From Paenibacillus sp. IHBB 10380 (GTDB lineage Bacteria > Bacillota > Bacilli > Paenibacillales > Paenibacillaceae): 64,000 bases of DNA. The stretch spans positions 3,968,001-4,032,000 of the forward strand of contig NZ_CP010976.1 of the NCBI RefSeq assembly GCF_000949425.1, given 5' to 3'. Shown piece after piece: positions 1 to 64,000 of this stretch. How positions within the stretch are numbered: the stretch's first letter is position 1; each line of letters opens with the position of its first letter. The translations under genes were made by a program, and so were the position numbers. Under the pieces are notes generated by a model. The model had not been told where the DNA came from. It saw nothing but the letters and a program-made list of their open reading frames with translations, and made no database searches.

Positions 1-10
1 CATCGATCAT
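1..10 (-). CDS. Start of the next exopolysaccharide gene (partial)
   Basis: An ATG (complement of 8-10) sits downstream of an AGGAAGTG ribosome site that lies inside the end of the preceding glycosyltransferase gene. Only three codons (Met-Ile-Asp) and one base remain before the window ends. The product cannot be identified. Position and coupling suggest the polysaccharide operon continues leftwards. Confidence 0.4.
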
Positions 11-25
11 AATACACTTCCTGTT

Positions 26-1192
26 CTACCAAATTGAGTTAGTGGATAACTCTATCTCCACATTTCTCTCTACTTGATTGAGATAATTTGTCGATTTAGA
101 AGTCATTAACTCCCTGTAAGATCTTGCAACTGCATCCCATTGATAGGTACTATACAACCGCTCTTTCATTCCTCGGCTCTGATCTTCCATGTTGATAACT
201 TCTCTAAATTGTTCAGCTAGTCTTTCCTTCGTAAACAGTAGTCCATATCCACCTAGGACTTCTTTGCTAAATGGACCATCAATGGCCATAACTTTCTTGC
301 AAGATCCCATTGCCTCTAATAAAGCAGGGTTCGTTCCACCAACTGAATTTCCATGGAGATAACACTCGGCATTCTCTCTCAATACCGCAAGTTCTTCTTG
401 ATCGTAATTAGCAGGTAAAATACGAACACCTTTTTTTTGATCAAGGGCCATTAACATTTCGGAATACGGAGTTACATCTCTATACCCTACTAATACAAAT
501 TGATATCCTTCTTCGTATAACCTAGATTTAATAAATCCTTCTATGATCTTCAGAGGGAGGTTGTCGAGTTCAAATCTGGTAATTTGAATAAAATACTTTT
601 GTCCATTTAGTTCGTATTTTTTCAAAATATCTAGTTTCTTTTCTTCATCTATTTGCGAAATCATTGGTGCTCCATATGGAATAAATTGCGTATTTCTGAG
701 AAATATAGATTTATAGTAATTTTGAATGGACACGGAATCTGAAATTAATTTTTTGCAAAACAAACATATGAGTAAAGAAGAGAAAAAATAATATAGTTTG
801 AACGGCCATGACCATTTCATTCTTCTCCATTCTAATCCGTCTGTATTTACAGCCATCGGAATTCTAGCCAACCTAGTAAGGAGAATCCCAGGTAAATTAG
901 CATTATTAAACCAAAACACGAAATCGTATTCTTTTCGATGTTTAAACAAGTATTTTCCTGTATTTATTGATGAAACGAAGGTGTCCAGCTTTCTTGATGG
1001 ACTTCCTTTTACATTAATAATTTTCCTATCATCAATTGAATCATTGTTACCCTCAGATTCAGATCGTCCAAACACATGACAGTCGACACCTTCTTGAACT
1101 AATCTTAAGGTAATCTCATCGACAGCCGTCTCAAATCCACCATAAGCAGCAGGTATTCCTCTTGTACCGCAAAAAGCAACTGTAGCTTTCAT
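26..1192 (-). CDS. Glycosyltransferase, DUF1972 / rhamnosyltransferase-like, GT-B fold
   Basis: Probable cytoplasmic glycosyltransferase adding a sugar to the lipid-linked exopolysaccharide unit. The N-terminus (MKATVAFCGTRGIPAAYGGF) is typical of the DUF1972 family of rhamnosyltransferase-like enzymes. The C-terminal half has the GT4-type nucleotide-sugar region, including GGTNPALLEAMG. I chose ATG at 1192 because GGGGTG lies 5 bases upstream; a GTG at 1198 would add two residues. It is the fifth gene of the minus-strand operon, 18 bases after the preceding glycosyltransferase. Donor and acceptor cannot be told from sequence. Confidence 0.85.
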   Translation of the reverse strand: MKATVAFCGTRGIPAAYGGFETAVDEITLRLVQEGVDCHVFGRSESEGNNDSIDDRKIINVKGSPSRKLDTFVSSINTGKYLFKHRKEYDFVFWFNNANLPGILLTRLARIPMAVNTDGLEWRRMKWSWPFKLYYFFSSLLICLFCKKLISDSVSIQNYYKSIFLRNTQFIPYGAPMISQIDEEKKLDILKKYELNGQKYFIQITRFELDNLPLKIIEGFIKSRLYEEGYQFVLVGYRDVTPYSEMLMALDQKKGVRILPANYDQEELAVLRENAECYLHGNSVGGTNPALLEAMGSCKKVMAIDGPFSKEVLGGYGLLFTKERLAEQFREVINMEDQSRGMKERLYSTYQWDAVARSYRELMTSKSTNYLNQVERNVEIELSTNSIW

Positions 1193-1210
1193 ATGCACAC
1201 CCCGTTCGAC

Positions 1211-2332
1211 CTAACTTTTATAAACACACATTGATAGAACTTCTTGTAAGGAGTTCAGATATGACTGTGCCGCAGACTGCCATGTCCATTTGGCTGCTTG
1301 AGAATATCCCAAAGAAATAAGCTCTGTTTGAAGGTTAGGTTTACCCAGAAGTTCTCCCATTCTTTCGGCAATCCCCAACGCGTTGTTAGGATCAATCAGA
1401 ATCCCTGCATCACCAATAATTTCTGGGATAGCCGTTGTGTTGGAGGATACAACCGGAACACCGCAAGCCATCGCTTCAATTGGAGGAATACCGAAACCTT
1501 CTGCAAAAGTAGGATACACAAAAAGTCCAGCTGCCCGATAAATATGAGGAAGCATCTCGTCATCTACTGAATCTATTATTTTCACATCTTCTTCTAAATT
1601 GAGTTCTTTAATTCTTCCGAAAAATTGTTTGAATCCAAAATCAGGACTTCCAACAATAACAAGGGTACCCAATTCATCACACTGCTTCTCTTTTAATATC
1701 TTGTATGCATGAAGAAGTTGTATATGATTCTTCCTCGGTTCAATTCTACCCACTGTTAATATATAATTCTTAACTCCATACTTTTCGTAAACAATATCTC
1801 TCGATAATTCCTTGTTATTAGGACAAAACCTAGTAAGATCTACACCATTCGGAACCACTTTCACTTTGTGTTCCGGCACCCCGTACAATTCAATAATTTT
1901 GTTTTTTGAATATTGAGATACCGTATGAATTTGCTTCGCTTTTTGAGCGGAGTATCTAACCAGGATTTTGTTCCTCAGCACTTCTTTCTTCGTGAAAAAT
2001 TGAGGATGTGTTTCAAATAAAACATCATGTATGGTCACGATCGTGTCACAAGGAACCATTAAAGGTGAGATGTAGGTCGTATGGTACAGATCAATTTTAT
2101 TTTCTTTTAGCAGCGGACTCGTTTGATATGTCAACCTTTTGATCTTAGAAGCTGACTTAAATTCAACATATTTGGGTTCATTTCCATAGGGGTATCCTAA
2201 AGACCAGTGACCAAAGAAACAGTAGTTATTATCATCCTCCTGCCTCATCACTTCATGATATAAATTTAACAGATAGGTTCTGCTCCCTTGAAACTTACCT
2301 GCCAGTACGTGGGCATCTACCCCAATTCTCAT
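1211..2332 (-). CDS. Glycosyltransferase family 4 (exopolysaccharide)
   Basis: 373-residue GT-B glycosyltransferase of the GT4 group. Visible signs are the N-terminal Rossmann start (MRIGVDAHVLAG), the turn VGRIEPRKNH, and the donor-binding E-x7-E motif in EGFGIPPIEAMACGVPVV. The start is set by AAGGAG seven bases upstream of the ATG. It lies 23 bases after the phosphoglycosyl transferase gene in the same operon, so it probably adds an early sugar to the undecaprenyl-diphosphate-linked intermediate. The sugar transferred is not predictable. Confidence 0.87.
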   Translation of the reverse strand: MRIGVDAHVLAGKFQGSRTYLLNLYHEVMRQEDDNNYCFFGHWSLGYPYGNEPKYVEFKSASKIKRLTYQTSPLLKENKIDLYHTTYISPLMVPCDTIVTIHDVLFETHPQFFTKKEVLRNKILVRYSAQKAKQIHTVSQYSKNKIIELYGVPEHKVKVVPNGVDLTRFCPNNKELSRDIVYEKYGVKNYILTVGRIEPRKNHIQLLHAYKILKEKQCDELGTLVIVGSPDFGFKQFFGRIKELNLEEDVKIIDSVDDEMLPHIYRAAGLFVYPTFAEGFGIPPIEAMACGVPVVSSNTTAIPEIIGDAGILIDPNNALGIAERMGELLGKPNLQTELISLGYSQAAKWTWQSAAQSYLNSLQEVLSMCVYKS

Positions 2333-2355
2333 TTCTATTCTCCTTTGAACTATCT

Positions 2356-3054
2356 TTAGAATGCATCTTTGGTTCCAAAGAGCATTCTTATGGTTTTGAA
2401 AATAATCCTGAGATCATATGTAATACTTCTCTGATCTATATATCGGATATCCAGTTCCACCATTTTTTCGAATCCAACACTATTTCTACCACTCACCTGC
2501 CAAAGACCTGTACATCCCGGTGTTACACGAAGTCTTTGTTTATCATAAGTGGAATACTCTGCAATTTCTCTCACGAGTGGCGGTCTAGGACCCACCAGGC
2601 TCATCTCTCCACGAAGAACGTTCCATAATTGAGGTAATTCATCCATACTTGTTTTCCGAATGAACTTCCCTATTTTGGTAATACGGGGGTCATTCTTCAT
2701 TTTAAACATCGCACCACTGACTTCATTCTGATCGAGCAACTCATCTAGTAAATCTTCAGCATTCGAGACCATCGACCTGAATTTGAACATATGGAATTTC
2801 TTCTCGTTCTTACCTACACGAATTTGATGAAAGAATACAGGTCCTTTTGGGTCCTCTAATTTGATAAGTAACGCTACAACTGCAAATAAAGGAGACAATA
2901 GGAGTAGACCCAATGATGCTCCCATCACATCCATAGTTCTCTTCATAAAAAGATACAGTTTATCGGAACGAGTATGATTAGGTACGACATGTGGATAAGG
3001 TAAGTGTTTCTCAAGGAGTACATCACCTTCATTCCTTCGAGATGTTGGAATCAT
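2356..3054 (-). CDS. Undecaprenyl-phosphate sugar phosphotransferase (initiating enzyme)
   Basis: Small (232-residue) monotopic phosphoglycosyl transferase of the bacterial sugar transferase family, which moves a sugar-1-phosphate from a UDP-sugar to undecaprenyl phosphate and starts repeat-unit synthesis. It has one hydrophobic N-terminal segment (about residues 38-62, [17 protein letters not shown]), then [40 protein letters not shown] and the C-terminal LDIRYI block, all family hallmarks. Its ATG overlaps the galU stop (ATGA), which indicates translational coupling. The large multi-TM domain of WbaP/WcaJ is absent, so this is the short catalytic form. Confidence 0.9.
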
Positions 3055-3959
3055 GTATACTCACCTCTACCTACCAGCAATTGTTGTGTTGCTTGTTTCT
3101 CCATTAATTCTTTAAGAGCAACAAGCATCGGAAGTCTTAACTCGTTATTCTGAAGTGCAAAATCCAAAGTTGTTAAGATAAACCCAAGCTTCTCCCCTAC
3201 ATCGTACCGGATGCCTTCAAAATCATAGGCATATACTCCTTGATGTTCATTCAGAAGTTGGATTGCATCTGTCAACTGAATTTCTCCTCCAGCACCTATT
3301 CTTTGCTCTTCTAAAAACCGAAAAATATCAGGAGATAATATGTATCTACCCATAATGGCAAGATTAGAAGGAGCCTTACCTTGTGCTGGTTTTTCAACAA
3401 ATTGATGAACTGAACTCAGTCTACCTTCCGATTTCAAAGGATCTATAATTCCATAACGATGCGTCTGATGAGGCAAGACTGTTTGCACTCCAACAATGGA
3501 TCGTCCTGTGATCTCATACTGCTCAATCAGCTGCTTCGTGCACGGTAATTCCGAGACAACAATATCGTCACCTAATAATACGGCAAACGGTTCGTCGCCA
3601 ATGAATTTCCTAGCGCACCATACCGCATGCCCTAATCCTTTGGCTTCTTTCTGCCTTATATAATGAATATCTACATTAGAAGACTTCCGAACTTCATCTA
3701 ATACTTCTAGCTTTCCTTGTTGAATTAATGTGTGTTCGAGTTCAAATGCATTATCAAAGTGATCTTCAATGGCTCTCTTCCCTTTTCCGGTTACAATGAT
3801 AATATCTTCAATACCAGAAGCAATAGCCTCTTCCACGATATACTGAATCGTGGGCTTATCAACAATCGGCAGCATTTCCTTCGGCATTGCCTTCGTAGCC
3901 GGTAAGAAACGAGTGCCTAAACCTGCTGCCGGGATAATTGCCTTCCTCACTTTTTTCAT
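3051..3959 (-). CDS. galU: UTP--glucose-1-phosphate uridylyltransferase
   Basis: Makes UDP-glucose from UTP and glucose-1-phosphate. The nucleotidyltransferase signature [19 protein letters not shown] is at the N-terminus, and the family motifs [16 protein letters not shown], [10 protein letters not shown] and FVEKP follow. At about 302 residues it is a normal GalU/GtaB length. The ATG at 3959 is preceded by AGGATGG; a GTG three bases upstream is the alternative. Its place in the operon argues that it supplies UDP-glucose for this polysaccharide; a second galU elsewhere in the genome is possible. Confidence 0.93.
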
Positions 3960-3998
3960 CACTTACCATCCTATCCTTTTATCTTTATTTAAAAGCAT

Positions 3999-4038
3999 GA
4001 TTTGTACTGGTTTACATAAAAGTAAACCAGCACAAATC
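3999..4038 (-). promoter_or_regulatory. Long hairpin between kinase gene and galU
   Basis: A 17-bp inverted repeat (arms 3999-4015 and 4022-4038) encloses a 6-base loop. The one imperfect position is G-U on the minus-strand RNA but A-C on the plus strand, so the structure is better as minus-strand RNA, the direction of the operon. Only short T runs follow. It lies in a 238-base gap inside an otherwise tight operon. It may be a partial terminator or RNA-processing/stability site separating regulatory from biosynthetic genes. Confidence 0.55.
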
Positions 4039-4197
4039 TTACCTTCAATGTGCAAAAATAGGGCATTAAACCCATCCTCACTTCACACCATTGACGATTC
4101 ACGTCTAAGGTCCAAGGGACCCACAGTATGACCGAGTGCCTACAATGATATAGATATAGTAGGCATTACCTGTAGCTGCATTACAACGCTGTGCTAT

Positions 4198-4884
4198 TTA
4201 TTTCTCACCATAGTAATAGTAATAAGGGTTATCTTTGCCCACATTTATATTATTCAAGACCACTCCGAGAAATCGTGCATTAACATGTTCTAAGTTTGCC
4301 TTTGCCTTCTTAACTACTTCCTTTTTAACTTTGCTCGAGTTCACGACGAGTATGACTCCATCGCAGAATGAGCTCACAATTAATGCATCGGTGACAGCCA
4401 ATACAGGTGGCGTGTCGAATAAAATGACATCATACAGATCTTTAGTCTCTTCCAAGACCGTTTTCATTTTTCTTGAACTTAACATTTCAGAAGGATTCGG
4501 CGGGATGGGCCCAGATGTAATGACATCCAAATGCTCTACGAATGTTTCCCTCACAACATCTTGAAGTTCACATTGATTAGACAATACACTTGTTAACCCA
4601 GTTTGATTAGAAACAGTAAATACCTTATGTAACGAGGGCTTACGAAAGTCTACATCGATCAGGAGTACTTTCTTCCCTTCCTGCGCGTAAGCTACAGCCA
4701 AATTACTAACTGTAATGGTTTTACCTTCACCAGCCTGAGCAGATGCAACCATGATTGTACGGATCTGCTCATCAATGGAGGAGAAAAGAATATTAGTGCG
4801 AAGCGTTCGGTAAGCCTCTGATATCGGAGATTTAGGATTAATTGAGGTAACTAGATTGTGATTCTCATTGATTGAGCGTGGCAT
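4198..4884 (-). CDS. Bacterial tyrosine kinase (BY-kinase, CpsD/EpsB/PtkA type)
   Basis: Cytoplasmic autokinase that controls exopolysaccharide polymerisation with its membrane adaptor. Motifs seen: Walker A in ASAQAGEGKT, Walker A' in VLLIDVDFRKP, Walker B in VILFDTPP, and a C-terminal tyrosine cluster (NPYYYYYGEK) that is the usual autophosphorylation tail. About 228 residues, normal for the split Firmicutes form. ATG at 4884 is preferred over GTG at 4896 because AGGTGAAGG ends five bases upstream. The gene overlaps the end of the chain-length gene by 20 bases, so the two are coupled. Confidence 0.9.
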   Translation of the reverse strand: MPRSINENHNLVTSINPKSPISEAYRTLRTNILFSSIDEQIRTIMVASAQAGEGKTITVSNLAVAYAQEGKKVLLIDVDFRKPSLHKVFTVSNQTGLTSVLSNQCELQDVVRETFVEHLDVITSGPIPPNPSEMLSSRKMKTVLEETKDLYDVILFDTPPVLAVTDALIVSSFCDGVILVVNSSKVKKEVVKKAKANLEHVNARFLGVVLNNINVGKDNPYYYYYGEK

Positions 4885-5620
4885 AATTGCCTTCACCTAC
4901 CTGTGTTTGAGATTGAGATTTGGATTTCTTATTAGCCTTGGTGTCATCTTTCCTTATCGTGGTGATCATTGCCAGCGTAGGTAGATTTAGCTCTTTAAGA
5001 ACTTCAGCTTCATTCTTAAACGTGTCATCTAAGTAATCCAACAGAAATACCAGACCTATTGCGAGCATCAGACTCATTATAAAACCGATCATAATGCTTA
5101 TTACCGGATTGATATTCACCGGGAATACTTCATCGGTTAATTTAGCCGAACTCAGAAGGGTAACATTATCTACCTTCATAATCTTGGGAACTTGCTCCTT
5201 AAATACCGCTGCTATCGCATTCACCGTTTTGGCTGCAACTTCATAAGATGGATCTTGATAACTCAAGTTCATGATTTGTGATTCATTCGTAGTACTGACG
5301 ACAACGTTACTAGCTAATTCTTTTACTGTTACGTCTAGATCAGGGTACCTCGTAACTACCTTCTCCATCACTGCCGATGATTTAATGATTCCCATATACG
5401 AATTAATGACCATAATATTGGTCTGGATCGTGCTATAATCCAATAATTTTGTACCTTCAAATTCATTTGCCTGATTTACGATAAGCTCTGCATCAGCTTG
5501 ATAGATAGGTTCTGTATAGTACACACTCTTCACAGCTGCGAATGTACAAACCACTATAACAATCGCGATGATGAGCCACATTTTCTTCCGCATGATATTT
5601 ATATATTCCTTGAGTTCCAT
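4865..5620 (-). CDS. Polysaccharide chain-length / tyrosine-kinase adaptor (Wzz/CapA/EpsA type)
   Basis: Membrane protein of 251 residues with an N-terminal Wzz motif (MELKEYINIMRKKMW), a first membrane segment at about 15-35, an extracellular loop, and a second membrane segment near 172-195 after a proline-containing stretch (SAKLTDEVFPVNINPVIS). Such proteins activate the BY-kinase encoded next and set chain length. The cytoplasmic tail after TM2 is about 55 residues. AGGAGG lies eight bases before the ATG. It is the first gene of the minus-strand operon; the 207 bases upstream hold its promoter. Confidence 0.87.
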   Translation of the reverse strand: MELKEYINIMRKKMWLIIAIVIVVCTFAAVKSVYYTEPIYQADAELIVNQANEFEGTKLLDYSTIQTNIMVINSYMGIIKSSAVMEKVVTRYPDLDVTVKELASNVVVSTTNESQIMNLSYQDPSYEVAAKTVNAIAAVFKEQVPKIMKVDNVTLLSSAKLTDEVFPVNINPVISIMIGFIMSLMLAIGLVFLLDYLDDTFKNEAEVLKELNLPTLAMITTIRKDDTKANKKSKSQSQTQVGEGNYATLNQ

Positions 5621-5827
5621 AAATCGTTCCTCCTGAGTTTGTAATAAAGCTTCCTTAATCCTCCCTATGAATATCTGATGAAATGAAATGTAAATACATT
5701 CTTTTTACATAAATTAAGACACTACTTCTAAACCTTTCTTCTAAAACATTTATGCACTAACTAATGCACTTCCAAGTGATTTATAGTAGAATGAAAGTAA
5801 GTATGTTCATTCAGAAGGAGCATTCTT

Positions 5828-6238
5828 TTAGATGGACAAATTAATATTTCTGCGCATTCCACTTACGTGTAAGTCTTTGGAAACAAAGAAATAATTCAGG
5901 TTGAGAAGCATTCTTTTTAGAAGACTTGTATTATATAATTGATGTTCTTTCGTGCTATGTAATTCGACACGGTATTGATATGATTGTTCATAAATCCCTT
6001 TACTATCTAGTTTTCCAGAGAGCTTAACCACAGAACTAGAATCTTCAATATCAAAACCAAAAATGACATTTTGTTTCATGGGTAGATCTAAATCACTTAA
6101 AAAGCATATTGCATTATCACATAATTCCATTAAAAATATAGGGCGTCGCTTGCTCATTATTTTATTTCCTGCTACTTCTCTAATGTATATATGCGCATTT
6201 AGAGAAAGATTGGCCCAAACATGAATATTGGGATTCAT
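5828..6238 (-). CDS. PilZ-like domain protein (putative)
   Basis: 136-residue protein without signal peptide. The segment from about 30 to 105 (RRPIFLMELCDNAICFLSD, then alternating hydrophobic strands) has the look of a PilZ beta-barrel with an N-terminal basic patch. The c-di-GMP motif D/N-x-S-x-x-G is not intact and the RxxxR is not clear, so ligand binding is doubtful. An internal ATG at 6157 has a better-spaced AGGA and gives a 109-residue form. It lies between the polysaccharide operon and a divergent XRE repressor, so a role in polysaccharide control is plausible but unproven. Confidence 0.45.
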   Translation of the reverse strand: MNPNIHVWANLSLNAHIYIREVAGNKIMSKRRPIFLMELCDNAICFLSDLDLPMKQNVIFGFDIEDSSSVVKLSGKLDSKGIYEQSYQYRVELHSTKEHQLYNTSLLKRMLLNLNYFFVSKDLHVSGMRRNINLSI

Positions 6239-6367
6239 GGATTCGCTTCATTCCTTTGAGATCATATTTGTTACATGGATTGAACTAAAATAAGAAATGA
6301 GGGTCCTACTTTAATTCAATCTATATGAGGTATAAAAATAATCTGATTAGGAAACTATAGTTATTAT

Positions 6368-6417
6368 CCGATACAATTCGTAACCTATTATCAATTTACG
6401 ATACAAAATGTATCATG
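6368..6417. promoter_or_regulatory. Candidate XRE operator sites
   Basis: GATACA-AAA-TGTATC at 6400-6414 is a perfect inverted repeat, and a related half-site CGATACAATT lies at 6369-6378. Both are in the divergent region between the PilZ-like gene and the XRE regulator. The spacing suits an XRE-type repressor controlling its own gene and perhaps the divergent one. The motif does not recur in the polysaccharide promoter region 5621-5827. Confidence 0.5.
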
Positions 6418-6499
6418 TCAAGCATAATTTGGGATTATCTTTTTTGTGCATTCAAAATAGAAATGGATAGCCTTAGAAGTCTAATTGGGAGGATCATTC

Positions 6500-6868
6500 A
6501 TGAATCATGGGAATCGCATAGCAGAACTACGTGAGATACGAGGGTGGACACAAGAAGATCTATCTCGTTCCATCGGCATTACAAGAGCATCACTTTCCCA
6601 TTATGAGAAAAATCGACGCAAACCTGATTTTGAGATATTAAGCAAACTTGCCGATAAATTTGGTGTTTCTATTGACTATTTAATTGGTCGAACAAACCAT
6701 ACAGAACTAGTAATGGATGACGATGTAAGAGAGTTTGTAGATAATTTAGAACTATCTGATGACAAAATTCTCGAACGCATTAATCTAACGATCGACGGTC
6801 GTAGCTTAACAGAGGAAGAAGCCAAGCGATTTATTGCTTTCGTCCGTATGGAACGCATTATGAAATAA
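6500..6868 (+). CDS. XRE/Cro-family transcriptional regulator
   Basis: 122-residue DNA-binding protein. Residues 3-60 form a helix-turn-helix of the Cro/C1 type (GWTQEDLSRSIGITRASLSH, then YEKNRRKPDFEILSKLADKF and VSIDYLIGR). The C-terminal half (DDDVREFVDNLELSDDKILE and TEEEAKRFIAFVRMERIMK) is a helical extension seen in many Bacillales XRE repressors. ATG at 6500 follows GGGAGGATC. It faces a small SinI-like ORF and lies next to the polysaccharide operon, so a SinR-like biofilm role is a reasonable guess, though the protein is not a clear SinR orthologue. Confidence 0.8.
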   Translation: MNHGNRIAELREIRGWTQEDLSRSIGITRASLSHYEKNRRKPDFEILSKLADKFGVSIDYLIGRTNHTELVMDDDVREFVDNLELSDDKILERINLTIDGRSLTEEEAKRFIAFVRMERIMK

Positions 6869-6880
6869 CTAATCATTCAA

Positions 6881-6930
6881 AAAAAAAGCCTTAATTCCTA
6901 AAGTTATTACTTGGGAACTGAGGCTTTTTA
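6881..6930. terminator. Bidirectional terminator after the XRE gene
   Basis: AAAAAGCCTTAATTCC pairs imperfectly with GGGAACTGAGGCTTTTT, giving T runs on both strands. It ends the XRE transcript and may also end the convergent small ORF at 6973-7119. Confidence 0.75.
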
Positions 6931-6972
6931 TATTTAATGTAGCTTACTATGTCTTTTATTAAGACCAACATG

Positions 6973-7119
6973 TCATTTCTGTTGAGCCTTTATGTAATCT
7001 TTCCATTTTTCAGGATGAATACCACATTGTTGCATTATTTTTAGAATGTCTATCTCTCTCTTCTCCGGTTTCTCTCGATTTGACCGGGCTTCGGTACCAA
7101 CTTCTTTTCCTTCTTTCAT
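6973..7119 (-). CDS. Small ORF, possible SinI-like antirepressor
   Basis: 48-residue ORF on the minus strand with GTGAGG nine bases before its ATG. The N-terminal half is very charged (MKEGKEVGTEARSNREKPEK). The tail ILKIMQQCGIHPEKWKDYIK resembles, by eye, the two-helix dimerisation unit of SinI (ELM...ISPEEIRKYL) and of the SinR C-terminus. It converges on the XRE regulator gene and shares its terminator. In B. subtilis SinI binds SinR and relieves repression of biofilm genes. I infer an analogous partner here, but the similarity is short and not tested. Confidence 0.42.
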   Translation of the reverse strand: MKEGKEVGTEARSNREKPEKREIDILKIMQQCGIHPEKWKDYIKAQQK

Positions 7120-7272
7120 CGAAGATAACCTCACTCTACTTTTCATTTATAGTTTTTCATCCTGATTACTCTTACGTCTGATAAGCCTAATCTTTAATAT
7201 TATAGCTTACGACCTTCTTATTTGTTGTCGTCTAATGGAACTATCCCGACAATATAATGGTTCTAATTTTGT

Positions 7273-7326
7273 CGAAAAAAATGGACTTACATCCCAACTC
7301 GCAAGAAGCGATCGGGATGTAAGCCC
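7273..7326 (-). terminator. Terminator of gltB
   Basis: A long stem (GGACTTACATCCC with GGGATGTAAGCCC, one mismatch) followed on the minus strand by a run of T (7274-7280). It lies 43 bases after the gltB stop. Confidence 0.85.
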
Positions 7327-7368
7327 ATAATGAAAAACATTGCGCGATTGTGAAAAAAATCAGTATTT

Positions 7369-10300
7369 TCAGTTACCTCCGGTACGAGCTAGTTCACGCA
7401 TATTGGCTTCAAAAGCTGCAAGAAGCGCAGCTTCTCCAGTTAATCCACTCTCACGTACTTTCTCGATTTGCTGCGTCATCCGTTTATAATCTTTCGGAAT
7501 AACACGAACGAATGAATTCAAGCACTCATTCCAGTTATCTAGTATCGATTGTCCTACAGTACTCCCCGTATAAGACACATGATTCTGAATCAATACACGA
7601 AGGCTTGCTGCTTCTGCAGCATCTTCTATTCTTTCTAACAATACCATTTCAAGATTACAGTCCCTTATAAAGGTTCCTTCTTTATCGTATACATAAGCAA
7701 TACCGCCAGACATTCCTGCAGCGAAGTTACGCCCTGTTTCACCAAGTACAACGACACGTCCGCCTGTCATATATTCACACCCATGGTCGCCAACACCTTC
7801 AACAACCACCTTAACGCCAGAGTTCCGAACTGCGAACCGTTCACCTGCGATACCTCGAATATAAGCTTCGCCACTGGTTGCTCCGTAGAATGCTGTATTA
7901 CCGATAATGACATTCTCTTCCGCTTTGAAGGTAGACTTTGGTGAAGGCTTCACAATAAGCTTACCTCCAGATAGTCCTTTGCCTACATAATCGTTAGAAT
8001 CGCCTATGACTGTCAAAGTCATGCCTTTAGGAACAAAGGCTCCAAAACTTTGGCCGGCTGTACCCATGAATGTAAATTGAATCGTATTCTCTGGCAGACC
8101 CACAGCGCCGTATTTACGTGTCAGTTCACTACCTAAGATCGTACCTACGGCTCTATTTACATTAGTGATTGGAAGTACCCCTTCCACCGATGTTCCATTC
8201 TCTAAGGCAGGTGCTGCCAAATCCAGTAACTGGCGAATATCGAGTGTCTCTTCTAACTCATGGTTCTGACGCTTACTATTATAAGGTGTACTATTCTCAG
8301 GTAGCTCTGGAGAATGAAGTAAGACAGATAAGTCTACACCATGTTTCTTCCAGTGTTCCGAAGCTTGAACCGCATTCAGACAATCCGTGCGTCCGATCAT
8401 ATCTTGAACGGTACGGAAACCTAGTTCAGCCATAATTTCGCGCATATCTTCTGCGATAAATCTCATAAAATTAACCACATGAGCTGGGTCACCCATGAAG
8501 TTCTTACGAAGCTCTGGGTTCTGAGTAGCTACACCTACAGGACAAGTATCCATCTGACAGACTCTCATCATAATACAGCCTAGAGCAACTAGTGGTGCTG
8601 TTGAGAAACCATATTCCTCAGCTCCTAACAAAGCAGCTACAGCTAAATCACGACCATTAAGCATTTTACCATCGGTTTCCAGAACGACCCGATCTCGCAA
8701 GTTGTTAAGAATGAGCGTCTGGTGCGTCTCCGCAAGTCCCAACTCCCAAGGAAGTCCAGCATGACGAATAGAGCCTTGTGGGGAAGCCCCCGTTCCTCCG
8801 TCATAGCCGCTAACAAGAATAATATCTGCACGACCCTTGGCTACTCCTGCAGCAATTGTTCCTACACCGACCTCAGATACCAACTTCACGTTGATGTTCG
8901 CACGTGGATTGGCATTCTTCAAATCATAGATAAGTTCAGCTAAATCTTCGATTGAATAGATGTCATGGTGAGGTGGTGGTGAGATTAGACCTACACCAGG
9001 TGTTGATCCGCGAACTTCTGCTACCCATGGGTAAACTTTGCGACCTGGTAGTTGCCCACCTTCACCTGGCTTCGCACCTTGCGCCATCTTAATCTGAATT
9101 TCATCGGCATTAACCAAGTAATTAGAAGTAACACCGAAACGTCCTGATGCCACCTGCTTAATCGCACTCCGGCGAGAATCTCCATTGCTATCCTTAACGA
9201 AACGAGCCGGATCTTCTCCACCTTCACCTGTGTTACTCTTACCTCCAACACGATTCATCGCAATGGCGATACTTTCATGAGCTTCCTTACTGATCGATCC
9301 GAAGGACATAGCCCCAGTCTTAAATCTTCTCATAATGGATTCTACAGATTCAACTTCTTCTATAGGTACTGAACTTCCCACAGGCTTGAGCTCTAATAAT
9401 GAACGTATTGTAAGACGTTGCTCATTCTCACCTTGAACCAATTGAGCATATTTCTTATATAGCTTATAATCATTCGTTCGAACGGACTGTTGTAATAAGT
9501 GAATCGTCTGTGGATTGAACAGATGCTCTTCACCATCTTTACGCCATTGGTATTCTCCACCTGAATCGAGTTCTTTATCATTACCATCTTTATCTGTAAA
9601 TGCACGATTATGATGAGACAAAGTTTCCAAAGTTACCTCTTCAATACCGATACCACCGATCCGGGATGGTGTACGCGTAAAGTATTGATCTACAAAATCT
9701 GAACGAAGTCCCACGGCTTCAAAAATTTGCGCACCGCGATATGACTGTATCGTAGATATCCCCATTTTGGATAATACTTTAACAACACTCTTAGTAGCCG
9801 CTTTAATATAGTTCTTCACTGCTTTCTCATGGGAAATTCCACGCAACATCCCCTGCTGAATCATGTCATCTAAACTCTCGAATGCAAGATAAGGGTTAAC
9901 TGCACTAACGCCATATCCTAGCAAGAGCGCATAGTGATGGACTTCACGAGGTTCACCTGACTCTAAAAGAATGCTAATCTTCGTCCGCGTACCTTGGCGA
10001 ATGAGATGATGATGCAAGCACGATACAGCTAATAATGCTGGAATCGCTGCATTATCCTTATCCAAACCTCGGTCAGACAATATCAGAATGTTATGACCTT
10101 TATCGATAACACGATCTGCTGCTTCACAGAGTATATTCAAGGCAGTACGTAGCCCCTTCGCCCCATCGGCAGCTAAGAATAAGATCGGAATCGTCATCGA
10201 CTTAAAGCCTGGACGGTGAACATGACGAATTTTAGCGAAATCCTCATTAGATAGGACTGGTGTATGCAGACGAATATGTCGACAGCTTTCCGGTTCCGGA

Positions 10301-11967
10301 TGAAGTAAGTTACGCTCTGGTCCAATCGTTGTTCCCGTGGCTGTTACGATCTCCTCACGGATGGCATCAATAGGAGGATTCGTTACCTGCGCAAACATTT
10401 GTTTGAAATAATTATAAAGTCGCTGTGGACGCTCTGATAATACAGCCAACGGAGCATCATAGCCCATAGATGCAATGGCTTCAGCACCTGTAGATGCCAT
10501 GGGCTCTAGAACCTTCCGTAACTCCTCATAGGTATAACCGAAGGATTGCTGCAATTGCTGAACATTGTCATGCTTAGGTTCTGGAAGTTCTGGTGCATCT
10601 GGAAGCTCAGCAAGATCAATTAAATGCTCATCGAGCCATTCACGATAGGGCTGCTCCGTTGCGATCTGAGCCTTAACCTCTTCGTCAGAGATAATACGTC
10701 CTTCCTTCGTATCCACTAGCAACATACGTCCTGGACGCAAACGGTCCTTGTATAGAATGTCTTCTGGGGCAATATCAAGCACACCTGCTTCAGAGGACAA
10801 TATGATCAAATCATCTTTCGTTACATAATAACGAGCTGGACGTAATCCATTACGGTCAAGCATAGCCCCAATCTGAACACCATCAGAGAAGCCCATAGCA
10901 GCAGGCCCATCCCAAGGTTCCATAAGCGTACTGTGGTATTCATAGAAGGATTTCTTCGCTTCATCCATGCTGTTATGGTTATTCCATGGCTCAGGAACCA
11001 TCATCATAGCTACATGGGGCAAAGAGCGTCCACTCAAATATAGAAACTCAAACGTATTATCAAACATCGCTGTATCCGAACCGTCTGGATTAATGATAGG
11101 TTTAATTTTCTCCAGATCATCACCAAACACTTCGCTTGCAAATTGTGCCTGTCTTGCATGCATCCAGTTCACATTACCGCGAAGCGTATTAATCTCTCCG
11201 TTATGGATCATATAACGGTAGGGATGCGCACGTTCCCAGCTTGGGAATGTATTCGTGCTGAACCGAGAATGTATTAATGCAATGGCAGACTCTAAATATT
11301 CGTTCTGCAAGTCAGTATAGAACTGACCAACTTGAACCGTAGTTAACATCCCTTTATATACGATCTTGCGGCAAGAAAGACTGGATAAATAGAAGGAATC
11401 TCCATCTTCTACCTCAGCGTAACGAATCGCAAGCTCAGCTCGTCTGCCGATAACATACAATTTACGTTCAAAAGCCATTTCATCTTGTACTGCGCTACTC
11501 CGTTCGATAAAAACTTGGCGCACATAAGGTTTTGCTGCTTTAGCCGATTTCCCTAGCGTATCATCTACTGTCGGCACATCACGAAATCCAAGAAAATTCT
11601 GACCTTCTTCGATTATGATCTCTTTAAGAATCTGCTCGTGTGTTTCTCGGATCGCCTGATCTTGAGATAAGAAAATCATACCTACTCCGTAAAGTCCCTT
11701 GTCAGGAAGAGTAAAACCTATTTCCTTCGCTTCTCTGGCAAAAAATTGGTGTGGAATTTGTAACATAATACCGGCTCCGTCACCAGAATTCGCTTCACTA
11801 CCCTGACCACCACGATGTTCCATATTGACCAACATGGTTAACGCTTGGCTCACAATTTCATGAGAAGGTTTGCCTTTGATATTAGCCACAAATCCCATTC
11901 CGCATGCGTCTTTTTCATTCTGCGGATCATAAAGTCCCTGCTTAGGGGGGAGTACTGTATGTCTCAT
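7369..11967 (-). CDS. gltB: Glutamate synthase large subunit (NADPH/ferredoxin GOGAT alpha)
   Basis: Converts glutamine and 2-oxoglutarate to two glutamates, the second half of ammonia assimilation. About 1532 residues, normal for the large subunit. The start [15 protein letters not shown] at 11967 (AAAGG upstream) leaves a 21-residue propeptide before the nucleophile Cys22 of the class II amidotransferase (DACGMGF). Next come the central domain, the FMN-binding synthase barrel ([21 protein letters not shown]), the 3Fe-4S cysteines in [15 protein letters not shown], and the C-terminal GXGXG helix domain. No gltD small-subunit gene is adjacent, so it must lie elsewhere or the enzyme uses another electron donor. 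Confidence 0.96.
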
Positions 11968-12176
11968 AGATAGCAACCTTTCTTTATTATAAAATAAAAT
12001 CAAAAGAACAAGACTCATTAGGGTAATATGCAACAAACAATCCATTAATAAAAATCCAGATAATTGGTTATCCCATTTTAGCATCGAGCTAACAGCAGCG
12101 CAATTTAAACTTTTTTATATATCTGATAAAAAATGTTTCACATCAAAGCATTAGCGTGCGAAAGTTTATTTACACC

Positions 12177-12190
12177 ATTATACGTATAAT
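12177..12190. promoter_or_regulatory. Perfect 14-bp palindrome upstream of gltB
   Basis: ATTATACGTATAAT is exactly self-complementary and contains a TATAAT box on either strand. It lies about 210 bases upstream of the gltB start. It could be the -10 region of the gltB promoter, an operator, or both. No TnrA-type box (TGTNA-N7-TNACA) was found nearby. Confidence 0.35.
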
Positions 12191-12220
12191 CATGCAGAAG
12201 GCAATCCATCTTTATATGGA

Positions 12221-12250
12221 AAAGGCACCCCTTAGATAAGGGATGCCTTT
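12221..12250 (-). terminator. Terminator of the YhgE/Pip gene
   Basis: AAAGGCACCCCTT and AAGGGATGCCTTT form a 13-bp stem (one G-T) with a four-base loop directly after the stop codon at 12257. Confidence 0.8.
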
Positions 12251-12256
12251 CATTCA

Positions 12257-14605
12257 TTAAACAGCTACATTATGTTCAAGCTCAGCTGTATTATTAGAAG
12301 ATTTCCGTACGAAATACAAGAATGTTGCACTTAGGAAAATGAGTCCAAATATCGCAAGGAACCCAATTTGACTCCACATCATACTAGTATCTCCCGTGGA
12401 AATAACCGCTTTATAACCACTAACGCTGTACGTCATAGGGAACCAAGGGTTAAGAACTTTCATCCAGCCCGGAATAAGTTCCAGCGGGAATGTACCTGCA
12501 CTTGTTGTAAGCTGTAGTATTAAAATTACAATGACTACGAAACGTCCTGGTTGATCCATCCAAGTAACAAAAGCCTGGACAAGGAACATATACGCTAAAC
12601 TTGTAACAAATGTAAACAGATAGAACATCGGGACATTCTGTACTTCTAAACCTAACACATATAACATCATAATGACAGCAAGTAAGGATTGAATCAAGCC
12701 TACACCTGCAAATGAAAGTGACCGACTAATAAACCGGTTAAAACCTGATGCATTAGGTACAGTCGATTCTCTCATAGGTAATACAATCGTTGTGATCAGT
12801 GCCCCTACGAACAACCCGAGTGATAAGAAATAAGGAGCAAAACCAGAACCATAGTTCGGTACTTCATTTAGCTTCTCTTCTTGAACCTTCACTGGTTCAG
12901 CAAACATGTTGTATGTGGCATCTGTACCTTTAACTTTGCCTGTTTTATCAGCAGCTTCATTTAACTTGGAGGCAAGCTCTCCAGAACCATCTTTCAATTT
13001 CACAATGCCTGACTGCAATTCGCCGGCTCCATCATTTAATTTCTGGGAACCATCAGCCAATGTACCTACGCCACCATCCAATTGATTCAAACCGCCAGCT
13101 AGCTTATCCGTACCTGCTGCAATATCTCCAGCTCCACCCGCTAACTTCTGACTTCCACTAACCGCATCCGCCATCTTAGTACCGAACAACTTCAAGCCAT
13201 CCGCCACTTGGCCTTGACCTGCTTCTAATTGATTAGCACCTTGAAGTAGCTTCTGTTGACCTTGATGTAAAGCCGTGCTTCCTTGGGATAACTGTTCAGC
13301 ACCTTGATGTAAGGCAACTGCACCTTCACTTAATTGCTGCGTACCCGCATGTAGCTTGGTTGCACCCTGTAATAGTTGCGTTTGACCTTGATTCAGCGCC
13401 GTTGCTCCTTGCGCTATTTGTTGCTCGCTACTGTGTAGCTTCTCAGACCCTTGAGCTACTGCTTGGCTAGCTGCCAGCAGCTTTTGTACGTCAGGGCTTT
13501 GCGCAAGTTCAGGATTAGACTCTACTAGCTGTCCTAAGCCCTTAGCAACGCTTGCTGCACCCGTTGCAACTTGCTGACTGCCTTCAACTGCCTCCTTTAA
13601 GCTTTGCGCAAGCTTTGCGCTTCCGCCTTCAGAAGACTTAAGTCCATCTTGCAATTGAGCCGCTCCATCTACACTGGACTGAAGTCCAGATTGTAGCTGA
13701 CCTGATCCAGTTACGGATTGCTTCAAGCCCGCATCTAACTTTGCGCTTCCTTGTTCAGCAGATAGAAGACCTTTCTGTAATTGGCTAACCCCTTGATGTG
13801 CTTGGACCGCTCCATTCTCAAGTTTCTTCTGAGCTGTTTGTAGCTGAGATAGTCCTCCCGAAAGTGTCATCGTTCCATCCTTCAATTGAGCTGCACCTTG
13901 CTGTAGATCACTAGTACCTTTAGTCAGAGGCTGTAAGCCATCCTGAAGCTTGGTAGTACCTTCTACCAATTTAGCTAAGTTATCTTTCAGCAGTATCGCC
14001 CCATCATCCAATTTAACAGTACCCTCTTGGATGTCACCTGCTCCAGTTCCAGCATCTTTAAAACCTGTTGAGACCGTCTTGATCTGATCAAATATAACCT
14101 CAGAATACATCTCTGTAACTTTCGCAGATACCTTAGATTTAATCTGCTCCACAGCCGAACCCCCGATTTGGGATGCTAGGAAGTTATATCCTTCGTTTGG
14201 TGAATAAATAAGTTGGGCTGGGTGAGGCTGATCATCCAACACCGTTGTTGCTTTAGAAGAGAAATCCTCTGGAATAATTATGGTCATGTAGTAATGATTA
14301 ATGGCCATTCCATTGTCTGCTTCTTCTTTACTAACGAATTCCCATTTGAAATCATCACTTTTCTTTAACTCTGTAATCAAATCATTTCCTGCCTGAATCG
14401 TCTTTCCTTCATAATTAGCTCCGGCATCACTGTTAACAACAGCGACTGGAAGATCACTCATTTTACTATAAGGATCCCAAAAGGCAGTTAGAAACATACC
14501 ACTATACATAACTGGAATAAATAAAATAGCAACCAAAGAAACTAACAATTTGTGATTCCTTACCATAGATCCTAAGTCTTTAAAAAATACAGATAATGAC
14601 TTCAT
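12257..14605 (-). CDS. YhgE/Pip-family ABC-2-like membrane protein
   Basis: 782-residue integral membrane protein. One N-terminal membrane segment (about 22-42) is followed by a 600-residue extracellular region and five or six C-terminal membrane segments of the ABC-2 permease type. The middle of the loop holds many tandem L-x2-G-x3-L repeats (of the kind QLQxGxxxLxxG), predicted to form a long coiled or helical stalk, as in phage infection protein and YhgE. Relatives are linked to phage adsorption, type VII-like secretion or small-molecule export. ATG at 14605 follows AAGGAG. The TetR gene upstream and the shared motif suggest it is its target. Confidence 0.88.
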   Translation of the reverse strand: MKSLSVFFKDLGSMVRNHKLLVSLVAILFIPVMYSGMFLTAFWDPYSKMSDLPVAVVNSDAGANYEGKTIQAGNDLITELKKSDDFKWEFVSKEEADNGMAINHYYMTIIIPEDFSSKATTVLDDQPHPAQLIYSPNEGYNFLASQIGGSAVEQIKSKVSAKVTEMYSEVIFDQIKTVSTGFKDAGTGAGDIQEGTVKLDDGAILLKDNLAKLVEGTTKLQDGLQPLTKGTSDLQQGAAQLKDGTMTLSGGLSQLQTAQKKLENGAVQAHQGVSQLQKGLLSAEQGSAKLDAGLKQSVTGSGQLQSGLQSSVDGAAQLQDGLKSSEGGSAKLAQSLKEAVEGSQQVATGAASVAKGLGQLVESNPELAQSPDVQKLLAASQAVAQGSEKLHSSEQQIAQGATALNQGQTQLLQGATKLHAGTQQLSEGAVALHQGAEQLSQGSTALHQGQQKLLQGANQLEAGQGQVADGLKLFGTKMADAVSGSQKLAGGAGDIAAGTDKLAGGLNQLDGGVGTLADGSQKLNDGAGELQSGIVKLKDGSGELASKLNEAADKTGKVKGTDATYNMFAEPVKVQEEKLNEVPNYGSGFAPYFLSLGLFVGALITTIVLPMRESTVPNASGFNRFISRSLSFAGVGLIQSLLAVIMMLYVLGLEVQNVPMFYLFTFVTSLAYMFLVQAFVTWMDQPGRFVVIVILILQLTTSAGTFPLELIPGWMKVLNPWFPMTYSVSGYKAVISTGDTSMMWSQIGFLAIFGLIFLSATFLYFVRKSSNNTAELEHNVAV

Positions 14606-14642
14606 CGTCAACTTCTCTCCTTCTCTATATACAAATACTGTA

Positions 14643-14674
14643 TGACCATTATTGTCAGTTAGTCATTATCAGTC
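14643..14674. promoter_or_regulatory. Candidate TetR operator in front of the YhgE/Pip gene
   Basis: On the minus strand the region contains AATGACTAACTGAC followed by a second TGACC-like half (GGTCA). The same AATGACT-n-A-n-TGAC pattern occurs in front of the TetR gene at 15411-15446, which supports one regulator acting on both promoters. Confidence 0.5.
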
Positions 14675-14792
14675 TTAGAAAAACTTCTCTCATTAAAATG
14701 GCGGTGTTCTATCATCTCTAGGGCCGCATCATTTTTGTAAGGAAGTTATCTTTACAAGTATGGTTAAATTATAAACGCTGTTATTCAGTTGT

Positions 14793-15374
14793 TTATTTCG
14801 TTACTGCTAAACCATCCAAAAGGAATAAACGAATATACCGTTGAATTTCTTCCTTACTCAAGGGTGCATGGAGCTTATTCAAGTCTGAAGTCAACGTGAT
14901 GTACAATCTTAACATGACAATCGAGACAACTTTGGGATCACAAGGCTTAATTTCATTATTTCTTAAGGCAATCCCAATCTCTTGTTCTAAATACTCTAAA
15001 ACAACATTCTCCACTTTATCCAGTGCTTCCAGTGCTTGAGGTGTTCCGAAGTCACGCAGTTCTTGCGATAGCTTAATGATAAGATCATGTTCTCTACGGA
15101 ATTCAAGGACCGCATTAAGCACTCTGTATAAATTATAGAAGAATGCTTTCTCAGGGATCACTTCTCTTTCTACGATCCGTTTCATCTCTTGGATGACTTC
15201 CAATACAATCTCATCGAATAAATCTTCCTTATTCGTAAAAAAAGTATATATCGTTCCTTTACCAACATTTGCAATCTTTGCTACTTGATCCATCGTCGTT
15301 GCTTTATACCCAAAAAGTGCAAAAGATTGGGCTGCCGCATTCAGTACTTGCTTTCGACGATCCATCGCAGCCAT
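14793..15374 (-). CDS. TetR/AcrR-family regulator of the YhgE/Pip gene
   Basis: 193-residue repressor. The N-terminal helix-turn-helix is typical of the family (DRRKQVLNAAAQSFALFGY, then TTMDQVAKIANVGKGTIYTF). The C-terminal ligand domain is helical and not assignable. ATG at 15374 follows AAAGGAGAGG by five bases; an upstream in-frame start is less likely. It is transcribed in the same direction as, and 187 bases upstream of, the YhgE/Pip gene, so it probably senses the same compound that the membrane protein handles. Confidence 0.88.
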   Translation of the reverse strand: MAAMDRRKQVLNAAAQSFALFGYKATTMDQVAKIANVGKGTIYTFFTNKEDLFDEIVLEVIQEMKRIVEREVIPEKAFFYNLYRVLNAVLEFRREHDLIIKLSQELRDFGTPQALEALDKVENVVLEYLEQEIGIALRNNEIKPCDPKVVSIVMLRLYITLTSDLNKLHAPLSKEEIQRYIRLFLLDGLAVTK

Positions 15375-15410
15375 ATTATCCTCTCCTTTCAGATATAATT
15401 TTTCCTTAAT

Positions 15411-15446
15411 AATGACCAAAATTCATATTCAGTCATTCAGTCATTT
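15411..15446. promoter_or_regulatory. Candidate TetR autoregulatory operator
   Basis: Direct repeats of ATTCAGTC (15427-15434 and 15435-15442), preceded by AATGACCA. On the minus strand this reads AATGACTGAATGACTGAAT, close to the motif in front of the YhgE/Pip gene. Confidence 0.5.
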
Positions 15447-15500
15447 AAATTTAACACTTTATGATTTAAATATCAATCATTATTTAAATATAATCAATTT

Positions 15501-15541
15501 AATCTTGCTAGGCCGAGGTTCTCCGACCTCAGTCCAAGATT
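15501..15541. other. Nested hairpin in the TetR / glycosyltransferase divergent region
   Basis: AATCTTG (15501-15507) pairs with CAAGATT (15535-15541), and inside it GAGGT (15515-15519) pairs with ACCTC (15526-15530). There is no T run. The remainder of the 398-base intergenic stretch is AT-rich, must hold two divergent promoters and shows no ORF. Confidence 0.4.
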
Positions 15542-15772
15542 ATCCTCGTCTAAGGTCTAGGATGAACTACCGCCTTTGGTCTATTTAGAAAAGTTCGATT
15601 TCCATCTATAATACTTAATAGAGGTAATACGACCGGATTTCAAACGTTAATATTCCTTTAATTTGATTATTAAGAGCGCGATGCATGAAATCGATTTAAT
15701 AAAATATTTATTAAGGATAGTAATAGCGATTCCTATTCTGTAAGATAGAGGGAGAAAGTTGTAGGTGAAGAC

Positions 15773-16927
15773 ATGAGAAAAAAGAGAATTCTGTTTTTGT
15801 CCGAAGGATTTGGGACTGGGCACACTCAAGCGGCTCATGCTCTCGCCAGCGGAATGAAGAAGCTTCATCCCCATTTGCAGTGCCGTGTGATCGAACTTGG
15901 AAATTTCCTGAATCCCACTGTAGGACCTTGGATTCTATCAGCATATCGCAAAACAGTCAGTACAACGCCAGCCATTATAGGTATGTTCTACCGTAACAAG
16001 TATGATAAATCATTGAATCGACTAACTCAGCTTGCGCTACATCGCATTTTTTATACCCATGCAGCACAAGTTCTATCTCAACTCAAGCCTGATATCATCA
16101 TCTGTACCCATCCTATTCCCAATAGCGTCATCTCGCGGCTTAAACGCCAGGGTGTAGATGTCCCGTTGATCACACTCATTACCGATTACGATGTCCATGG
16201 AACGTGGGTTAACCCTGAGGTGAATCAATATCTAGTCTCTTCTCCAAGAGTCAAGAATCTTCTTCTTGAACGTGGTGTAGCCTCACATCATATTAAGATG
16301 ACGGGTATTCCAGTACACCCCGATTTTTGGGAGCGGGGAAATAGAGACCAGCTCCGGGCTGAATTTAACTTAAAATCTCAACCCACTGTTCTTGTTATGG
16401 GTGGTGGATGGGGACTCGCTTTCAAACGTGACTTCTTGGTACAGTTGACATCATGGGCTGATCATATCCAGCTTATTTTTTGTGTGGGTAGCAATTTAAA
16501 GCTATTGGACAAAATGAAAGAGAACCCAATCTTTGACCATCCGAATATTACGTTGTTAGGTTACTCAAGCCAGATCAACAAGCTCATGGATGTGTCTGAC
16601 CTCCTTATTACTAAGCCAGGTGGAATGACATGTACAGAAGGACTAATTAAAGGTATCCCTATGATATTTTATGAAGCTATTCCAGGACAAGAAGAACAAA
16701 ACAGTCTTTTCTTCGTGAACCGTGGATTTGCAGAGACACTCCATTCCACTGTACTCAATAGATGGTTCAAGCGACTTACAACGGATTATGAAGAAGTTGT
16801 TGCTGAGCGGAATAATAAGAAATCTACCGAGTCTTATCTTCAGCCTTGTTGCTGCGCACAAACTGTCGTTGATATGCTTAAGATGGAATCACTCGAACAA
16901 CCGAGAGAATGGACTATCACTCCTTAA
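15773..16927 (+). CDS. MGDG synthase / UgtP-type glycosyltransferase (GT28)
   Basis: 384-residue GT-B glycosyltransferase. The N-terminus FLSEGFGTGHTQAAHALASG is the glycine-rich acceptor site of the monogalactosyldiacylglycerol synthase/UgtP family. The C-terminal half has VLVMGGGWGL and SDLLITKPGGMTCTEGLIKG, the UDP-sugar binding part. Relatives glucosylate diacylglycerol for glycolipids and lipoteichoic acid anchors at the inner membrane face. The start follows AGGTGAAG. It is monocistronic with a strong terminator. The acceptor could differ from diacylglycerol. Confidence 0.85.
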   Translation: MRKKRILFLSEGFGTGHTQAAHALASGMKKLHPHLQCRVIELGNFLNPTVGPWILSAYRKTVSTTPAIIGMFYRNKYDKSLNRLTQLALHRIFYTHAAQVLSQLKPDIIICTHPIPNSVISRLKRQGVDVPLITLITDYDVHGTWVNPEVNQYLVSSPRVKNLLLERGVASHHIKMTGIPVHPDFWERGNRDQLRAEFNLKSQPTVLVMGGGWGLAFKRDFLVQLTSWADHIQLIFCVGSNLKLLDKMKENPIFDHPNITLLGYSSQINKLMDVSDLLITKPGGMTCTEGLIKGIPMIFYEAIPGQEEQNSLFFVNRGFAETLHSTVLNRWFKRLTTDYEEVVAERNNKKSTESYLQPCCCAQTVVDMLKMESLEQPREWTITP

Positions 16928-16934
16928 TATGCTC

Positions 16935-16979
16935 AAAAAAAACAGCTTCCCGCTAGCTCATGGGAAGCTGTTTTTTTGT
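16935..16979 (+). terminator. Terminator of the GT28 gene
   Basis: AACAGCTTCCC pairs with GGGAAGCTGTT and is followed by a run of seven T. A-rich sequence on the left arm means it could also work on the minus strand for the convergent hydrolase gene. Confidence 0.88.
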
Positions 16980-17037
16980 TTATATCTTTGTTACTTTCCC
17001 CTAAGAAGACAGCACTAAACAGAATAAATAAGAACCC

Positions 17038-17976
17038 TTATTTATAGAATGTATGATTTCCAATAGTTTTATTATATGTCCGGGTATGCTTAACCGTTAA
17101 ATCATCTGCTAATTGAAGAGATAGGAAATAATAAGTATCATCACTAACTTCCTTACGCCCATTCATAGCTTCATTGACAGCATGAATAGTATCCTTGTTA
17201 GGCTGGACACGTTTAAAACGTCCATTTCTTACAGGACTAAATTGAAATTTCTGATAGATTACCTTTTGAATAGTATTGGGAAAATTGGCTGACCGCAGCC
17301 GGTTTAAGACAACATTGGCGACAGCCACTTTGCCTTCGTACGGTTCACCTTCCGCCTCTGCCATCACAATTTTGCGTAGCATAAGCAGTTCTTCATCAGA
17401 AACCGCGTATTGCCAAGTCGATTGATCCTTCGCTTGTTGGCTTAGCGTCTTTGTCCGAGTGAAGAATAATACTTGTGGGGGATTTAGCTTAGGATTAACC
17501 TCTGCTAATTTCTTCGCTGCAGCCTCTTTTTTGGCTTTAGCTTCTTTCTTTGCCTGTGCCTCTTTCTTTGCTTTAGCTTGCACAACCTTAGCTTTCTTCC
17601 TCGCCTCAGCCTCTTGATCTACTTGAAAAAGTACTAAATGGTTTGTTAAAAGATGATTCTTAAAAACGACTTGTTCAGAAGATTTAAGAACTACACTCTT
17701 ATTCATAAACAGAGATTTCTCATTATCCATTGTATGGAATGTATTCATAGATTCCAATTTCAAAGATGATAACGAATAGCTGTTAGTCTTCTCTAATGGT
17801 TGAACAGTGCCATCAGATAAAATACTCGAAGGCATCGTTTCTAGCATTGGAAGCTTACTCTCTTTCTCCCAACCTTGTACTTGTTCTGACTGCAAAAGCA
17901 GACATATCACAGAGAAACACACTAAAATAACACCAACTAACAGCGCTATCCAGCGGTTTTGTCTAAATGTACTCAT
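17038..17976 (-). CDS. Membrane-anchored cell wall hydrolase (SleB/CwlJ-like)
   Basis: 312-residue protein with an N-terminal membrane anchor (about 8-30, WIALLVGVILVCFSVICLLL), a linker, an Ala-Lys-Glu repeat stretch of roughly 35 residues (KKEAQAKKEAKAKKEAAAKK) and a C-terminal Hydrolase_2 domain. That domain starts with MLRKIVMAEAEGEPYEGKVA, which includes the conserved Glu, and ends YNKTIGNHTFYK. Family members cleave peptidoglycan during spore germination or growth. ATG at 17976 follows AGGAGGA. The charged repeat may span or bind the cell wall. Confidence 0.86.
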   Translation of the reverse strand: MSTFRQNRWIALLVGVILVCFSVICLLLQSEQVQGWEKESKLPMLETMPSSILSDGTVQPLEKTNSYSLSSLKLESMNTFHTMDNEKSLFMNKSVVLKSSEQVVFKNHLLTNHLVLFQVDQEAEARKKAKVVQAKAKKEAQAKKEAKAKKEAAAKKLAEVNPKLNPPQVLFFTRTKTLSQQAKDQSTWQYAVSDEELLMLRKIVMAEAEGEPYEGKVAVANVVLNRLRSANFPNTIQKVIYQKFQFSPVRNGRFKRVQPNKDTIHAVNEAMNGRKEVSDDTYYFLSLQLADDLTVKHTRTYNKTIGNHTFYK

Positions 17977-18065
17977 AATCTTCCTCCTATGTTTCCGGCA
18001 CATTCCCTAATAAGTAACCGAAAATATAGGTTTTGAATAACCTTGAAAAATCATTTTCAGTCCAT

Positions 18066-18647
18066 TTAAACCTTTATTGGGAATGCTTCTACTACCTCAT
18101 ACATCGGCTTAGAGCCTATATGAGTCGTAAAAAGTACAAACTCACTAACACACCATGATAGGGTCTCCACCGAGGATGATATTAACAAATCCCTCTGAAA
18201 AGGAGTTTTACCCGTATATTTGCGTGCTACAGTAATATGTGGCCGGTATTTACGTGCTTCTTTGTTAAATTGTAACTCTACTGTTGATTCTACTATTTTC
18301 TGTTGAAGACATTCAAGTCGAGTGGTATTACCTGCAACTGTTCTATAAAGCACTCTAGGCGCTTCTGGAACACCGAATGTATCCCACGTCCCCATTTCCA
18401 ACTTGAACGGCTTAACCTCTGATGCTACATTATTCAAGACTTCACAAAGTGCAGGAATCCTATTAGATTCCGTATCCCCCAGAAATTGAAGCGTAATATG
18501 ATAGTCTTCCGAATAAGTCCATTTAGTAAACGGAATACCTATCTTATATTGTTTACACTCATTTTGTAAAGTATAGCCTATCGGTTCAGGCACTTTGAGT
18601 GCCACGAACAAGCGCTGTGAATCTGGCAATAGGTTACCGCTGCTCAC
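18066..18647 (-). CDS. thpR: RNA 2',3'-cyclic phosphodiesterase
   Basis: 193-residue member of the 2H phosphoesterase (LigT/ThpR) family, which opens 2',3'-cyclic phosphates on RNA ends. Both catalytic H-x-T motifs are present, HITLQFLGD and PHITVARKY, and LFVALKVPEP is the usual N-terminal strand. The start is GTG with only a weak upstream AGGGA, so the exact N-terminus is uncertain. It stands alone between the hydrolase and osmC genes. Confidence 0.88.
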   Translation of the reverse strand: MSSGNLLPDSQRLFVALKVPEPIGYTLQNECKQYKIGIPFTKWTYSEDYHITLQFLGDTESNRIPALCEVLNNVASEVKPFKLEMGTWDTFGVPEAPRVLYRTVAGNTTRLECLQQKIVESTVELQFNKEARKYRPHITVARKYTGKTPFQRDLLISSSVETLSWCVSEFVLFTTHIGSKPMYEVVEAFPIKV

Positions 18648-18789
18648 TACTATCCAAGTCCCTTTCGTTATAACAAAATAGTGATTTTGCTCCTTCTAAT
18701 AGAGTCTAACGAAAATTAACATCCTGTGTTATTATAGCCTTTCCGTTGCCAATCCTCAATCCATTTATTCTAAAAATGGATGCCAAATT

Positions 18790-18814
18790 AGCCCAAGATA
18801 TGATTACTTGGGCT
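18790..18814 (-). terminator. Hairpin after the osmC gene
   Basis: AGCCCAAG and CTTGGGCT form a perfect 8-bp stem with a nine-base loop, 38 bases beyond the OsmC stop. The T run is weak, so termination efficiency is uncertain. Confidence 0.55.
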
Positions 18815-18852
18815 GTGTTAATGGAATATTTAAGCCAATAAACCCTTGAATA

Positions 18853-19275
18853 TCAAGGCTTTGGCGTGTCTACACCGTTCAGGATCAAATGCATCCGTAT
18901 CTCTGCATTTAGTGAGTCAGATACCGCACAATATTTCTTTTCACCCATCTCAATCGCTTTCCAAACACGGTAATCCGGGATTTCTCCATCTACTTTGAAT
19001 GTTAGGTCAATCGCTGTAAATCCCGTTGGATTTTCTTCTCTCCGTGTTCCCTCAGCTTCAATCTCCAGCCTATGGATGGTAGAAAGAAATGCGTCGAGAA
19101 TCATCGTAATATCAATCCCCATACAACCTGCTAATCCCGCCAATAACAATTCCATAGGAGTAGCCCCTTTTCCCTCTCCACCGTATGCAGGTGTCGCATC
19201 CATACCAACTGAATACCCAGAAGCTCCTACTGCATTAAAGGATCGTTTGCCATTCCATGTAGTTGATACTTTCAT
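18853..19275 (-). CDS. OsmC-family peroxiredoxin-like protein
   Basis: 140-residue OsmC/OhrB-type protein. Two redox cysteines are visible, Cys51 in AGLAGCMGID and Cys116 in KKYCAVSDSL, which is the arrangement of thiol peroxidases acting on organic hydroperoxides. Length and strand order are normal. It lies 39 bases after the ABC transporter ATPase gene on the same strand and is probably co-transcribed with it. That pairing hints that the transported amino acid is a sulfur compound or is linked to thiol redox balance. Confidence 0.87.
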   Translation of the reverse strand: MKVSTTWNGKRSFNAVGASGYSVGMDATPAYGGEGKGATPMELLLAGLAGCMGIDITMILDAFLSTIHRLEIEAEGTRREENPTGFTAIDLTFKVDGEIPDYRVWKAIEMGEKKYCAVSDSLNAEIRMHLILNGVDTPKP

Positions 19276-19314
19276 AATTATACCTACTTTCTATTTTAAT
19301 ACTCTCAATAGGGT

Positions 19315-20067
19315 TCAATGCTCTGTAATTTGGCGCAAAAACTTCTTAGCACGGTCAGACTTCGGCTGTTCAAAAAATGAATCAGGCGTACCTTCTTCCA
19401 CAATAGATCCATCTGCCATAAATATGACTTTATTGGCTACCTCGCGAGCAAACTTCATTTCATGGGTTACAACCACCATCGTCATTCCCTCTTTGGCTAG
19501 TTGCTGCATGACGGCAAGAACTTCTCCCACAAGTTCTGGGTCCAGTGCCGAAGTAGGCTCATCAAATAACATGATAGCAGGATCTATGGCCAGTGCTCTT
19601 GCAATTGCTACCCGTTGCTGCTGTCCACCCGATAGTCTTGAAGGATAAGTATCCTTCTTGTCAGTCAATCCTACGCGTGCCAGCATCTGCTCTCCCTTAA
19701 TGTTCGCCTCTTCTCTACTCATTTTTTTAACAGTTAGAAGAGCCTCCGTCACATTGCCAAGAGCCGTCTTATGTGGATACAGATTGAATTGCTGAAATAC
19801 CATCCCGGTCTGACGACGTATATCGCGAATCAACTTGTGTTGTTGCCTTCGTGGCATATTAGCATCTACTCGCACACCACCCACTTCAAAGCTACCTCCG
19901 GAAATATCCTCAAGACCATTCAAACACCGAAGCAAGGTACTTTTACCTGAACCACTAGGCCCTAGTAGTACTACAATCTCATTCTTAGCAACCTCTATAT
20001 TTACTTCTTGGAGTACATTAACATGATTGAATTGCTTAGACAATCCGTGGGTACTAATCATTTTCAT
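19315..20067 (-). CDS. Polar amino acid ABC transporter ATPase
   Basis: 250-residue ATPase of the GlnQ/TcyC group powering uptake through the adjacent permease. Walker [14 protein letters not shown]-loop FQQFNLYPH, signature [15 protein letters not shown], Walker [13 protein letters not shown] and switch His VVTHEM are all intact. ATG at 20067 has AGGGG nine bases upstream; an ATG at 20076 lies almost inside that site. It follows the permease stop by 17 bases. Confidence 0.92.
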
Positions 20068-20084
20068 TCTGCTCATCCCCTGAT

Positions 20085-20729
20085 TTAATAAGCTTTGGAC
20101 ATGCGCTTCTCAATGGCATTCAGTATGCTGGAGAACACCGTGCTCATCACCCAATACATCGCTGCAATTGCAATATAAAATGGCATATATACATAATACT
20201 GAGCCACAAGTAATTTCGCCGACTGAAGCAATTCTGTGACTGCAATAGTGGATACTAATGACGTCTCTTTGAGCATCCCAATAAATGTATTTCCCATAGG
20301 AGGAATCGCTACCCTTATTGCTTGAGGGTAAATAATTCGCCGCATCGTTTGCCAAGAAGTCATACCTGTAGCATAAGCCGCCTCAGTCTGGCCTTTAGGG
20401 ATAGACATAATGGCTCCCCGAAATGTTTCTGAGAGAAACGCTCCTATATTCACACTGAGAGTAACAAAGGCTGCCGTCAACGGACCTAATGTAATGCCGT
20501 AATCCACCAGACCATAGTAAACAATGAAAATTTGCACAAGGGTTGGGGTTCCTCGGATAATAGATACATAAATACGAGCCAGCCCACGCACCAGTCGATT
20601 TCCTTTCATTCTCGCCATGGCGGTAATAACACCAATAATAAATCCAAAGAAAATGGATACCAAGGTGATTAGCACTGTATAGTAAGCACCCATCATTAAA
20701 AAAGTGAAATTCTGATAGACGAGATCCAT
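20085..20729 (-). CDS. Polar amino acid ABC transporter permease
   Basis: 214-residue inner membrane permease of the HisMQ type with about five membrane segments. The cytoplasmic EAA loop that contacts the ATPase reads [16 protein letters not shown], and [12 protein letters not shown] follows. Only one permease gene is present, so the channel is probably a homodimer. It lies between the binding-protein gene (55 bases upstream) and the ATPase gene. Confidence 0.92.
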
Positions 20730-20784
20730 CTTATCTGATTCCTTTCTATAGACACCAAGCTAAACTAACTTCTAAACTCTGTGT

Positions 20785-21654
20785 TTATTTAGATGAGGGT
20801 TCTTCCCCAAACCACTTAACGAAAATTGTTTTGTAAGTACCGTCGGTCTTCATGTCCTTTAAAGCTTGATCCAGCGCATCCCGAAACTCCGGATTATTTT
20901 TACGAACAGCGATTCCTGCCGAATCCGCTTTGATCGCTTCTCCAACTGCCTTCACTTGAAATCCATTTTTATCAATAATAGGTTTAAGCGCATATAGATT
21001 ATTAATCGTTGCATCAATTCGACCTGCATTAAGATCCTGCAGTGAGGTATTTGCATCATCGTATGTTTTGATATTGAATTTCCCAACCTTAGGAAGGATT
21101 TCATTACGTAAATAGGTTTCATCATTCGTACCCAATCCTACGCCGATATTGTTACCTTTGAAATCCTCCAACTTCGTAATATCGTTATTGTTGCTTTTCA
21201 CAATAATCTTGACTTCATTTGTAATATAAGGTTCAGTGAAATCCATTTGCTTCTGACGGTCTTCAGTAATTGTCATTTGACTTATCACGGTATCGAATTT
21301 CTTCGCTTGCAGACCTGCAACCATACCTGAGAACTCTTGCGCTACAAACTCTGCCTTTACCCCTAAACGATTCGCGACCTCCTTGGCAATATCAACATCG
21401 AAACCATCCATTTCTTTATTCTCATTCAAAAAATTGTAAGGAGGATAAGTCCCCATCAATCCAACTTTCATGACTCCAGCATCTTTCACTTGCTGTAACA
21501 AATTACTGGAGGATTCTTGGGCATTATTATTTGTTCCCGGCTTATTAGTAGCGGTATTCGCCTTATCTCCACAAGCACTTACAATCACACTCATCACTAA
21601 TATTAATGCAAGTACAAAAACTCTAGGTTTTCTGTATTGTATATTCATTCTCAT
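20785..21654 (-). CDS. Amino acid ABC transporter substrate-binding lipoprotein
   Basis: 289-residue extracellular lipoprotein of solute-binding family 3. The signal peptide ends in the lipobox VSAC with the lipidated Cys at residue 28. The mature part starts with a Ser/Asn/Thr linker, then VMKVGLMGTYPPYNF and DGFDVDIAKEVANRLGVKAE, typical of cystine, glutamine or arginine binders. ATG at 21654 follows AAGGG by six bases; the longer upstream reading lacks a signal peptide. Substrate is unknown; cystine is my best guess because osmC is in the same operon. Confidence 0.9.
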   Translation of the reverse strand: MRMNIQYRKPRVFVLALILVMSVIVSACGDKANTATNKPGTNNNAQESSSNLLQQVKDAGVMKVGLMGTYPPYNFLNENKEMDGFDVDIAKEVANRLGVKAEFVAQEFSGMVAGLQAKKFDTVISQMTITEDRQKQMDFTEPYITNEVKIIVKSNNNDITKLEDFKGNNIGVGLGTNDETYLRNEILPKVGKFNIKTYDDANTSLQDLNAGRIDATINNLYALKPIIDKNGFQVKAVGEAIKADSAGIAVRKNNPEFRDALDQALKDMKTDGTYKTIFVKWFGEEPSSK

Positions 21655-21713
21655 ATCTTTCCCTTCTCTTTTAAGTTTGAAATCCTTACATTGGTATCCC
21701 CTAAACTCCTCAT

Positions 21714-22367
21714 TCACTTGCCTAAAAGCCCAAAAAATTCAAATTTAGCCGTCTCAGCTGCTAATTCTTCGATTGTCCTTGAGGAGAAATTTGAATCTGG
21801 TTCGGACGGTATGAATAACCATCGAGAGATAACACCTTCAACTAGGCTCATTAACATAGCGGCTCGTAACTCTGCATCAATCGTGGACGATAACATTTCA
21901 AGTTCAATCGCTCTTTGAATGTTACGTCTAAAGGCCCGTTCCATCGCCGCCTTAGTCTCGTGAATAGCACCACTAATCACGCCGTTGGCACCTGTTCCAC
22001 TAAGAAGTAATTCCATGAGGTAGCGATTATGATCGGCGAACAAGAATAGTCTGATGAATAAAGCTTCCGAAGCTTGTTCCATCTCCTTCACTGTTGCATA
22101 GCTTTGCCGATAACCTTGTCCAATAACCTCCAAAAGTTGCTCTTGTCCTTCTCGAATAATTTCTAATGCTATAGCTTCTTTACTTTTGAAATACCAATAG
22201 AAGGTTCCCTGAGCAACACCAGCCTCACTAACGATATCCGAAATTTTCGTGTGATGATAACCCTGTCTTGCAAATCGTTCTAAGGCAATCTGTAAAATCT
22301 GTTTTCTCCGATCAGATCCTTTGTTATGTTCTACTTCCTTACTGATTTCAGAAGCTTCATTATTCAT
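21714..22367 (-). CDS. TetR/AcrR-family regulator of the ABC transporter operon
   Basis: 217-residue repressor with an N-terminal helix-turn-helix (DRRKQILQIALERFARQGYH, then ISDIVSEAGVAQGTFYWYF). ATG follows AGGAGGACC. It is the first gene of a same-strand group with the binding protein, permease, ATPase and OsmC. A 16-bp palindrome directly upstream is the likely operator, so it probably represses its own operon. The ligand domain gives no clue to the inducer. Confidence 0.87.
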   Translation of the reverse strand: MNNEASEISKEVEHNKGSDRRKQILQIALERFARQGYHHTKISDIVSEAGVAQGTFYWYFKSKEAIALEIIREGQEQLLEVIGQGYRQSYATVKEMEQASEALFIRLFLFADHNRYLMELLLSGTGANGVISGAIHETKAAMERAFRRNIQRAIELEMLSSTIDAELRAAMLMSLVEGVISRWLFIPSEPDSNFSSRTIEELAAETAKFEFFGLLGK

Positions 22368-22380
22368 TCTCGGTCCTCCT

Positions 22381-22396
22381 GATTGACTAGTCAGTC
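22381..22396. promoter_or_regulatory. Palindromic TetR operator
   Basis: GATTGACTAGTCAGTC contains the perfect palindrome TGACTAGTCA, with the outer bases also matching apart from one pair. It is 14 bases upstream of the TetR start codon, the usual place for autoregulation. Confidence 0.65.
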
Positions 22397-22527
22397 GATA
22401 AAATAAATCCTATAGGATAACTATGATATTGTCAAGGGAATTCGAAGCCTATGCGATTTCCTTTACATTCTGGTATGATTTTCAGAGAAGGATGAAATAT
22501 TAGATTCATTATTTAGGAGGATAAAAG

Positions 22528-23499
22528 ATGAAACAAATAGTTAGTCTGCACAACTTATCTCCCGAACAATTAAAACAGATTAAGGATGTTGCTCCAGAAT
22601 ATAACGTAACCATTAGCAAAAGGTCTGAACTAGATTCTAAACGGTTACAAGAAGCAGAGATTCTCATTGGATGGTCCAAGGGAATAGAGGAACATGTTCT
22701 TGCTGAGGATAGCAAGCTACAATGGATTCAGACTTGGTCTGCGGGTGTAGATAAGCTACCGCTGGATCAACTAGCGACAAGAAATATATTGTTAACCAAT
22801 TCCAGTGGTGTACATGCTATCCCTATATCGGAAAGTATTTTTGCCATGATCCTTGCCTTCTCTCGAGGTGTGCAACGGGCCATCCTGAACCAACATGAAC
22901 AGAAATGGGACCCTAAAGTCGGATGGAATGGATCTAGTACACTCTCGGAGCTTAACGGCAAAACAGCTGTGATTGTAGGCGTTGGCGAAATTGGTAGTGA
23001 AACAGCTCGACTTGCCAAGGCTTTTGGCATGAAGGTGATCGGCGTTAGACGTTCTGGTAAAGATGCTCCACATGTGGATCACATGTACACCATGGGAGGG
23101 CTACACGAGGCACTTAGTCAAGGAGACTATATTATCAACATCCTTCCACTAACGGATGAGACTTATCACATGTTCGATACAGCAGCTTTTGCTGCTTTCA
23201 AACGAGAATCTTGCTTCATTAATGCAGGACGCGGACCAACCGTTCATACTGCCGCTCTAGTGGATGCACTGAGAGAAGGCATTATCCGCTCAGCTGGACT
23301 TGATGTATTTGAAGAGGAACCCTTACCGCAAGACCATCCCCTCTGGACGATGGAACAGGTGTTAATTACGCCTCATATTGCAGGCAGCACTGAGCATTAT
23401 GATGAGCGTGTTGTGGATATTTTTGTGGACAATTTGAAAGCTTATATAGAAGGAAAAAGATTGCCACGTAATCTAGTCGACTACGATTTGAAATATTAA
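22528..23499 (+). CDS. D-isomer-specific 2-hydroxyacid dehydrogenase
   Basis: 323-residue NAD(P)-dependent oxidoreductase. The Rossmann motif is GVGEIGSETARLAKAFGMKV. Catalytic residues are in place: Arg in INAGRGPTVHT, Glu in GLDVFEEEPLP and His in TPHIAGSTEHY. The substrate 2-hydroxyacid is not clear; the sequence is closest in style to the GyaR/phosphoglycerate dehydrogenase-like group. AGGAGG precedes the ATG, and an extended -10 (TGGTATGAT) is visible near 22471. It is monocistronic and convergent with the aminotransferase gene. Confidence 0.88.
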   Translation: MKQIVSLHNLSPEQLKQIKDVAPEYNVTISKRSELDSKRLQEAEILIGWSKGIEEHVLAEDSKLQWIQTWSAGVDKLPLDQLATRNILLTNSSGVHAIPISESIFAMILAFSRGVQRAILNQHEQKWDPKVGWNGSSTLSELNGKTAVIVGVGEIGSETARLAKAFGMKVIGVRRSGKDAPHVDHMYTMGGLHEALSQGDYIINILPLTDETYHMFDTAAFAAFKRESCFINAGRGPTVHTAALVDALREGIIRSAGLDVFEEEPLPQDHPLWTMEQVLITPHIAGSTEHYDERVVDIFVDNLKAYIEGKRLPRNLVDYDLKY

Positions 23500-23624
23500 G
23501 GCCTGAAATATTGATGGGGCTCTAAATTAGTACGGGGAATGGAAGTCACTGTAAGTATGGTTGGTCGCACTTCTATTTTGCCAAAGAGAGGTTTCTTTTT
23601 GCTATATTTGACGATTCTAGACAG

Positions 23625-23651
23625 GGTTCCCGCTGAAACTAGCGGAGAACC
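23625..23651. other. Inverted repeat in the 23500-23739 gap
   Basis: GGTTC and GAACC, together with CGCT and AGCG, form a bulged stem with a six-base loop. The 240-base gap between the dehydrogenase and aminotransferase genes shows no convincing gene. Confidence 0.4.
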
Positions 23652-23689
23652 TCTCAGAACACCTACTTCAGTATTGCTCAAAAGACAGA

Positions 23690-23730
23690 GGTGTCCCAAG
23701 CAGCCATTTGCATGGCTTTTGGGACACCCC
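23690..23730. terminator. Terminator between convergent genes
   Basis: GGTGTCCCA pairs with TGGGACACC, with an inner GCCAT/ATGGC stem. It lies between the convergent dehydrogenase and aminotransferase genes, ten bases beyond the aminotransferase stop. Confidence 0.7.
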
Positions 23731-23739
23731 CTAATAGAA

Positions 23740-24903
23740 TTACAACTTCACCTTCATAAAACCTTCGATTCTCTCCAGCGCTTCCGTTAATTTTTGTAGG
23801 GAAGCTGCATAGGAGCAGCGAATATATCCCTCTCCACCTGCTCCAAAAACATGACCCGGAACTGCCGCAACACCTACCTCTCGATGCAACTGCAAAGCGA
23901 AATCTTCTGATGTCAGTCCAGTATGAGCGATCGAAGGAAAGGCATAAAATGCTCCCGCCGGTTCATGGCAAGGCAATCCAATCGCTCGAAATCCACTAAC
24001 CAGCAGCTTTCTCCGCTCATCGAAGCATTGTTTCATGTCTTCCTTATGCTGCATTCCGTTCCGCAGTGATTCAATGGCAGCAATTTGACCGAGCACTGGG
24101 GCACACATCGCAGTGTATTGATGAATTTTCAGCATCGCCGCAATTAATTCCCGATCACCACAGGCATAACCTACTCTCCAGCCGGTCATTGCAAATGCTT
24201 TGGAGAAGCCGCTAATGACAATTGTTCGTTCTATCATCCCAGGAAGAGAGGCAATACTAACATGGTGGCTGTTATACGTGAGCTCTGCATAGATTTCATC
24301 TGAAATAACAAGTAAATTATTCTCTTTTACAATTTGTGCAATAGGCAACCAATCTTCATATGACATTACTGCTCCTGTAGGATTAGTTGGAAAATTTACC
24401 ATAAGAAGCTTGGAACGCGGCGTGATCACCTTCCGCAATGCTTCCGCAGTAAGCTTAAAACCCTGCTCGGCTGAAGATTCAACCTCTACCGTGACTCCCC
24501 CGTTCAAATGGGTAATCGGTGAATAAGCAATATAGCTCGGAGAAGGTACGATAATCTCATCCCCGGGTGTAATGAAGGCTCTCAGAGCCAAATCCACGGC
24601 TTCGCTACTTCCCACCGTAACTATGACCTCGCTAGTTGGCTCGTAGCGGAGGTTGAAGCTTGTGTGCAGATAAGCGGCAATCTCCTCTCTAAGCTCCAGT
24701 AAACCGGAATTCGGTGTATACATCGTTTCCCCTTTGTTCAAGGCACGAATACAGGCAGCTCTTACATGCTCCGGTGTAACGAAATCAGGCTCGCCTACGC
24801 CAAGCGAAATAATATCCTCATTCCCTGCACTTAGGTCAAAAAAAGCCCGAATCCCCGAAGGCGCAATCTCCCGCACACGCGGAGCAATCCACTCATTTTG
24901 CAT
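23740..24903 (-). CDS. PLP aminotransferase class I/II (PatA/AspC-like)
   Basis: 387-residue fold-type I aminotransferase. The PLP lysine lies in SGFSKAFAMTGWRVGY; LGVGEPDF and VNFPTNPTGAVMS are substrate and cofactor motifs, and GEGYIRCSYA carries the carboxylate-binding Arg. The protein is close in style to PatA (N-acetyl-diaminopimelate aminotransferase). It overlaps the 3' end of the D-Ala-D-Ala ligase gene by 11 bases, so the two are translationally coupled and probably act in one pathway, such as cell-wall amino acid supply. Confidence 0.9.
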   Translation of the reverse strand: MQNEWIAPRVREIAPSGIRAFFDLSAGNEDIISLGVGEPDFVTPEHVRAACIRALNKGETMYTPNSGLLELREEIAAYLHTSFNLRYEPTSEVIVTVGSSEAVDLALRAFITPGDEIIVPSPSYIAYSPITHLNGGVTVEVESSAEQGFKLTAEALRKVITPRSKLLMVNFPTNPTGAVMSYEDWLPIAQIVKENNLLVISDEIYAELTYNSHHVSIASLPGMIERTIVISGFSKAFAMTGWRVGYACGDRELIAAMLKIHQYTAMCAPVLGQIAAIESLRNGMQHKEDMKQCFDERRKLLVSGFRAIGLPCHEPAGAFYAFPSIAHTGLTSEDFALQLHREVGVAAVPGHVFGAGGEGYIRCSYAASLQKLTEALERIEGFMKVKL

Positions 24904-25828
24904 GGCTGCACACCTCTTCTCTTGAACTCTTTTCCTTAAGGGAAAGGGAGATGATCTCGTCCAGCAGTCCGCTGAATGTGTACCCTGCCGCTTGCGCGCT
25001 TTTGGGTAAAAGACTGGCCTTCGTCATGCCCGGTAGCGTGTTCACCTCCAGCACATATGGAATACCATCCTTAAGTAGCATATCTACCCGTGCGTATACA
25101 CTACATTTTAGTGCTTTGTAGCAGCTCAAGGCAGCTTCGCGTACCCGCTCATGCACCTCTGTAGGTAGTTCAATTATCCGTTCTTCTGCTCCTCCGTCCT
25201 CATACTTAGCACTATAATCGAACCACTCAGTATGCGCTGAAGTAATCCCTAGAATGGGTAACAGCTCTCCGTTCAGAATGGAGCAGGTGATTTCCTGACC
25301 TTGAATGTAGCTCTCGATCAAAATCGACTGATCACAGGCAAAAGCTTTCTGCACTGCGCTTAGCAGCTCCTTAGGACCGCTCACCTTTTCCATTCCGATA
25401 CTCGAACCGCCTGAACACGGCTTAACCATAACGGGATAACCAAGTCGTTCTACTGCATCTACCGAATAATCCTTCATGCTGTCCCAACACAGCCAATCTG
25501 CCGTATTCACGCCTTCGTAGCGCATAAGCTTTTTGGAAAGATCTTTGTCCATGCAAATGCTACTAGACAAAACCCGGCTTCCCGTATATGGGATTCCCAT
25601 CGTCTCCAGCGTCCCTTGAACAGTGCCATCCTCTCCATAAGCTCCATGAAGTGCAAGCAGCGCGATATCGATGCCTTTTGCCTGTTCAATGAGCTCCTCA
25701 CGTTTCGTGATCACAATTGGAGTAATTTCATATTTATTTGGATCGAGATTCTTCAATATCTCTTTCCCACTATTCATTGACACCTCATATTCTGAAGATA
25801 CCCCGCCCATAATTACGCCTACCTTCAT
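24893..25828 (-). CDS. ddl: D-alanine--D-alanine ligase
   Basis: 311-residue ATP-grasp ligase that joins two D-alanines for peptidoglycan precursors. Motifs: GGVSSEYEVSMNSG (substrate Glu and Ser), ALHGAYGEDGTVQG, KPCSGGSSIGMEK and EVNTLPGMT (metal ligands). ATG at 25828 follows AGGTG by six bases; GTG at 25837 is an alternative. It lies 13 bases after the MocR gene and overlaps the aminotransferase gene. Specificity for D-Ala rather than D-Lac or D-Ser is assumed from family resemblance only. Confidence 0.9.
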   Translation of the reverse strand: MKVGVIMGGVSSEYEVSMNSGKEILKNLDPNKYEITPIVITKREELIEQAKGIDIALLALHGAYGEDGTVQGTLETMGIPYTGSRVLSSSICMDKDLSKKLMRYEGVNTADWLCWDSMKDYSVDAVERLGYPVMVKPCSGGSSIGMEKVSGPKELLSAVQKAFACDQSILIESYIQGQEITCSILNGELLPILGITSAHTEWFDYSAKYEDGGAEERIIELPTEVHERVREAALSCYKALKCSVYARVDMLLKDGIPYVLEVNTLPGMTKASLLPKSAQAAGYTFSGLLDEIISLSLKEKSSREEVCSHAK

Positions 25829-25841
25829 CTTAAGCACCTCT

Positions 25842-27293
25842 TCATCCCATTAGTTGCCGTGCAGTCCTACCAATAATTTCAATTCCCTTGCGGATATCCT
25901 CATCCGTCACTCTGGAGAAACCGATCCGTATCGTATTTTGACCCTTGCCGTCCGTGAAGAATATATCCCCCGCGGTAAAAATAACCCCCTGCTCATGACA
26001 TGCCGCCAGCAGCGCTCTTGTATTAAAACCCTCTTCGAAAGTTACAAAAAGATGCAAACCACCATCACCGGTGAGTGCCCTATATGGAATGAATTCCTTA
26101 CAGCATTGCAGGGTTAATTCGTATTTCCGTTTATATTCGGCTCTAGCTTTTTTCAAATACTTCTCTAAATTTCCACCCAGTAAATACTGATACAAAATGG
26201 ATTGATCCAGCGTCGAGGTATGAATCGTACGTGCGCGCTTGACGCTTTCGAGGTAATAAATCAACTCCTGATCTGCCAGCACCCAGCCTACACGCAGTCC
26301 AGGAAACAGAACTTTTGAGAAACTGCCGAGATAAATGACACTATTGCCACCACCCGCCGCTGCGATGAGTGGAGCTACATGAGAACCCGAATATCGTAAT
26401 TCCTCGTTAAAACCATCCTCGATCACCGGTATCTCATACTGGGTCATCAGCTTCATGAGCCTCTGTCTTTTCTCAGGAGACATTACAATGCCAGTCGGAT
26501 TATGGTAAGAAGGGACAAAGTATGCACAATCAAAGGATTTTTGCTGCAGTGCCTTCTCCAGCTGGCCCAGATCAATCCCATCTCGCTCCATAGGAATTCC
26601 GGTGATCTCATAACTGAGCAGCTTCAGATTCTTGATCGCCGTATGGTGCGTCGGATTCTCACAAATTACCGAACCATTCTTTTTGCTCAGGGCTGACAAA
26701 ACAATATCAAAACCTTCTGTAAAGCCATTGGTGATCAAGATATCCTTGCCCTTCATTTCAACGCCCTTGTGCTCCATATATTGCTTCAAATAGTCTATTA
26801 AAGGCTTATACCCTTTGGCATAGCCGTAATTTAGCAGAACGTTGCCTTCTACCGACATACGGTCCATAAAGGCCCGCTTCACATTATCCAGATCAAACAG
26901 ACTCTCATCGGGTGCAATGCTCGTGAAGGAGATTGTTCCCTTCTCCGCTCGTATCCCGCGTTTCATGATATCCAGTTCCTCAGCCAGCCGCGCATGATCG
27001 TTTATACGCGTCTTCCAATCCATCGTCCAGGAAGTAATCGTCTCGCTACCGGGAGGCGTGGGTGCGACATAACTTCCCTGCCCCTGCACCGCATAAGCAA
27101 AGCCATCATCCTCAAGACCTGCATAAGCAGAAATTACGGAATTTCGGCTAACCTTAAGCAGCGTGCTAAGCTCACGTGTGGAGGGTAGCTTCTGATTGCC
27201 TTGCAGGCCACCTTTAACAATTAAGTGCTTCATGTAATCCTTAATCTGTATATATACCGGCCGTCCGGCTATGAGCTTAAAATCCTTAAACAT
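25842..27293 (-). CDS. MocR/PdxR-family GntR-aminotransferase regulator (DdlR-like)
   Basis: 483-residue fusion of an N-terminal GntR winged helix (about 10-75, KLPSTRELSTLLKVSRNSV) and a PLP-binding aminotransferase-like domain. The PLP lysine is in GSFSKVLFPGLRVGW, and TNGFTEGFDIVLSAL and FVPSYHNPTG are cofactor-site motifs. MocR proteins sense PLP or an amino acid-PLP adduct. In Brevibacillus a MocR protein called DdlR activates ddl; the ddl gene here directly follows in the same operon. GGAGG precedes the ATG by ten bases. Confidence 0.88.
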   Translation of the reverse strand: MFKDFKLIAGRPVYIQIKDYMKHLIVKGGLQGNQKLPSTRELSTLLKVSRNSVISAYAGLEDDGFAYAVQGQGSYVAPTPPGSETITSWTMDWKTRINDHARLAEELDIMKRGIRAEKGTISFTSIAPDESLFDLDNVKRAFMDRMSVEGNVLLNYGYAKGYKPLIDYLKQYMEHKGVEMKGKDILITNGFTEGFDIVLSALSKKNGSVICENPTHHTAIKNLKLLSYEITGIPMERDGIDLGQLEKALQQKSFDCAYFVPSYHNPTGIVMSPEKRQRLMKLMTQYEIPVIEDGFNEELRYSGSHVAPLIAAAGGGNSVIYLGSFSKVLFPGLRVGWVLADQELIYYLESVKRARTIHTSTLDQSILYQYLLGGNLEKYLKKARAEYKRKYELTLQCCKEFIPYRALTGDGGLHLFVTFEEGFNTRALLAACHEQGVIFTAGDIFFTDGKGQNTIRIGFSRVTDEDIRKGIEIIGRTARQLMG

Positions 27294-27336
27294 CTCTCAA
27301 TCGCCTCCATAGCTATCATGTCACAATCCATCAGGT

Positions 27337-27383
27337 AAAAAAAGAACCACAACCTAGGGATTTTACTCCGGCTGTGGTTCTTT
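27337..27383 (-). terminator. Terminator-like hairpin in front of the MocR operon
   Basis: AAAGAACCACA pairs with TGTGGTTCTTT, and on the minus strand the stem runs into seven T. It lies between the presumed promoter region and the MocR start, only about 45 bases upstream of the ATG. No minus-strand gene is visible to its right, so it may be an attenuator rather than the end of another gene. Confidence 0.65.
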
Positions 27384-27517
27384 GATCGGAAAGTTCTTAC
27401 AAATTCGGCTAAAAACTTGGCCGCTCGTTCAATAAAAATTCTCAGTATAAATGTTACTTTAACCATCTATTCACAATCTTAGACTATTCGATTTTAACAT
27501 AGCGGGGTCTTCTGCGA

Positions 27518-27721
27518 ATGGGAAATGATTTTGCGAGAATGCCGGTAGAAGAAGCAATTCTTCCTATCATCGAATTGTTAGAAAATCCGCCTAAACCTTC
27601 TTTATCTGCTTATAAACAGCGAAAAGAAGTAAGTCTTGCGATGAAAACTTTTGATAAAGAAAATGCTCAAAGGCTTTATAACAAAACGGTTCAATTGATG
27701 AAAGGAGCTAAGGAAAAATGA
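27518..27721 (+). pseudogene. C-terminal remnant of a short-chain dehydrogenase
   Basis: 67 codons reading MGNDFARMPVEEAILPIIEL and ending near QRLYNKTVQLMKGAKEK. This resembles the C-terminal tail of classical SDR oxidoreductases; no Rossmann motif or catalytic core precedes it, and an in-frame stop lies six codons upstream. The last codons overlap the start of the next SDR gene (ATGA). It is most likely the leftover 3' end of a deleted SDR gene, though a translated small protein cannot be excluded. Confidence 0.5.
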
Positions 27722-28398
27722 AAACTATTGCAATAATTGGTGCGGGACCTGGATTAGGATTATCTCTTGCGAAAAAATTCGGGGAACAAGGCTTTAAGGT
27801 AGCTGCCATTGCACGCAACCCTGAGAAATTAGCCATTATCGTAAATGAACTAAACAAGCTAAATATTGAAGCAAAGTCTTATATCGCGGATCTCACGGAT
27901 TTGGCCGCTCTAAAAGAAGCAATACAATCTGCTAAACAAGATTTTGGTCGTATTGTTGTATTGGAATTTAGCCCTTATGCAGGACCGGATAAATTCAGAC
28001 ATGTGTTAGAGACAACCCCTGCAGACGTCTTAGAACAAGTAAATGGCCATTTACTGCCTGCCATTCTATCCGTAAACGAAGTATTGCCAGACATGATCAA
28101 TAATGGTTCGGGGGCGATTCTATTTACAACAGGCTTATCTGCCATGGCCCCTCTTCCTATTATTGGGAATATCGGAATCGTCATGTCGGGTCTTCGCAAC
28201 TATGCGACAAACCTGCACAATGAATTAAAAGAAAAAGGTATATTTGTTGGACATTTATCAATTGGAACCTTCATACAGCCGGGTACAGCAGGTGATCCTG
28301 ATTCCATTGCAGAAGTTTGGTATAACTTATACGAAAGAAAGAATCGCTTTGAAGAAACGTTCCCTCAAGGGATTGATCCAACTAAACTGTCAAATTAA
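27718..28398 (+). CDS. SDR-family oxidoreductase lacking the YxxxK motif
   Basis: 226-residue Rossmann protein. The nucleotide-binding turn is IGAGPGLGLSLAKKFGEQGF and a Ser-containing strand is ILFTTGLSAMAP. Where classical SDRs have Tyr-x-x-x-Lys the sequence reads PIIGNIGIVMSGLRNY, with neither Tyr nor Lys. The protein may therefore be an atypical or non-catalytic SDR. It is coupled to the SDR remnant just upstream and followed by a hairpin terminator. Partner and substrate are unknown. Confidence 0.75.
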   Translation: MKTIAIIGAGPGLGLSLAKKFGEQGFKVAAIARNPEKLAIIVNELNKLNIEAKSYIADLTDLAALKEAIQSAKQDFGRIVVLEFSPYAGPDKFRHVLETTPADVLEQVNGHLLPAILSVNEVLPDMINNGSGAILFTTGLSAMAPLPIIGNIGIVMSGLRNYATNLHNELKEKGIFVGHLSIGTFIQPGTAGDPDSIAEVWYNLYERKNRFEETFPQGIDPTKLSN

Positions 28399-28405
28399 TT
28401 ATAAG

Positions 28406-28445
28406 GCGATAAGAGGGTCATTAAATGGCTATCTTATCGCTTTTA
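28406..28445 (+). terminator. Terminator of the SDR gene
   Basis: GCGATAAGA pairs with TCTTATCGC across a 17-base loop and is followed by TTTTAT. Confidence 0.7.
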
Positions 28446-28607
28446 TATAGCTAACAGTAAGGTATCACGAACAACGTTTTGTTCTATAATTACCGCAATT
28501 TCGTCGCTACCGTATTGTTTGGCAACTTCTATCATTTTTGAAGTGGATTGAATATGAATTTCGTACTTATTTCGATTTTCATCATCATTTATAACATGTT
28601 CTGCTCT
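28443..28607 (-). pseudogene. Decayed reading frame of unknown origin
   Basis: An open stretch of 54 codons without a start codon or ribosome site, ending in TAA (complement of 28443-28445). It reads, in part, KMIEVAKQYGSDEIAVIIEQ. I do not recognise it. Together with the neighbouring fragment it suggests that one or more genes were lost from this 357-base gap. Confidence 0.25.
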
Positions 28608-28614
28608 TCACACC

Positions 28615-28713
28615 CTATTCACATAACCATACATTACGAATAAAGTTCCCCTTATATACGGTATAACGATCCACGTTGTCAAACCCTGCCTCTTCGATCA
28701 AATCCTCTATATA
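28615..28713 (-). pseudogene. Remnant resembling the C-terminus of a class I methyltransferase
   Basis: A 32-codon fragment between two stop codons. It reads DLIEEAGFDNVDRYTVYKGN and then FIRNVWLCE, in the style of the C-terminal strand-turn-strand of SAM-dependent methyltransferases (an EAGF turn followed by a beta hairpin). There is no start codon. It lies just beyond the dGTPase stop. Confidence 0.35.
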
Positions 28714-28755
28714 TTACGTTGATCATATTTGCCATCCAAATACCTTTCCTCAACG

Positions 28756-30165
28756 TTAATCAAGATCGTAAATTGAACCTACCTTGAGACCGTACAGCTC
28801 ATTGTATATCTTCTCTGCAAAGGCGTCCGTCATCCCTGCGATGTAATCGATCACCATATGCTCCCAAGTCCATATTGGATTAGGTTGACGTTGATCTCGT
28901 TCATATCGCTGTAACCAGTCTGTTGGAATAATCGACCTAGACATTTCGGGGTCTAAGAAGGCATTCCATAGACGCCTGATAATCCACTCACTTCTTTTTT
29001 GCAAACGTTGTACTCGAAGGTCCTTAATCATCGTAACCCAAGCAAAACTTTTCAAAACGCTCACGGTCCTTAGCATATCTTCATTCTCCGCATTATCTTT
29101 GACGAACGTAACCTTTTTCCAATCCCCATCCGGTATCACACCCAGATTACTTACAAATAGACTTACCCAATACGCCTTAACTTCTCGTCTAGTCCGAGAA
29201 TAATCATGTTCGCATATTAGCATTTTCTCTTTCCATACTTGTAAAAAGGAATACAGAACCTCTTCAACTTTCGATTGAATTTGTTCATTCTGCCATCCAT
29301 CCCAGAAAGCATCCTCGAGCGTAGTAATCTTCTCTACGATTAATCGAATCGTATTAGGATCAAACAGAAAATACTCATGCACCTCTATTTTACCTGCCTT
29401 AATTCCATCCTCTAGATCATGCGAGGAATAGGCAATATCATCACATAGGTCCATTAATTGCGCTTCTAGGGTCTTCTTATAATCTGGAATATCCCAGTTT
29501 TTACGTATTTCCGAAATATAGGCCCATTCATGTTGATAAAGACCCTTCTTAAGTAAAGTTCCGGGAAATGGATACTTATTAATGCCCAGCAGTACAGCAT
29601 CTGATAAATTTAAGCCATCTATATTTTCTCTCTTCTCGAGAAACATAATCAATCGAAAATTGTGCGCATTCCCTTCAAAATGCTCATACTTACTCTCAAG
29701 GCTACTACGAACTTCCATAAGTTGCTCAGGAGAGACATGCCGTCCTTTGGTAGCAGCCTTAAGCTTCTCATCAATGAGGCATTCAAGAATACCATCAAGT
29801 ACCTCTTCTCCTTTATGCCCAAAAGGAGGATGTCCGAAGTCATGCGCAATCGATGCACACTCAACCACTTCGGGATCAATAACAAGTCCTGGATTATCAG
29901 CTTTCTCTAATGTCACCTCAGGATAAGAGCGTAATAAGCTCTTAGAAGCTTCACGTGCAATCTGAGCGACCTCAAGGGAATGTGTCAACCGCGTACGATA
30001 GTAATCCCCTGTTCCTGCACCGAATACCTGCGACTTACCTTGAAGCCTACGAAACGTGGGAGAATGTATGAGCCTTGAATAATCTCGTTCATACGTAGCA
30101 CGAGAGGCATCTATCTTCGTTAGCTCAGGATGTTGGCGATGTTCTCTTTTTTCTTTTAGCGTCAT
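28756..30165 (-). CDS. dgt: Deoxyguanosinetriphosphate triphosphohydrolase-like protein
   Basis: About 469-residue HD-domain dNTPase that hydrolyses dGTP or other dNTPs to the deoxynucleoside and triphosphate. The Dgt N-terminal motif FRRLQGKSQVFGAGTGDYYR is present, along with TRLTHSLEVAQIAR (first metal His), ASIAHDFGHPPFGHKGEE (His-Asp pair) and LCDDIAYSSHDLEDG. ATG at 30165 is nine bases from AGGAG; an ATG at 30171 is only three bases away. It is monocistronic and divergent from the two-component system. Confidence 0.92.
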   Translation of the reverse strand: MTLKEKREHRQHPELTKIDASRATYERDYSRLIHSPTFRRLQGKSQVFGAGTGDYYRTRLTHSLEVAQIAREASKSLLRSYPEVTLEKADNPGLVIDPEVVECASIAHDFGHPPFGHKGEEVLDGILECLIDEKLKAATKGRHVSPEQLMEVRSSLESKYEHFEGNAHNFRLIMFLEKRENIDGLNLSDAVLLGINKYPFPGTLLKKGLYQHEWAYISEIRKNWDIPDYKKTLEAQLMDLCDDIAYSSHDLEDGIKAGKIEVHEYFLFDPNTIRLIVEKITTLEDAFWDGWQNEQIQSKVEEVLYSFLQVWKEKMLICEHDYSRTRREVKAYWVSLFVSNLGVIPDGDWKKVTFVKDNAENEDMLRTVSVLKSFAWVTMIKDLRVQRLQKRSEWIIRRLWNAFLDPEMSRSIIPTDWLQRYERDQRQPNPIWTWEHMVIDYIAGMTDAFAEKIYNELYGLKVGSIYDLD

Positions 30166-30342
30166 AGTCATTCTCTCCTAACTGCATATCCAAAATTTTA
30201 TCTATCTCTTTATGATTATGCTCTATTATAAACGAAATAAGTATACAACGCCTACGGCGGCTTTTATGTTAGAGAGGTAAAATGAATGCAAACTAACGGT
30301 GAACAACTGCTTAGGAGAATAAATATTTCAACTTTCAAAATA

Positions 30343-30368
30343 AGTCCGTGTAATTTACGGACTATTTT
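30343..30368 (+). terminator. Hairpin with T run in the dgt / response-regulator gap
   Basis: AGTCCGT pairs with ACGGACT and is followed by ATTTTTG. No gene is visible to its left on the plus strand within the roughly 180 bases back to dgt. It may end a short untranslated transcript or be a relic. The rest of this 312-base gap holds the two divergent promoters, including a TATAAT at 30437-30442. Confidence 0.55.
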
Positions 30369-30477
30369 TGTTTATGGCATGTAGTCTTTTTCTGTTCTAT
30401 CTATCCACGTTATTCTTTGTTTCAAATTATTTATAGTATAATGGTTACAACTATATGAGATGGAAAAGAGGGAACGG

Positions 30478-31152
30478 ATGCCTACTATACTGGTTGCTGA
30501 TGACGATGCGAACATTCGCGAACTTGTCTGTTTGTTTCTACGCAACGACGGATTCGTAACAGCCGAAGCCGCAGACGGCAAGGAAGCACTGACCGTCTAT
30601 GCCTCGACGCCTGTCGATTTGGTCATACTTGATATTATGATGCCAGTTATGGATGGATGGACGTTGTGCAAGGAGCTTCGCAGGGCCAACCCTGATCTTC
30701 CGCTGCTCATGCTGACGGCTAGAGGAGAAACATGGGAGAAAGTGAAAGGTTTCGAACTTGGGACGGACGATTATTTGACGAAACCATTCGATCCGTTGGA
30801 GTTGACGGCTCGTGTTAGGGCATTACTGAAACGATACCGGATTGGCTCCACGCAGACGATCCAGTTCGGCAACGTCATCCTTGATCGGCAGACCTATAAG
30901 GTGATGAGAGGGACAGAGTCGTTCACGTTGCCGCTCAAGGAGTTCGAATTGCTGTATAAGCTCGCTGGAACCCCCGGACAAGTCTATACGCGCGAGCAGT
31001 TGATCGATCAAATTTGGGGGATCGATTACGCCGGAGATGATCGAACAGTAGACGTACATATTAAACGCCTGCGTGAACGGTTCGCGACGACACCCGATTT
31101 TCGTATCGAGACGGTGCGTGGGCTTGGGTACCGCGTTGAGGTATACGAATGA
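30478..31152 (+). CDS. OmpR/PhoB-family response regulator
   Basis: 224-residue regulator. The receiver domain has the acidic pocket D8-D10, phospho-acceptor Asp52 in LVILDIMMPVMDGW, Thr80 and Lys102 in LTKPFDP. The winged-helix domain shows VYTREQLIDQIWGIDY and RTVDVHIKRLRERF. ATG at 30478 follows GAGGGAAC. A TATAAT lies at 30437-30442 with a poor -35, which would suit an activated promoter. The next gene is its kinase (ATGA overlap). Base composition looks higher in GC than the surrounding genes. Its likely sites are the TTCATA direct repeats downstream. Confidence 0.92.
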   Translation: MPTILVADDDANIRELVCLFLRNDGFVTAEAADGKEALTVYASTPVDLVILDIMMPVMDGWTLCKELRRANPDLPLLMLTARGETWEKVKGFELGTDDYLTKPFDPLELTARVRALLKRYRIGSTQTIQFGNVILDRQTYKVMRGTESFTLPLKEFELLYKLAGTPGQVYTREQLIDQIWGIDYAGDDRTVDVHIKRLRERFATTPDFRIETVRGLGYRVEVYE

Positions 31153-32516
31153 TCAGATCCTTATATATACGTGTTGTCCTGACATTTCTAGTCTCCGTCA
31201 TCGGGGGCACGATTATTTCTTTTTTTGTGTCAACTTGGATATTTGAAGAAAAATTGAACGAAAACGCTCAAATCAACTTACGTAACTTTGGTCAAGACAT
31301 CGTCCGGATTTACAAGACCCTTCCGTTACGTGAAGCGGACTCGTTCGTAAGTGGAATGAAGCAGCTCGATTCCTATTATATTCGAATTTACGAAGCAACG
31401 GGTCAGTTCCAGTCTTACGGAAAACTTAACGGACACAAAACTGCCACTGTGACGATGGAGCAACTAAAGAAAGTATTAGATGGAGGAGTTGTTCAAGACG
31501 CTCCGAATGGTATTGCTACGGTCCTCTTAGGGTTGCCGTTGAAAACGGAAATGGGAACGAAAGCGATGTTTTTGGAAACTCTCTCCCCCCCTTCTGCCAC
31601 TTTTGTCGCAAAATGGGGATTGATCTTTGCAACCTGTTCGTTGATTGCAGGAAGCTTATTGATTCTAGTTGCCTCTGTATTTCTGGTAAGACCGATCAAA
31701 AAGCTGACAAAAGCGACCAAGCGTATAGCAGCTGGAGATTTCAACGTCAAGCTGAATATTAAGCAAACGAGTGAGCTGGGTACTTTGGCTCGCAGCTTTG
31801 AAGAAATGATGCACGATCTGCAGCAACTTGAGCAGATGCGCAGGGAATTCGTAACGAACGTGTCGCACGAGGTTCAGTCTCCGCTCACCTCGATATCCGG
31901 TTATGCTCTAGCACTCAAGCAAGTAGACCTCGCAGATCACGAACGAAGCCGTTATCTTGATATTATTATCGCTGAAGCGAAGCGGATGTCCAAGATGAGC
32001 GATAGCCTGCTAAAGCTGAGTTTGCTTGAATCGCAGTCACAGCAACTGCGGCTCGTCACGCTCAGTCTTGATGAACAAATCCGACGGGTCATCGTGGCTC
32101 TCCAGCCGCAATGGTCTGCTCGCAACATACATTTCGAGCTTGATTTACAGACCGTTAAAGTAACGGCTGATCATGACCAGTTAAATCAGATATGGACGAA
32201 TATCCTCGGCAATAGCATCAAATTTTCCGAGGATGGCGGTGTGATTAACGTAAGCATCAAACAAGATATCAAGAACGTGACAGTCCGAATATCCGACACT
32301 GGCGTCGGTATTTCCCTCGAGGACCAGAAGCGTATATTCGAGCGGTTTTTTAAGGCCGATCGTTCCCACAGTCGTAAGTATGACGGTAGTGGTATGGGAC
32401 TCGCCATCGTTAAACAGATCGTATCGCTTCATCAAGGTGACATCCGAGTGGAAAGTGAGCCCGGCCAAGGAACGACCTTCATTGTCACCTTGCCAATCAC
32501 AACGCCGACAGCGTAA
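31149..32516 (+). CDS. Membrane sensor histidine kinase
   Basis: 455-residue kinase with two membrane segments (about 8-30 and 155-180) around a roughly 120-residue extracellular sensor region that I cannot assign. A HAMP linker follows (RPIKKLTKATKRIAAGDFNV), then the HisKA motif VSHEVQSPLTSISGYA with His240, N-box NILGNSIKF, G1 DTGVGISLED, F-box FERFFKADRSHS and G2 GSGMGLAIVKQI. It overlaps the regulator by four bases. The short hydrolase-rich region beyond it is the likely regulon. Confidence 0.92.
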   Translation: MIRSLYIRVVLTFLVSVIGGTIISFFVSTWIFEEKLNENAQINLRNFGQDIVRIYKTLPLREADSFVSGMKQLDSYYIRIYEATGQFQSYGKLNGHKTATVTMEQLKKVLDGGVVQDAPNGIATVLLGLPLKTEMGTKAMFLETLSPPSATFVAKWGLIFATCSLIAGSLLILVASVFLVRPIKKLTKATKRIAAGDFNVKLNIKQTSELGTLARSFEEMMHDLQQLEQMRREFVTNVSHEVQSPLTSISGYALALKQVDLADHERSRYLDIIIAEAKRMSKMSDSLLKLSLLESQSQQLRLVTLSLDEQIRRVIVALQPQWSARNIHFELDLQTVKVTADHDQLNQIWTNILGNSIKFSEDGGVINVSIKQDIKNVTVRISDTGVGISLEDQKRIFERFFKADRSHSRKYDGSGMGLAIVKQIVSLHQGDIRVESEPGQGTTFIVTLPITTPTA

Positions 32517-32568
32517 TTAGATTCCTATTGTATAATTCGGATTGTCTAAACGCTGTCCCATATTCTCC

Positions 32569-32622
32569 ATGCTACGGCATTATGTGCAAACTTCCTTGCA
32601 TGTGACGTCGTAGCATTTTTTT
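32569..32622 (+). terminator. Terminator after the histidine kinase gene (cassette copy 1)
   Basis: ATGCTACG pairs with CGTAGCAT around an inner TGCAA/TTGCA stem, followed by seven T. It closes the two-component operon before the hydrolase promoter. Confidence 0.85.
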
Positions 32623-32627
32623 GCTTG

Positions 32628-32666
32628 TTCATACTCCATTCATATTGTCGTCACAGTGAATTCATC
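32628..32666 (+). promoter_or_regulatory. TTCATA direct repeats, site 1
   Basis: TTCATA at 32628-32633 and again at 32639-32644 (11-bp period), with TTCATC 22 bases further on at 32661-32666. Repeats on one face of the helix are the usual binding mode of OmpR-type regulators. The site precedes the first hydrolase gene by about 70 bases. Confidence 0.7.
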
Positions 32667-32683
32667 TTCGTCGTATATGCTTT

Positions 32684-32702
32684 CCTTAACGGCTCGTTAA
32701 GG
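32684..32702 (+). promoter_or_regulatory. Leader hairpin, copy 1
   Basis: CCTTAACG and CGTTAAGG form a perfect 8-bp stem with a three-base loop, between the presumed promoter and the hydrolase ribosome site. The same position in copy 3 (37927-37958) has an unrelated sequence but an even longer perfect stem. Confidence 0.6.
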
Positions 32703-32733
32703 CAGCCAAATAAACAGATGAGGTCAGGAGAAG

Positions 32734-33723
32734 ATGAGCGTGACACAACAAGAGGAAATGAAAACGAGGAATGGAACGAGAACAAATAAAGTACGAAACA
32801 TTTTGCTTAAAATAATAGGAACAATAATTATAGCAATTGTGCTTTTTCTAGCCATTGTTTTTATCGTGAATGTGATCTGCAACAAATCGGAGCAAGGTAA
32901 AATAGAATCCTATGGTCAGTCTGTAACCGTCGATGGGAAAAATATGAATGTTACCATTCAAGGAAAAGGCGAAGAAACCGTCGTGCTCCTACCTGGTTTT
33001 GGAACAGCAGCACCTGCTCTTGATTTTAGGCCGCTAATAGAAGAGCTATCACCATTTTACAACGTCGTCGTAGTTGAACCTTTTGGTTATGGATTAAGTG
33101 ATCTAACTGACAAGGAACGAAGCACAGAGAATATTGTGAGTGAAATTCATGAAGCGCTGCAGGGTCTTCATATTGATCGTTATATTCTAATGGGCCACTC
33201 CATTTCAGGGATTTACGGACTCGATTATGTGAACAAGTATCCCAACGAAGTGAGTGCATTTGTCGGGCTCGATAGCAGTGTTCCAACGCTAAGCGAGAAG
33301 AGGTTTTCATCTTCAGAAATAGAGACTGTTAAACTACTCAAAAAATCAGGTTTCTCCAGATTGCTAATGAAACCGGATACCGACGTATATGCTGAACTAC
33401 CCTATGATGATCAAACAATAGAACAAATCAGAATTCTTATGCACAAAAACATGTATAATCCCAACCTATTAAATGAAATTGAACATATGTATTCCAACTT
33501 TAAAGCAGCTGAACAGCTAACTTTCCCTCCAAATCTACCTGTCATTTTCTTTATCCAAGCGAATCACCCGGCAACGGACAGATGGATTCCCGAGCACGAG
33601 AAGCTAATAAAGGATTCTGTACATGGTGAAGTGGTGCTGCTGGAAGCAGATCATTATTTGTATCGTTCCCATTCCAAAGAAATTGCTGAAGGATTCAGGG
33701 GTTTTATGAAGGAAAACCAATAA
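32734..33723 (+). CDS. Membrane-anchored alpha/beta hydrolase, paralogue 1
   Basis: 329 residues: a basic N-terminus, one membrane anchor (about 22-48) and an extracellular or membrane-associated alpha/beta hydrolase domain. Visible elements are VVLLPGFGTAAPALDF (oxyanion loop), VVVEPFGYGLSD, nucleophile Ser156 in MGHSISGIYG and catalytic His307 in EADHYLYRSH; the acid residue is not obvious. Substrate unknown. Paralogues follow at 33888 and 35090. The ATG is only three bases from AGGAG; a GTG two codons on would be better spaced, and this ATG-x-GTG arrangement recurs in all copies. Confidence 0.85.
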   Translation: MSVTQQEEMKTRNGTRTNKVRNILLKIIGTIIIAIVLFLAIVFIVNVICNKSEQGKIESYGQSVTVDGKNMNVTIQGKGEETVVLLPGFGTAAPALDFRPLIEELSPFYNVVVVEPFGYGLSDLTDKERSTENIVSEIHEALQGLHIDRYILMGHSISGIYGLDYVNKYPNEVSAFVGLDSSVPTLSEKRFSSSEIETVKLLKKSGFSRLLMKPDTDVYAELPYDDQTIEQIRILMHKNMYNPNLLNEIEHMYSNFKAAEQLTFPPNLPVIFFIQANHPATDRWIPEHEKLIKDSVHGEVVLLEADHYLYRSHSKEIAEGFRGFMKENQ

Positions 33724-33782
33724 ATTGTTCACGCCAATTTATCCGCCAATGACGCCACAGTATTTATTAATATATTTGCTTG

Positions 33783-33821
33783 TTCATATTCAGTTCATAT
33801 TGACGTCACGGGGAGTACATT
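33783..33821 (+). promoter_or_regulatory. TTCATA direct repeats, site 2
   Basis: TTCATA at 33783-33788 and 33794-33799 (11-bp period), with TACATT at 33816. It precedes the second hydrolase. Here the cassette lacks the terminator and the clear leader hairpin, but the repeats and their spacing are kept. Confidence 0.68.
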
Positions 33822-33887
33822 TTCATTGGTTAAGATTTCATTAGCAGCAATGAAGAAAACCCAACAAACAGTTCAAGACAGGAGAAG

Positions 33888-34877
33888 ATGACAGTGACAC
33901 AACCAGAGGAAAAGAAAACGAGGAATAGATCGAAGATAAAGAAAGTGCGAAACATTTTACTTAAAATTATAGGAGCAATCGTTATCGCCATTGTTCTTTT
34001 TCTAGGTATTGTTTATATCACGAATGTGATCAGTAGTAATTCGGAGGCGAAACGAATAGAGTCTTACGGCCAGCACGTATCTGTAGACGGGAAAAATATG
34101 AATGTGTTAATTCAAGGCGAAGGCAAGGAAACGATCGTGCTTCTGCCTGGTTATGGAACAGCTACACCAGCGCTTGATTTCAAGCTGCTTATCGATGAAT
34201 TATCTCCATTTTACAAAGTTGTCGCAGTTGAGCCATTCGGTTATGGATTGAGTGATGAAACGGAAAAAGAACGAACTGCGGAGAATATCGTAAGTGAAGT
34301 TCACGAAGCTCTTCAGCAGCTCAATATTAACCGATACATGCTTATGGGCCACTCCATTGCAGGCATATACGGAGTTGATTATGTGAACAAGTATCCAGAT
34401 GAGGTAACTGCATTTATCGGAATCGATAGCAGTGTTCCAACACAACCGAGTATTACGGATGCTAAATTCCCATTAAAAACGTTTGCACTTCTCAGAAATT
34501 CAGGTCTCTTAAGATTAATGATGAAAGTAAGTGCTGATCCATATGATGGACTCGCATTTGATGATCAAACGGTAGAGCAAATGAAAATCATTTCGAATAA
34601 AAACATGTATAATCCCACGACCTTGAATGAGATGGATCATATTTATTCTAATTTTAAAGGGGCTCACGATTTAACCTTTCCTAAAAACCTTCCACTTCTT
34701 CTCTTTGTACAAGCGAATAATGAAGGTGTAGAAGGATGGATACCTCTGCATGAAGAGCAGATTAAAGACTCGGTACATGGAAAAGTAATAACCATGGATG
34801 GATCACATTATTTACACCATACCCAATTCAAAGAAATCGCTGAAAACTTCAGGGCATATATGGAAGGAATTAAATAA
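33888..34877 (+). CDS. Membrane-anchored alpha/beta hydrolase, paralogue 2
   Basis: 329 residues with the same build as paralogue 1: membrane anchor (about 22-46), VLLPGYGTATPALDF, AVEPFGYGLSD, nucleophile motif MGHSIAGIYG, and a histidine in GSHYLHH. By eye it is much closer to paralogue 3 than to paralogue 1, so the last duplication produced copies 2 and 3. CAGGAGAAG precedes the ATG. It has its own TTCATA repeats and a terminator (34925-34977), so it is an independent transcription unit. Confidence 0.85.
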   Translation: MTVTQPEEKKTRNRSKIKKVRNILLKIIGAIVIAIVLFLGIVYITNVISSNSEAKRIESYGQHVSVDGKNMNVLIQGEGKETIVLLPGYGTATPALDFKLLIDELSPFYKVVAVEPFGYGLSDETEKERTAENIVSEVHEALQQLNINRYMLMGHSIAGIYGVDYVNKYPDEVTAFIGIDSSVPTQPSITDAKFPLKTFALLRNSGLLRLMMKVSADPYDGLAFDDQTVEQMKIISNKNMYNPTTLNEMDHIYSNFKGAHDLTFPKNLPLLLFVQANNEGVEGWIPLHEEQIKDSVHGKVITMDGSHYLHHTQFKEIAENFRAYMEGIK

Positions 34878-34924
34878 GAAAAGTTGTATCATTTGGATTG
34901 TCTAAACGTTGTCCCGTATTCTCC

Positions 34925-34977
34925 ATGCTACGGCATTATGTGCAAGCTTCCTTGCATGTGACGTCGTAGCATTTTTT
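34925..34977 (+). terminator. Terminator after hydrolase 2 (cassette copy 2)
   Basis: ATGCTACG and CGTAGCAT stem with inner TGCAAG/CTTGCA pairing, followed by seven T. Confidence 0.85.
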
Positions 34978-34983
34978 TGCTTG

Positions 34984-35022
34984 TTCATACTCCGTTCATA
35001 TTGTCGTCACAGTGAGTTCATC
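34984..35022 (+). promoter_or_regulatory. TTCATA direct repeats, site 3
   Basis: TTCATA at 34984-34989 and 34995-35000 (11-bp period), TTCATC at 35017-35022, the same geometry as site 1. Confidence 0.7.
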
Positions 35023-35039
35023 TTCGTCATATATGCTTT

Positions 35040-35058
35040 CCTTAACGGCTCGTTAAGG
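35040..35058 (+). promoter_or_regulatory. Leader hairpin, copy 2
   Basis: CCTTAACG/CGTTAAGG stem with loop GCT, identical to copy 1, 31 bases before the third hydrolase start. Confidence 0.6.
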
Positions 35059-35089
35059 CAGCCCAACAAACAGATCAAGACAGGAGAAG

Positions 35090-36076
35090 ATGAGAGTGAC
35101 ACAACCAGAGGAAAAGAAAGCGAAGAATGGATCGAGGGCCAAGAAAGTACGAAACATTATACTTAAAATACTAGGAGCAATCGTAATTGCCATTGTTCTG
35201 TTTCTAGGTATTGTTTATATCACGAATGTGATCAGTAACAACTCAGAGGCGAAAAAGATAGAGCCTTACGGTCAGCACGTATCAGTAGACGGGAAGAATA
35301 TGAATGTGTTAATTCAAGGCGAAGGCAAGGAAACGATCGTGCTTCTTCCAGGTTATGGAACAGCTGCACCAGCGCTTGATTTTAAGATGCTCATCGATGA
35401 GCTATCTCCATATTACAAAGTTGTGGCGGTTGAGCCATTCGGTTATGGATTAAGTGATGGAACTGAAAAAGAACGAACCGCAGAGAATATCGTAAGTGAA
35501 GTTCATGAAGCTCTACAGCAGCTTAACATTAACCAATACATGCTCATGGGCCACTCCATTGCAGGCATTTACGGCATTGATTATGTGAACAAATATCCGG
35601 ATGAGGTAACTGCATTCGTCGGAATTGACAGCAGTGTTCCAACACAACCGGGTATGGATGCCAAATTACCTACAAAAATGTTCGGATTTCTTAAAAAATC
35701 TGGTCTCCAAAGATTAGTGGTCAAATTTGGTGGTGACCCTTATGCTGGACTCCCATTTGATGATCAAACTGTAGAGCAGATGAAAATGCTATCGAATAGA
35801 AACTCAAATAGTTCCACGATGTTAAATGAGATGGACCATATTTCTTCCAATTTTAAAGGGGCTCAAGGTTTAACCTTCCCTAAAGATCTTCCACTTCTTC
35901 TCCTTATTCAAGCGAATAATGAAGGTGTAAAAGGATGGATACCTTTGCACGAAGGACAGATCAAAGACTCGGTACATGGAAAAGTAATAACTATGGATGG
36001 CGAACATTATTTACACCATACGTTATTTAAAGAAATAGCTGAAGATATTAGAGCATTCATGAACGAAGCGAAGTAA
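35090..36076 (+). CDS. Membrane-anchored alpha/beta hydrolase, paralogue 3
   Basis: 328 residues, very similar to paralogue 2 throughout. It has the N-terminal anchor, VLLPGYGTAAPALDF, nucleophile motif MGHSIAGIYG and the histidine in GEHYLHH. It shows more change than average in the cap region (about 186-215), where the three paralogues differ most, which fits altered substrate choice. A terminator follows at 36134-36153. Confidence 0.85.
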   Translation: MRVTQPEEKKAKNGSRAKKVRNIILKILGAIVIAIVLFLGIVYITNVISNNSEAKKIEPYGQHVSVDGKNMNVLIQGEGKETIVLLPGYGTAAPALDFKMLIDELSPYYKVVAVEPFGYGLSDGTEKERTAENIVSEVHEALQQLNINQYMLMGHSIAGIYGIDYVNKYPDEVTAFVGIDSSVPTQPGMDAKLPTKMFGFLKKSGLQRLVVKFGGDPYAGLPFDDQTVEQMKMLSNRNSNSSTMLNEMDHISSNFKGAQGLTFPKDLPLLLLIQANNEGVKGWIPLHEGQIKDSVHGKVITMDGEHYLHHTLFKEIAEDIRAFMNEAK

Positions 36077-36133
36077 ATATCCTGTAAAAGTCTACTCGTG
36101 ATTTCACAGATGTGCATTAATGAAAATGAAAAG

Positions 36134-36153
36134 CCGTCCTGTGGGACGGTTTT
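36134..36153 (+). terminator. Terminator after hydrolase 3
   Basis: CCGTCC pairs with GGACGG over a four-base loop, followed by TTTT. Confidence 0.75.
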
Positions 36154-36258
36154 CCACAGTTTGTCCAATTCAGCCGGTGTCCTGCCGCATACTTTATTTC
36201 CCAGGTTTCAACCGCTCATGCTTGAATTAGGGTCTATTGATGAAAGAGAGGGATATAA

Positions 36259-37716
36259 ATGAGATTTTTTGAGATACTTTTAGTTCTATCCTGTTTCGCT
36301 TTACTCGTAAATCTATTGTTTATTAAAAGAAGCACAAAGAAAACAGGAGTGGCTCTATGTACAGGAAGTAGCGTTATATTGGTAGTTCAGTTGTTGGTTG
36401 AGGGATACAGATGGCAGTTGCTTTTGGTATATATCATGACGGCTTTATTCATACTCATCGTTTCATTCAGGCATTCCGAAAAGATGGTGAATCTAAAAAT
36501 AGGGAAGTTGTTGAAATATAGTTTATCTTCCCTAATCGTCATTCTGCTAATTGGTTCTACCGTCTTGTCTGTATACTTACCTGTTTTTGATTTGCCGAAG
36601 CTTGATGGCCCAGAGAAAGTGGGTACTCAAACATTTCATTTTACGGATCAAAACAGAGATGAAGTCTTAACTGAAGATCAAAGCGATAAGAGGGAGTTAA
36701 TGGTTCAAGTCTGGTACCCTACTGAAAATAGAAATAACAACAAGCGTGAAACTCTTTTTCCAAATGATAAAGAAATGTTCAAAAAGTATATTCAGAGCTT
36801 CTCTGCTTCTTTAAAGCTGCCTGACTTTGTGCTCGATTACTGGAAGTATAATAGAACCAACTCTTATGAAAATGTAGAAATATTGCCTTCTACAAGTCCT
36901 TATCCCTTGGTACTGCTATCTCATGGCATGGGAACCAGTAGAGTTCTACATGCATCACAGGCAGAGAATCTGGCCAGTCATGGGTTTATCGTGGTCACCA
37001 TCGATCATACGTATAGCACCTTTGCTACCCTTTTCCCGGATGGACGTGTAACGGATTATAAAAAAAATACGACTACACTAGATGATCGTACAAAAACAGG
37101 TAATATATGGACGAAAGACGTGGAGTTTGTAATCGATCAAATCGAAAAGCTGAATTCAGGTGCAATCGAAAGTCAATTTAAAGGGAAGATCGATTTAAAT
37201 AACATAGGCGCGATGGGGCATTCTTTTGGGGGTGCAACCGCGTTTAATGCAACTTATTTAGATCAGAGAATCAAGGCCGGGGTCAATATGGACGGGTCAC
37301 TATATGAAGTGGAAAATAGAGAGGATATAAACAAGCCGTTTATGTTCATGAGATCGGGAAGTTTTAAAGACTGGTTAGTCAATTTTGAAAATGATAGAAA
37401 TTCGGATAATGAAGTGAATAAATTTCTTTCAGATGAGCTGCACATTATGAAAAATGTTATCGAACATGGGGGAAATGTGATTTATGTAGAAGGAACACAA
37501 CACTTCAATTTCACGGACCTTCAATTCTATTCGGAGTTGATTAAACTCACGGGAATAACAGGAGATATAAATGGTAAAAGAGGATCACGCATCGTAAACC
37601 AATATGTACTCGATTTCTTTAACAAACAACTGAAAGGAACGGATGGAAATCTGATTCAGGGGCCAAATGACATGTACCCAGAGGTGAAATTTATAGAACC
37701 GGGAGACCTCGACTGA
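36259..37716 (+). CDS. Membrane alpha/beta hydrolase, PAF-acetylhydrolase / dienelactone hydrolase-like
   Basis: 485 residues. The first 115 hold about four membrane segments; the rest is an alpha/beta hydrolase resembling platelet-activating-factor acetylhydrolases. Seen: LVLLSHGMGTSRVLHA (oxyanion loop), VVTIDHTYSTFA, nucleophile in GAMGHSFGGATA, acid candidate NMDGSLY and His in GTQHFNFTD. GAGAGGG precedes the ATG. It has no TTCATA repeats in its promoter region, unlike its neighbours, but is followed by promoter cassette copy 3. Esterase or phospholipase-type activity is likely; the substrate is unknown. Confidence 0.82.
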   Translation: MRFFEILLVLSCFALLVNLLFIKRSTKKTGVALCTGSSVILVVQLLVEGYRWQLLLVYIMTALFILIVSFRHSEKMVNLKIGKLLKYSLSSLIVILLIGSTVLSVYLPVFDLPKLDGPEKVGTQTFHFTDQNRDEVLTEDQSDKRELMVQVWYPTENRNNNKRETLFPNDKEMFKKYIQSFSASLKLPDFVLDYWKYNRTNSYENVEILPSTSPYPLVLLSHGMGTSRVLHASQAENLASHGFIVVTIDHTYSTFATLFPDGRVTDYKKNTTTLDDRTKTGNIWTKDVEFVIDQIEKLNSGAIESQFKGKIDLNNIGAMGHSFGGATAFNATYLDQRIKAGVNMDGSLYEVENREDINKPFMFMRSGSFKDWLVNFENDRNSDNEVNKFLSDELHIMKNVIEHGGNVIYVEGTQHFNFTDLQFYSELIKLTGITGDINGKRGSRIVNQYVLDFFNKQLKGTDGNLIQGPNDMYPEVKFIEPGDLD

Positions 37717-37811
37717 TAATGTACGACTGAGTAGAGTGAATTCGGGGTTGGATGTAACGATGCCTTCAACTGTCCATTCGGATTGTCTAAACGTTGTTAC
37801 CCGTATTCTCC

Positions 37812-37865
37812 ATGCTACGGCATCATGTGCAAGCTTCTTTGCATGTGTCGCCGTAGCATTTTTTT
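37812..37865 (+). terminator. Terminator after the PAF-AH-like gene (cassette copy 3)
   Basis: ATGCTACGGC pairs with GCCGTAGCAT, followed by seven T. Relative to copies 1 and 2, the right arm has GCCG where they have GTCG, which improves pairing. Confidence 0.85.
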
Positions 37866-37870
37866 GCTTG

Positions 37871-37909
37871 TTCATACTCCGTTCATACTGTCGTCATAGG
37901 GAGTACATC
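37871..37909 (+). promoter_or_regulatory. TTCATA direct repeats, site 4
   Basis: TTCATA at 37871-37876 and 37882-37887 (11-bp period), TACATC at 37904-37909. It precedes the beta-lactamase-like gene. Confidence 0.7.
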
Positions 37910-37926
37910 TTCGTCGTATAAGCTAT

Positions 37927-37958
37927 GTTTAATGGCTAGTTTAAAGTAGCCATTAAAC
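37927..37958 (+). promoter_or_regulatory. Leader hairpin, copy 3
   Basis: GTTTAATGGCTA and TAGCCATTAAAC form a perfect 12-bp stem with an eight-base loop. It occupies the position of the CCTTAACG stem in copies 1 and 2 but has a different sequence, which suggests selection on structure. Confidence 0.62.
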
Positions 37959-37976
37959 CAATGAGGACAGGAGAAG

Positions 37977-40109
37977 ATGCGCGTGAAACGAAGTGAGGTA
38001 ATGAAAATGAGGATGGGCACAAAAACAGGGAGAAAACGGACTTCAATCGCCGCGTTAACCCTAGTATTAACCATGCTGGCTCCAATGTCTGCGATGGCCG
38101 CTCCGGCTACGAGTAACAGCACTCTTACTTATGATGCAACAAAGAAAATAGTTGCTGAGAAAGCCAAGATACTAACAGAAACTTACGGTACTACGAGTCT
38201 GCAATATGCGCTCATCGATGGTGGAGAGATTGTGGTCTCCGGTCAAGCAGGCAAGAATGATATAAACGACAAGGTACCTCTAACGTCTGATACGATCTAT
38301 GGCATAGGATCAACCAGCAAAATGGTGCTTACAGCCGCTGTTATGAAGCTTGTTGACGAAGGAAAGATTGATTTGGATCTGCCTGTTGTGAACTATTTAC
38401 CTGATTTTAAGATGAAAGACAACCGCTACCCACAGATTACACCGCGCATGCTGCTGAATCATTCCTCCGGTCTTCTAGGCACCTCAAGCAATAATGCAAC
38501 ATTGTATGGAGATAATGATACTTACTCACATGATACTTTTTTAGAGCAATTGGCGATTCAAAACTTGAAGGCAGATCCAGGAGCATACTCAGTATATTGT
38601 AACGATGGTTTTACGCTAGCTGAGATTCTGGTCGAGAGAGTTAGCGGCATGGGCTTTACTGCATTTATTCACAAATATTTTACTGCGCCTCTGGGTATGG
38701 ACCATACGAAAACACCGCAGGATCTTTTGGATCCAGCGAAAATGGCGGGGATTTATTCCCCTTTGTATGAGGGACAACTTCCAAAAGAAAATTATAACAT
38801 CATTGCTAGTGGAGGCATCTACTCCACAGCTGAAGATCTCGCCAAATTCTCGCAAATCTTCACGGGACAGGTCGAGGGCATTCTTTCTAGTAAGTCAGTA
38901 GAAGCTATGGCACAAGAAGAATATAAAAGAGGCATGTGGTCAGAGGATAGCGATACGTCTATCTCTTTCGGATTAGGGTGGGATAGTGTGAACTTGTTCC
39001 CATTTAACGAATACGGCATCAAGGCGGTTACAAAGGGGGGAGATACCATATCGTATCATTCATCATTAGTGGTGCTCCCGGAATACAACATGGCTGCAGC
39101 GGTTACCTCTTCAGGTGGTTCAAGCGCAAAAAATCAATTCATTGCGAGTGAACTGCTGCTCCGTGCACTTCAGGAGAAGAATATTATTATAGAACGGAAG
39201 CCGGAAAAATCATATGGTGTGCCTTTAAAGGCAGATATACCGAAGGAAATATCCCAGTATGCAGGTATTTATAGTGGTGGTTCAGGTAAGCTAATGAAGG
39301 TAGAACTGAATGCTGCCGAACAATTGTCTGTAACCACACTTACAGCTCCTAACAAGCCTAATCAAAAGTATACGTATACGGCTGATGGTTCTTTTGTGAA
39401 CGATGAAGGCACAGAAAAGTTGAAATTCGTTGTGGAGAAGAATGGGCGCACCTACTTGTGGTCCCGTTCATATATATCCGTACCGGGGCTTGGACAGTTA
39501 GCTTTCTCAGAATATAATGCAGAGAAGCTTGAAGTGAGTGAATTATCTCAGGAGATTAGCACCTCATGGGAAAAGCGTGAAGGCAAAAAATACTACTTGA
39601 TGAATGAGAAATATACATCAACGTTCTATCTCAATGTTACACCAATCATAACTATTCATTTCCTTAAAGAGGTTCCAGGCTATGTCTCGAATCATAAAAT
39701 TACTGGAGCAAACGAAGCGGTGAATCAACTGCAAATCCCTGGCATGGCTGGTCGTGACACGAAGGAAATCAATTTCTTCCAGAAGAATGGATTGGAGTAT
39801 GTTACGTTAGGAGGTAACGTATACGCTAGTGAGGAACTTGTAAAACCACTCCATACGGGTACACAATCTTCAACAACGATCCAAGCGGACGGCTATGCCA
39901 AATGGTTTTCAGTGCCTGCGGCTGCCAAAGGAAAGGTTATGACAGTTAAAATGCCTTCGAATAGCTCCTTTGCAGTATATGATCAAGCAGGTATTTGTAT
40001 TAACCACACCGTGGTCACCGGTAAGAACCAGGTCTTATTACCAGAAAACGGTAGAGTCGTATTTGCAGGTGAAGTTGGCTCCAAGTTCACTGTTTCATTG
40101 AAAAAATAA
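37977..40109 (+). CDS. Secreted class C beta-lactamase-family serine hydrolase
   Basis: 710 residues. A signal peptide ends near residue 41 ([12 protein letters not shown]). The beta-lactamase/penicillin-binding-like domain covers about 50-395: nucleophile motif STSK (Ser112, Lys115), second motif YCN (207-209) and third motif KGG in [12 protein letters not shown]. The remaining 310 residues are beta-rich and unassigned. Such enzymes may be esterases, D-aminopeptidases or beta-lactamases. The start ATGCGCGTG overlaps the cassette ribosome site. It carries TTCATA site 4, so it probably shares regulation with the alpha/beta hydrolases. Confidence 0.87.
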
Positions 40110-40128
40110 ATACGAGCTTGTCTAAGAG

Positions 40129-40173
40129 GCTGTCCCTAAGGTCATTACTGACCTTATGGGACAGCACTTTTTT
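40129..40173 (+). terminator. Terminator of the beta-lactamase-like gene
   Basis: GCTGTCCC and GGGACAGC form the outer stem, AGGTCA and TGACCT the inner one, followed by seven T. From here to 40519 (about 345 bases) I see no gene; the stretch is AT-rich and holds the nucleotidase promoter and an imperfect tandem repeat of CATTAAATAA near 40270-40290. Confidence 0.88.
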
Positions 40174-40519
40174 TGTGCGGCCATAGAGAGTAACATCAAG
40201 ATGATGAATCAAAGATCGAACGAACAATGAAAGCAACCTTAGAACCCCCTTTAACCTAATACATTACATTAAATAACATTAAATATTAATTCTATGTAAA
40301 CTCACATATCAAATGATAGATATACTATTAAACAATGAAATATCACAGGATTATTTTTACTTTTCCCCATTGTCACTATATAATTATATATAATATGTAG
40401 GTATTCATTACATATTTCCACAAACTATCACTTCATGTTGAATACTTTAATAGAAATGGAGGCTGCTCTTATATATTCATTTCAAATATCAAATTTATTC
40501 TAGGAGGATACTTTATTAC

Positions 40520-42334
40520 ATGAATACAAAAAAATGGCTAACATCACTAACTCTTACCCTCAGTTTGCTAATCGGTTCAGTTGGAACAGTTGCTGCAAAC
40601 GGTACTACAACTACTACTGATACACAACCTACAGGTAAGCACATTACAATCCTACATACGAATGACATGCACGCTCGGGCAGTAGAGGCTTCCCCCGCTC
40701 TGGGTTTTGCAAAGCTCGCAGGAATTATAGATAGTTACCGCAGTAAGAATCCGAATACACTCTTATTAGATGCAGGTGATGCTGTTCACGGTACAACCTT
40801 TGCTACTTTAGTAGAGGGTGAAAGCGTTGCCACTGTAATGAAAGAAATGGGATATCAAGCGATGGTCCCAGGTAATCACGAATTCAATTATGGATATCAA
40901 AGACTAGTAGAACTATCTAAAATCATGGGGTTCCCTGTGCTCAGCGCTAACATCAAAAAGAAAGACGGTAGTCGTCTTTTTGATCCCTATTTAATTAAAG
41001 AAGTCGATGGTGTGAAAGTGGGCATTATTGCGCTGACCACTCCAGAAACAGCATATAAGACAAATCCCAAAAATGTAGAGGGCTTGAAATTCACAGACCC
41101 TTCAGCTGAGGCTAAGGTATTCGTTGATGAGCTACGTGATAAGGTCGACGTGATTGTCGTTATAGGTCACCTTGGACAAGATGAATCCAGCACAGATACC
41201 AGCTTCAAAGTAGTAAAAGAAGTTCCTGGTATTGATGTATTCATTGACGGACACAGTCACACTGTACTGGAAAACGGCTTGCTCTCAGACAATAATACGC
41301 TCATCGCAAGTACGGGTGAATATACAGAACATTTAGGTGTTGTTGATTTATGGGTGGATAGTGGTAAGGTGACGAAGAAGACAGCTACGCTCATTGATGA
41401 AAAAGAAGCTGTAAACGTGAAGCCAAATGCGAAGATCGCCACCTTGGTAGACTCCATCTTAGCGAAGCAAGAACCTCTTCTGAAAGAAGAAGTTGGAACT
41501 ACACCCGTGAAGCTTGAAGGAACTCGCGAGAAGGTTCGTGCAAGTGAAACGAACTTAGGGGATCTAATTACAGATGCTATGCGTGATATTAGTAGCTCTG
41601 ATGTCGCTATCACGAATGGCGGTGGAATCCGTACCTCCATTGATGCAGGTACAATTACCAAAGGCGGTGTGATCACAGTCCTTCCGTTCGGTAATCAAAT
41701 CGTAACCCTCAATGTAAGCGGAGCTGATCTTAAAGCTGCTCTTGAGAACGGCGTCTCTGATTATCCAGAACCAAAAGGCGCTTTCCCACAAGTGTCTGGT
41801 CTAAGCTTTCAAATTGATCCATCACAACCCCAAGGTAGTCGCGTCCATTCTGTCATGGTTGGAAGTAAAGCATTGGTTCTAACAGCTACCTACAGCCTAG
41901 CAACGAATGACTTCATGTCTGTTGGTGGTGACGAATACACGATGTTCAGTAAATATACACAGGCCGGAATGTACGGTTCGTTAGATGAAGCATTGATCAA
42001 ATTCATTAAAAAGAATAAAACGATTAGTACAGAATCGGCAGATCGTATCACTGAAGGAAAACTTGCTATCGTAGAACCCACACCTGAGACTAAACCAACA
42101 AAACCTGTGACACCTACACCGAAGCCAGAAGTTAAGCCCGTTCCTACTCCTAAACCTGAAGTGAAACCCGCTCCAGTTAAGGACACTAAGGTCCATGTGG
42201 TTAAAGCAGGAGATACACTTTATAGCATTTCTAAGAAATACAATACAACATGGCAAGTATTACGTGACCTTAACCACCTAAAAAATGCCCATTGGATATA
42301 TCCAGGTCAAAAGATTACACTTTCTGCAGCCTAA
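40520..42334 (+). CDS. Secreted 5'-nucleotidase / UDP-sugar hydrolase with LysM
   Basis: 604 residues. A signal peptide (about 1-26) is followed by a metallophosphoesterase domain (ITILHTNDMHAR, LLDAGDAVHGT, VPGNHEFNYG, VVIGHLGQDE, DGHSHTVLE) and the 5'-nucleotidase C-terminal domain (NLGDLITDAMR, TNGGGIRTS). A Pro/Lys-rich linker with PTPKPEVKP repeats leads to one C-terminal LysM that should hold the enzyme on peptidoglycan. It probably salvages phosphate and nucleosides outside the cell. AGGAGG is 12 bases from the ATG, longer than usual. Confidence 0.92.
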   Translation: MNTKKWLTSLTLTLSLLIGSVGTVAANGTTTTTDTQPTGKHITILHTNDMHARAVEASPALGFAKLAGIIDSYRSKNPNTLLLDAGDAVHGTTFATLVEGESVATVMKEMGYQAMVPGNHEFNYGYQRLVELSKIMGFPVLSANIKKKDGSRLFDPYLIKEVDGVKVGIIALTTPETAYKTNPKNVEGLKFTDPSAEAKVFVDELRDKVDVIVVIGHLGQDESSTDTSFKVVKEVPGIDVFIDGHSHTVLENGLLSDNNTLIASTGEYTEHLGVVDLWVDSGKVTKKTATLIDEKEAVNVKPNAKIATLVDSILAKQEPLLKEEVGTTPVKLEGTREKVRASETNLGDLITDAMRDISSSDVAITNGGGIRTSIDAGTITKGGVITVLPFGNQIVTLNVSGADLKAALENGVSDYPEPKGAFPQVSGLSFQIDPSQPQGSRVHSVMVGSKALVLTATYSLATNDFMSVGGDEYTMFSKYTQAGMYGSLDEALIKFIKKNKTISTESADRITEGKLAIVEPTPETKPTKPVTPTPKPEVKPVPTPKPEVKPAPVKDTKVHVVKAGDTLYSISKKYNTTWQVLRDLNHLKNAHWIYPGQKITLSAA

Positions 42335-42376
42335 AGTCATAAACTCACAATATGATAGCCATATTCTATTTAACCC

Positions 42377-42419
42377 AAAAGAACCACGAACACACTCATA
42401 GGTGTTCGTGGTTCTTTTT
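42377..42419. terminator. Strong bidirectional terminator
   Basis: A perfect 17-bp stem (AAAAGAACCACGAACAC with its complement), with A/T tails on both sides. It ends both the nucleotidase gene and the convergent 1124-residue gene. Confidence 0.92.
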
Positions 42420-42437
42420 TGTGTCATAAGACAATCG

Positions 42438-45400
42438 TTAATGGGCGACTTGCGATCTAAAGTCATCTCGACTCGAAAAGTTCGCATGATAGAATATGAC
42501 GTCTCCATCCATAAGTGAGAATCGCTGTTTCTTCGGGTCTATATACGTTCTGCTGAACCCTTCCATCTGCCACTGATTCATCAGAGGGGCATGAATATAT
42601 TGCAGATGTGGATGCGTGATATTCCCATTCTGCAACGTCTCAATATCGAAATTCACAGTAATATATCCCTGCTTCATAAATATAGGCGCGTGATCATCTA
42701 AAGTGTGCGTCCGGCCATATTCGGCTACATTTGTACCTTTCTTTACCGCATATACATCGGCTGGAATACTGTACTCCCCGTACCAGTGTTGGATGGAAGC
42801 ATTGGCTCGTTCTAGATCAACACTACTAGGCAGGTTGTATTTCGGTCCCATCAACGTACGGACGCTACTTGGTAAGGTCAGATCATTATAGCGCCCTATC
42901 CACGTTTTTTGCTTGCTTAATTTCTCGATATATATCTGAGTAAACTGCGCTAGAGTCCCTACTTTCCGAGCTGCATCCTCGTGATTGTACAGATATCTTG
43001 CTGTGTCCTGAAGCTCTTCTGTAGCTACATTCCGTAACCGATCATTTAGAATCACATATCGTCGTTCTATATCTTGCGCGGAACCTAGCTGAATCATGGT
43101 CTTAGAGCCACTGTTATAATATAAATCTACAGCTTGTCTACTTGTTCCATCCTTACTTACATAATAGAAACTTGGCGTGATGACAATCCCATCTTGGTTA
43201 CGGAACATGTTGCCTTTCGTTTTGAAATCAAATTTGAAATGATAACCTGTTTTGACGGCTACATTCTGATGGCTTGAACTCGGATGTTTTCCTTGCGCCA
43301 CCGGAAGTACATATGGTGCAGTATTTCCACGGGGATCTCCATCAATTGATTTATCCCCTACCCAGTAGGAGAAGCCGCTTGGTGTACTGCTTCCCTTCTT
43401 CGTACGAAACACCGTTTCCCAGTTATAATCAGCGATGTCCGTCACATGAAAATCATAGAGTCGTCCGATAACTTCTACAGACACCGTGTCTGTGGCAACA
43501 TGGTTTACCAGATCCCGGTTCGCATCGGGTTCAGTATCTAGCTTGGCTGGCGCATTCTCAGCAATCGTTCTGAAATAGACCGTATAATCACCTTCATCTA
43601 CCCACACCGGAAGAAAGAAACTTATATCTAACTGATGAATGGGCACATCGATCCATGTGTGTTTCGGGATGAATTGTGTCCTCGCCGCATTATAGACATC
43701 GAATGGAAAGTAGACCTGCTTGGTCATTATGTATTTCGCGTAATCTCTATTCCCATACCCAGGATATTGCACATGCTGCCCTGCGGTAGGTATTCTTACT
43801 GTAAAAGGTCTGTCTAGAATAAACGCTGCGCGATTCATATTAGGTGTCGTCTTCTGGTTATGTTCCTTATCATCTGTAACGGAGGAGTAGTTTACAACCG
43901 GTGTATGTACCGTTACCGTGTTGATATGGTTGATAGAATAATTCTTTCCAGTACTGCCCCCTACATGACCGTCAAGGAGATCATAAAAGATCGTGCCTGA
44001 GCTTGATTGATTGGCTTTGTTTATAAGTGTTTTACGAATGAGCTGCTTGTCCAGATATAATACGTTGTCACCGATCATCGGAGACTCTTTAATCTTTCCA
44101 GGCGTGGGTGCTTTTTTTATAGCCATTTCGTCGCTCATGATGACATCCCCATTAAAATTCACCCTATCATTTTGTACATCGGCATCCTTGGTCTGAGATT
44201 CAGCCATGTCTTTTAACAAATCCGAATGGTCATCTGGAGTAGGCTCGTCATATCCTCCATCTTGTGGTGGTGGAGAGAATGAAATCTTCCCTGTTTTTTT
44301 GGGATACACATGATCATTTACAGACTCACTATGCTTGGATTCTAGCGTTGGCGGTATATATCCCGTTGGGTTTATCGTAACCTTACCGCTAGGTAAGGCA
44401 TAGTTACTCATGGTTGCGCTGTTAATTTTGTAGACTTCTAAATTGTTGATCTTCCAATAGTCATAATCGCGTGTGAAACTAAATGAATAGTTCTTAGGCT
44501 CTGTTCGGGTCATCGGTTTATCTGGCACGGGTTTTGGTTTTCCGTCAGGCCCCTTTATAGGATCTTGTTTTATTTTCCAATTCAAAACGTATTTCAGGTC
44601 TACGCTACAATCATATTTGATCTTCCCGACCATATTTCCGAATGTGTGCTGAAATAAATAGTTCAGTCCTAACGTATTCGCATATAGATATTCCGAGGTG
44701 GGTATCCCTTGTCCCACATCGAATCTATAGGGAGAATTACTAGGATCATCTGCTTTAATCACGCCTGTTGCCTTCGGGTCCATAGAGATGGTCTGTGGTG
44801 CAGATGCTTGGCTTGGAGGTTGAATTGTATACGTACAGCTTCCAATCCCTTCTGGATCGGGAGGTTTAGGATTTTCTCCATCACCGTCTTTGATGTAAAC
44901 TTCATACTCGTCTGGATAGCGATACGTAAAAGTCTTAATATCATATCTGTAAAAAGCAAAGTAGTACATCATGGCTGCACCCGGCGTTCCCAAGTTAACT
45001 CTTTCACCTTCATGACCATGATCCTGTGTAAATGTGATCTCTGCTTGATCAAGATCTAACACTTTCATATTCTTAATTATTGTGGTTGGATCTGTAAATC
45101 CGAAAACCCCTGTGGGAGACGTTACTTGTATTGCATCGACAATAGAAACATTAAATCCATTTTGAAAAGGATTGGCGGCCTTAATTGTTAAAGGATCATT
45201 ATCGATATATTTTGTGGTGAACTGTCCGTAATCTACCGAACCAACACTTACATAAGGATTTTCCCGAGTGTAAATAACTGGTTGTGTAATTAATCGACCG
45301 GGCCACTTATCCCTCAAAAATCCATTTGCAGTATCACTACCAGGTGTGGTGATATTCCCAAGGGTATAGTTATCACCACCACCGGGTTTCCAGTGTACAT

Positions 45401-45812
45401 CTCGACTTCCGCGTTCCCATGCAAACCATGATCCATTTTTTTGATTATTAGCTGATTTTACGGGTACTCCCTGTCCATCCAGACTAATTCGATCTGTATA
45501 TTTCTGTGAATTTACATTTATAGTCCGATAAGATTCACCATCTTTTTTCAAAACAATCTTTGTTATAATTTTCCCAGAACCTGCATCTAAGTTGAACGGT
45601 TTGGATTTCAACGTTTTCTCTTTGTAGAACACAGAATGATGTGATTTTTTAAGTTCAGTATCAGGTTTATTATCGTATAGAATATCTGCTGTTTTCCATA
45701 ATATTTCTTCTTCGGCAGCTTCAATTGGTTCAATAAATAGTGACTGTAAACTGTAAGTGACTAAGCAAGTTATCAGAAAAACCTTCATGAATTTTCTCGA
45801 TTTAAAATTCAT
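42438..45812 (-). CDS. Large secreted surface protein of unknown function (possibly DUF5704-type)
   Basis: 1124 residues with a signal peptide (about 8-32, ending EPIEAAEEE). I do not recognise a catalytic domain. The sequence is rich in Tyr, Asp and Pro with alternating hydrophobic patterns, suggesting many beta-sandwich modules; a Pro/Asp-rich break lies near 310-320 (KDGDGENPKPPDPEG) and another around 520. It has the feel of the DUF5704 group of Paenibacillaceae surface proteins, from memory only. No LPXTG or SLH is present, but the gene upstream in the same operon encodes an SLH protein that could anchor it. Ribosome site GGGGGTAATG. Confidence 0.7.
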   Translation of the reverse strand: MNFKSRKFMKVFLITCLVTYSLQSLFIEPIEAAEEEILWKTADILYDNKPDTELKKSHHSVFYKEKTLKSKPFNLDAGSGKIITKIVLKKDGESYRTINVNSQKYTDRISLDGQGVPVKSANNQKNGSWFAWERGSRDVHWKPGGGDNYTLGNITTPGSDTANGFLRDKWPGRLITQPVIYTRENPYVSVGSVDYGQFTTKYIDNDPLTIKAANPFQNGFNVSIVDAIQVTSPTGVFGFTDPTTIIKNMKVLDLDQAEITFTQDHGHEGERVNLGTPGAAMMYYFAFYRYDIKTFTYRYPDEYEVYIKDGDGENPKPPDPEGIGSCTYTIQPPSQASAPQTISMDPKATGVIKADDPSNSPYRFDVGQGIPTSEYLYANTLGLNYLFQHTFGNMVGKIKYDCSVDLKYVLNWKIKQDPIKGPDGKPKPVPDKPMTRTEPKNYSFSFTRDYDYWKINNLEVYKINSATMSNYALPSGKVTINPTGYIPPTLESKHSESVNDHVYPKKTGKISFSPPPQDGGYDEPTPDDHSDLLKDMAESQTKDADVQNDRVNFNGDVIMSDEMAIKKAPTPGKIKESPMIGDNVLYLDKQLIRKTLINKANQSSSGTIFYDLLDGHVGGSTGKNYSINHINTVTVHTPVVNYSSVTDDKEHNQKTTPNMNRAAFILDRPFTVRIPTAGQHVQYPGYGNRDYAKYIMTKQVYFPFDVYNAARTQFIPKHTWIDVPIHQLDISFFLPVWVDEGDYTVYFRTIAENAPAKLDTEPDANRDLVNHVATDTVSVEVIGRLYDFHVTDIADYNWETVFRTKKGSSTPSGFSYWVGDKSIDGDPRGNTAPYVLPVAQGKHPSSSHQNVAVKTGYHFKFDFKTKGNMFRNQDGIVITPSFYYVSKDGTSRQAVDLYYNSGSKTMIQLGSAQDIERRYVILNDRLRNVATEELQDTARYLYNHEDAARKVGTLAQFTQIYIEKLSKQKTWIGRYNDLTLPSSVRTLMGPKYNLPSSVDLERANASIQHWYGEYSIPADVYAVKKGTNVAEYGRTHTLDDHAPIFMKQGYITVNFDIETLQNGNITHPHLQYIHAPLMNQWQMEGFSRTYIDPKKQRFSLMDGDVIFYHANFSSRDDFRSQVAH

Positions 45813-45826
45813 ATCATTACCCCCTA

Positions 45827-47035
45827 TTAGAATAATCCATTAGTTTGAGGGCCTGATACTTTTACAACGTCTTGTGACAAATAATTGTGACTTGATACTG
45901 ACGGTGTTATAAGTTCAATTCTTAAGTCCGTACCTTGTTTCCATCCTGTTTTTGGAACAATAAACAAAGGAGAGTCCGATGGTTTGTTTTCAAAAACCCA
46001 AGCGACTGTGTTTAGTTGTCTCCCTGCAAAAAAGAGATCCCTATTGGGTGAATTAAATCCAGTAAAATATAACGGAACAAAAGGCTTATCAAAATATTTA
46101 TCAGGAGCCTTGTTGTATAAAATTTTAGTTTTATAATATAAAATATAACTGTTCATAAACTTACTTACTGGTATCCCCTTCTGTGTACTAATGACATCAT
46201 TTTGCCATTTCAATGTAGAGATTGCAGGAATTTGTTTTAAGTTCGGATCATTCGGATCAGTGAGGTCAATTGCAATTAATTCTGTAAGCTGTCCTTTCCA
46301 ATTCCCATCTTTCGAAGTAATGGTCATCTTCTCTTCATTCCAAAGTTCCTCTACGTTCTCAGTCTTCCTTGAATCAACGAAGAATTCTGGCATTACGGTG
46401 AAAATATTCGTTCCATGCCAAGCGATTTCTGCACTCGAAACAGCATACTTATCAACGGGTAATGTTTCGCCTTTATTCACTTTCAAAATACGCTCAATAA
46501 TCGTCACAGACTGCGCCCGAGTCGTCTTTTCAATCAGGCCAAGCTTTCCTGCACCCAAACCTGTAATAAGGCCCTTTTTAGTAGCAAGATACATCCACTT
46601 ATCCTCTTCTGTTTCAAGTTTACCCGAAGCACGTACCGCGACTTTAGCCATTTCTGCGCGCGTCATCGCTTTATTCCACTCTGATTCCTTGTTGTTAAAA
46701 TCGCTATCTAGATATAATTTATTCTCCTGGGCTGTTTTCACATAATCCTCATACCATTTCCCTGTTCCCTTCTCTACCGTTAGACCTAAAGCAGTCACTG
46801 ACATTTTCACAAATTCAGCTCTTGTCACTTCTGCATTAGGTTTAAAGAATCCACCTGGATAACCATCGACATAACCTTTTTCTACAGCTGTTCTAATCGT
46901 TCTTTCTGCCCAAAAGCTAGCTTTAACATCCTTGAAACCGCTCACAGAAGCTGCAATCGAAACATTTGTAGTTAAGCCTGTCATTCCTGAAAATGCGATA
47001 GTCCCTGCCATCAATAATTTCATAAAAACTTTCAT
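45827..47035 (-). CDS. S-layer homology (SLH) domain protein
   Basis: 402 residues. A signal peptide (about 1-28) is followed by three SLH repeats (about 32-195), seen as FKDVKASFWAERTIRTAVEK and GYVDGYPGGFFKPNAEVTRA, then MTRAEMAKV and TTRAQSVTI. SLH triplets bind pyruvylated secondary wall polymer. The C-terminal 200 residues are beta-rich and unassigned. AGGAG precedes the ATG. The stop lies 14 bases before the start of the 1124-residue secreted protein, so the two are one operon and probably one surface complex. Confidence 0.88.
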   Translation of the reverse strand: MKVFMKLLMAGTIAFSGMTGLTTNVSIAASVSGFKDVKASFWAERTIRTAVEKGYVDGYPGGFFKPNAEVTRAEFVKMSVTALGLTVEKGTGKWYEDYVKTAQENKLYLDSDFNNKESEWNKAMTRAEMAKVAVRASGKLETEEDKWMYLATKKGLITGLGAGKLGLIEKTTRAQSVTIIERILKVNKGETLPVDKYAVSSAEIAWHGTNIFTVMPEFFVDSRKTENVEELWNEEKMTITSKDGNWKGQLTELIAIDLTDPNDPNLKQIPAISTLKWQNDVISTQKGIPVSKFMNSYILYYKTKILYNKAPDKYFDKPFVPLYFTGFNSPNRDLFFAGRQLNTVAWVFENKPSDSPLFIVPKTGWKQGTDLRIELITPSVSSHNYLSQDVVKVSGPQTNGLF

Positions 47036-47150
47036 TTTCTACACTCTCCTATGATTTGAATGGATATTTCGGTTCCTTCTTTCCTAAAGAAATGGTTGGT
47101 CTAACATTCGCTTACTAACAGTGTTACAGGAAAATAGATTAGTATCTAAG

Positions 47151-47259
47151 TAGCAGCGGAGAGGACGGAATTGTCCTGAAGAAGCGAAGCGTTCGCCTTT
47201 GCCATCAGATTTCTACCGCTATAAGCGGTATATGATCAAGAAATCAGAGGGCAACAGCG
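47151..47259. ncRNA. Structured intergenic element (possible RNA or mobile repeat)
   Basis: A run of stem-loops in a 475-base gap. AGGAC/GTCCT is at 47162-47177 and GCGAA/TTCGC at 47184-47196. A nested rod follows: TTGCC/GGCAA (47199-47203 with 47250-47254), GATTTCT/AGAAATC (47208-47214 with 47239-47245) and ACCGCT-ATA-AGCGGT (47215-47229). It is more GC-rich than its surroundings. Only one copy is in this window. It could be a small RNA, a 5' leader or a dispersed palindromic element. Confidence 0.4.
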
Positions 47260-47429
47260 GTCATCCATCTATCCCATTTCAGTTCTGAATTCTACCACCT
47301 CCTTAAATAATATAAAGAAAGAATATAGAGAAATTCACTGTCATTTTATCATACCTCAGACCTATAATGGTATAATATTCCTTTATAGGTAATGATGTAG
47401 AACTATTTCTCACATCTCATAACGACAAA

Positions 47430-47461
47430 AAAGACGAATTTCCTCTAAGGAAATCCGTCTT
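47430..47461 (-). terminator. Terminator of the transglutaminase-fusion operon
   Basis: AAGACGAATTTCC pairs with GGAAATCCGTCTT with one mismatch and is followed on the minus strand by a T run. Confidence 0.82.
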
Positions 47462-47510
47462 GTTCTTCAAGAAGGGTTGGTCTCATTCATGGATCATTAT
47501 TCAAGAACCA

Positions 47511-48662
47511 CTATAGTACCTGCTCTTTAATATGCGTCTCAGCAAACTTCGGAGGATTAAACCATTGCCCACTTTGGGCCCACGTTGAATCTAATGGAAT
47601 CCATTGATTTTTACTACTTAAATATACTTCATTCCATGCATGAGGTCCATAGCCACCCTGTCCATTATAACCTAATCCAGTAACTACCTTAACCTTGAGT
47701 CCTTGTGATCTAGCCATGATAGCATATAACCTAGAGTAATCAATACAGACACCACGCTTAGTATCAAATGTATTCTGAGGTGTCTGCTCATGCCATATTC
47801 CCTTTTGTTCATAATCATCGACTTTATCATAATCATAATCTATTCTACTGCCCACCCAATCATAGAGTAGACGAGCTTTCTCTTCCTCTGAATCACCTTG
47901 CTTCACAATTTCAGCAGCTGCTTGCTCAACGTCAGCAGGAATCTTGTGGTCGATGATATCATACTTACGCTGTAGTATTCCTCCAAGCTCTTTCTCAACA
48001 GCTTTGGTGAACACTGGAAGATTGTCCTTAATTAGATTACCAGACAACGGTTCAAGAATAGACTTCGCACTATCCTTATATATGGCAGAAGCCTCTACAT
48101 ATTGACTAAAGGTACTTAGTGGATTCAGCGTGACATAAATAAAAAGGACAGTCACAACAACGATACAACGTGCTGCACCAATCAAAGTTCCTATCCCAGC
48201 ACCTGCAATACGGCTAACGATGTTAGCAGGTTTACCTCTACTTGTAGCAAACAAGGCGAAGCGTCGTCCGAACAGTAAGGCCACTAACATATGCAGCAAG
48301 AAGCGAATGATACTATACCCAATAATAAATAACACGGCAAATCTCATAAGCGGAAAATCAGCCATGGAAGTTACCAATGTATAATACATCTGTTCCCAGC
48401 CCTTAAGATCTCGGTTAGGTAACCTACTTCCATAGTCTGCTAACCACTGTTGAACCTCTGAAGATAACCACAATGTACAAGGAATAGATAAGGCAAGCGC
48501 AATTAAAGTAAGCAACCCATCCCGGAACAACGATAGAAATCTTCCAGCAGAGTTAGAAGCCCCTCTACGCCATCCCTGAAATAACGATACTACGATAATT
48601 AACAATAATAATATCGTTACCAAGTTAAACTCTTGAATACTCTCCACCCAAGAGTACAGCAT
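47511..48662 (-). CDS. CvpA-like membrane domain fused to a transglutaminase-like protease
   Basis: 383 residues. The first 180 hold about four membrane segments arranged like CvpA (ILLLLIIVVSLFQGWRRG, then a second pair near 105-135 and 150-178). The C-terminal third is a transglutaminase-like core with the triad Cys306 (TKRGVCIDYS), His341 (YGPHAWNEVY) and Asp358 (IPLDSTW). This predicts an extracytoplasmic cysteine protease or transamidase tethered to the membrane. GGGGG precedes the ATG. The small membrane protein gene 43 bases upstream is probably co-transcribed. Confidence 0.85.
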   Translation of the reverse strand: MLYSWVESIQEFNLVTILLLLIIVVSLFQGWRRGASNSAGRFLSLFRDGLLTLIALALSIPCTLWLSSEVQQWLADYGSRLPNRDLKGWEQMYYTLVTSMADFPLMRFAVLFIIGYSIIRFLLHMLVALLFGRRFALFATSRGKPANIVSRIAGAGIGTLIGAARCIVVVTVLFIYVTLNPLSTFSQYVEASAIYKDSAKSILEPLSGNLIKDNLPVFTKAVEKELGGILQRKYDIIDHKIPADVEQAAAEIVKQGDSEEEKARLLYDWVGSRIDYDYDKVDDYEQKGIWHEQTPQNTFDTKRGVCIDYSRLYAIMARSQGLKVKVVTGLGYNGQGGYGPHAWNEVYLSSKNQWIPLDSTWAQSGQWFNPPKFAETHIKEQVL

Positions 48663-48705
48663 TAAGACAACCCCCTATGAACGATTGTAGGGATGGAGAA
48701 CATCT

Positions 48706-49155
48706 CTATTTACCCACTGTATCGCTCTTTTTAGCATCTGTGATAAACGTTTTGATCGTATCCGTTACTTGCCATTCCCCCAAATTAACACCTCTAAACG
48801 TGACTTTCACCTTATCTTTTCCAGCTTGACCCTCTAAGAGTAAATTTGGGGTCGTCACTGCGAAAGTTCCGTCACTGCTCGTTGTATATTTGGCATCCTG
48901 AGCTTCCTTTATCATTGCATTCATTGCTTCTTTCTTTACGGTATCGACCGTTGCATCCTTCACAGAAGCTACACTATTACTTATCTGATCCAGAGAAACA
49001 CCACTGTACACGAGAAGTCCCACCACAATAATAATAACAAGTGCCCATTTCACCATCGTTTTCACTACATTAAGAACAACAAACAATACAACGAGGGCAA
49101 TGATGATGATCAACCAGTTTTGCTTAAGAAAATCCATCCATACCTGTACATCCAT
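48706..49155 (-). CDS. Small membrane protein, partner of the transglutaminase fusion
   Basis: 149 residues with two adjacent N-terminal membrane segments (about 14-34 and 38-55, very rich in Ile and Val), a helix with repeated polar residues, and a soluble C-terminal beta-type domain (about 85-140). I recognise no family. ATG at 49155 follows GGGGG by eight bases. It precedes the CvpA/transglutaminase gene on the same strand, so the two may form a complex. Confidence 0.7.
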   Translation of the reverse strand: MDVQVWMDFLKQNWLIIIIALVVLFVVLNVVKTMVKWALVIIIVVGLLVYSGVSLDQISNSVASVKDATVDTVKKEAMNAMIKEAQDAKYTTSSDGTFAVTTPNLLLEGQAGKDKVKVTFRGVNLGEWQVTDTIKTFITDAKKSDTVGK

Positions 49156-49234
49156 TACGATAACCCCCCATCTACTTTGCATAACAAATGATCCTCATGT
49201 CTGCGTAGAATCATATTCGCTAATTATACATTAT

Positions 49235-49251
49235 TGACAGTAAACCTGTCA
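49235..49251. promoter_or_regulatory. Inverted repeat in the divergent promoter region
   Basis: TGACAG and CTGTCA separated by five bases, between the small membrane protein operon and the MFS transporter gene. It could be an operator for either; no regulator gene is adjacent. Confidence 0.35.
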
Positions 49252-49358
49252 GCCTAACCCTCTTTCGAACAAAAAAAGGGTATAAGTTGTCCTGTTCTAA
49301 CGTACAAGTAGATAGATTGAATAAACCCCTAGCTTCCTTTATTGAAAGGAGTATCTCC

Positions 49359-50534
49359 ATGAAAACTGCTCTTTGGCTGTACTTGTTTTTGTTCTTAGCC
49401 TTTTTTGATCTCCATGCCCAATATCCAATACTTACTCCATTCGCAGTGTCTCTTGGAGCAGCTCCTGTATTTATCGGCTGGATGATGGGCATTTATGCGC
49501 TGACTCATATTCCAGGCAATCTTATAGCAGGAACGGTTATAGATCGTCATGGAAGTCGCCGCTACATCATTTTCAGCCTTGTATCCGCAGGTGTCATCTT
49601 ACTTCTTCAAGCACATGTAGAATTCCCTTGGCAACTCATTGTCTTGCGATCACTCAGCGGTTTTGTGCTTGCCTTTCTTTCCCCAGCTTGTCTGGCTTTG
49701 CTTGCATCCTTATCACAAGACTTAGTAAAACAAGGGAAATACATGTCAGGACATGGTGTCATCCATACCCTTGCATCCGTAATCTCGCCTGCTGCTGGAG
49801 CCTTTATTGTAGCTAATGTTGGATTCGCAACTACCTTTCAGAGCCTTGGTTGGTTGCTCATCGGAACTGGAATCATGGCCATTTTCTGTGTCCCAGCTCC
49901 CAAACATCTGTCAAACTCTTCTCAACATGTATCACAAGCTAATGTCAACAGCACGACTCCGATACCAGCAGTCATTCCTTGGCGTTACTTCGTGTTACCT
50001 TTCGTTATTTCCTGTGCTCAAGGTATCCTCTTCTTTGAACTACCTCTTCGAGATACCGGCATATCCGGGATGATGTCGACGGGAATTCTCTTTTCAGTCC
50101 TTAGTATTGGCGCTCTCTTTACATTATGCTTACTTTTCCTGAACCGATATTCTCCTTTTAAGCGTGTCGTTGCAGGTGTTTTACTCATGGCCCTTTGTTT
50201 CTTTTGTCTGGCTGCTGTTCATCGTATTCCATTGATGGTTACTTTGTTTATCTTAGGTTCTGCCAAAGGGCTTATATTCCCAGCTATGGCATCTCTATTT
50301 ATTAAATTAAGTGGGGGATTTAGATTAGGTAGGGTCTTCTCTTTACAATCGATTGCCATGTCCCTTGGCTCCTTTATCGGACCTGTAGCTGCTGGACAAA
50401 TTAGAGGCAACATTTCTCCTTATTTTATCGGTTTTTTACTGTTAATGCTGGGGTTAATGTTACTTCCTGTGTATCGTAAATCAAGCTCTATCCCTTACCC
50501 ATCCGTCTTACACAGCAATCCCGACTTAATCTAG
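49359..50534 (+). CDS. Major facilitator superfamily transporter
   Basis: 391-residue, 12-segment permease. The MFS motif between TM2 and TM3 is GTVIDRHGSRRYI. A hydrophilic central loop (about 180-200) separates the two halves. ATG at 49359 follows AAAGGAG by seven bases; a longer reading from TTG at 49287 has no ribosome site. The family includes drug and metabolite exporters; the substrate is not predictable. No regulator or enzyme gene is next to it. Confidence 0.86.
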   Translation: MKTALWLYLFLFLAFFDLHAQYPILTPFAVSLGAAPVFIGWMMGIYALTHIPGNLIAGTVIDRHGSRRYIIFSLVSAGVILLLQAHVEFPWQLIVLRSLSGFVLAFLSPACLALLASLSQDLVKQGKYMSGHGVIHTLASVISPAAGAFIVANVGFATTFQSLGWLLIGTGIMAIFCVPAPKHLSNSSQHVSQANVNSTTPIPAVIPWRYFVLPFVISCAQGILFFELPLRDTGISGMMSTGILFSVLSIGALFTLCLLFLNRYSPFKRVVAGVLLMALCFFCLAAVHRIPLMVTLFILGSAKGLIFPAMASLFIKLSGGFRLGRVFSLQSIAMSLGSFIGPVAAGQIRGNISPYFIGFLLLMLGLMLLPVYRKSSSIPYPSVLHSNPDLI

Positions 50535-50644
50535 GGCTATAACCTATTCGTCCTTTTATAGGCTGTTATACAATCATTTAACCCACCTCCACATAGGATA
50601 CAGTGTGGTAAACAACCACAAAGGTGAAAGTGGGGTGAAACATA

Positions 50645-50797
50645 ATGAGTCAATTTCATCAAGCATGCTGTCCTCCTGTAAAGACTGCACCTATAGCTGT
50701 AGCGCCTGTATGTCCATCGGTACTAGGAGCATCTACAGGAATTATTCTGGTACTGTTTATCTTACTGGTTATTATTCTACGTACTTTTTGCTTCTAA
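50645..50797 (+). CDS. YjcZ-like small sporulation-type membrane protein
   Basis: 50-residue protein. The N-terminal half is Cys/Pro/Ala-rich (QACCPPVKTAPIAVAPVCPS) and the C-terminal half is one membrane helix (STGIILVLFILLVIILRTF). The hydrophobic tail is like that of the YjcZ/YczI miniproteins found in Bacillales spores. GGGGTG lies seven bases before the ATG, and a GC-rich terminator follows 25 bases after the stop, so it is an independent gene. Confidence 0.72.
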   Translation: MSQFHQACCPPVKTAPIAVAPVCPSVLGASTGIILVLFILLVIILRTFCF

Positions 50798-50822
50798 ACC
50801 ACTCCTAACATCTTATATACGT

Positions 50823-50858
50823 GGCCCCGCCTAATTTACAGGCGGGCCGATATTTTTT
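50823..50858 (+). terminator. Terminator of the YjcZ-like gene
   Basis: GGCCCCGCCT pairs with AGGCGGGCC with one bulged base and is followed by a T run. Confidence 0.85.
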
Positions 50859-50967
50859 GCATGCTTAGCGCAAAAAGAGCTACACTAGAGATACTCGGAT
50901 GTTACATATCTACATTTCCCGGGTAATTTCGAGGAAATCACTCCTTTTAAGCTGAGAGGTAAACGTC

Positions 50968-51306
50968 ATGTGTATCTATATAATTGTCGAAGGTAAGAAC
51001 GACCGCAGTAAGCTCCGCCCTTTACTCCAGCCTGAGATAAACATTGTGTGTACATTCGGAACTCTGAATTCAGACAAACTTGAAGCCTTACGAGAACAAA
51101 TCTACGATCATGAAGTATATTTATTTATGGACAATGATAGTTCTGGCAAAAAAATTAGAGGTATACTCAGAGATGCTTTTCCGGATGCTACGCAAATCTA
51201 CACAAGCCCGGGTTACGCCGGAGTAGAAGGAACTCCTGAAGAGTACTTAATAGCTCGATTAGAAAAGGCCGGACTTCAAGAATTTATTATTTATGAAGCA
51301 CAGTAA
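50968..51306 (+). CDS. TOPRIM-domain protein (YusF-like)
   Basis: 112-residue stand-alone TOPRIM domain. The conserved Glu is in IIVEGKNDRSKL and the acidic pair in YLFMDNDSSGKKIRGIL, as in RNase M5, primase and topoisomerase metal sites. Firmicutes carry small proteins of this kind (YusF in B. subtilis) of unknown role. GAGAGG precedes the ATG. It stands alone. A role in RNA or DNA processing is inferred from the fold only. Confidence 0.82.
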   Translation: MCIYIIVEGKNDRSKLRPLLQPEINIVCTFGTLNSDKLEALREQIYDHEVYLFMDNDSSGKKIRGILRDAFPDATQIYTSPGYAGVEGTPEEYLIARLEKAGLQEFIIYEAQ

Positions 51307-51311
51307 CACAA

Positions 51312-51355
51312 AAGCCTCTTACAAGTCACCGTGTACTGTGACTTATAAGAGGCTT
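51312..51355. terminator. Bidirectional terminator
   Basis: AAGCCTCTTA and TAAGAGGCTT form the outer stem, AAGTCAC and GTGACTT the inner one, between the convergent TOPRIM and SCO1 genes. Confidence 0.8.
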
Positions 51356-51385
51356 GTTTATTGATTATTATCTGTAATGAACACC

Positions 51386-52003
51386 TTACTTTGCCAGATC
51401 CTTGATATCCTGTGCAAGTACATCTACAGTTACATTCTCTGTATCATTAGCATTATACAATTTACGAACTTGATTATCTCGATCGACTAATGCAATTAGA
51501 TTAGCATGGGAATAGTTATCTTTGTTATTCCCAACAATAGCAATTTTAAATGATTTCTCGGCTAGATCCCATATTTTCTGCTTATCTCCTCTAAGGAAAT
51601 ACCAACCGTTATAATCCACATTGAACTTATCACCGAACTTTTTCATTTCTTCCACAGTGTCTACCTCAGGATCAAATGAAATAGAGACGAATTCCGCTTC
51701 TTTCCCAAATGTCCCATCCTTAATCAGTTTATCCTGTACTTGAGACAACATAAATGTCGTGACAGGGCATACATCAGGGCAATTGGTGAAGAAGAAGTAG
51801 AATAGTCTTACTTTGCCCTTCGTATCATCACGCATAACCGTGCTTCCATCAACATTTTCTAAAGAAAAATCCTGAACTTCTGCAATGATCGGTAGCTTTT
51901 GTTTACCTATGTCTAACGACTGAACGAGTAAATACCCAGCCATGATGACCATGACAGATAACAGAAGCCAAGTCCATTTGTAACGTTTTAGCATTTTTAT
52001 CAA
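51386..52003 (-). CDS. SCO1/SenC-family copper chaperone for cytochrome c oxidase
   Basis: 205-residue membrane-anchored thioredoxin-fold protein that delivers copper to the CuA centre of cytochrome oxidase. The anchor is at about 10-28. The copper ligands are Cys75 and Cys79 (NCPDVCP) and His166 (YSHANLIAL). The start appears to be TTG at 52003, seven bases after GGAGG; the next ATG would be too far. It is 34 bases downstream of the heme O synthase gene in the same direction, which fits a shared role in oxidase assembly. Confidence 0.9.
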   Translation of the reverse strand: MIKMLKRYKWTWLLLSVMVIMAGYLLVQSLDIGKQKLPIIAEVQDFSLENVDGSTVMRDDTKGKVRLFYFFFTNCPDVCPVTTFMLSQVQDKLIKDGTFGKEAEFVSISFDPEVDTVEEMKKFGDKFNVDYNGWYFLRGDKQKIWDLAEKSFKIAIVGNNKDNYSHANLIALVDRDNQVRKLYNANDTENVTVDVLAQDIKDLAK

Positions 52004-52037
52004 AAACTCCCCTCCGTAATTGCCCTGTCAAAGCGAT

Positions 52038-52973
52038 TTAATGTGATGTATTAATAATCAAAACGATAAGACTTACCGTTAAATAATTTATGGAAAAGAA
52101 GAACATAGTCTTGGCCCATGCTTCGGTATCTTTCGCTTTAAATCCTGTAAATGAAAGATACAACCATACAAGCGACAATCCTAAAGATATAATCATGTAA
52201 TAGATACCTGCATATCCATAACTGTACATTAAAATGGGTATCGGTATTAAACAAATAATGTAAGGAACCATTTGGATTTTAGTCCGTGGTATTCCCTTCA
52301 CAACAGGTAAAAGGGGATATCCCGCTGCCCGATACTCTTCAACTCGCCGAATTCCAAGTGCCCAGAAATGAGGCGGCTGCCATATAAATAATAACGCAAA
52401 CAACAATATAGCTCCCATATCTACTTTACCTGTGACTGCGACATAACCAATGAGCGGTGGAACCCCCCCTGAGATTCCACCAACAGATGTACTCCAAGTA
52501 GATGTACGCTTCAACCAAAGTGTATATACCACAACGTAAGCCAGCATACCAACGATACCGAACACGCCCGCAAGCACACCTGAAAAAGTGAATAAAATCG
52601 TTAATCCTAGGACTCCTAATATTATGGCATACCATAATACTACCCCTGGTTTCAACTTACCTGTAGGAAGTGCACGTTCTCTGGTCCGTTCCATCTTCAA
52701 ATCCAGTTCACGGTCAAAGTAGTTGTTAAAGACACAAGAAGATGCAAGAATAAGGATGGTACCCAGGAGAGTTAGAATCATTTTTCCAAACTGAATATCC
52801 CACTGGGACGCAAGCCAATAACCCGCAAAAGCAGACATAAAGCTTGAACGGATGATTCCCGGTTTCGTTATATTAATGAAATCTCTCCAGGTTGCTGATT
52901 TACTAGGTGGCTTCTTGCTTGATGAAATCGCTGCGGAATCCGAAGAGACTTGATAACTTATGTGATTATCCAC
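52038..52973 (-). CDS. ctaB: Protoheme IX farnesyltransferase (heme O synthase)
   Basis: 311-residue UbiA-family membrane enzyme with about nine segments that adds a farnesyl group to heme B for aa3/bo-type oxidases. The prenyl-diphosphate site is NNYFDRELDLKMERTRERAL and the second acidic region ends WQPPHFWALGIRR. The start is GTG at 52973, ten bases after AGGAGG. The SCO1 gene follows. The rest of the oxidase operon is not in the window. Confidence 0.93.
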   Translation of the reverse strand: MDNHISYQVSSDSAAISSSKKPPSKSATWRDFINITKPGIIRSSFMSAFAGYWLASQWDIQFGKMILTLLGTILILASSCVFNNYFDRELDLKMERTRERALPTGKLKPGVVLWYAIILGVLGLTILFTFSGVLAGVFGIVGMLAYVVVYTLWLKRTSTWSTSVGGISGGVPPLIGYVAVTGKVDMGAILLFALLFIWQPPHFWALGIRRVEEYRAAGYPLLPVVKGIPRTKIQMVPYIICLIPIPILMYSYGYAGIYYMIISLGLSLVWLYLSFTGFKAKDTEAWAKTMFFFSINYLTVSLIVLIINTSH

Positions 52974-53184
52974 TCCTAAATTTCCTCCTTTTGAATGTAT
53001 AGTAGAGGAAAAATAGCCTCCGCTATAAAGTTTATCATATTAAAAGTAAAAAGTGTTCGCCAATTGGCCGTATTTAATTTCATCATTTCGACAATTTGAT
53101 GACATTTGTTCACTTGACATACCAATAAAATGATTCAAAAATGGGTAATTACTATAGTAAGACTAAAATTAAGGAGAGATCGCA

Positions 53185-54171
53185 ATGGACACTGGCACAC
53201 ATTTAGTTATGGGAATATCGCTTGCAGGGCTAGCCCATATCGATCCTGCCGTGGCGGCAAGTCCTTCACTCGCCATAGCTGTTACAATTGCAACCGTATT
53301 AGGTTCACAAGCTCCCGATACAGATAGCGTATTACGTTTAAAGAATAACGCTGTGTATATACGCAACCACAGAGGAATTACTCACTCACTCCCTTTTTTA
53401 CTGTTATGGACCGTGCTTATCACAGGTCTAATTTCATTAATATTTCGTGATGCCTCCGTTCCTCACTTGGCACTCTGGACTGGTATAGCCGTATGTGTTC
53501 ATGTATTCAGTGATCTATTTAATACCTATGGAACTCAGGCCATGCGCCCATTTACTGAGAAATGGATATCGTGGAATATCATTCATATTTTTGATCCATT
53601 TATATTTGGTACTCACCTAACCGCCATATTGCTCTGGGGACTTGGTATGTTACCTCCTGCTCCACTATTCTCTATTCTCTACGGTTTAACTGCCGTTTAC
53701 TACATTTGGAGAACTCTCGTTCATTTCTCAAAGACAGCAGAAGTGGCCAGACTTGATGCTAAGAATAAACAAGGCGATACCTATTACGTCATTCCAACCA
53801 TATCCCTCAACCATTGGCATGTTGTCAAAGCGCAAAGTGATGGCAGTTATGATATGGGTACTATTCATTATCATCAACTGGAGTGGAAGGATCATGCAAT
53901 ATCTTCCAAGCATCCAGCGGCTGAACACTCTAAGAATCATTCAAACGTTAAAGCGTTCCTCTACTTCACTTCATTTGCTGTCGCAGATGTAGAAGTTACA
54001 TCTACTGGATTCATCGTGCGTTGGGCTGATGTTCGTTATCGTCATCGAACCCAATATCCTTTCGTAGCTGTGGTTGTAATGGATAAAGACTTCAACACTA
54101 GAGCGTCATATATCGGTTGGCTTAGCCACGAAAAGATGAATGAAAAGTTATACATTGATTATTCCTCTTGA
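53185..54171 (+). CDS. Membrane-bound metal-dependent hydrolase (YfhP/DUF457)
   Basis: 328 residues. The N-terminal 180 hold about four membrane segments and the metal-binding histidine/aspartate motifs of the YbcI/YfhP family: DTGTHLVMGI, QAPDTDS, NHRGITHSLPF and HVFSDLFNTYGTQAMRPF. The C-terminal 130 residues are soluble and unassigned. AAGGAG precedes the ATG and a TTGACA hexamer lies near 53116. The family's substrate is unknown. Confidence 0.87.
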   Translation: MDTGTHLVMGISLAGLAHIDPAVAASPSLAIAVTIATVLGSQAPDTDSVLRLKNNAVYIRNHRGITHSLPFLLLWTVLITGLISLIFRDASVPHLALWTGIAVCVHVFSDLFNTYGTQAMRPFTEKWISWNIIHIFDPFIFGTHLTAILLWGLGMLPPAPLFSILYGLTAVYYIWRTLVHFSKTAEVARLDAKNKQGDTYYVIPTISLNHWHVVKAQSDGSYDMGTIHYHQLEWKDHAISSKHPAAEHSKNHSNVKAFLYFTSFAVADVEVTSTGFIVRWADVRYRHRTQYPFVAVVVMDKDFNTRASYIGWLSHEKMNEKLYIDYSS

Positions 54172-54204
54172 CATTAGCAAGCAACATGAGTCTAATATAA
54201 TAAA

Positions 54205-54230
54205 AAGCCCAGAGCAAGTGCTCCGGGCTT
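54205..54230. terminator. Terminator between YfhP-like and SASP genes
   Basis: AAGCCC and GGGCTT outer stem, GAGCA and TGCTC inner stem, between two convergent genes. Confidence 0.78.
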
Positions 54231-54250
54231 CTCTATTCATGAGAATGAAA

Positions 54251-54478
54251 TTACTGATTCAGGTTAGAACCCGAAAGAGACTGTTCTGCAAGCTGTACTA
54301 GACGTTTAGTCATGTATCCTCCCAAAGAACCTGTCTCACGAGAAGTATAGTTACCATAATAACCATCCTGAGGAATTGTTACACCAAGTTCTTGAGCTGC
54401 TTCCATCTTCAATTGTTGAAGTGCTGCTCGTGCCTGAGGTACCACCAAATTGTTTGAACTAGATTGTCCTTGTGCCAT
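54251..54478 (-). CDS. Alpha/beta-type small acid-soluble spore protein 1
   Basis: 75-residue DNA-binding spore protein. The family core is clear: NNLVVPQARAALQQLKMEAA, then QELGV and a GYYGNYTSRETGSLGGYMTK stretch. It coats and protects spore DNA. At the germination-protease site the residue after Glu is Ala (KMEAAQELGV) rather than the common Ile or Phe. AAAGGAG precedes the ATG. A second, very similar SASP lies 3 kb away on the other strand. Confidence 0.93.
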   Translation of the reverse strand: MAQGQSSSNNLVVPQARAALQQLKMEAAQELGVTIPQDGYYGNYTSRETGSLGGYMTKRLVQLAEQSLSGSNLNQ

Positions 54479-54598
54479 ATTAAAAATCTCCTTTCACTTC
54501 TCAAGTCTGTTAATGAAGTGCAAGCTTGCAAGCTTAGTATGGCTACATTTTGTAAGGTTATTCGGTAGACTTTTTATTTTAATATGGAGGTTTTTGAC

Positions 54599-54778
54599 AT
54601 GAGTAAGGTTTTGTCAATTTGGTTCTCAGTTTCGTCTATACTTTTGCTGGCAGCTTCCGCCATTGCTATCAGTCATTATGCCTGGCTTGCCTTACTTCTA
54701 GCTGTTCTAGCTATCTTTAATATCGGCTGGGGATTTATAATTAAAGCTAAACATCGGAAATCCTCAATTAAGAGCTGA
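54599..54778 (+). CDS. Small two-helix membrane protein, unknown
   Basis: 59 residues with two predicted membrane helices (about 5-22 and 27-48) and a basic tail (KAKHRKSSIKS). ATG at 54599 follows GGAGG by eight bases. I recognise no family. It converges with trpS, whose stop is two bases away, and no terminator separates them. Confidence 0.6.
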   Translation: MSKVLSIWFSVSSILLLAASAIAISHYAWLALLLAVLAIFNIGWGFIIKAKHRKSSIKS

Positions 54779-54779
54779 A

Positions 54780-55769
54780 TTAACGCTTCTTAGGTAAAAA
54801 GCCCATTCTTTCCTTCACATCATCCACTGTGCGCGTGGCTACTTCTAGAGCGCGTTCAGCTCCCTGAGCTAAAATATCATGAATTTGACCTGATTTGCGT
54901 ATTTCCCCATAAGACTTCTGTAAAGGTTCTAATACAGCGATGATTGATTCTGCAACATCTTTCTTAAACCCACCATACATAGCGCCCTCATACTTAGCCT
55001 GAACATCCTTTATGGGCATGCCAGCACACTGCGAGTAGATACTCATTAGATTACTGATTTCAGGCTTCGTTTCAAGATCATATCTCACTTCAGAGCCTGA
55101 GTCTGTTGTAGCACGGCTAATCTTTTTACGAATAACATCAGGTGGATCCAAAAGGGTGATATGACTTCCAGGGTTAGGATTACTTTTACTCATTTTTTTG
55201 CTGGCATCATCAAGCGACATGATTCTCGCTCCCACTTCGGGATAATAGGCTTCTGGAATAGTGAAATATTCACCATAACGATGATTGAAGCGACTAGCTA
55301 AGTCTCTTGTCAATTCTAAATGTTGCTTCTGATCGTCTCCTACAGGAACTAAATCTGCATTGTATACAAGAATATCTGCGGCCATTAGAGAAGGGTACAC
55401 GAATAAGCCTGCTCCAATAGAATCTTTACCTGCTGATTTATCTTTGAATTGAGTCATACGTTCCAACTCACCCATCGATGTTAACGTTGTCAACAACCAT
55501 CCTAGTTCTGCATGTGCAGGAACGTGAGATTGTAAATAAATATTTGATTTATTTGGATCTATTCCTGCCGCAATGAATAACGCAGCCACTGATTCCGATT
55601 GCTCACGCAGTGCCTCTGGTTCTTGTGGAACAGTGATAGCGTGCAAGTCCACTACCATGAAATAACATTGATAATCATGTTGCAACTTCACGAAATTCTT
55701 CATCGCACCAATGTAGTTACCGAGTGTGAGTTGACCACTTGGCTGTATGCCTGAAAGTACCGTTTTCAA
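54780..55769 (-). CDS. trpS: Tryptophanyl-tRNA synthetase
   Basis: 329-residue class Ic synthetase that charges tRNA-Trp. The HIGH-like motif is PSGQLTLGNYIGA, and the KMSKS motif is intact in ASKKMSKSNP. Other family blocks are DLHAITVPQEP and GDDQKQHLELTRD. The start is TTG at 55769, seven bases after AGGAGG. A T-box leader with a UGG specifier lies immediately upstream, so expression rises when tRNA-Trp is uncharged. Confidence 0.95.
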   Translation of the reverse strand: MKTVLSGIQPSGQLTLGNYIGAMKNFVKLQHDYQCYFMVVDLHAITVPQEPEALREQSESVAALFIAAGIDPNKSNIYLQSHVPAHAELGWLLTTLTSMGELERMTQFKDKSAGKDSIGAGLFVYPSLMAADILVYNADLVPVGDDQKQHLELTRDLASRFNHRYGEYFTIPEAYYPEVGARIMSLDDASKKMSKSNPNPGSHITLLDPPDVIRKKISRATTDSGSEVRYDLETKPEISNLMSIYSQCAGMPIKDVQAKYEGAMYGGFKKDVAESIIAVLEPLQKSYGEIRKSGQIHDILAQGAERALEVATRTVDDVKERMGFLPKKR

Positions 55770-55792
55770 TGCAATCCCTCCTCATTTTAGAA

Positions 55793-56080
55793 AACAAAAA
55801 AAGCCCCATCGTCACAAAGGGACGCGAGACGTGGTGCCACCCTAATTTATTACAGTGAATACAAAGAATCTTCACAGATCCACCTCACTGTAACCTTGAT
55901 ATCCTGTAACGGAGAATAAGCCGGCTCGTCTAATAAAGAATTAAGAATAACTCCTGTTCAACACAGCACTCATGGGTCCATTGGGCAAAGAGGTTCCACC
56001 GATTCGCATCATCCATCGGCTTTCTGAAGGAGTACCCCTTCTCTGCTTACTTATCCCTGTCATCGTATTTACCTTATCAC
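55793..56080 (-). promoter_or_regulatory. T-box riboswitch (tRNA-Trp specific) for trpS
   Basis: The T-box antiterminator sequence AGGGTGGCACCACG lies at 55830-55843 (minus strand). A terminator stem (CCACGTC with GACGATGG) and a T run follow at about 55793-55835. The stem I region contains GCAGAGAAG and CAATGGACCCATGAG, whose TGG codon (complement of 55978-55980) sits at the specifier position, matching Trp. Outer limits are approximate. Confidence 0.92.
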
Positions 56081-56217
56081 ATTTAACTTCTACAGCAATG
56101 ATAAAACTTAGGTGCGTCGTTGTCAAACTCCTTTTTTTACGAATAACTTATAATCTGGTATGATAAATTAAGTTAAGGTAAATCCATTAAATTTATAGTG
56201 GGAAAAGGAGCATCGAT

Positions 56218-57198
56218 ATGAAAAAAGTGACTAAAGGAAAATGGAATGATTTCGATACATATATCCTTCATAGCCATAATCTTGAAATTACACTGTTACC
56301 TCAATTGGGTAACAACGTGATTGCTATTTGGGATAAGCTTGAACAGCGGCATGTTATTCGCCCGCCTGATGAGCAAGATCTCGATTTCTATATGCTGAAA
56401 CCTTATCATTTTGGTATGCCTATGTTAATTCCACCGGGAAGAATTAGAGACGGTCAATTTACTTTTGAAGGTAAAAATTATCAATTTGATCGAAATACGG
56501 CCGGTGATCATCATATTCATGGCTTACATAGAACTCAAGCGTGGTGCGTCAGTGACATTCAAGAAGATGAAGAATGCTGCATCGTTACGACGGAATTCAA
56601 TACAGCCGATGATGCCAAATGGATGGCTCAATACCCAGCTCCACTCAAACTTGAAATGACGTTCAAACTTCAAGGAGCAAAATTCACTCAACATTTAAAA
56701 GTAAAACACTTAGGAGAAGGTACCATCCCATTTGGAATTGGATATCACTCATGGTTTCTACTGGACGGTCGTCCTGAACAATGGAAACTTCAAGTGCCTG
56801 TAAAAGCTCTATACGACATGGATCATGATCTACTTATAAATGGTGAACTTCTGCCATTGAACGACCTAGAAGAGTTAAATTCAGGCTTAAATCTGAAAGA
56901 TACTAATTTTGATACTCTTCTAAGAGCAGATACAGAACAACCTACGGAAGCCATCTTGCTTCATGAAGATGGTTACGGAATTAAATATGCTGCTGATCGT
57001 CGTTACTTCAAGCATTGGGTACTTTATACTAAGGGAATCGCACATGATTATCTATGCATTGAACCTTATACGTGGCTACCCAATGCTCCCAATCTTACAC
57101 AAGGACCTGAGCTAACAGGATTAATCACACTAGAACCTCAACAGTCTTTTGAAACAGAACTTTATTTAGAAATCATAAATCGCCCTAGCGTTAATTAA
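56218..57198 (+). CDS. Aldose 1-epimerase family protein
   Basis: 326-residue galactose mutarotase-like beta-sandwich protein, which interconverts alpha and beta anomers of hexoses. His motifs are in DHHIHGLHRTQAW and GIGYHSWF, and a Glu near CIEPYTWLPNAPN fits the catalytic base. AAGGAG precedes the ATG and an extended -10 (TGGTATGAT) lies near 56156-56164. It is monocistronic with its own terminator and divergent from trpS. The sugar is not known. Confidence 0.85.
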   Translation: MKKVTKGKWNDFDTYILHSHNLEITLLPQLGNNVIAIWDKLEQRHVIRPPDEQDLDFYMLKPYHFGMPMLIPPGRIRDGQFTFEGKNYQFDRNTAGDHHIHGLHRTQAWCVSDIQEDEECCIVTTEFNTADDAKWMAQYPAPLKLEMTFKLQGAKFTQHLKVKHLGEGTIPFGIGYHSWFLLDGRPEQWKLQVPVKALYDMDHDLLINGELLPLNDLEELNSGLNLKDTNFDTLLRADTEQPTEAILLHEDGYGIKYAADRRYFKHWVLYTKGIAHDYLCIEPYTWLPNAPNLTQGPELTGLITLEPQQSFETELYLEIINRPSVN

Positions 57199-57219
57199 GC
57201 AATCTATAACTCCACCTTC

Positions 57220-57245
57220 GGCTTGCCCATACGGCAAGCCTTTTT
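57220..57245 (+). terminator. Terminator of the epimerase gene
   Basis: GGCTTGCC and GGCAAGCC with a short loop, followed by five T. Confidence 0.88.
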
Positions 57246-57328
57246 CTGTATACCTTAAGTTATTTAAAGCGCTATATTTCATTTGAAATTCAAGCAATAA
57301 TTACCAACCTTTTTCAGTCTCCTTTGCC

Positions 57329-57358
57329 GTATGTTTTCAAATGTTTATAACCATAATA
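57329..57358 (+). promoter_or_regulatory. Candidate sigma-G promoter of SASP 2
   Basis: GTATGTT at 57329-57335 and CATAATA at 57352-57358, 16 bases apart, resemble the -35 and -10 elements used by the forespore sigma factor for ssp genes. The match is by eye. Confidence 0.4.
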
Positions 57359-57389
57359 ACTTCATAAAGGTACAGAGGAGGTGACAAAC

Positions 57390-57635
57390 ATGGGTCAAGC
57401 AGGTCAACAAAATCAAGGACGTAGTGGTCGTTCTAACAACTTGGTCGTTCCTCAAGCAAATGCTGCTTTACAACAACTTAAAATGGAAGCAGCTCAAGAA
57501 CTTGGTGTGACAATTTCTCAAGATGGTTACTATGGAAATTACACTTCCCGTGAAATGGGTTCTTTGGGAGGATACATCACTAAACGTTTAGTACAAATAG
57601 CTGAACAACAATTATCGGGTCAATCTAACCAATAA
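57390..57635 (+). CDS. Alpha/beta-type small acid-soluble spore protein 2
   Basis: 81-residue spore DNA-binding protein nearly identical to SASP 1 from NNLVVPQANAALQQLKMEAA to the C-terminus, with a longer Gln/Gly/Ser-rich N-terminus (MGQAGQQNQGRSGRS). It has the same KMEAAQELGV protease site. ATG at 57390 follows GAGGAGGTG; the GTG inside the ribosome site is unlikely to be used. A terminator follows. Expression in the forespore is expected. Confidence 0.93.
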   Translation: MGQAGQQNQGRSGRSNNLVVPQANAALQQLKMEAAQELGVTISQDGYYGNYTSREMGSLGGYITKRLVQIAEQQLSGQSNQ

Positions 57636-57659
57636 TTGAGTTTCGCCATAATTACATTA

Positions 57660-57692
57660 AAAGACGGCCTTTTCCCCAAAGGTCGTCTTTTT
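57660..57692 (+). terminator. Terminator of SASP 2
   Basis: AAGACGGCCTTT pairs with AAAGGTCGTCTT (one G-T), followed by a T run. Confidence 0.85.
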
Positions 57693-57731
57693 CTTTACAA
57701 ATGAAATCGTATTCAAAATATAAAATATAAA

Positions 57732-58139
57732 TTAATATAATTCCGATGTGGTGTCTTGATATGTATTACGTGGATAGCGAATCATTAAGTTAGCCATGTT
57801 GTAGTTGGATTCGAGTATTGCATCAATGATAATGGTACCCTGACGTACCATAAACTCATAAAATATTTCACCGTGAGTCCAGTGATGTTTATATTTAAGA
57901 CTTTCTAGAGCCATTAGCCGAAATGAGGCTTGATGTGCTGAACTAAGACCACCTTCAAATGGAGATAATTTGCCATTGCGACCTGAAATCGGGTTGTGGC
58001 GAATCCCAAATTTCCCTACTGCATTATTTCGTATTTGCACAAATAAAGTTCCTGAAGATAATCCTGATAATTCTACTTCCAATTCCTTAAATATCATGTC
58101 AAACTGTCTCGCCAATGAGAGTTGATCTATTTTGATCAT
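57732..58139 (-). CDS. Conserved-looking hypothetical protein
   Basis: 135 residues without signal peptide or membrane segment. I do not recognise the family. The N-terminal part (about 1-45) looks like alternating helix and strand (SLARQFDMIFKELEVELSGL), and the middle holds GKFGIRHNPISGRNGKLSPF, a Gly/Arg/Asn-rich loop. AAGGGA precedes the ATG, so it is probably translated. The 318-base gap to its right holds its promoter and the peptidase terminator and shows nothing else. Confidence 0.6.
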   Translation of the reverse strand: MIKIDQLSLARQFDMIFKELEVELSGLSSGTLFVQIRNNAVGKFGIRHNPISGRNGKLSPFEGGLSSAHQASFRLMALESLKYKHHWTHGEIFYEFMVRQGTIIIDAILESNYNMANLMIRYPRNTYQDTTSELY

Positions 58140-58410
58140 ATTGTCCCTTCTTCCTCTTATACCACCCGTCTAGGGCTTATGACTCATTATAGTCCTTGTA
58201 AATTGAAGCATCAACATAATGCAACATAATTGGGTATTTATTCCTAAAATTTGCGCATTTATGGTTTTTTTACATGTTATATTTAGATAAAAACCCCCTA
58301 TATTCGACACATTAAGTCATAGTTAATGTTAAACAACCATCTTCCTAAAGGAACGACAGCATTCGTTTTCCGCTGAAATATGAAAGGTAGTTACTTTTCA
58401 ATCATTTATA

Positions 58411-58446
58411 AAAAGAGAACCTCAATGAAGATGAGGTTCCCTTTTA
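58411..58446 (-). terminator. Terminator of the M3 peptidase gene
   Basis: GAACCTCA and TGAGGTTC form the stem, followed on the minus strand by a TTTTT run, 11 bases beyond the stop codon. Confidence 0.85.
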
Positions 58447-58457
58447 TCACTTTATAT

Positions 58458-60257
58458 TTATACTAAGTGCTCCGTCATTTGCAGGAACTCTTTAACATCA
58501 GCAATACACAGATCCATCGCACTCTGCCAGAACTCAGATCCTGTTAAATCAGTATCTAAATGCTTCAACGCTAATTCCTCTACCGTCATCACACCTGTAT
58601 CTCTCAATAATGCATCATATTTATCGGCAAAGGAAGCTCCCTCTTGTTGAGCACGCACATAAAGCCCCGTACTGAACATGTAACCGAATGTATAAGGATA
58701 GTTATAGAAAGGTACCCCTGTAATATAGAAATGAAGCTTGGATGCCCAGAAGTGAGGGTGATAGGAAGAAAGAGCACCACAATAAGCTTCTTTTTGTGCC
58801 TCTTCCATTAATTCGCTAAGTTCTTGAGCACTGACAAGTCCCTCTTTACGTTTGTCATAAAAACGTGTCTCGAACAAAAATCTAGCGTGAATATTCATGA
58901 AGAATGCAATACTATTTTGAATTTTTTCTTCTAACAGCCCAATTTTCTCTTGAACATTATTAGCATCTTTAACTAACGCATCTGCTACGATCATTTCTGC
59001 AAAAGTTGATGCCGTCTCAGCAACATTCATCGCATAGTTCTGATTCAATACAGGCAGGTCGTTCATCAGGTGTTGATGATAACCATGACCTAGTTCATGT
59101 GCCAAAGTTGAAACGTTAGAAGGTGTACCGCTAAATGTCATAAAGATACGTGTTTCTTTACTTAGAGATAGTGAAGTACAGAACCCACCTGGACGCTTAC
59201 CTGCACGATCCTCTACCTCAATCCACTGCTTATCAAAAGCCATCTCCGAGAAATTAGCTAACTTGGGACTAAACTTCCGAAATTGTTTCACGATATTCTC
59301 AGCAGCTTCTTGATAAGTTACTTTGCTAGATACTGCACCTATTGGCGCCTCCACATCAACCCAACTTAACTTATCTACACCGAGAAGCTTAGCCTTACGC
59401 TCTAAGTATTCGACAAACATAGGTTTGCTATCGATAATGACCTTCCACATTGCATCTAATGTTTTTTCTGACATCCGATTAATCGCTAGTGGCTCTTTTA
59501 GTACTTGATCCCAGCCTCTACGACCATACAGCTTAAGTCGGAATCCGGCTATGTGGTTCAACGTATCTGCACAATAGTCCTCAGCTTCTGTCCATGTATG
59601 TTCCCATTTCGTGAACATTTCTTGTCTTGCATTAATATCTGGAACATGGAGCTTATTCGCAGCTTGCCCAGCGGATAGCATCACGGTCTTTCCATCCTCT
59701 TCAAAGGGGATTTCTATGCGACTTACAATCGTATCATAGAAGTCGCTCCAGCCATGATATCCGTCCACTGCTAAATCCAGTGCCAAACTTTCCAGCTCCG
59801 GACTTAGTTTCTCACGTGCAAGATCACGACTCTCATTCAAAATAAAAGAAATGCCTCGTACTTCTTCCCGCGCCATCCATTGTTCCCATGTATGATCATC
59901 CGTGCTGCGCAGTAAGTTATCAAACTCTCCACTGACACTTTGTAGTTGCGCCTGTAAGGAAGTTACTTTACCAGAGAGCTGAATAGCTTTCTTGTCCTGT
60001 TGATTTTGAGCTCCAAGACACGAGACGAAAGCAGCTGCTTCAGACAATCGTTCGATACAACTCGATAGAGAAACGATAAACTGATCAAAAACAATCGTCT
60101 CCTCAACACGGGTTGGAACTTTAGCAGTAAGCATTATGTTCTTAATTTTCTCTATGTCCTGTTCAAACGTTAGTAAGAAGGAGGCAAATTCTACGGAAGA
60201 CGATCCCCCTGAAAATAATGATTCTAAATCCCATGTTAGTGCTAAATTTGATTTCAA
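58458..60257 (-). CDS. M3-family oligoendopeptidase (PepF-like)
   Basis: 599-residue cytoplasmic zinc peptidase that degrades oligopeptides. The metal site is HELGH at 387-391 (LAHELGHGYHQHL), and the distal Glu is in NVAETASTFAEM. The N-terminal oligopeptidase F domain covers about 110-180. The start is TTG, eight bases after GGGG; the family usually starts near TWDL, so this N-terminus fits. It is monocistronic, with a terminator just after it. Confidence 0.92.
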   Translation of the reverse strand: MKSNLALTWDLESLFSGGSSSVEFASFLLTFEQDIEKIKNIMLTAKVPTRVEETIVFDQFIVSLSSCIERLSEAAAFVSCLGAQNQQDKKAIQLSGKVTSLQAQLQSVSGEFDNLLRSTDDHTWEQWMAREEVRGISFILNESRDLAREKLSPELESLALDLAVDGYHGWSDFYDTIVSRIEIPFEEDGKTVMLSAGQAANKLHVPDINARQEMFTKWEHTWTEAEDYCADTLNHIAGFRLKLYGRRGWDQVLKEPLAINRMSEKTLDAMWKVIIDSKPMFVEYLERKAKLLGVDKLSWVDVEAPIGAVSSKVTYQEAAENIVKQFRKFSPKLANFSEMAFDKQWIEVEDRAGKRPGGFCTSLSLSKETRIFMTFSGTPSNVSTLAHELGHGYHQHLMNDLPVLNQNYAMNVAETASTFAEMIVADALVKDANNVQEKIGLLEEKIQNSIAFFMNIHARFLFETRFYDKRKEGLVSAQELSELMEEAQKEAYCGALSSYHPHFWASKLHFYITGVPFYNYPYTFGYMFSTGLYVRAQQEGASFADKYDALLRDTGVMTVEELALKHLDTDLTGSEFWQSAMDLCIADVKEFLQMTEHLV

Positions 60258-60320
60258 CTTGTAAACCCCATTTCATTTTCTGTTATAATGCTAAAAACAA
60301 CTATAAGGAGGACATTCTTT

Positions 60321-60488
60321 ATGAAACCTTTACAAATATCAGCAGAGACAGCTATCACCCTATCTAAGAAACTAGGTGTGCCCATCGAACACCTTATGCA
60401 TATGCCTCAGCATATTTTACTTCAAAAAATCACAGAACTTAGTAAGCAAGAAACTTCTAAACCTGATGATGAGAAAGATCCATCATGA
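60321..60488 (+). CDS. YycC-like small protein
   Basis: 55-residue protein. The sequence LQISAETAITLSKKLGVPIE followed by HLMHMPQHILLQKITEL matches my memory of YycC, a small conserved Bacillales protein of unknown role, over its whole length. AAGGAGG precedes the ATG. Its stop overlaps the start of the Zn-ribbon gene (ATGA), so both are made from one transcript. Confidence 0.8.
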   Translation: MKPLQISAETAITLSKKLGVPIEHLMHMPQHILLQKITELSKQETSKPDDEKDPS

Positions 60489-60715
60489 TTCCATTTCGAA
60501 ATACATGGCCTTATGAGATTGTTATGAGTGACATCTATGTACAATATTGCCCTTTTTGTAACAGCCATAACGTCCTTCTTCCCATGAAGCCGAAAGAACT
60601 TCAAACCATTCATGAAGGTAAGAAAAAAATACTTGTCTTTCCTTGCTGCAATAACAATATAAAAATCATTGATACAGATACCGACTACCTATTATGTGAT
60701 CGACCTTTACGTTAA
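60485..60715 (+). CDS. Small zinc-ribbon-like protein
   Basis: 76 residues with a CPFC pair (about 22-25) and a CC pair (about 54-55), likely zinc ligands in a short ribbon. The segments MKPKELQTIHEGKKKILVFP and DTDYLLCDRPLR look well conserved in style, though I cannot name the family. It is translationally coupled to YycC, and the two-gene unit ends in a terminator. Function unknown. Confidence 0.7.
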   Translation: MIPFRNTWPYEIVMSDIYVQYCPFCNSHNVLLPMKPKELQTIHEGKKKILVFPCCNNNIKIIDTDTDYLLCDRPLR

Positions 60716-60740
60716 AGAACACACACAACCAATAAATATA

Positions 60741-60780
60741 AGAAAGGAACTATAGTTATATTAACTACAGTTTCTTTTTT
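60741..60780 (+). terminator. Terminator of the yycC operon
   Basis: AGAAAGGAACTATAGTT pairs imperfectly with AACTACAGTTTCT and is followed by a long T run. Confidence 0.8.
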
Positions 60781-60789
60781 TATATGTGT

Positions 60790-61500
60790 TTATTCAAGAG
60801 CAGCGTTCATTTGCTCTGGAAGTTCCATTTCCTTGGCCATCATCTGCTCACGCAATAAAGCCCACTGTTCCCTTGAGGCCCGAATCATAGCTGCATCTAT
60901 AATGTTCTTATCGTTAATAACACGAGAGAACCATTTCACAGCTTCATGGAAATGACCGACTCTTCTATTGAGCTCCCCTATCAAATATAACAAACGTGCA
61001 TTGTTAGCTCCTACTCCTTCTACTTCATATACACGGATATAAGAGTCTAAACAATACTTCAAGAATCGTTGCTCTTGTTCATAATCACCCTTATAGCGAT
61101 ACAGCCAAGCGATATGTTGGAGATGACTTGCTATAATACGTTCTGTATCCCCAATCGTCTGTGCACAGAGCAGCGCCAACTTGTATGTTTCTAGCGCTGT
61201 CTCCCATTCACGATGTCCCGCGAAATCACGCTCAATCCAGCGCCGACTCATCTTCCCCTCAAAAGTCTTCTTCTGGGCATCGTTTAACCTATCAGCTGAG
61301 TTTTCTGTGGATGCAAATCCACATTTGGGACACACTCGAACGACATAAAAGTCAGGATTTTCATTCTTGTAATATGCACAAAAATCGGAATCTGTTCGAA
61401 TAGATTTTTTGAAACTAGGCCGAACTCGAGATGTCATAAATTCATGCTCACAAAAACTGCATGAAACTGAAATGGAATAGAGTGGTTCTAGCGTAGTCAA
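60790..61500 (-). CDS. DUF2225 protein
   Basis: 236 residues. The N-terminal third has paired cysteines CSFC and CPKC (about 14-17 and 58-61) that should bind zinc. The rest is a TPR-like helical repeat (ALETYKLALLCAQTIGD, then LYRYKGDYEQEQRFLKYCLD). This layout is that of the Firmicutes DUF2225 family, whose role is unknown. The start is probably TTG at 61500; GAGAGGACGTAAGG lies upstream. It is followed by no obvious terminator of its own except the yycC one. Confidence 0.85.
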   Translation of the reverse strand: MTTLEPLYSISVSCSFCEHEFMTSRVRPSFKKSIRTDSDFCAYYKNENPDFYVVRVCPKCGFASTENSADRLNDAQKKTFEGKMSRRWIERDFAGHREWETALETYKLALLCAQTIGDTERIIASHLQHIAWLYRYKGDYEQEQRFLKYCLDSYIRVYEVEGVGANNARLLYLIGELNRRVGHFHEAVKWFSRVINDKNIIDAAMIRASREQWALLREQMMAKEMELPEQMNAALE

Positions 61501-61536
61501 TATCCTTACGTCCTCTCCGTGTAACCAATTTAATTG

Positions 61537-61917
61537 CTAGCTATCGCTGTTAATAAAGTGATAAGCAGGACCTGAGAGCCTATTCAATACAAAAACACGT
61601 AGCTGCTCTTCCACCCCAATATCATGAAGCGCTTCCTCCATACAATGAAGCCATGCTTTGGCATGTTGCTCTGTAATTGGAAAAGGGAGATGCCGTGCTC
61701 TCATCATAGGGTGACCGACCGCATTAGAATACAGGGAGGGTCCCCCGAAAAACTGACTCAAAAACATGTATTGCTTGTCCATAACATCTGAAATATCCTG
61801 TGGAAAAAGTGGACCTATTAAAGGATGTTTCTGTACCCTGGGATAGAACGATTCTACAAGTTCACGTACCATCTTCTCGCCGCCCAGGTTGTCATAAATA
61901 CTCAAGCTTGGATTCAT
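61537..61917 (-). CDS. Group II truncated hemoglobin (YjbI-like)
   Basis: 126-residue heme protein. It shows SIYDNLGGEKMVRELVESFY with the B10 Tyr, PLFP, FFGGPSLY, proximal His in MRARHLPFPI and Trp G8 in KAWLHCMEEAL, the pattern of group II globins that handle oxygen, NO or peroxide. The ribosome site is weak (GGCGATATAA). It lies 36 bases upstream of the DUF2225 gene on the same strand. Confidence 0.92.
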   Translation of the reverse strand: MNPSLSIYDNLGGEKMVRELVESFYPRVQKHPLIGPLFPQDISDVMDKQYMFLSQFFGGPSLYSNAVGHPMMRARHLPFPITEQHAKAWLHCMEEALHDIGVEEQLRVFVLNRLSGPAYHFINSDS

Positions 61918-61973
61918 TTATATCGCCAACTTTCATGTCGATAATAGTTAAGTCGATTAATTATATCAAAAAA

Positions 61974-62013
61974 CATAAAAAAAGGCGCTAAACAATGATG
62001 CTTTAGCGCCTTT
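61974..62013 (-). terminator. Terminator of the 31-residue peptide gene
   Basis: AAAGGCGCTAA pairs perfectly with TTAGCGCCTTT and runs into eight T on the minus strand. It lies just after a small ORF and upstream of the globin gene. Confidence 0.85.
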
Positions 62014-62020
62014 ATCATAT

Positions 62021-62116
62021 TTAATAGCTGCTCCATTCTTCTTCGCCAGAACGGATTAGAGAGGCACGTATAACATACACAAAAACACAGACGAGAATAC
62101 CGACAATAAAACTCAT
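62021..62116 (-). CDS. 31-residue single-helix membrane peptide
   Basis: A short ORF reading MSFIVGILVCVFVYVIRASL and ending IRSGEEEWSSY: one membrane helix then an acidic tail. GGAGTG lies nine bases before its ATG, and a strong terminator begins eight bases after its stop. A gene-sized unit with both signals is unlikely by chance, so I call it real. No family recognised. Confidence 0.6.
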   Translation of the reverse strand: MSFIVGILVCVFVYVIRASLIRSGEEEWSSY

Positions 62117-62209
62117 TGTTCTCATCACTCCATCCATATCTGAATTCAATCAAAGGTAAGCTTTATTTATTATATTTTACCATAAATAATTTAAAAAAAC
62201 AGCTCCATC

Positions 62210-62223
62210 TGAAAGCGCTTTCT
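62210..62223. promoter_or_regulatory. cre-like site (CcpA)
   Basis: TGAAAGCGCTTTCT matches the catabolite-responsive element consensus TGWAANCGNTNWCA at all but the last base and contains a perfect 12-bp palindrome. It lies between the small peptide gene and ylbJ, about 105 bases upstream of ylbJ. Confidence 0.55.
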
Positions 62224-62316
62224 TACTTTTTTTAGTAATGATTGTCCAACGATTATCATAAAGCTATGTGAGAGGGATATCTGTGTCTATAAGGAACTCG
62301 TCTGGAGGCTAAGCTC

Positions 62317-63570
62317 ATGACTATAAAATCTCTCAACATAATGGTTCTAATCACCCTTTTGATGGGATTGTGTATATTAATGCTTAGTTATCCCGAGGCA
62401 TACTTTGAGGCTGCCCTACGTGGGTTGGCCATTTGGTGGGATGTTCTCTTCCCTTCTCTTTTCCCCTTCTTTATTATATCTGAAGTTCTGCTTGGATTTG
62501 GCATCGTTCATTTAATCGGTACCCTCTTAGACCCTGTGATGCAACCCTTATTCCGTATACCCGGAAGCGGTGGCTTTGTTGTGGCCATGGGTTATGTCTC
62601 TGGATACCCCATAGGAGCTAGATTAACTGCTAATTTGTGGGAACAAAAGATGATCAGTCGCGATGCGGGAGAACGATTAGTTGCCTTCACAACTTCATCT
62701 GATCCTATATTCCTGATTGGTGCTGTATCTATAGGTTTTTTTCACGATTCATCCATCGTACCTATACTGGCAGTAGCCCACTACGGCGGAGGACTATTGA
62801 TAGGAATCATTATGCGTTTTCACGGATCTAGATCAGAGAATCCACAACATTCGCAAAATTCACCTTCTCCTATGTTTAGCCTAAATCGCCTTAAACATGC
62901 ATTTCAATCTATGCATAAGGCTCGAATGGAAGATGGAAGAACGCTTGGAGAGCTTCTACTGCAAGCGGTTCAATCATCATTTCAACTTATTATTGTTGTA
63001 GGCGGACTTGTTGTATTCTTCTCCGTATTTCTAGAATTACTCACTCAAGCAAAAATTATGTCAGGTCTCTACTGGTTCATGGAGCGGGGGTTAAACCTTG
63101 CAGGACTACCAGAATCCTTGTCTCAGTCCCTCGTTGGCGGATTATTCGAAGTGACCTTGGGTGCGCGCTCAGCTGGTGAATCTGCTTCCATTCCCCTTCA
63201 ATATAAGGTCGCAGCTGCAGCATTCGTTCTTTCTTGGGGAGGTCTATCCGTTCATGCACAGATTGCAAGTATTCTTCATTCCACTAACTTACGTTACCTC
63301 CCCTTCATGGTCGCACGCTTCGTCCATGGTGTTATCGCAGCCGTTCTGGTATTGCTACTGTGGAACGTGTTTATGCCTGGATCGGGAGTTCTAAGTACGT
63401 TTCAAGCCTTCAATTCACTAACTCTACCGACCCTTATTCCAACAACAGGAGGATTCACCGGTATTCTTACACTTTTTGTTATTATTCTAATTGTGATGCT
63501 GTTACTATCCCTCTTACTTACTGTGATTACAGGAATCTGGTCGATGGTTCGCCGCTCCATTAACAAATGA
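62317..63570 (+). CDS. ylbJ: YlbJ-like sporulation integral membrane protein
   Basis: 417 residues with about nine membrane segments. Nucleoside-recognition/Gate-type sequences are seen (WWDVLFPSLFPFFIISEVL, GYVSGYPIGARLTA and SSDPIFLIGAVSIGFF), as in YlbJ, a Firmicutes protein needed for spore cortex formation. GGAGG precedes the ATG. The following NAD kinase gene starts 66 bases later in the same direction. A cre-like site lies in the promoter region. Confidence 0.87.
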   Translation: MTIKSLNIMVLITLLMGLCILMLSYPEAYFEAALRGLAIWWDVLFPSLFPFFIISEVLLGFGIVHLIGTLLDPVMQPLFRIPGSGGFVVAMGYVSGYPIGARLTANLWEQKMISRDAGERLVAFTTSSDPIFLIGAVSIGFFHDSSIVPILAVAHYGGGLLIGIIMRFHGSRSENPQHSQNSPSPMFSLNRLKHAFQSMHKARMEDGRTLGELLLQAVQSSFQLIIVVGGLVVFFSVFLELLTQAKIMSGLYWFMERGLNLAGLPESLSQSLVGGLFEVTLGARSAGESASIPLQYKVAAAAFVLSWGGLSVHAQIASILHSTNLRYLPFMVARFVHGVIAAVLVLLLWNVFMPGSGVLSTFQAFNSLTLPTLIPTTGGFTGILTLFVIILIVMLLLSLLLTVITGIWSMVRRSINK

Positions 63571-63636
63571 AACATTGTGTTCTAGTGCGATATTGATTAT
63601 GATCGATGTATATCATAACAAAGGAGCTTATCACCC

Positions 63637-64000
63637 TTGAGATACTATGTACTGGACCGCGGGGATCAGTTATCTGTTGATTTAGCAGAGCAATTCCACC
63701 AACTAGCGGCACAGCTTCATTTTACATTAGATGCAGAATCGCCTGAAATCGTTATATCCATAGGTGGAGATGGTACGATGCTCCATGCTTTTCATACGTT
63801 CATTGACCACATTCCTGATATTGCTTTTGTAGGGGTACATACAGGTCATTTAGGATTCTATTCTGATTGGAAAGCAGACGAGCTTCCAGAGCTTATTGAG
63901 CTGATGAGCGGTAATATCACTACAGGCCATTCCAACCCACGTATTGTGAAATACCCGCTCCTTGAGCTCGAAGTTCAGAAGAAATCCGGAACAACTTCCT
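63637..64000 (+). CDS. nadK: NAD kinase (5' part, cut by the window edge)
   Basis: ATP-dependent enzyme that makes NADP from NAD. The start is TTG at 63637, ten bases after AAGGAG. The NAD-kinase motif VISIGGDGTMLHAFH is present, followed by GVHTGHLGFYSDW. Only about 121 codons are inside the window; the rest of the gene lies to the right. Confidence 0.92.
   Translation, partial: MRYYVLDRGDQLSVDLAEQFHQLAAQLHFTLDAESPEIVISIGGDGTMLHAFHTFIDHIPDIAFVGVHTGHLGFYSDWKADELPELIELMSGNITTGHSNPRIVKYPLLELEVQKKSGTTS

Follow-up and report, generated by a model that had tools for sequence, protein, structure and literature searches.

The window analysed here is a stretch of 64,000 nucleotides from Paenibacillus sp. 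IHBB 10380 (GCF_000949425.1, NZ_CP010976.1, positions 3,968,001-4,032,000). In the block at 30478..40173, a response regulator and a sensor kinase are followed by three paralogous predicted anchored alpha/beta hydrolases (AB1, AB2 and AB3), a PAF-acetylhydrolase-type gene and a predicted secreted class C-fold serine hydrolase (BLC); repeated operators stand before AB1, AB2, AB3 and BLC (Table 1). The first-pass annotation of this DNA had called the regulator, the kinase, the three paralogs and BLC in the same way; it had omitted the PAF-acetylhydrolase-type gene.

Table 1. Genes and promoter elements of the block (window coordinates)
Feature	Position	Strand	Basis or detail
OmpR/PhoB-type response regulator	30478..31152	+	ORF; Response_reg 105.9 bits, Trans_reg_C 84.4 bits
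Membrane sensor histidine kinase	31149..32516	+	HAMP, HisKA, HATPase_c; overlaps regulator stop codon
Terminator-like inverted repeat TGCTACG...CGTAGCA, then T run	32570..32622	+	By eye; upstream end of promoter cassette
Operator 1, TTCATA/TTCATA/GTCACA/TTCATC	32628..32666	+	Motif searches; 11-bp period
-10-like TATGCT of operator 1	32676..32681	+	N9 after half-site 4
AB1, predicted anchored alpha/beta hydrolase, 329 aa	32734..33723	+	Abhydrolase_6, Abhydrolase_1; family alignment
Operator 2, TTCATA/TTCATA/GTCACG/TACATT	33783..33821	+	-10-like TAAGAT at 33831-33836
AB2, predicted anchored alpha/beta hydrolase, 329 aa	33888..34877	+	82% identical to AB3; profile match
Operator 3, TTCATA/TTCATA/GTCACA/TTCATC	34984..35022	+	-10-like TATGCT at 35032-35037
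AB3, predicted anchored alpha/beta hydrolase, 328 aa	35090..36076	+	Profile match; N-terminal helix 14-54
PAF-acetylhydrolase-type membrane hydrolase	36259..37716	+	PF03403 121.1 bits, cut-off 20
Operator 4, TTCATA/TTCATA/GTCATA/TACATC	37871..37909	+	-10-like TAAGCT at 37919-37924
BLC, predicted secreted class C-fold serine hydrolase, 710 aa	37977..40109	+	PF00144 195.2 bits

The two regulatory genes form a receiver plus winged-helix regulator adjoining a HisKA/HATPase kinase, as expected of an OmpR/PhoB-type regulon. We preferred the regulator start at 30478 over 30460 because of a ribosome-binding site seen by eye. Its recognition-helix region, DDRT(V/I)DVHIKRLRERF, is almost invariant among the aligned orthologs, and H240 of the kinase is invariant across 17 aligned orthologs. 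The sensor segment (about 39-149) is predicted to be a PDC/Cache-like domain, in a model that is poor overall (mean pLDDT 54.9). S156 and H306 of AB3 are invariant across 20 aligned family members. BLC has STSK and YCN motifs and a signal peptide (all by eye) and is a near full-length relative of the solved chain 9sn1_A (1072 bits); a literature search by the code, then a wider one, gave no paper evidently on 9sn1, judged by title. The gene omitted earlier passes the profile cut-off of the PAF-acetylhydrolase isoform II family and has no operator of its own, the best four-copy score in the gap 3' of AB3 being 9 mismatches. The earlier view of a hydrolase set marked by the operators is corrected in this respect: operators precede AB1-AB3 and BLC but not this gene.

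All four promoters are built as TTCATA-N5-TTCATA-N5-GTCAYN-N5-TWCATC, then N9 and a -10-like TAnnnT, with four half-sites at an exact 11-bp period. The first-pass annotation had described the TTCATA-N5-TTCATA pairs, which are exact, and a weaker third half-site 22 bases on, which is real (GTCACA, GTCACG or GTCATA); it had overlooked the fourth, 33 bases on (TTCATC, TACATT or TACATC). The window has 65 copies of TTCATA, both strands counted; among pairs spaced by 0 to 14 bases N5 alone occurs, four times. A pair with up to two mismatches is weak evidence by itself (22 matches versus 14.2 expected, with 3 of 100 shuffles reaching 22). Four TTCAT copies 11 bp apart with at most four mismatches in total are confined, within the window, to the four promoters (7 rows, of which 3 are one-repeat-shifted readings of the same sites); the total over 20 Markov simulations was 6 such rows. 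The direct repeats of 10-11 bp before the targets and the fixed distance to the -10 are again those of an OmpR/PhoB-type regulon, and a simple consensus scan found no sigma-70-type -35/-10 pair at the four sites. Autoregulation was considered and rejected: ahead of the regulator gene no four-copy match is better than 8 mismatches of 20, and we therefore place no operator there.

The genome search that the first-pass annotation had proposed gave 11 exact TTCATA-N5-TTCATA sites versus 2 for the backward control. A fifth operator lies about 0.9 Mb away, before a paralog 78% identical to BLC. The six exact pairs that are not operators were set aside: four are inside long ORFs, one is in a 148-aa ORF and one is in a gap in the wrong direction, and half-sites 3-4 are absent from all six by eye. 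AB1, AB3, BLC and the distal BLC copy have 206-225 bp of upstream DNA in common at 86-94% identity, so the sites are not independent within this genome. The terminator-like repeat, which had to be read by eye because its loop is too long for the terminator scan, is common to the same four genes in the alignment. As non-homologous hydrolase genes carry one promoter cassette, we conclude that the promoter was copied.

Conservation in relatives, which the first-pass annotation had proposed to check, was followed across 48 genomes, 37 of them of the same genus. A kinase ortholog (at least 67% identity) is present in 22 of the 37 same-genus genomes; the operator is found in all 22, versus 2 of the 15 without the ortholog, where it is weak (3 mismatches) and each time beside a sister kinase of 42-43% identity. 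The 22/22 count is partly by construction, because the pattern was written from kinase-adjacent sites in mostly the same genomes; this caveat does not touch the remote operators, the -10 or the hydrolase count. The AB family (at least 53% identity), counted independently of the operator pattern, occurs in 22/22 genomes with the kinase ortholog and 0/15 without. An rpoB tree was built for 30 genomes, namely 15 of the 22 with the kinase and all 15 others, with operator states entered by hand from the operator search; its seven independent changes are all concordant (p 0.016).

We counted by hand 40 distinct operators in the 22 genomes: 34 before AB genes, 5 before BLC and 1 at a contig end. Twelve of the 40 lie far from the kinase gene (one in this genome), and these are followed by 11 AB genes and one BLC. 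The regulon postulated earlier is therefore supported but is not only local. The AB tree (59 rows, near-identical cores entered once and L146 and L115 left out as shortened sequences) divides cleanly into 43 operator-led rows, which match with 0-3 mismatches, and 16 rows lacking an operator, at 9 or more. Among the 49 operator rows with at most two mismatches, 48 have TAnnnT at offset 48, although the -10 lies outside the search pattern; the single miss is a one-repeat-shifted reading of an operator (G007) that is also counted in register. Across genomes the flanking DNA from -80 to -20 averages 0.09 bits of conservation, whereas the half-sites and the -10 stay conserved; the value for the half-sites is inflated by the search pattern, that for the -10 is free of this. 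Five more records show the same arrangement (P. terrigena, P. profundus, Paenibacillaceae CAVE-418, Cohnella endophytica and P. nasutitermitis). Outside the genus, the 48-genome search gave matches in G042 and G048, with 3 mismatches each; the former looks like chance and the latter precedes a permease-like ORF. A conserved leader hairpin was left out of the explanation because it is uneven, stems of at least 7 pairs occurring in 22% of 49 leaders versus 1.2% in shuffles.

Taken together, the data support a regulon of this kinase/regulator pair, marked by these sites and made up, as far as the sequences indicate, of envelope hydrolases. We suggest, at a probability of roughly 0.8, that the pair activates anchored and secreted envelope hydrolase genes via the repeated operator. 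Some observations count against this reading. In the genomes with the kinase, eight AB genes (at least 53% identity) lack an operator without being the second gene of an operator-led operon; the kinase gene of three genomes (G015, G028 and G034) has no adjoining hydrolase or operator, the operators being remote; the PAF-acetylhydrolase-type gene stands in the block with no operator; and co-occurrence in large part reflects a linked block gained or lost. In the mechanism that we propose, the membrane kinase would read an outside signal through its PDC/Cache-like domain and, as its family suggests, phosphorylate the PhoB-type regulator, dimers of which would occupy the four tandem half-sites, probably cooperatively. 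Half-sites 3-4, which end nine bases before the -10, would replace the missing -35 as at PhoB-type promoters, and the perfect TTCATA pair, two helical turns upstream, could serve as a second, strong docking pair. Activation would switch on the AB serine hydrolases and the secreted BLC, both beside the kinase and at other places in the genome, and the set may grow by copying of the cassette (terminator, operator, 5' leader and first codons) to new genes. Judged by fold and anchoring, the probable reaction of these enzymes is hydrolysis of ester or amide bonds, in wall material, lipids or lipopeptides on the outer face of the membrane. An attempt to read the substrate from the fold was abandoned: among the fold matches listed, many alpha/beta hydrolases match the AB models equally.

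The same regulon could instead provide inducible detoxification, in which antibiotics with ester or amide bonds are cleaved and the hydrolase copies are an expanding arsenal. We consider this possible but doubtful. Several hydrolase copies are under one promoter type, and the parts of PMC3660660 and PMC4689548 drawn on here offer an analogy in the control of beta-lactamases by BlrAB/CreBC via TTCAC-N6-TTCAC. However, BLC belongs to the PF00144 superfamily and scores far below the class C beta-lactamase cut-offs (25 of 34 families listed; bla_class_C, 40.8 versus 415 bits), the AB models match many esterase-like folds, and the operator-led genes include no transporter or target-modification gene.

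It is improbable, in our estimation, that the operators are real yet served mainly by one or several sister regulators. The sister regulators examined have almost the same recognition helix; the adjacent regulator is therefore not singled out by the sequence code, which counts against our preferred reading. Four half-sites of the kind seen here also occur in two sister systems, and a single pair in others; the scan for such four-half-site arrays covered 24 kinase loci, sister or more distant, and found none at 22 of them. On the other hand, the 15 genomes without the ortholog keep more distant kinase homologs, yet 13 of them have no operator, and in the other two it stands only beside the sister kinase. 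Nor do we favour repression lifted by the signal, which we rate as quite improbable: the operator does cover the place of the -35, but the four sites have no sigma-70-type promoter in the simple scan, and the fixed N9 to the -10 fits an activator that replaces the -35. That the motif is a mere leftover of tandem gene duplication is highly improbable, since, despite the common upstream DNA of AB1, AB3 and the two BLC copies, the flanks decay across genomes, the operator serves the non-homologous AB and BLC genes, the -10 register is kept, and similar pairs stand beside sister kinases.

Activation by the adjacent pair, as we prefer to read the data, may be one branch of a wider scheme. Of 95 diverged kinase loci, 25 have a single TTCATA-like pair just 3' of the kinase gene, and most of these pairs keep the register to the -10 seen here; two of the 25 (L177 and L212) are off register and probably chance. 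The 95 loci were scored after dropping those with fewer than 300 bases beyond the kinase gene, and they include some near relatives and two (L170 and L191) that are probably one genome. The scan is exploratory, because it followed a first look at a few cases; it is controlled by the other spacings and by the -10, the latter outside the pattern. A further reading covered 29 sites from 30 loci, which are not a random draw (L295 has none near its centre). The genes behind the sister pairs encode envelope peptidases, transporters, glycosyltransferases and esterases. Compared with this single pair, the operator here appears doubled. The chances seem to us even that a clade-wide code, TTCAT(A)-N5-TTCATA-N9-TAnnnT without a -35, is common to a large YclJ-like two-component family of Paenibacillus and allies, often just 3' of the kinase gene; the system in the window would then be a doubled-operator branch whose whole cassette was copied before unrelated hydrolases, giving a hydrolase-only, expanding envelope arsenal. 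Should the code hold, the output of many uncharacterised kinases of these bacteria would be predictable from the DNA 3' of the kinase gene, and orphan-kinase targets (peptidases, RND/FtsX-type transporters, glycosyltransferases and esterases) would be readable from sequence; the shared code and near-identical helices also raise the question of how sister systems avoid cross-talk. For the window itself, what began as a motif seen by eye is now a regulon that can be tested: its members are named, its promoter geometry is fixed and point-mutation controls are at hand.

The membrane phospholipase A PlaF (PDB 6i8w), which has an N-terminal membrane helix, shares the alpha/beta hydrolase fold with AB and ranks fourth in one AB Foldseek search; the TM-score is 0.57-0.60 at 15% identity, many other alpha/beta hydrolases match as well, and 6i8w is not among the matches listed in the other AB fold search. 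OmpR-family regulators bind direct repeats of 10-11 bp, and PhoB is an activator that replaces the -35; the PhoB/PhoP pho box and the WalR-type repeats are 11-bp direct repeats in place of the -35 beside a -10. The operator here resembles these as a -35 substitute with 11-bp repeats and differs in half-site sequence, in its doubling and in the target set. B. subtilis YclJ reportedly uses TTCATA repeats, which, together with its OmpR-type pair, likens YclJK to the present system. The YclJ targets given in the part of PMC7961091 drawn on here are yngABC and ykcBC; our operator-led genes are AB and BLC, not glycosylation genes of that type, whereas two sister loci with TTCATA-type pairs (L214 and L198) lead GT2-type genes, L214 also a GtrA-type gene, of the YclJ-regulon kind. 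CreBC/BlrAB of Gram-negative bacteria, as covered by the sections of PMC3660660 and PMC4689548 used here, is a PhoB-like pair with a TTCAC-N6-TTCAC tag of 11-bp period; BlrA controls beta-lactamases, and the kinase gene and creD of S. maltophilia have a tag homologue between them. The PhoB-like pair and the period are the same here, whereas half-sites 1-2 of the four operators in the window are TTCAT, the half-sites number four and not two, the main targets are AB hydrolases, and the regulator falls below the CreB model cut-off (191.2 versus 273 bits). We place the system within PhoB/OmpR-type regulation, as a variant whose logic is nearest to that of BlrAB/CreBC.

The block is made up of genes on one strand that, by gene calls and domain search, encode a response regulator, a kinase, three anchored alpha/beta hydrolases (AB1-3), a PAF-acetylhydrolase-type (PAF-AH-type) protein and a secreted serine hydrolase (BLC). 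The four TTCATA-N5-TTCATA sites reported in the first-pass annotation are exact and lie where it had placed them, and N5 is the sole spacing between TTCATA copies in the window (spacings of 0-14 checked). The third, weaker half-site that it described is present (GTCAYN), but its count fell short: every site has four half-sites at an 11-bp period, TTCATA, TTCATA, GTCAYN and TWCATC (site 2 ends TACATT). Such four-copy arrays occur in the 64 kb at these four promoters only, and the original observation is confirmed and extended.

Features of the block, remote operators and sister loci
Feature	Location	Description
Block	30478-40109	all genes on one strand
Response regulator	in block	receiver and winged helix
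Histidine kinase	in block	gene overlaps regulator gene
AB1, AB2, AB3	in block	three paralogous alpha/beta hydrolases
PAF-AH-type gene	in block	
BLC	in block	710 aa, class C-fold serine hydrolase
TTCATA-N5-TTCATA sites	32628, 33783, 34984, 37871	
Remote operators, by genome	G000 1, G001 3, G007 1, G026 1, G028 2, G034 1	G026 operator 13 kb away
Remote operators, G015	3	on other contigs
Pair, N9 and TAnnnT after kinase gene (example loci)	L163, L188, L198, L206, L209, L214	

A search of the whole genome, as had been proposed, found 11 exact pairs in 5.79 Mb, against 2 for the backward control. Five of these fit the four-half-site pattern with at most 3 mismatches, namely the window's four and one at ~3.092 Mb. 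This fifth operator, ~0.9 Mb from the block, heads another class C-fold gene, a paralog of BLC at 78% identity. The remaining six pairs lie mostly within ORFs and, by eye, half-sites 3 and 4 are absent. Elsewhere in this genome (G000:C1:1944761-1946313), two adjacent partial BLC matches (69% and 46%) resemble a broken class C-fold gene.

That these operators would constitute a regulon of the kinase/regulator pair is well supported by comparison; the direction of control, the signal and the substrates we infer. A kinase ortholog (at least 67% identity) is held by 22 of 37 same-genus genomes, own included. The operator, sought in 48 genomes as a 40-base pattern with at most 3 mismatches, is found in 22/22 kinase-bearing genomes and 2/15 without the kinase, while the pattern read backwards, our control, gave 0 matches in the 48. 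The 22/22 is partly by construction, because the pattern was written from sites of most of these genomes; remote operators are not, and the AB family (at least 53% identity), which is independent of the pattern, is found in 22/22 kinase-bearing genomes and 0/15 others. The two exceptions (G014 and G020) have 3-mismatch operators adjoining a 42-43% identical sister kinase, a diverged homolog of the window's, ahead of a PAF-AH-type gene. Fisher tests, which ignore relatedness, give values of 3e-8 (operator) and 1e-10 (AB family). An rpoB tree covering 30 of the 37 genomes has seven changes of kinase state, and the operator is concordant in 7/7 independent pairs (p 0.016), or in 6 or 7 of 7 when the two weak sites are scored as present. 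Linked loss accounts for part of the co-occurrence, and the remote operators therefore weigh most.

A hand tally of the listing (41 rows, two being one overlapping site) gave 40 distinct operators in 22 genomes, lying ahead of AB genes (34), BLC genes (5) and a contig end (1). Twelve of the 40 are remote from the kinase gene, eleven ahead of AB and one ahead of BLC; in G015, G028 and G034 no hydrolase or operator adjoins the kinase gene, and every operator is remote. The proposed local regulon of envelope hydrolases is thus supported as regards its targets but is not only local. Conservation of the block in relatives, also raised in the first-pass annotation, is seen in five further records from a separate scan, which have the same arrangement. 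Among 45 AB matches of at least 53% identity, 34 have an operator, 8 do not, 1 is missing its upstream end and 2 are second genes in operator-led operons (G022, G036). The AB genes separate cleanly into 43 with an operator at 0-3 mismatches and 16 at 9 or more, and operator presence or absence amounts to three changes on the 59-row tree. The operator-to-start distance in the AB gene set is 99-137 bases, except in two rows (62 and 64) with an uncertain aligned start. At locus L037 of G008 (5748-6745 and 8066-9517), an AB copy and a PAF-AH-type gene look frame-broken, or reflect assembly errors; the same choice applies to L057 of G023 (8251-9584), where the kinase gene matches in changing frames.

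Conservation across 52 unique operator sequences, those of sister loci among them, averages 0.09 bits in the flank from -80 to -20 and 1.41 bits in the core, the latter partly fixed by the search pattern. The -10 positions lie outside that pattern, and the T, A and T of TAnnnT hold 1.9, 1.8 and 1.9 bits. TAnnnT is at offset 48 in 48/49 operator rows, the single miss being a shifted reading of a G007 operator that is also counted in register. A simple scan found no sigma-70-type promoter at the four window sites. PhoB occupies the place of the -35; given the fixed offset and the result of the scan, we suggest that the regulator most likely substitutes for the -35 in a PhoB-like manner. Inverted repeats of differing sequence lie near the likely transcript start at 32684-32702 and 37927-37958 (stems of 8 and 12 pairs), and in part of the relatives' leaders only.

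The same register extends to diverged systems. At 95 diverged kinase loci (sisters and named records), a TTCATA-like pair was sought in the 350 bases that follow the kinase gene; it occurs at period 11 in 25 (kinase 31-45% identical). Periods 9, 10, 12 and 13 gave 0, and no other period from 6 to 19 gave more than 5. In 19 of these 25 loci, TAnnnT lies N9 beyond half-site 2, against a background of 1.5%. Four more of the 25 are in register by eye: L159 and L160 show four half-sites and have their -10 at 48, while at L208 and L216 the pair stands one repeat earlier. In the scanned subset, the next genes encode, among others, S41 and zinc peptidases, AcrB-type transporters, FtsX-type permeases, GT2/GtrA, one carboxylesterase and PAF-AH-type proteins. 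In 198 genomes of the order, TTCAT-N6-TTCATA-N9-TAnnnT has ~298 matches against ~35 for the backward control (hand tally); among 29 such sites that we read, 9 are at most 400 bases 3' of a related kinase gene, and for 28 an ORF begins no more than 105 bases downstream. In the window system, this single-pair register is held by the proximal half-sites 3 and 4, with the perfect TTCATA pair as an extra one 22 bp upstream; on this alignment we take the window operator to be a doubled one.

In G014 and G020 (L159, L160), the sister kinase has its own four-half-site TTCAT operator ~315 bases ahead of a PAF-AH-type gene, unlike its counterpart in the window block, which has none. Upstream of regulator genes, the 11-bp pair is in weak excess (11/90 kinase loci, against 0-7 at other periods), perhaps reflecting autoregulation in some sister systems; it is absent in the window. 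Directly 3' of the block, 40520-42334 encodes a 5'-nucleotidase-like secreted protein with, by eye, a LysM-like C-terminal end, and the gap ahead of it holds no operator.

The DNA upstream of AB1 is 94% identical to that of AB3, 88% to that of the distal BLC gene and 86% to that of BLC; its identity to that of AB2 is just 74% and covers a shorter stretch. At the protein level, in contrast, AB3 shares 82% identity with AB2 and 61% with AB1. AB and BLC are separate protein families with one common promoter cassette, which opens with a terminator-like repeat, takes in the operator and extends into the first codons. Since upstream likeness is at odds with protein likeness and the cassette is common to both families, the promoter has undergone copying or conversion that was independent of the coding sequence. 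AB3 itself has an AB1-like promoter (34909-35090 versus 32531-32734) and an AB2-like coding sequence, and the operator of its ortholog at L037 is, by eye, AB2-like; together these suggest promoter conversion.

Literature searches for the motif or gene set gave, by title, no paper about this regulon among those listed, and in one search none with TTCATA among the 15 listed of 246 matches. The window system works like BlrAB/CreBC (PMC3660660, PMC4689548) and YclJK (PMC7961091), but it lacks the features tested for membership of either. We class it as an OmpR/PhoB-type regulon whose operator is doubled and portable.
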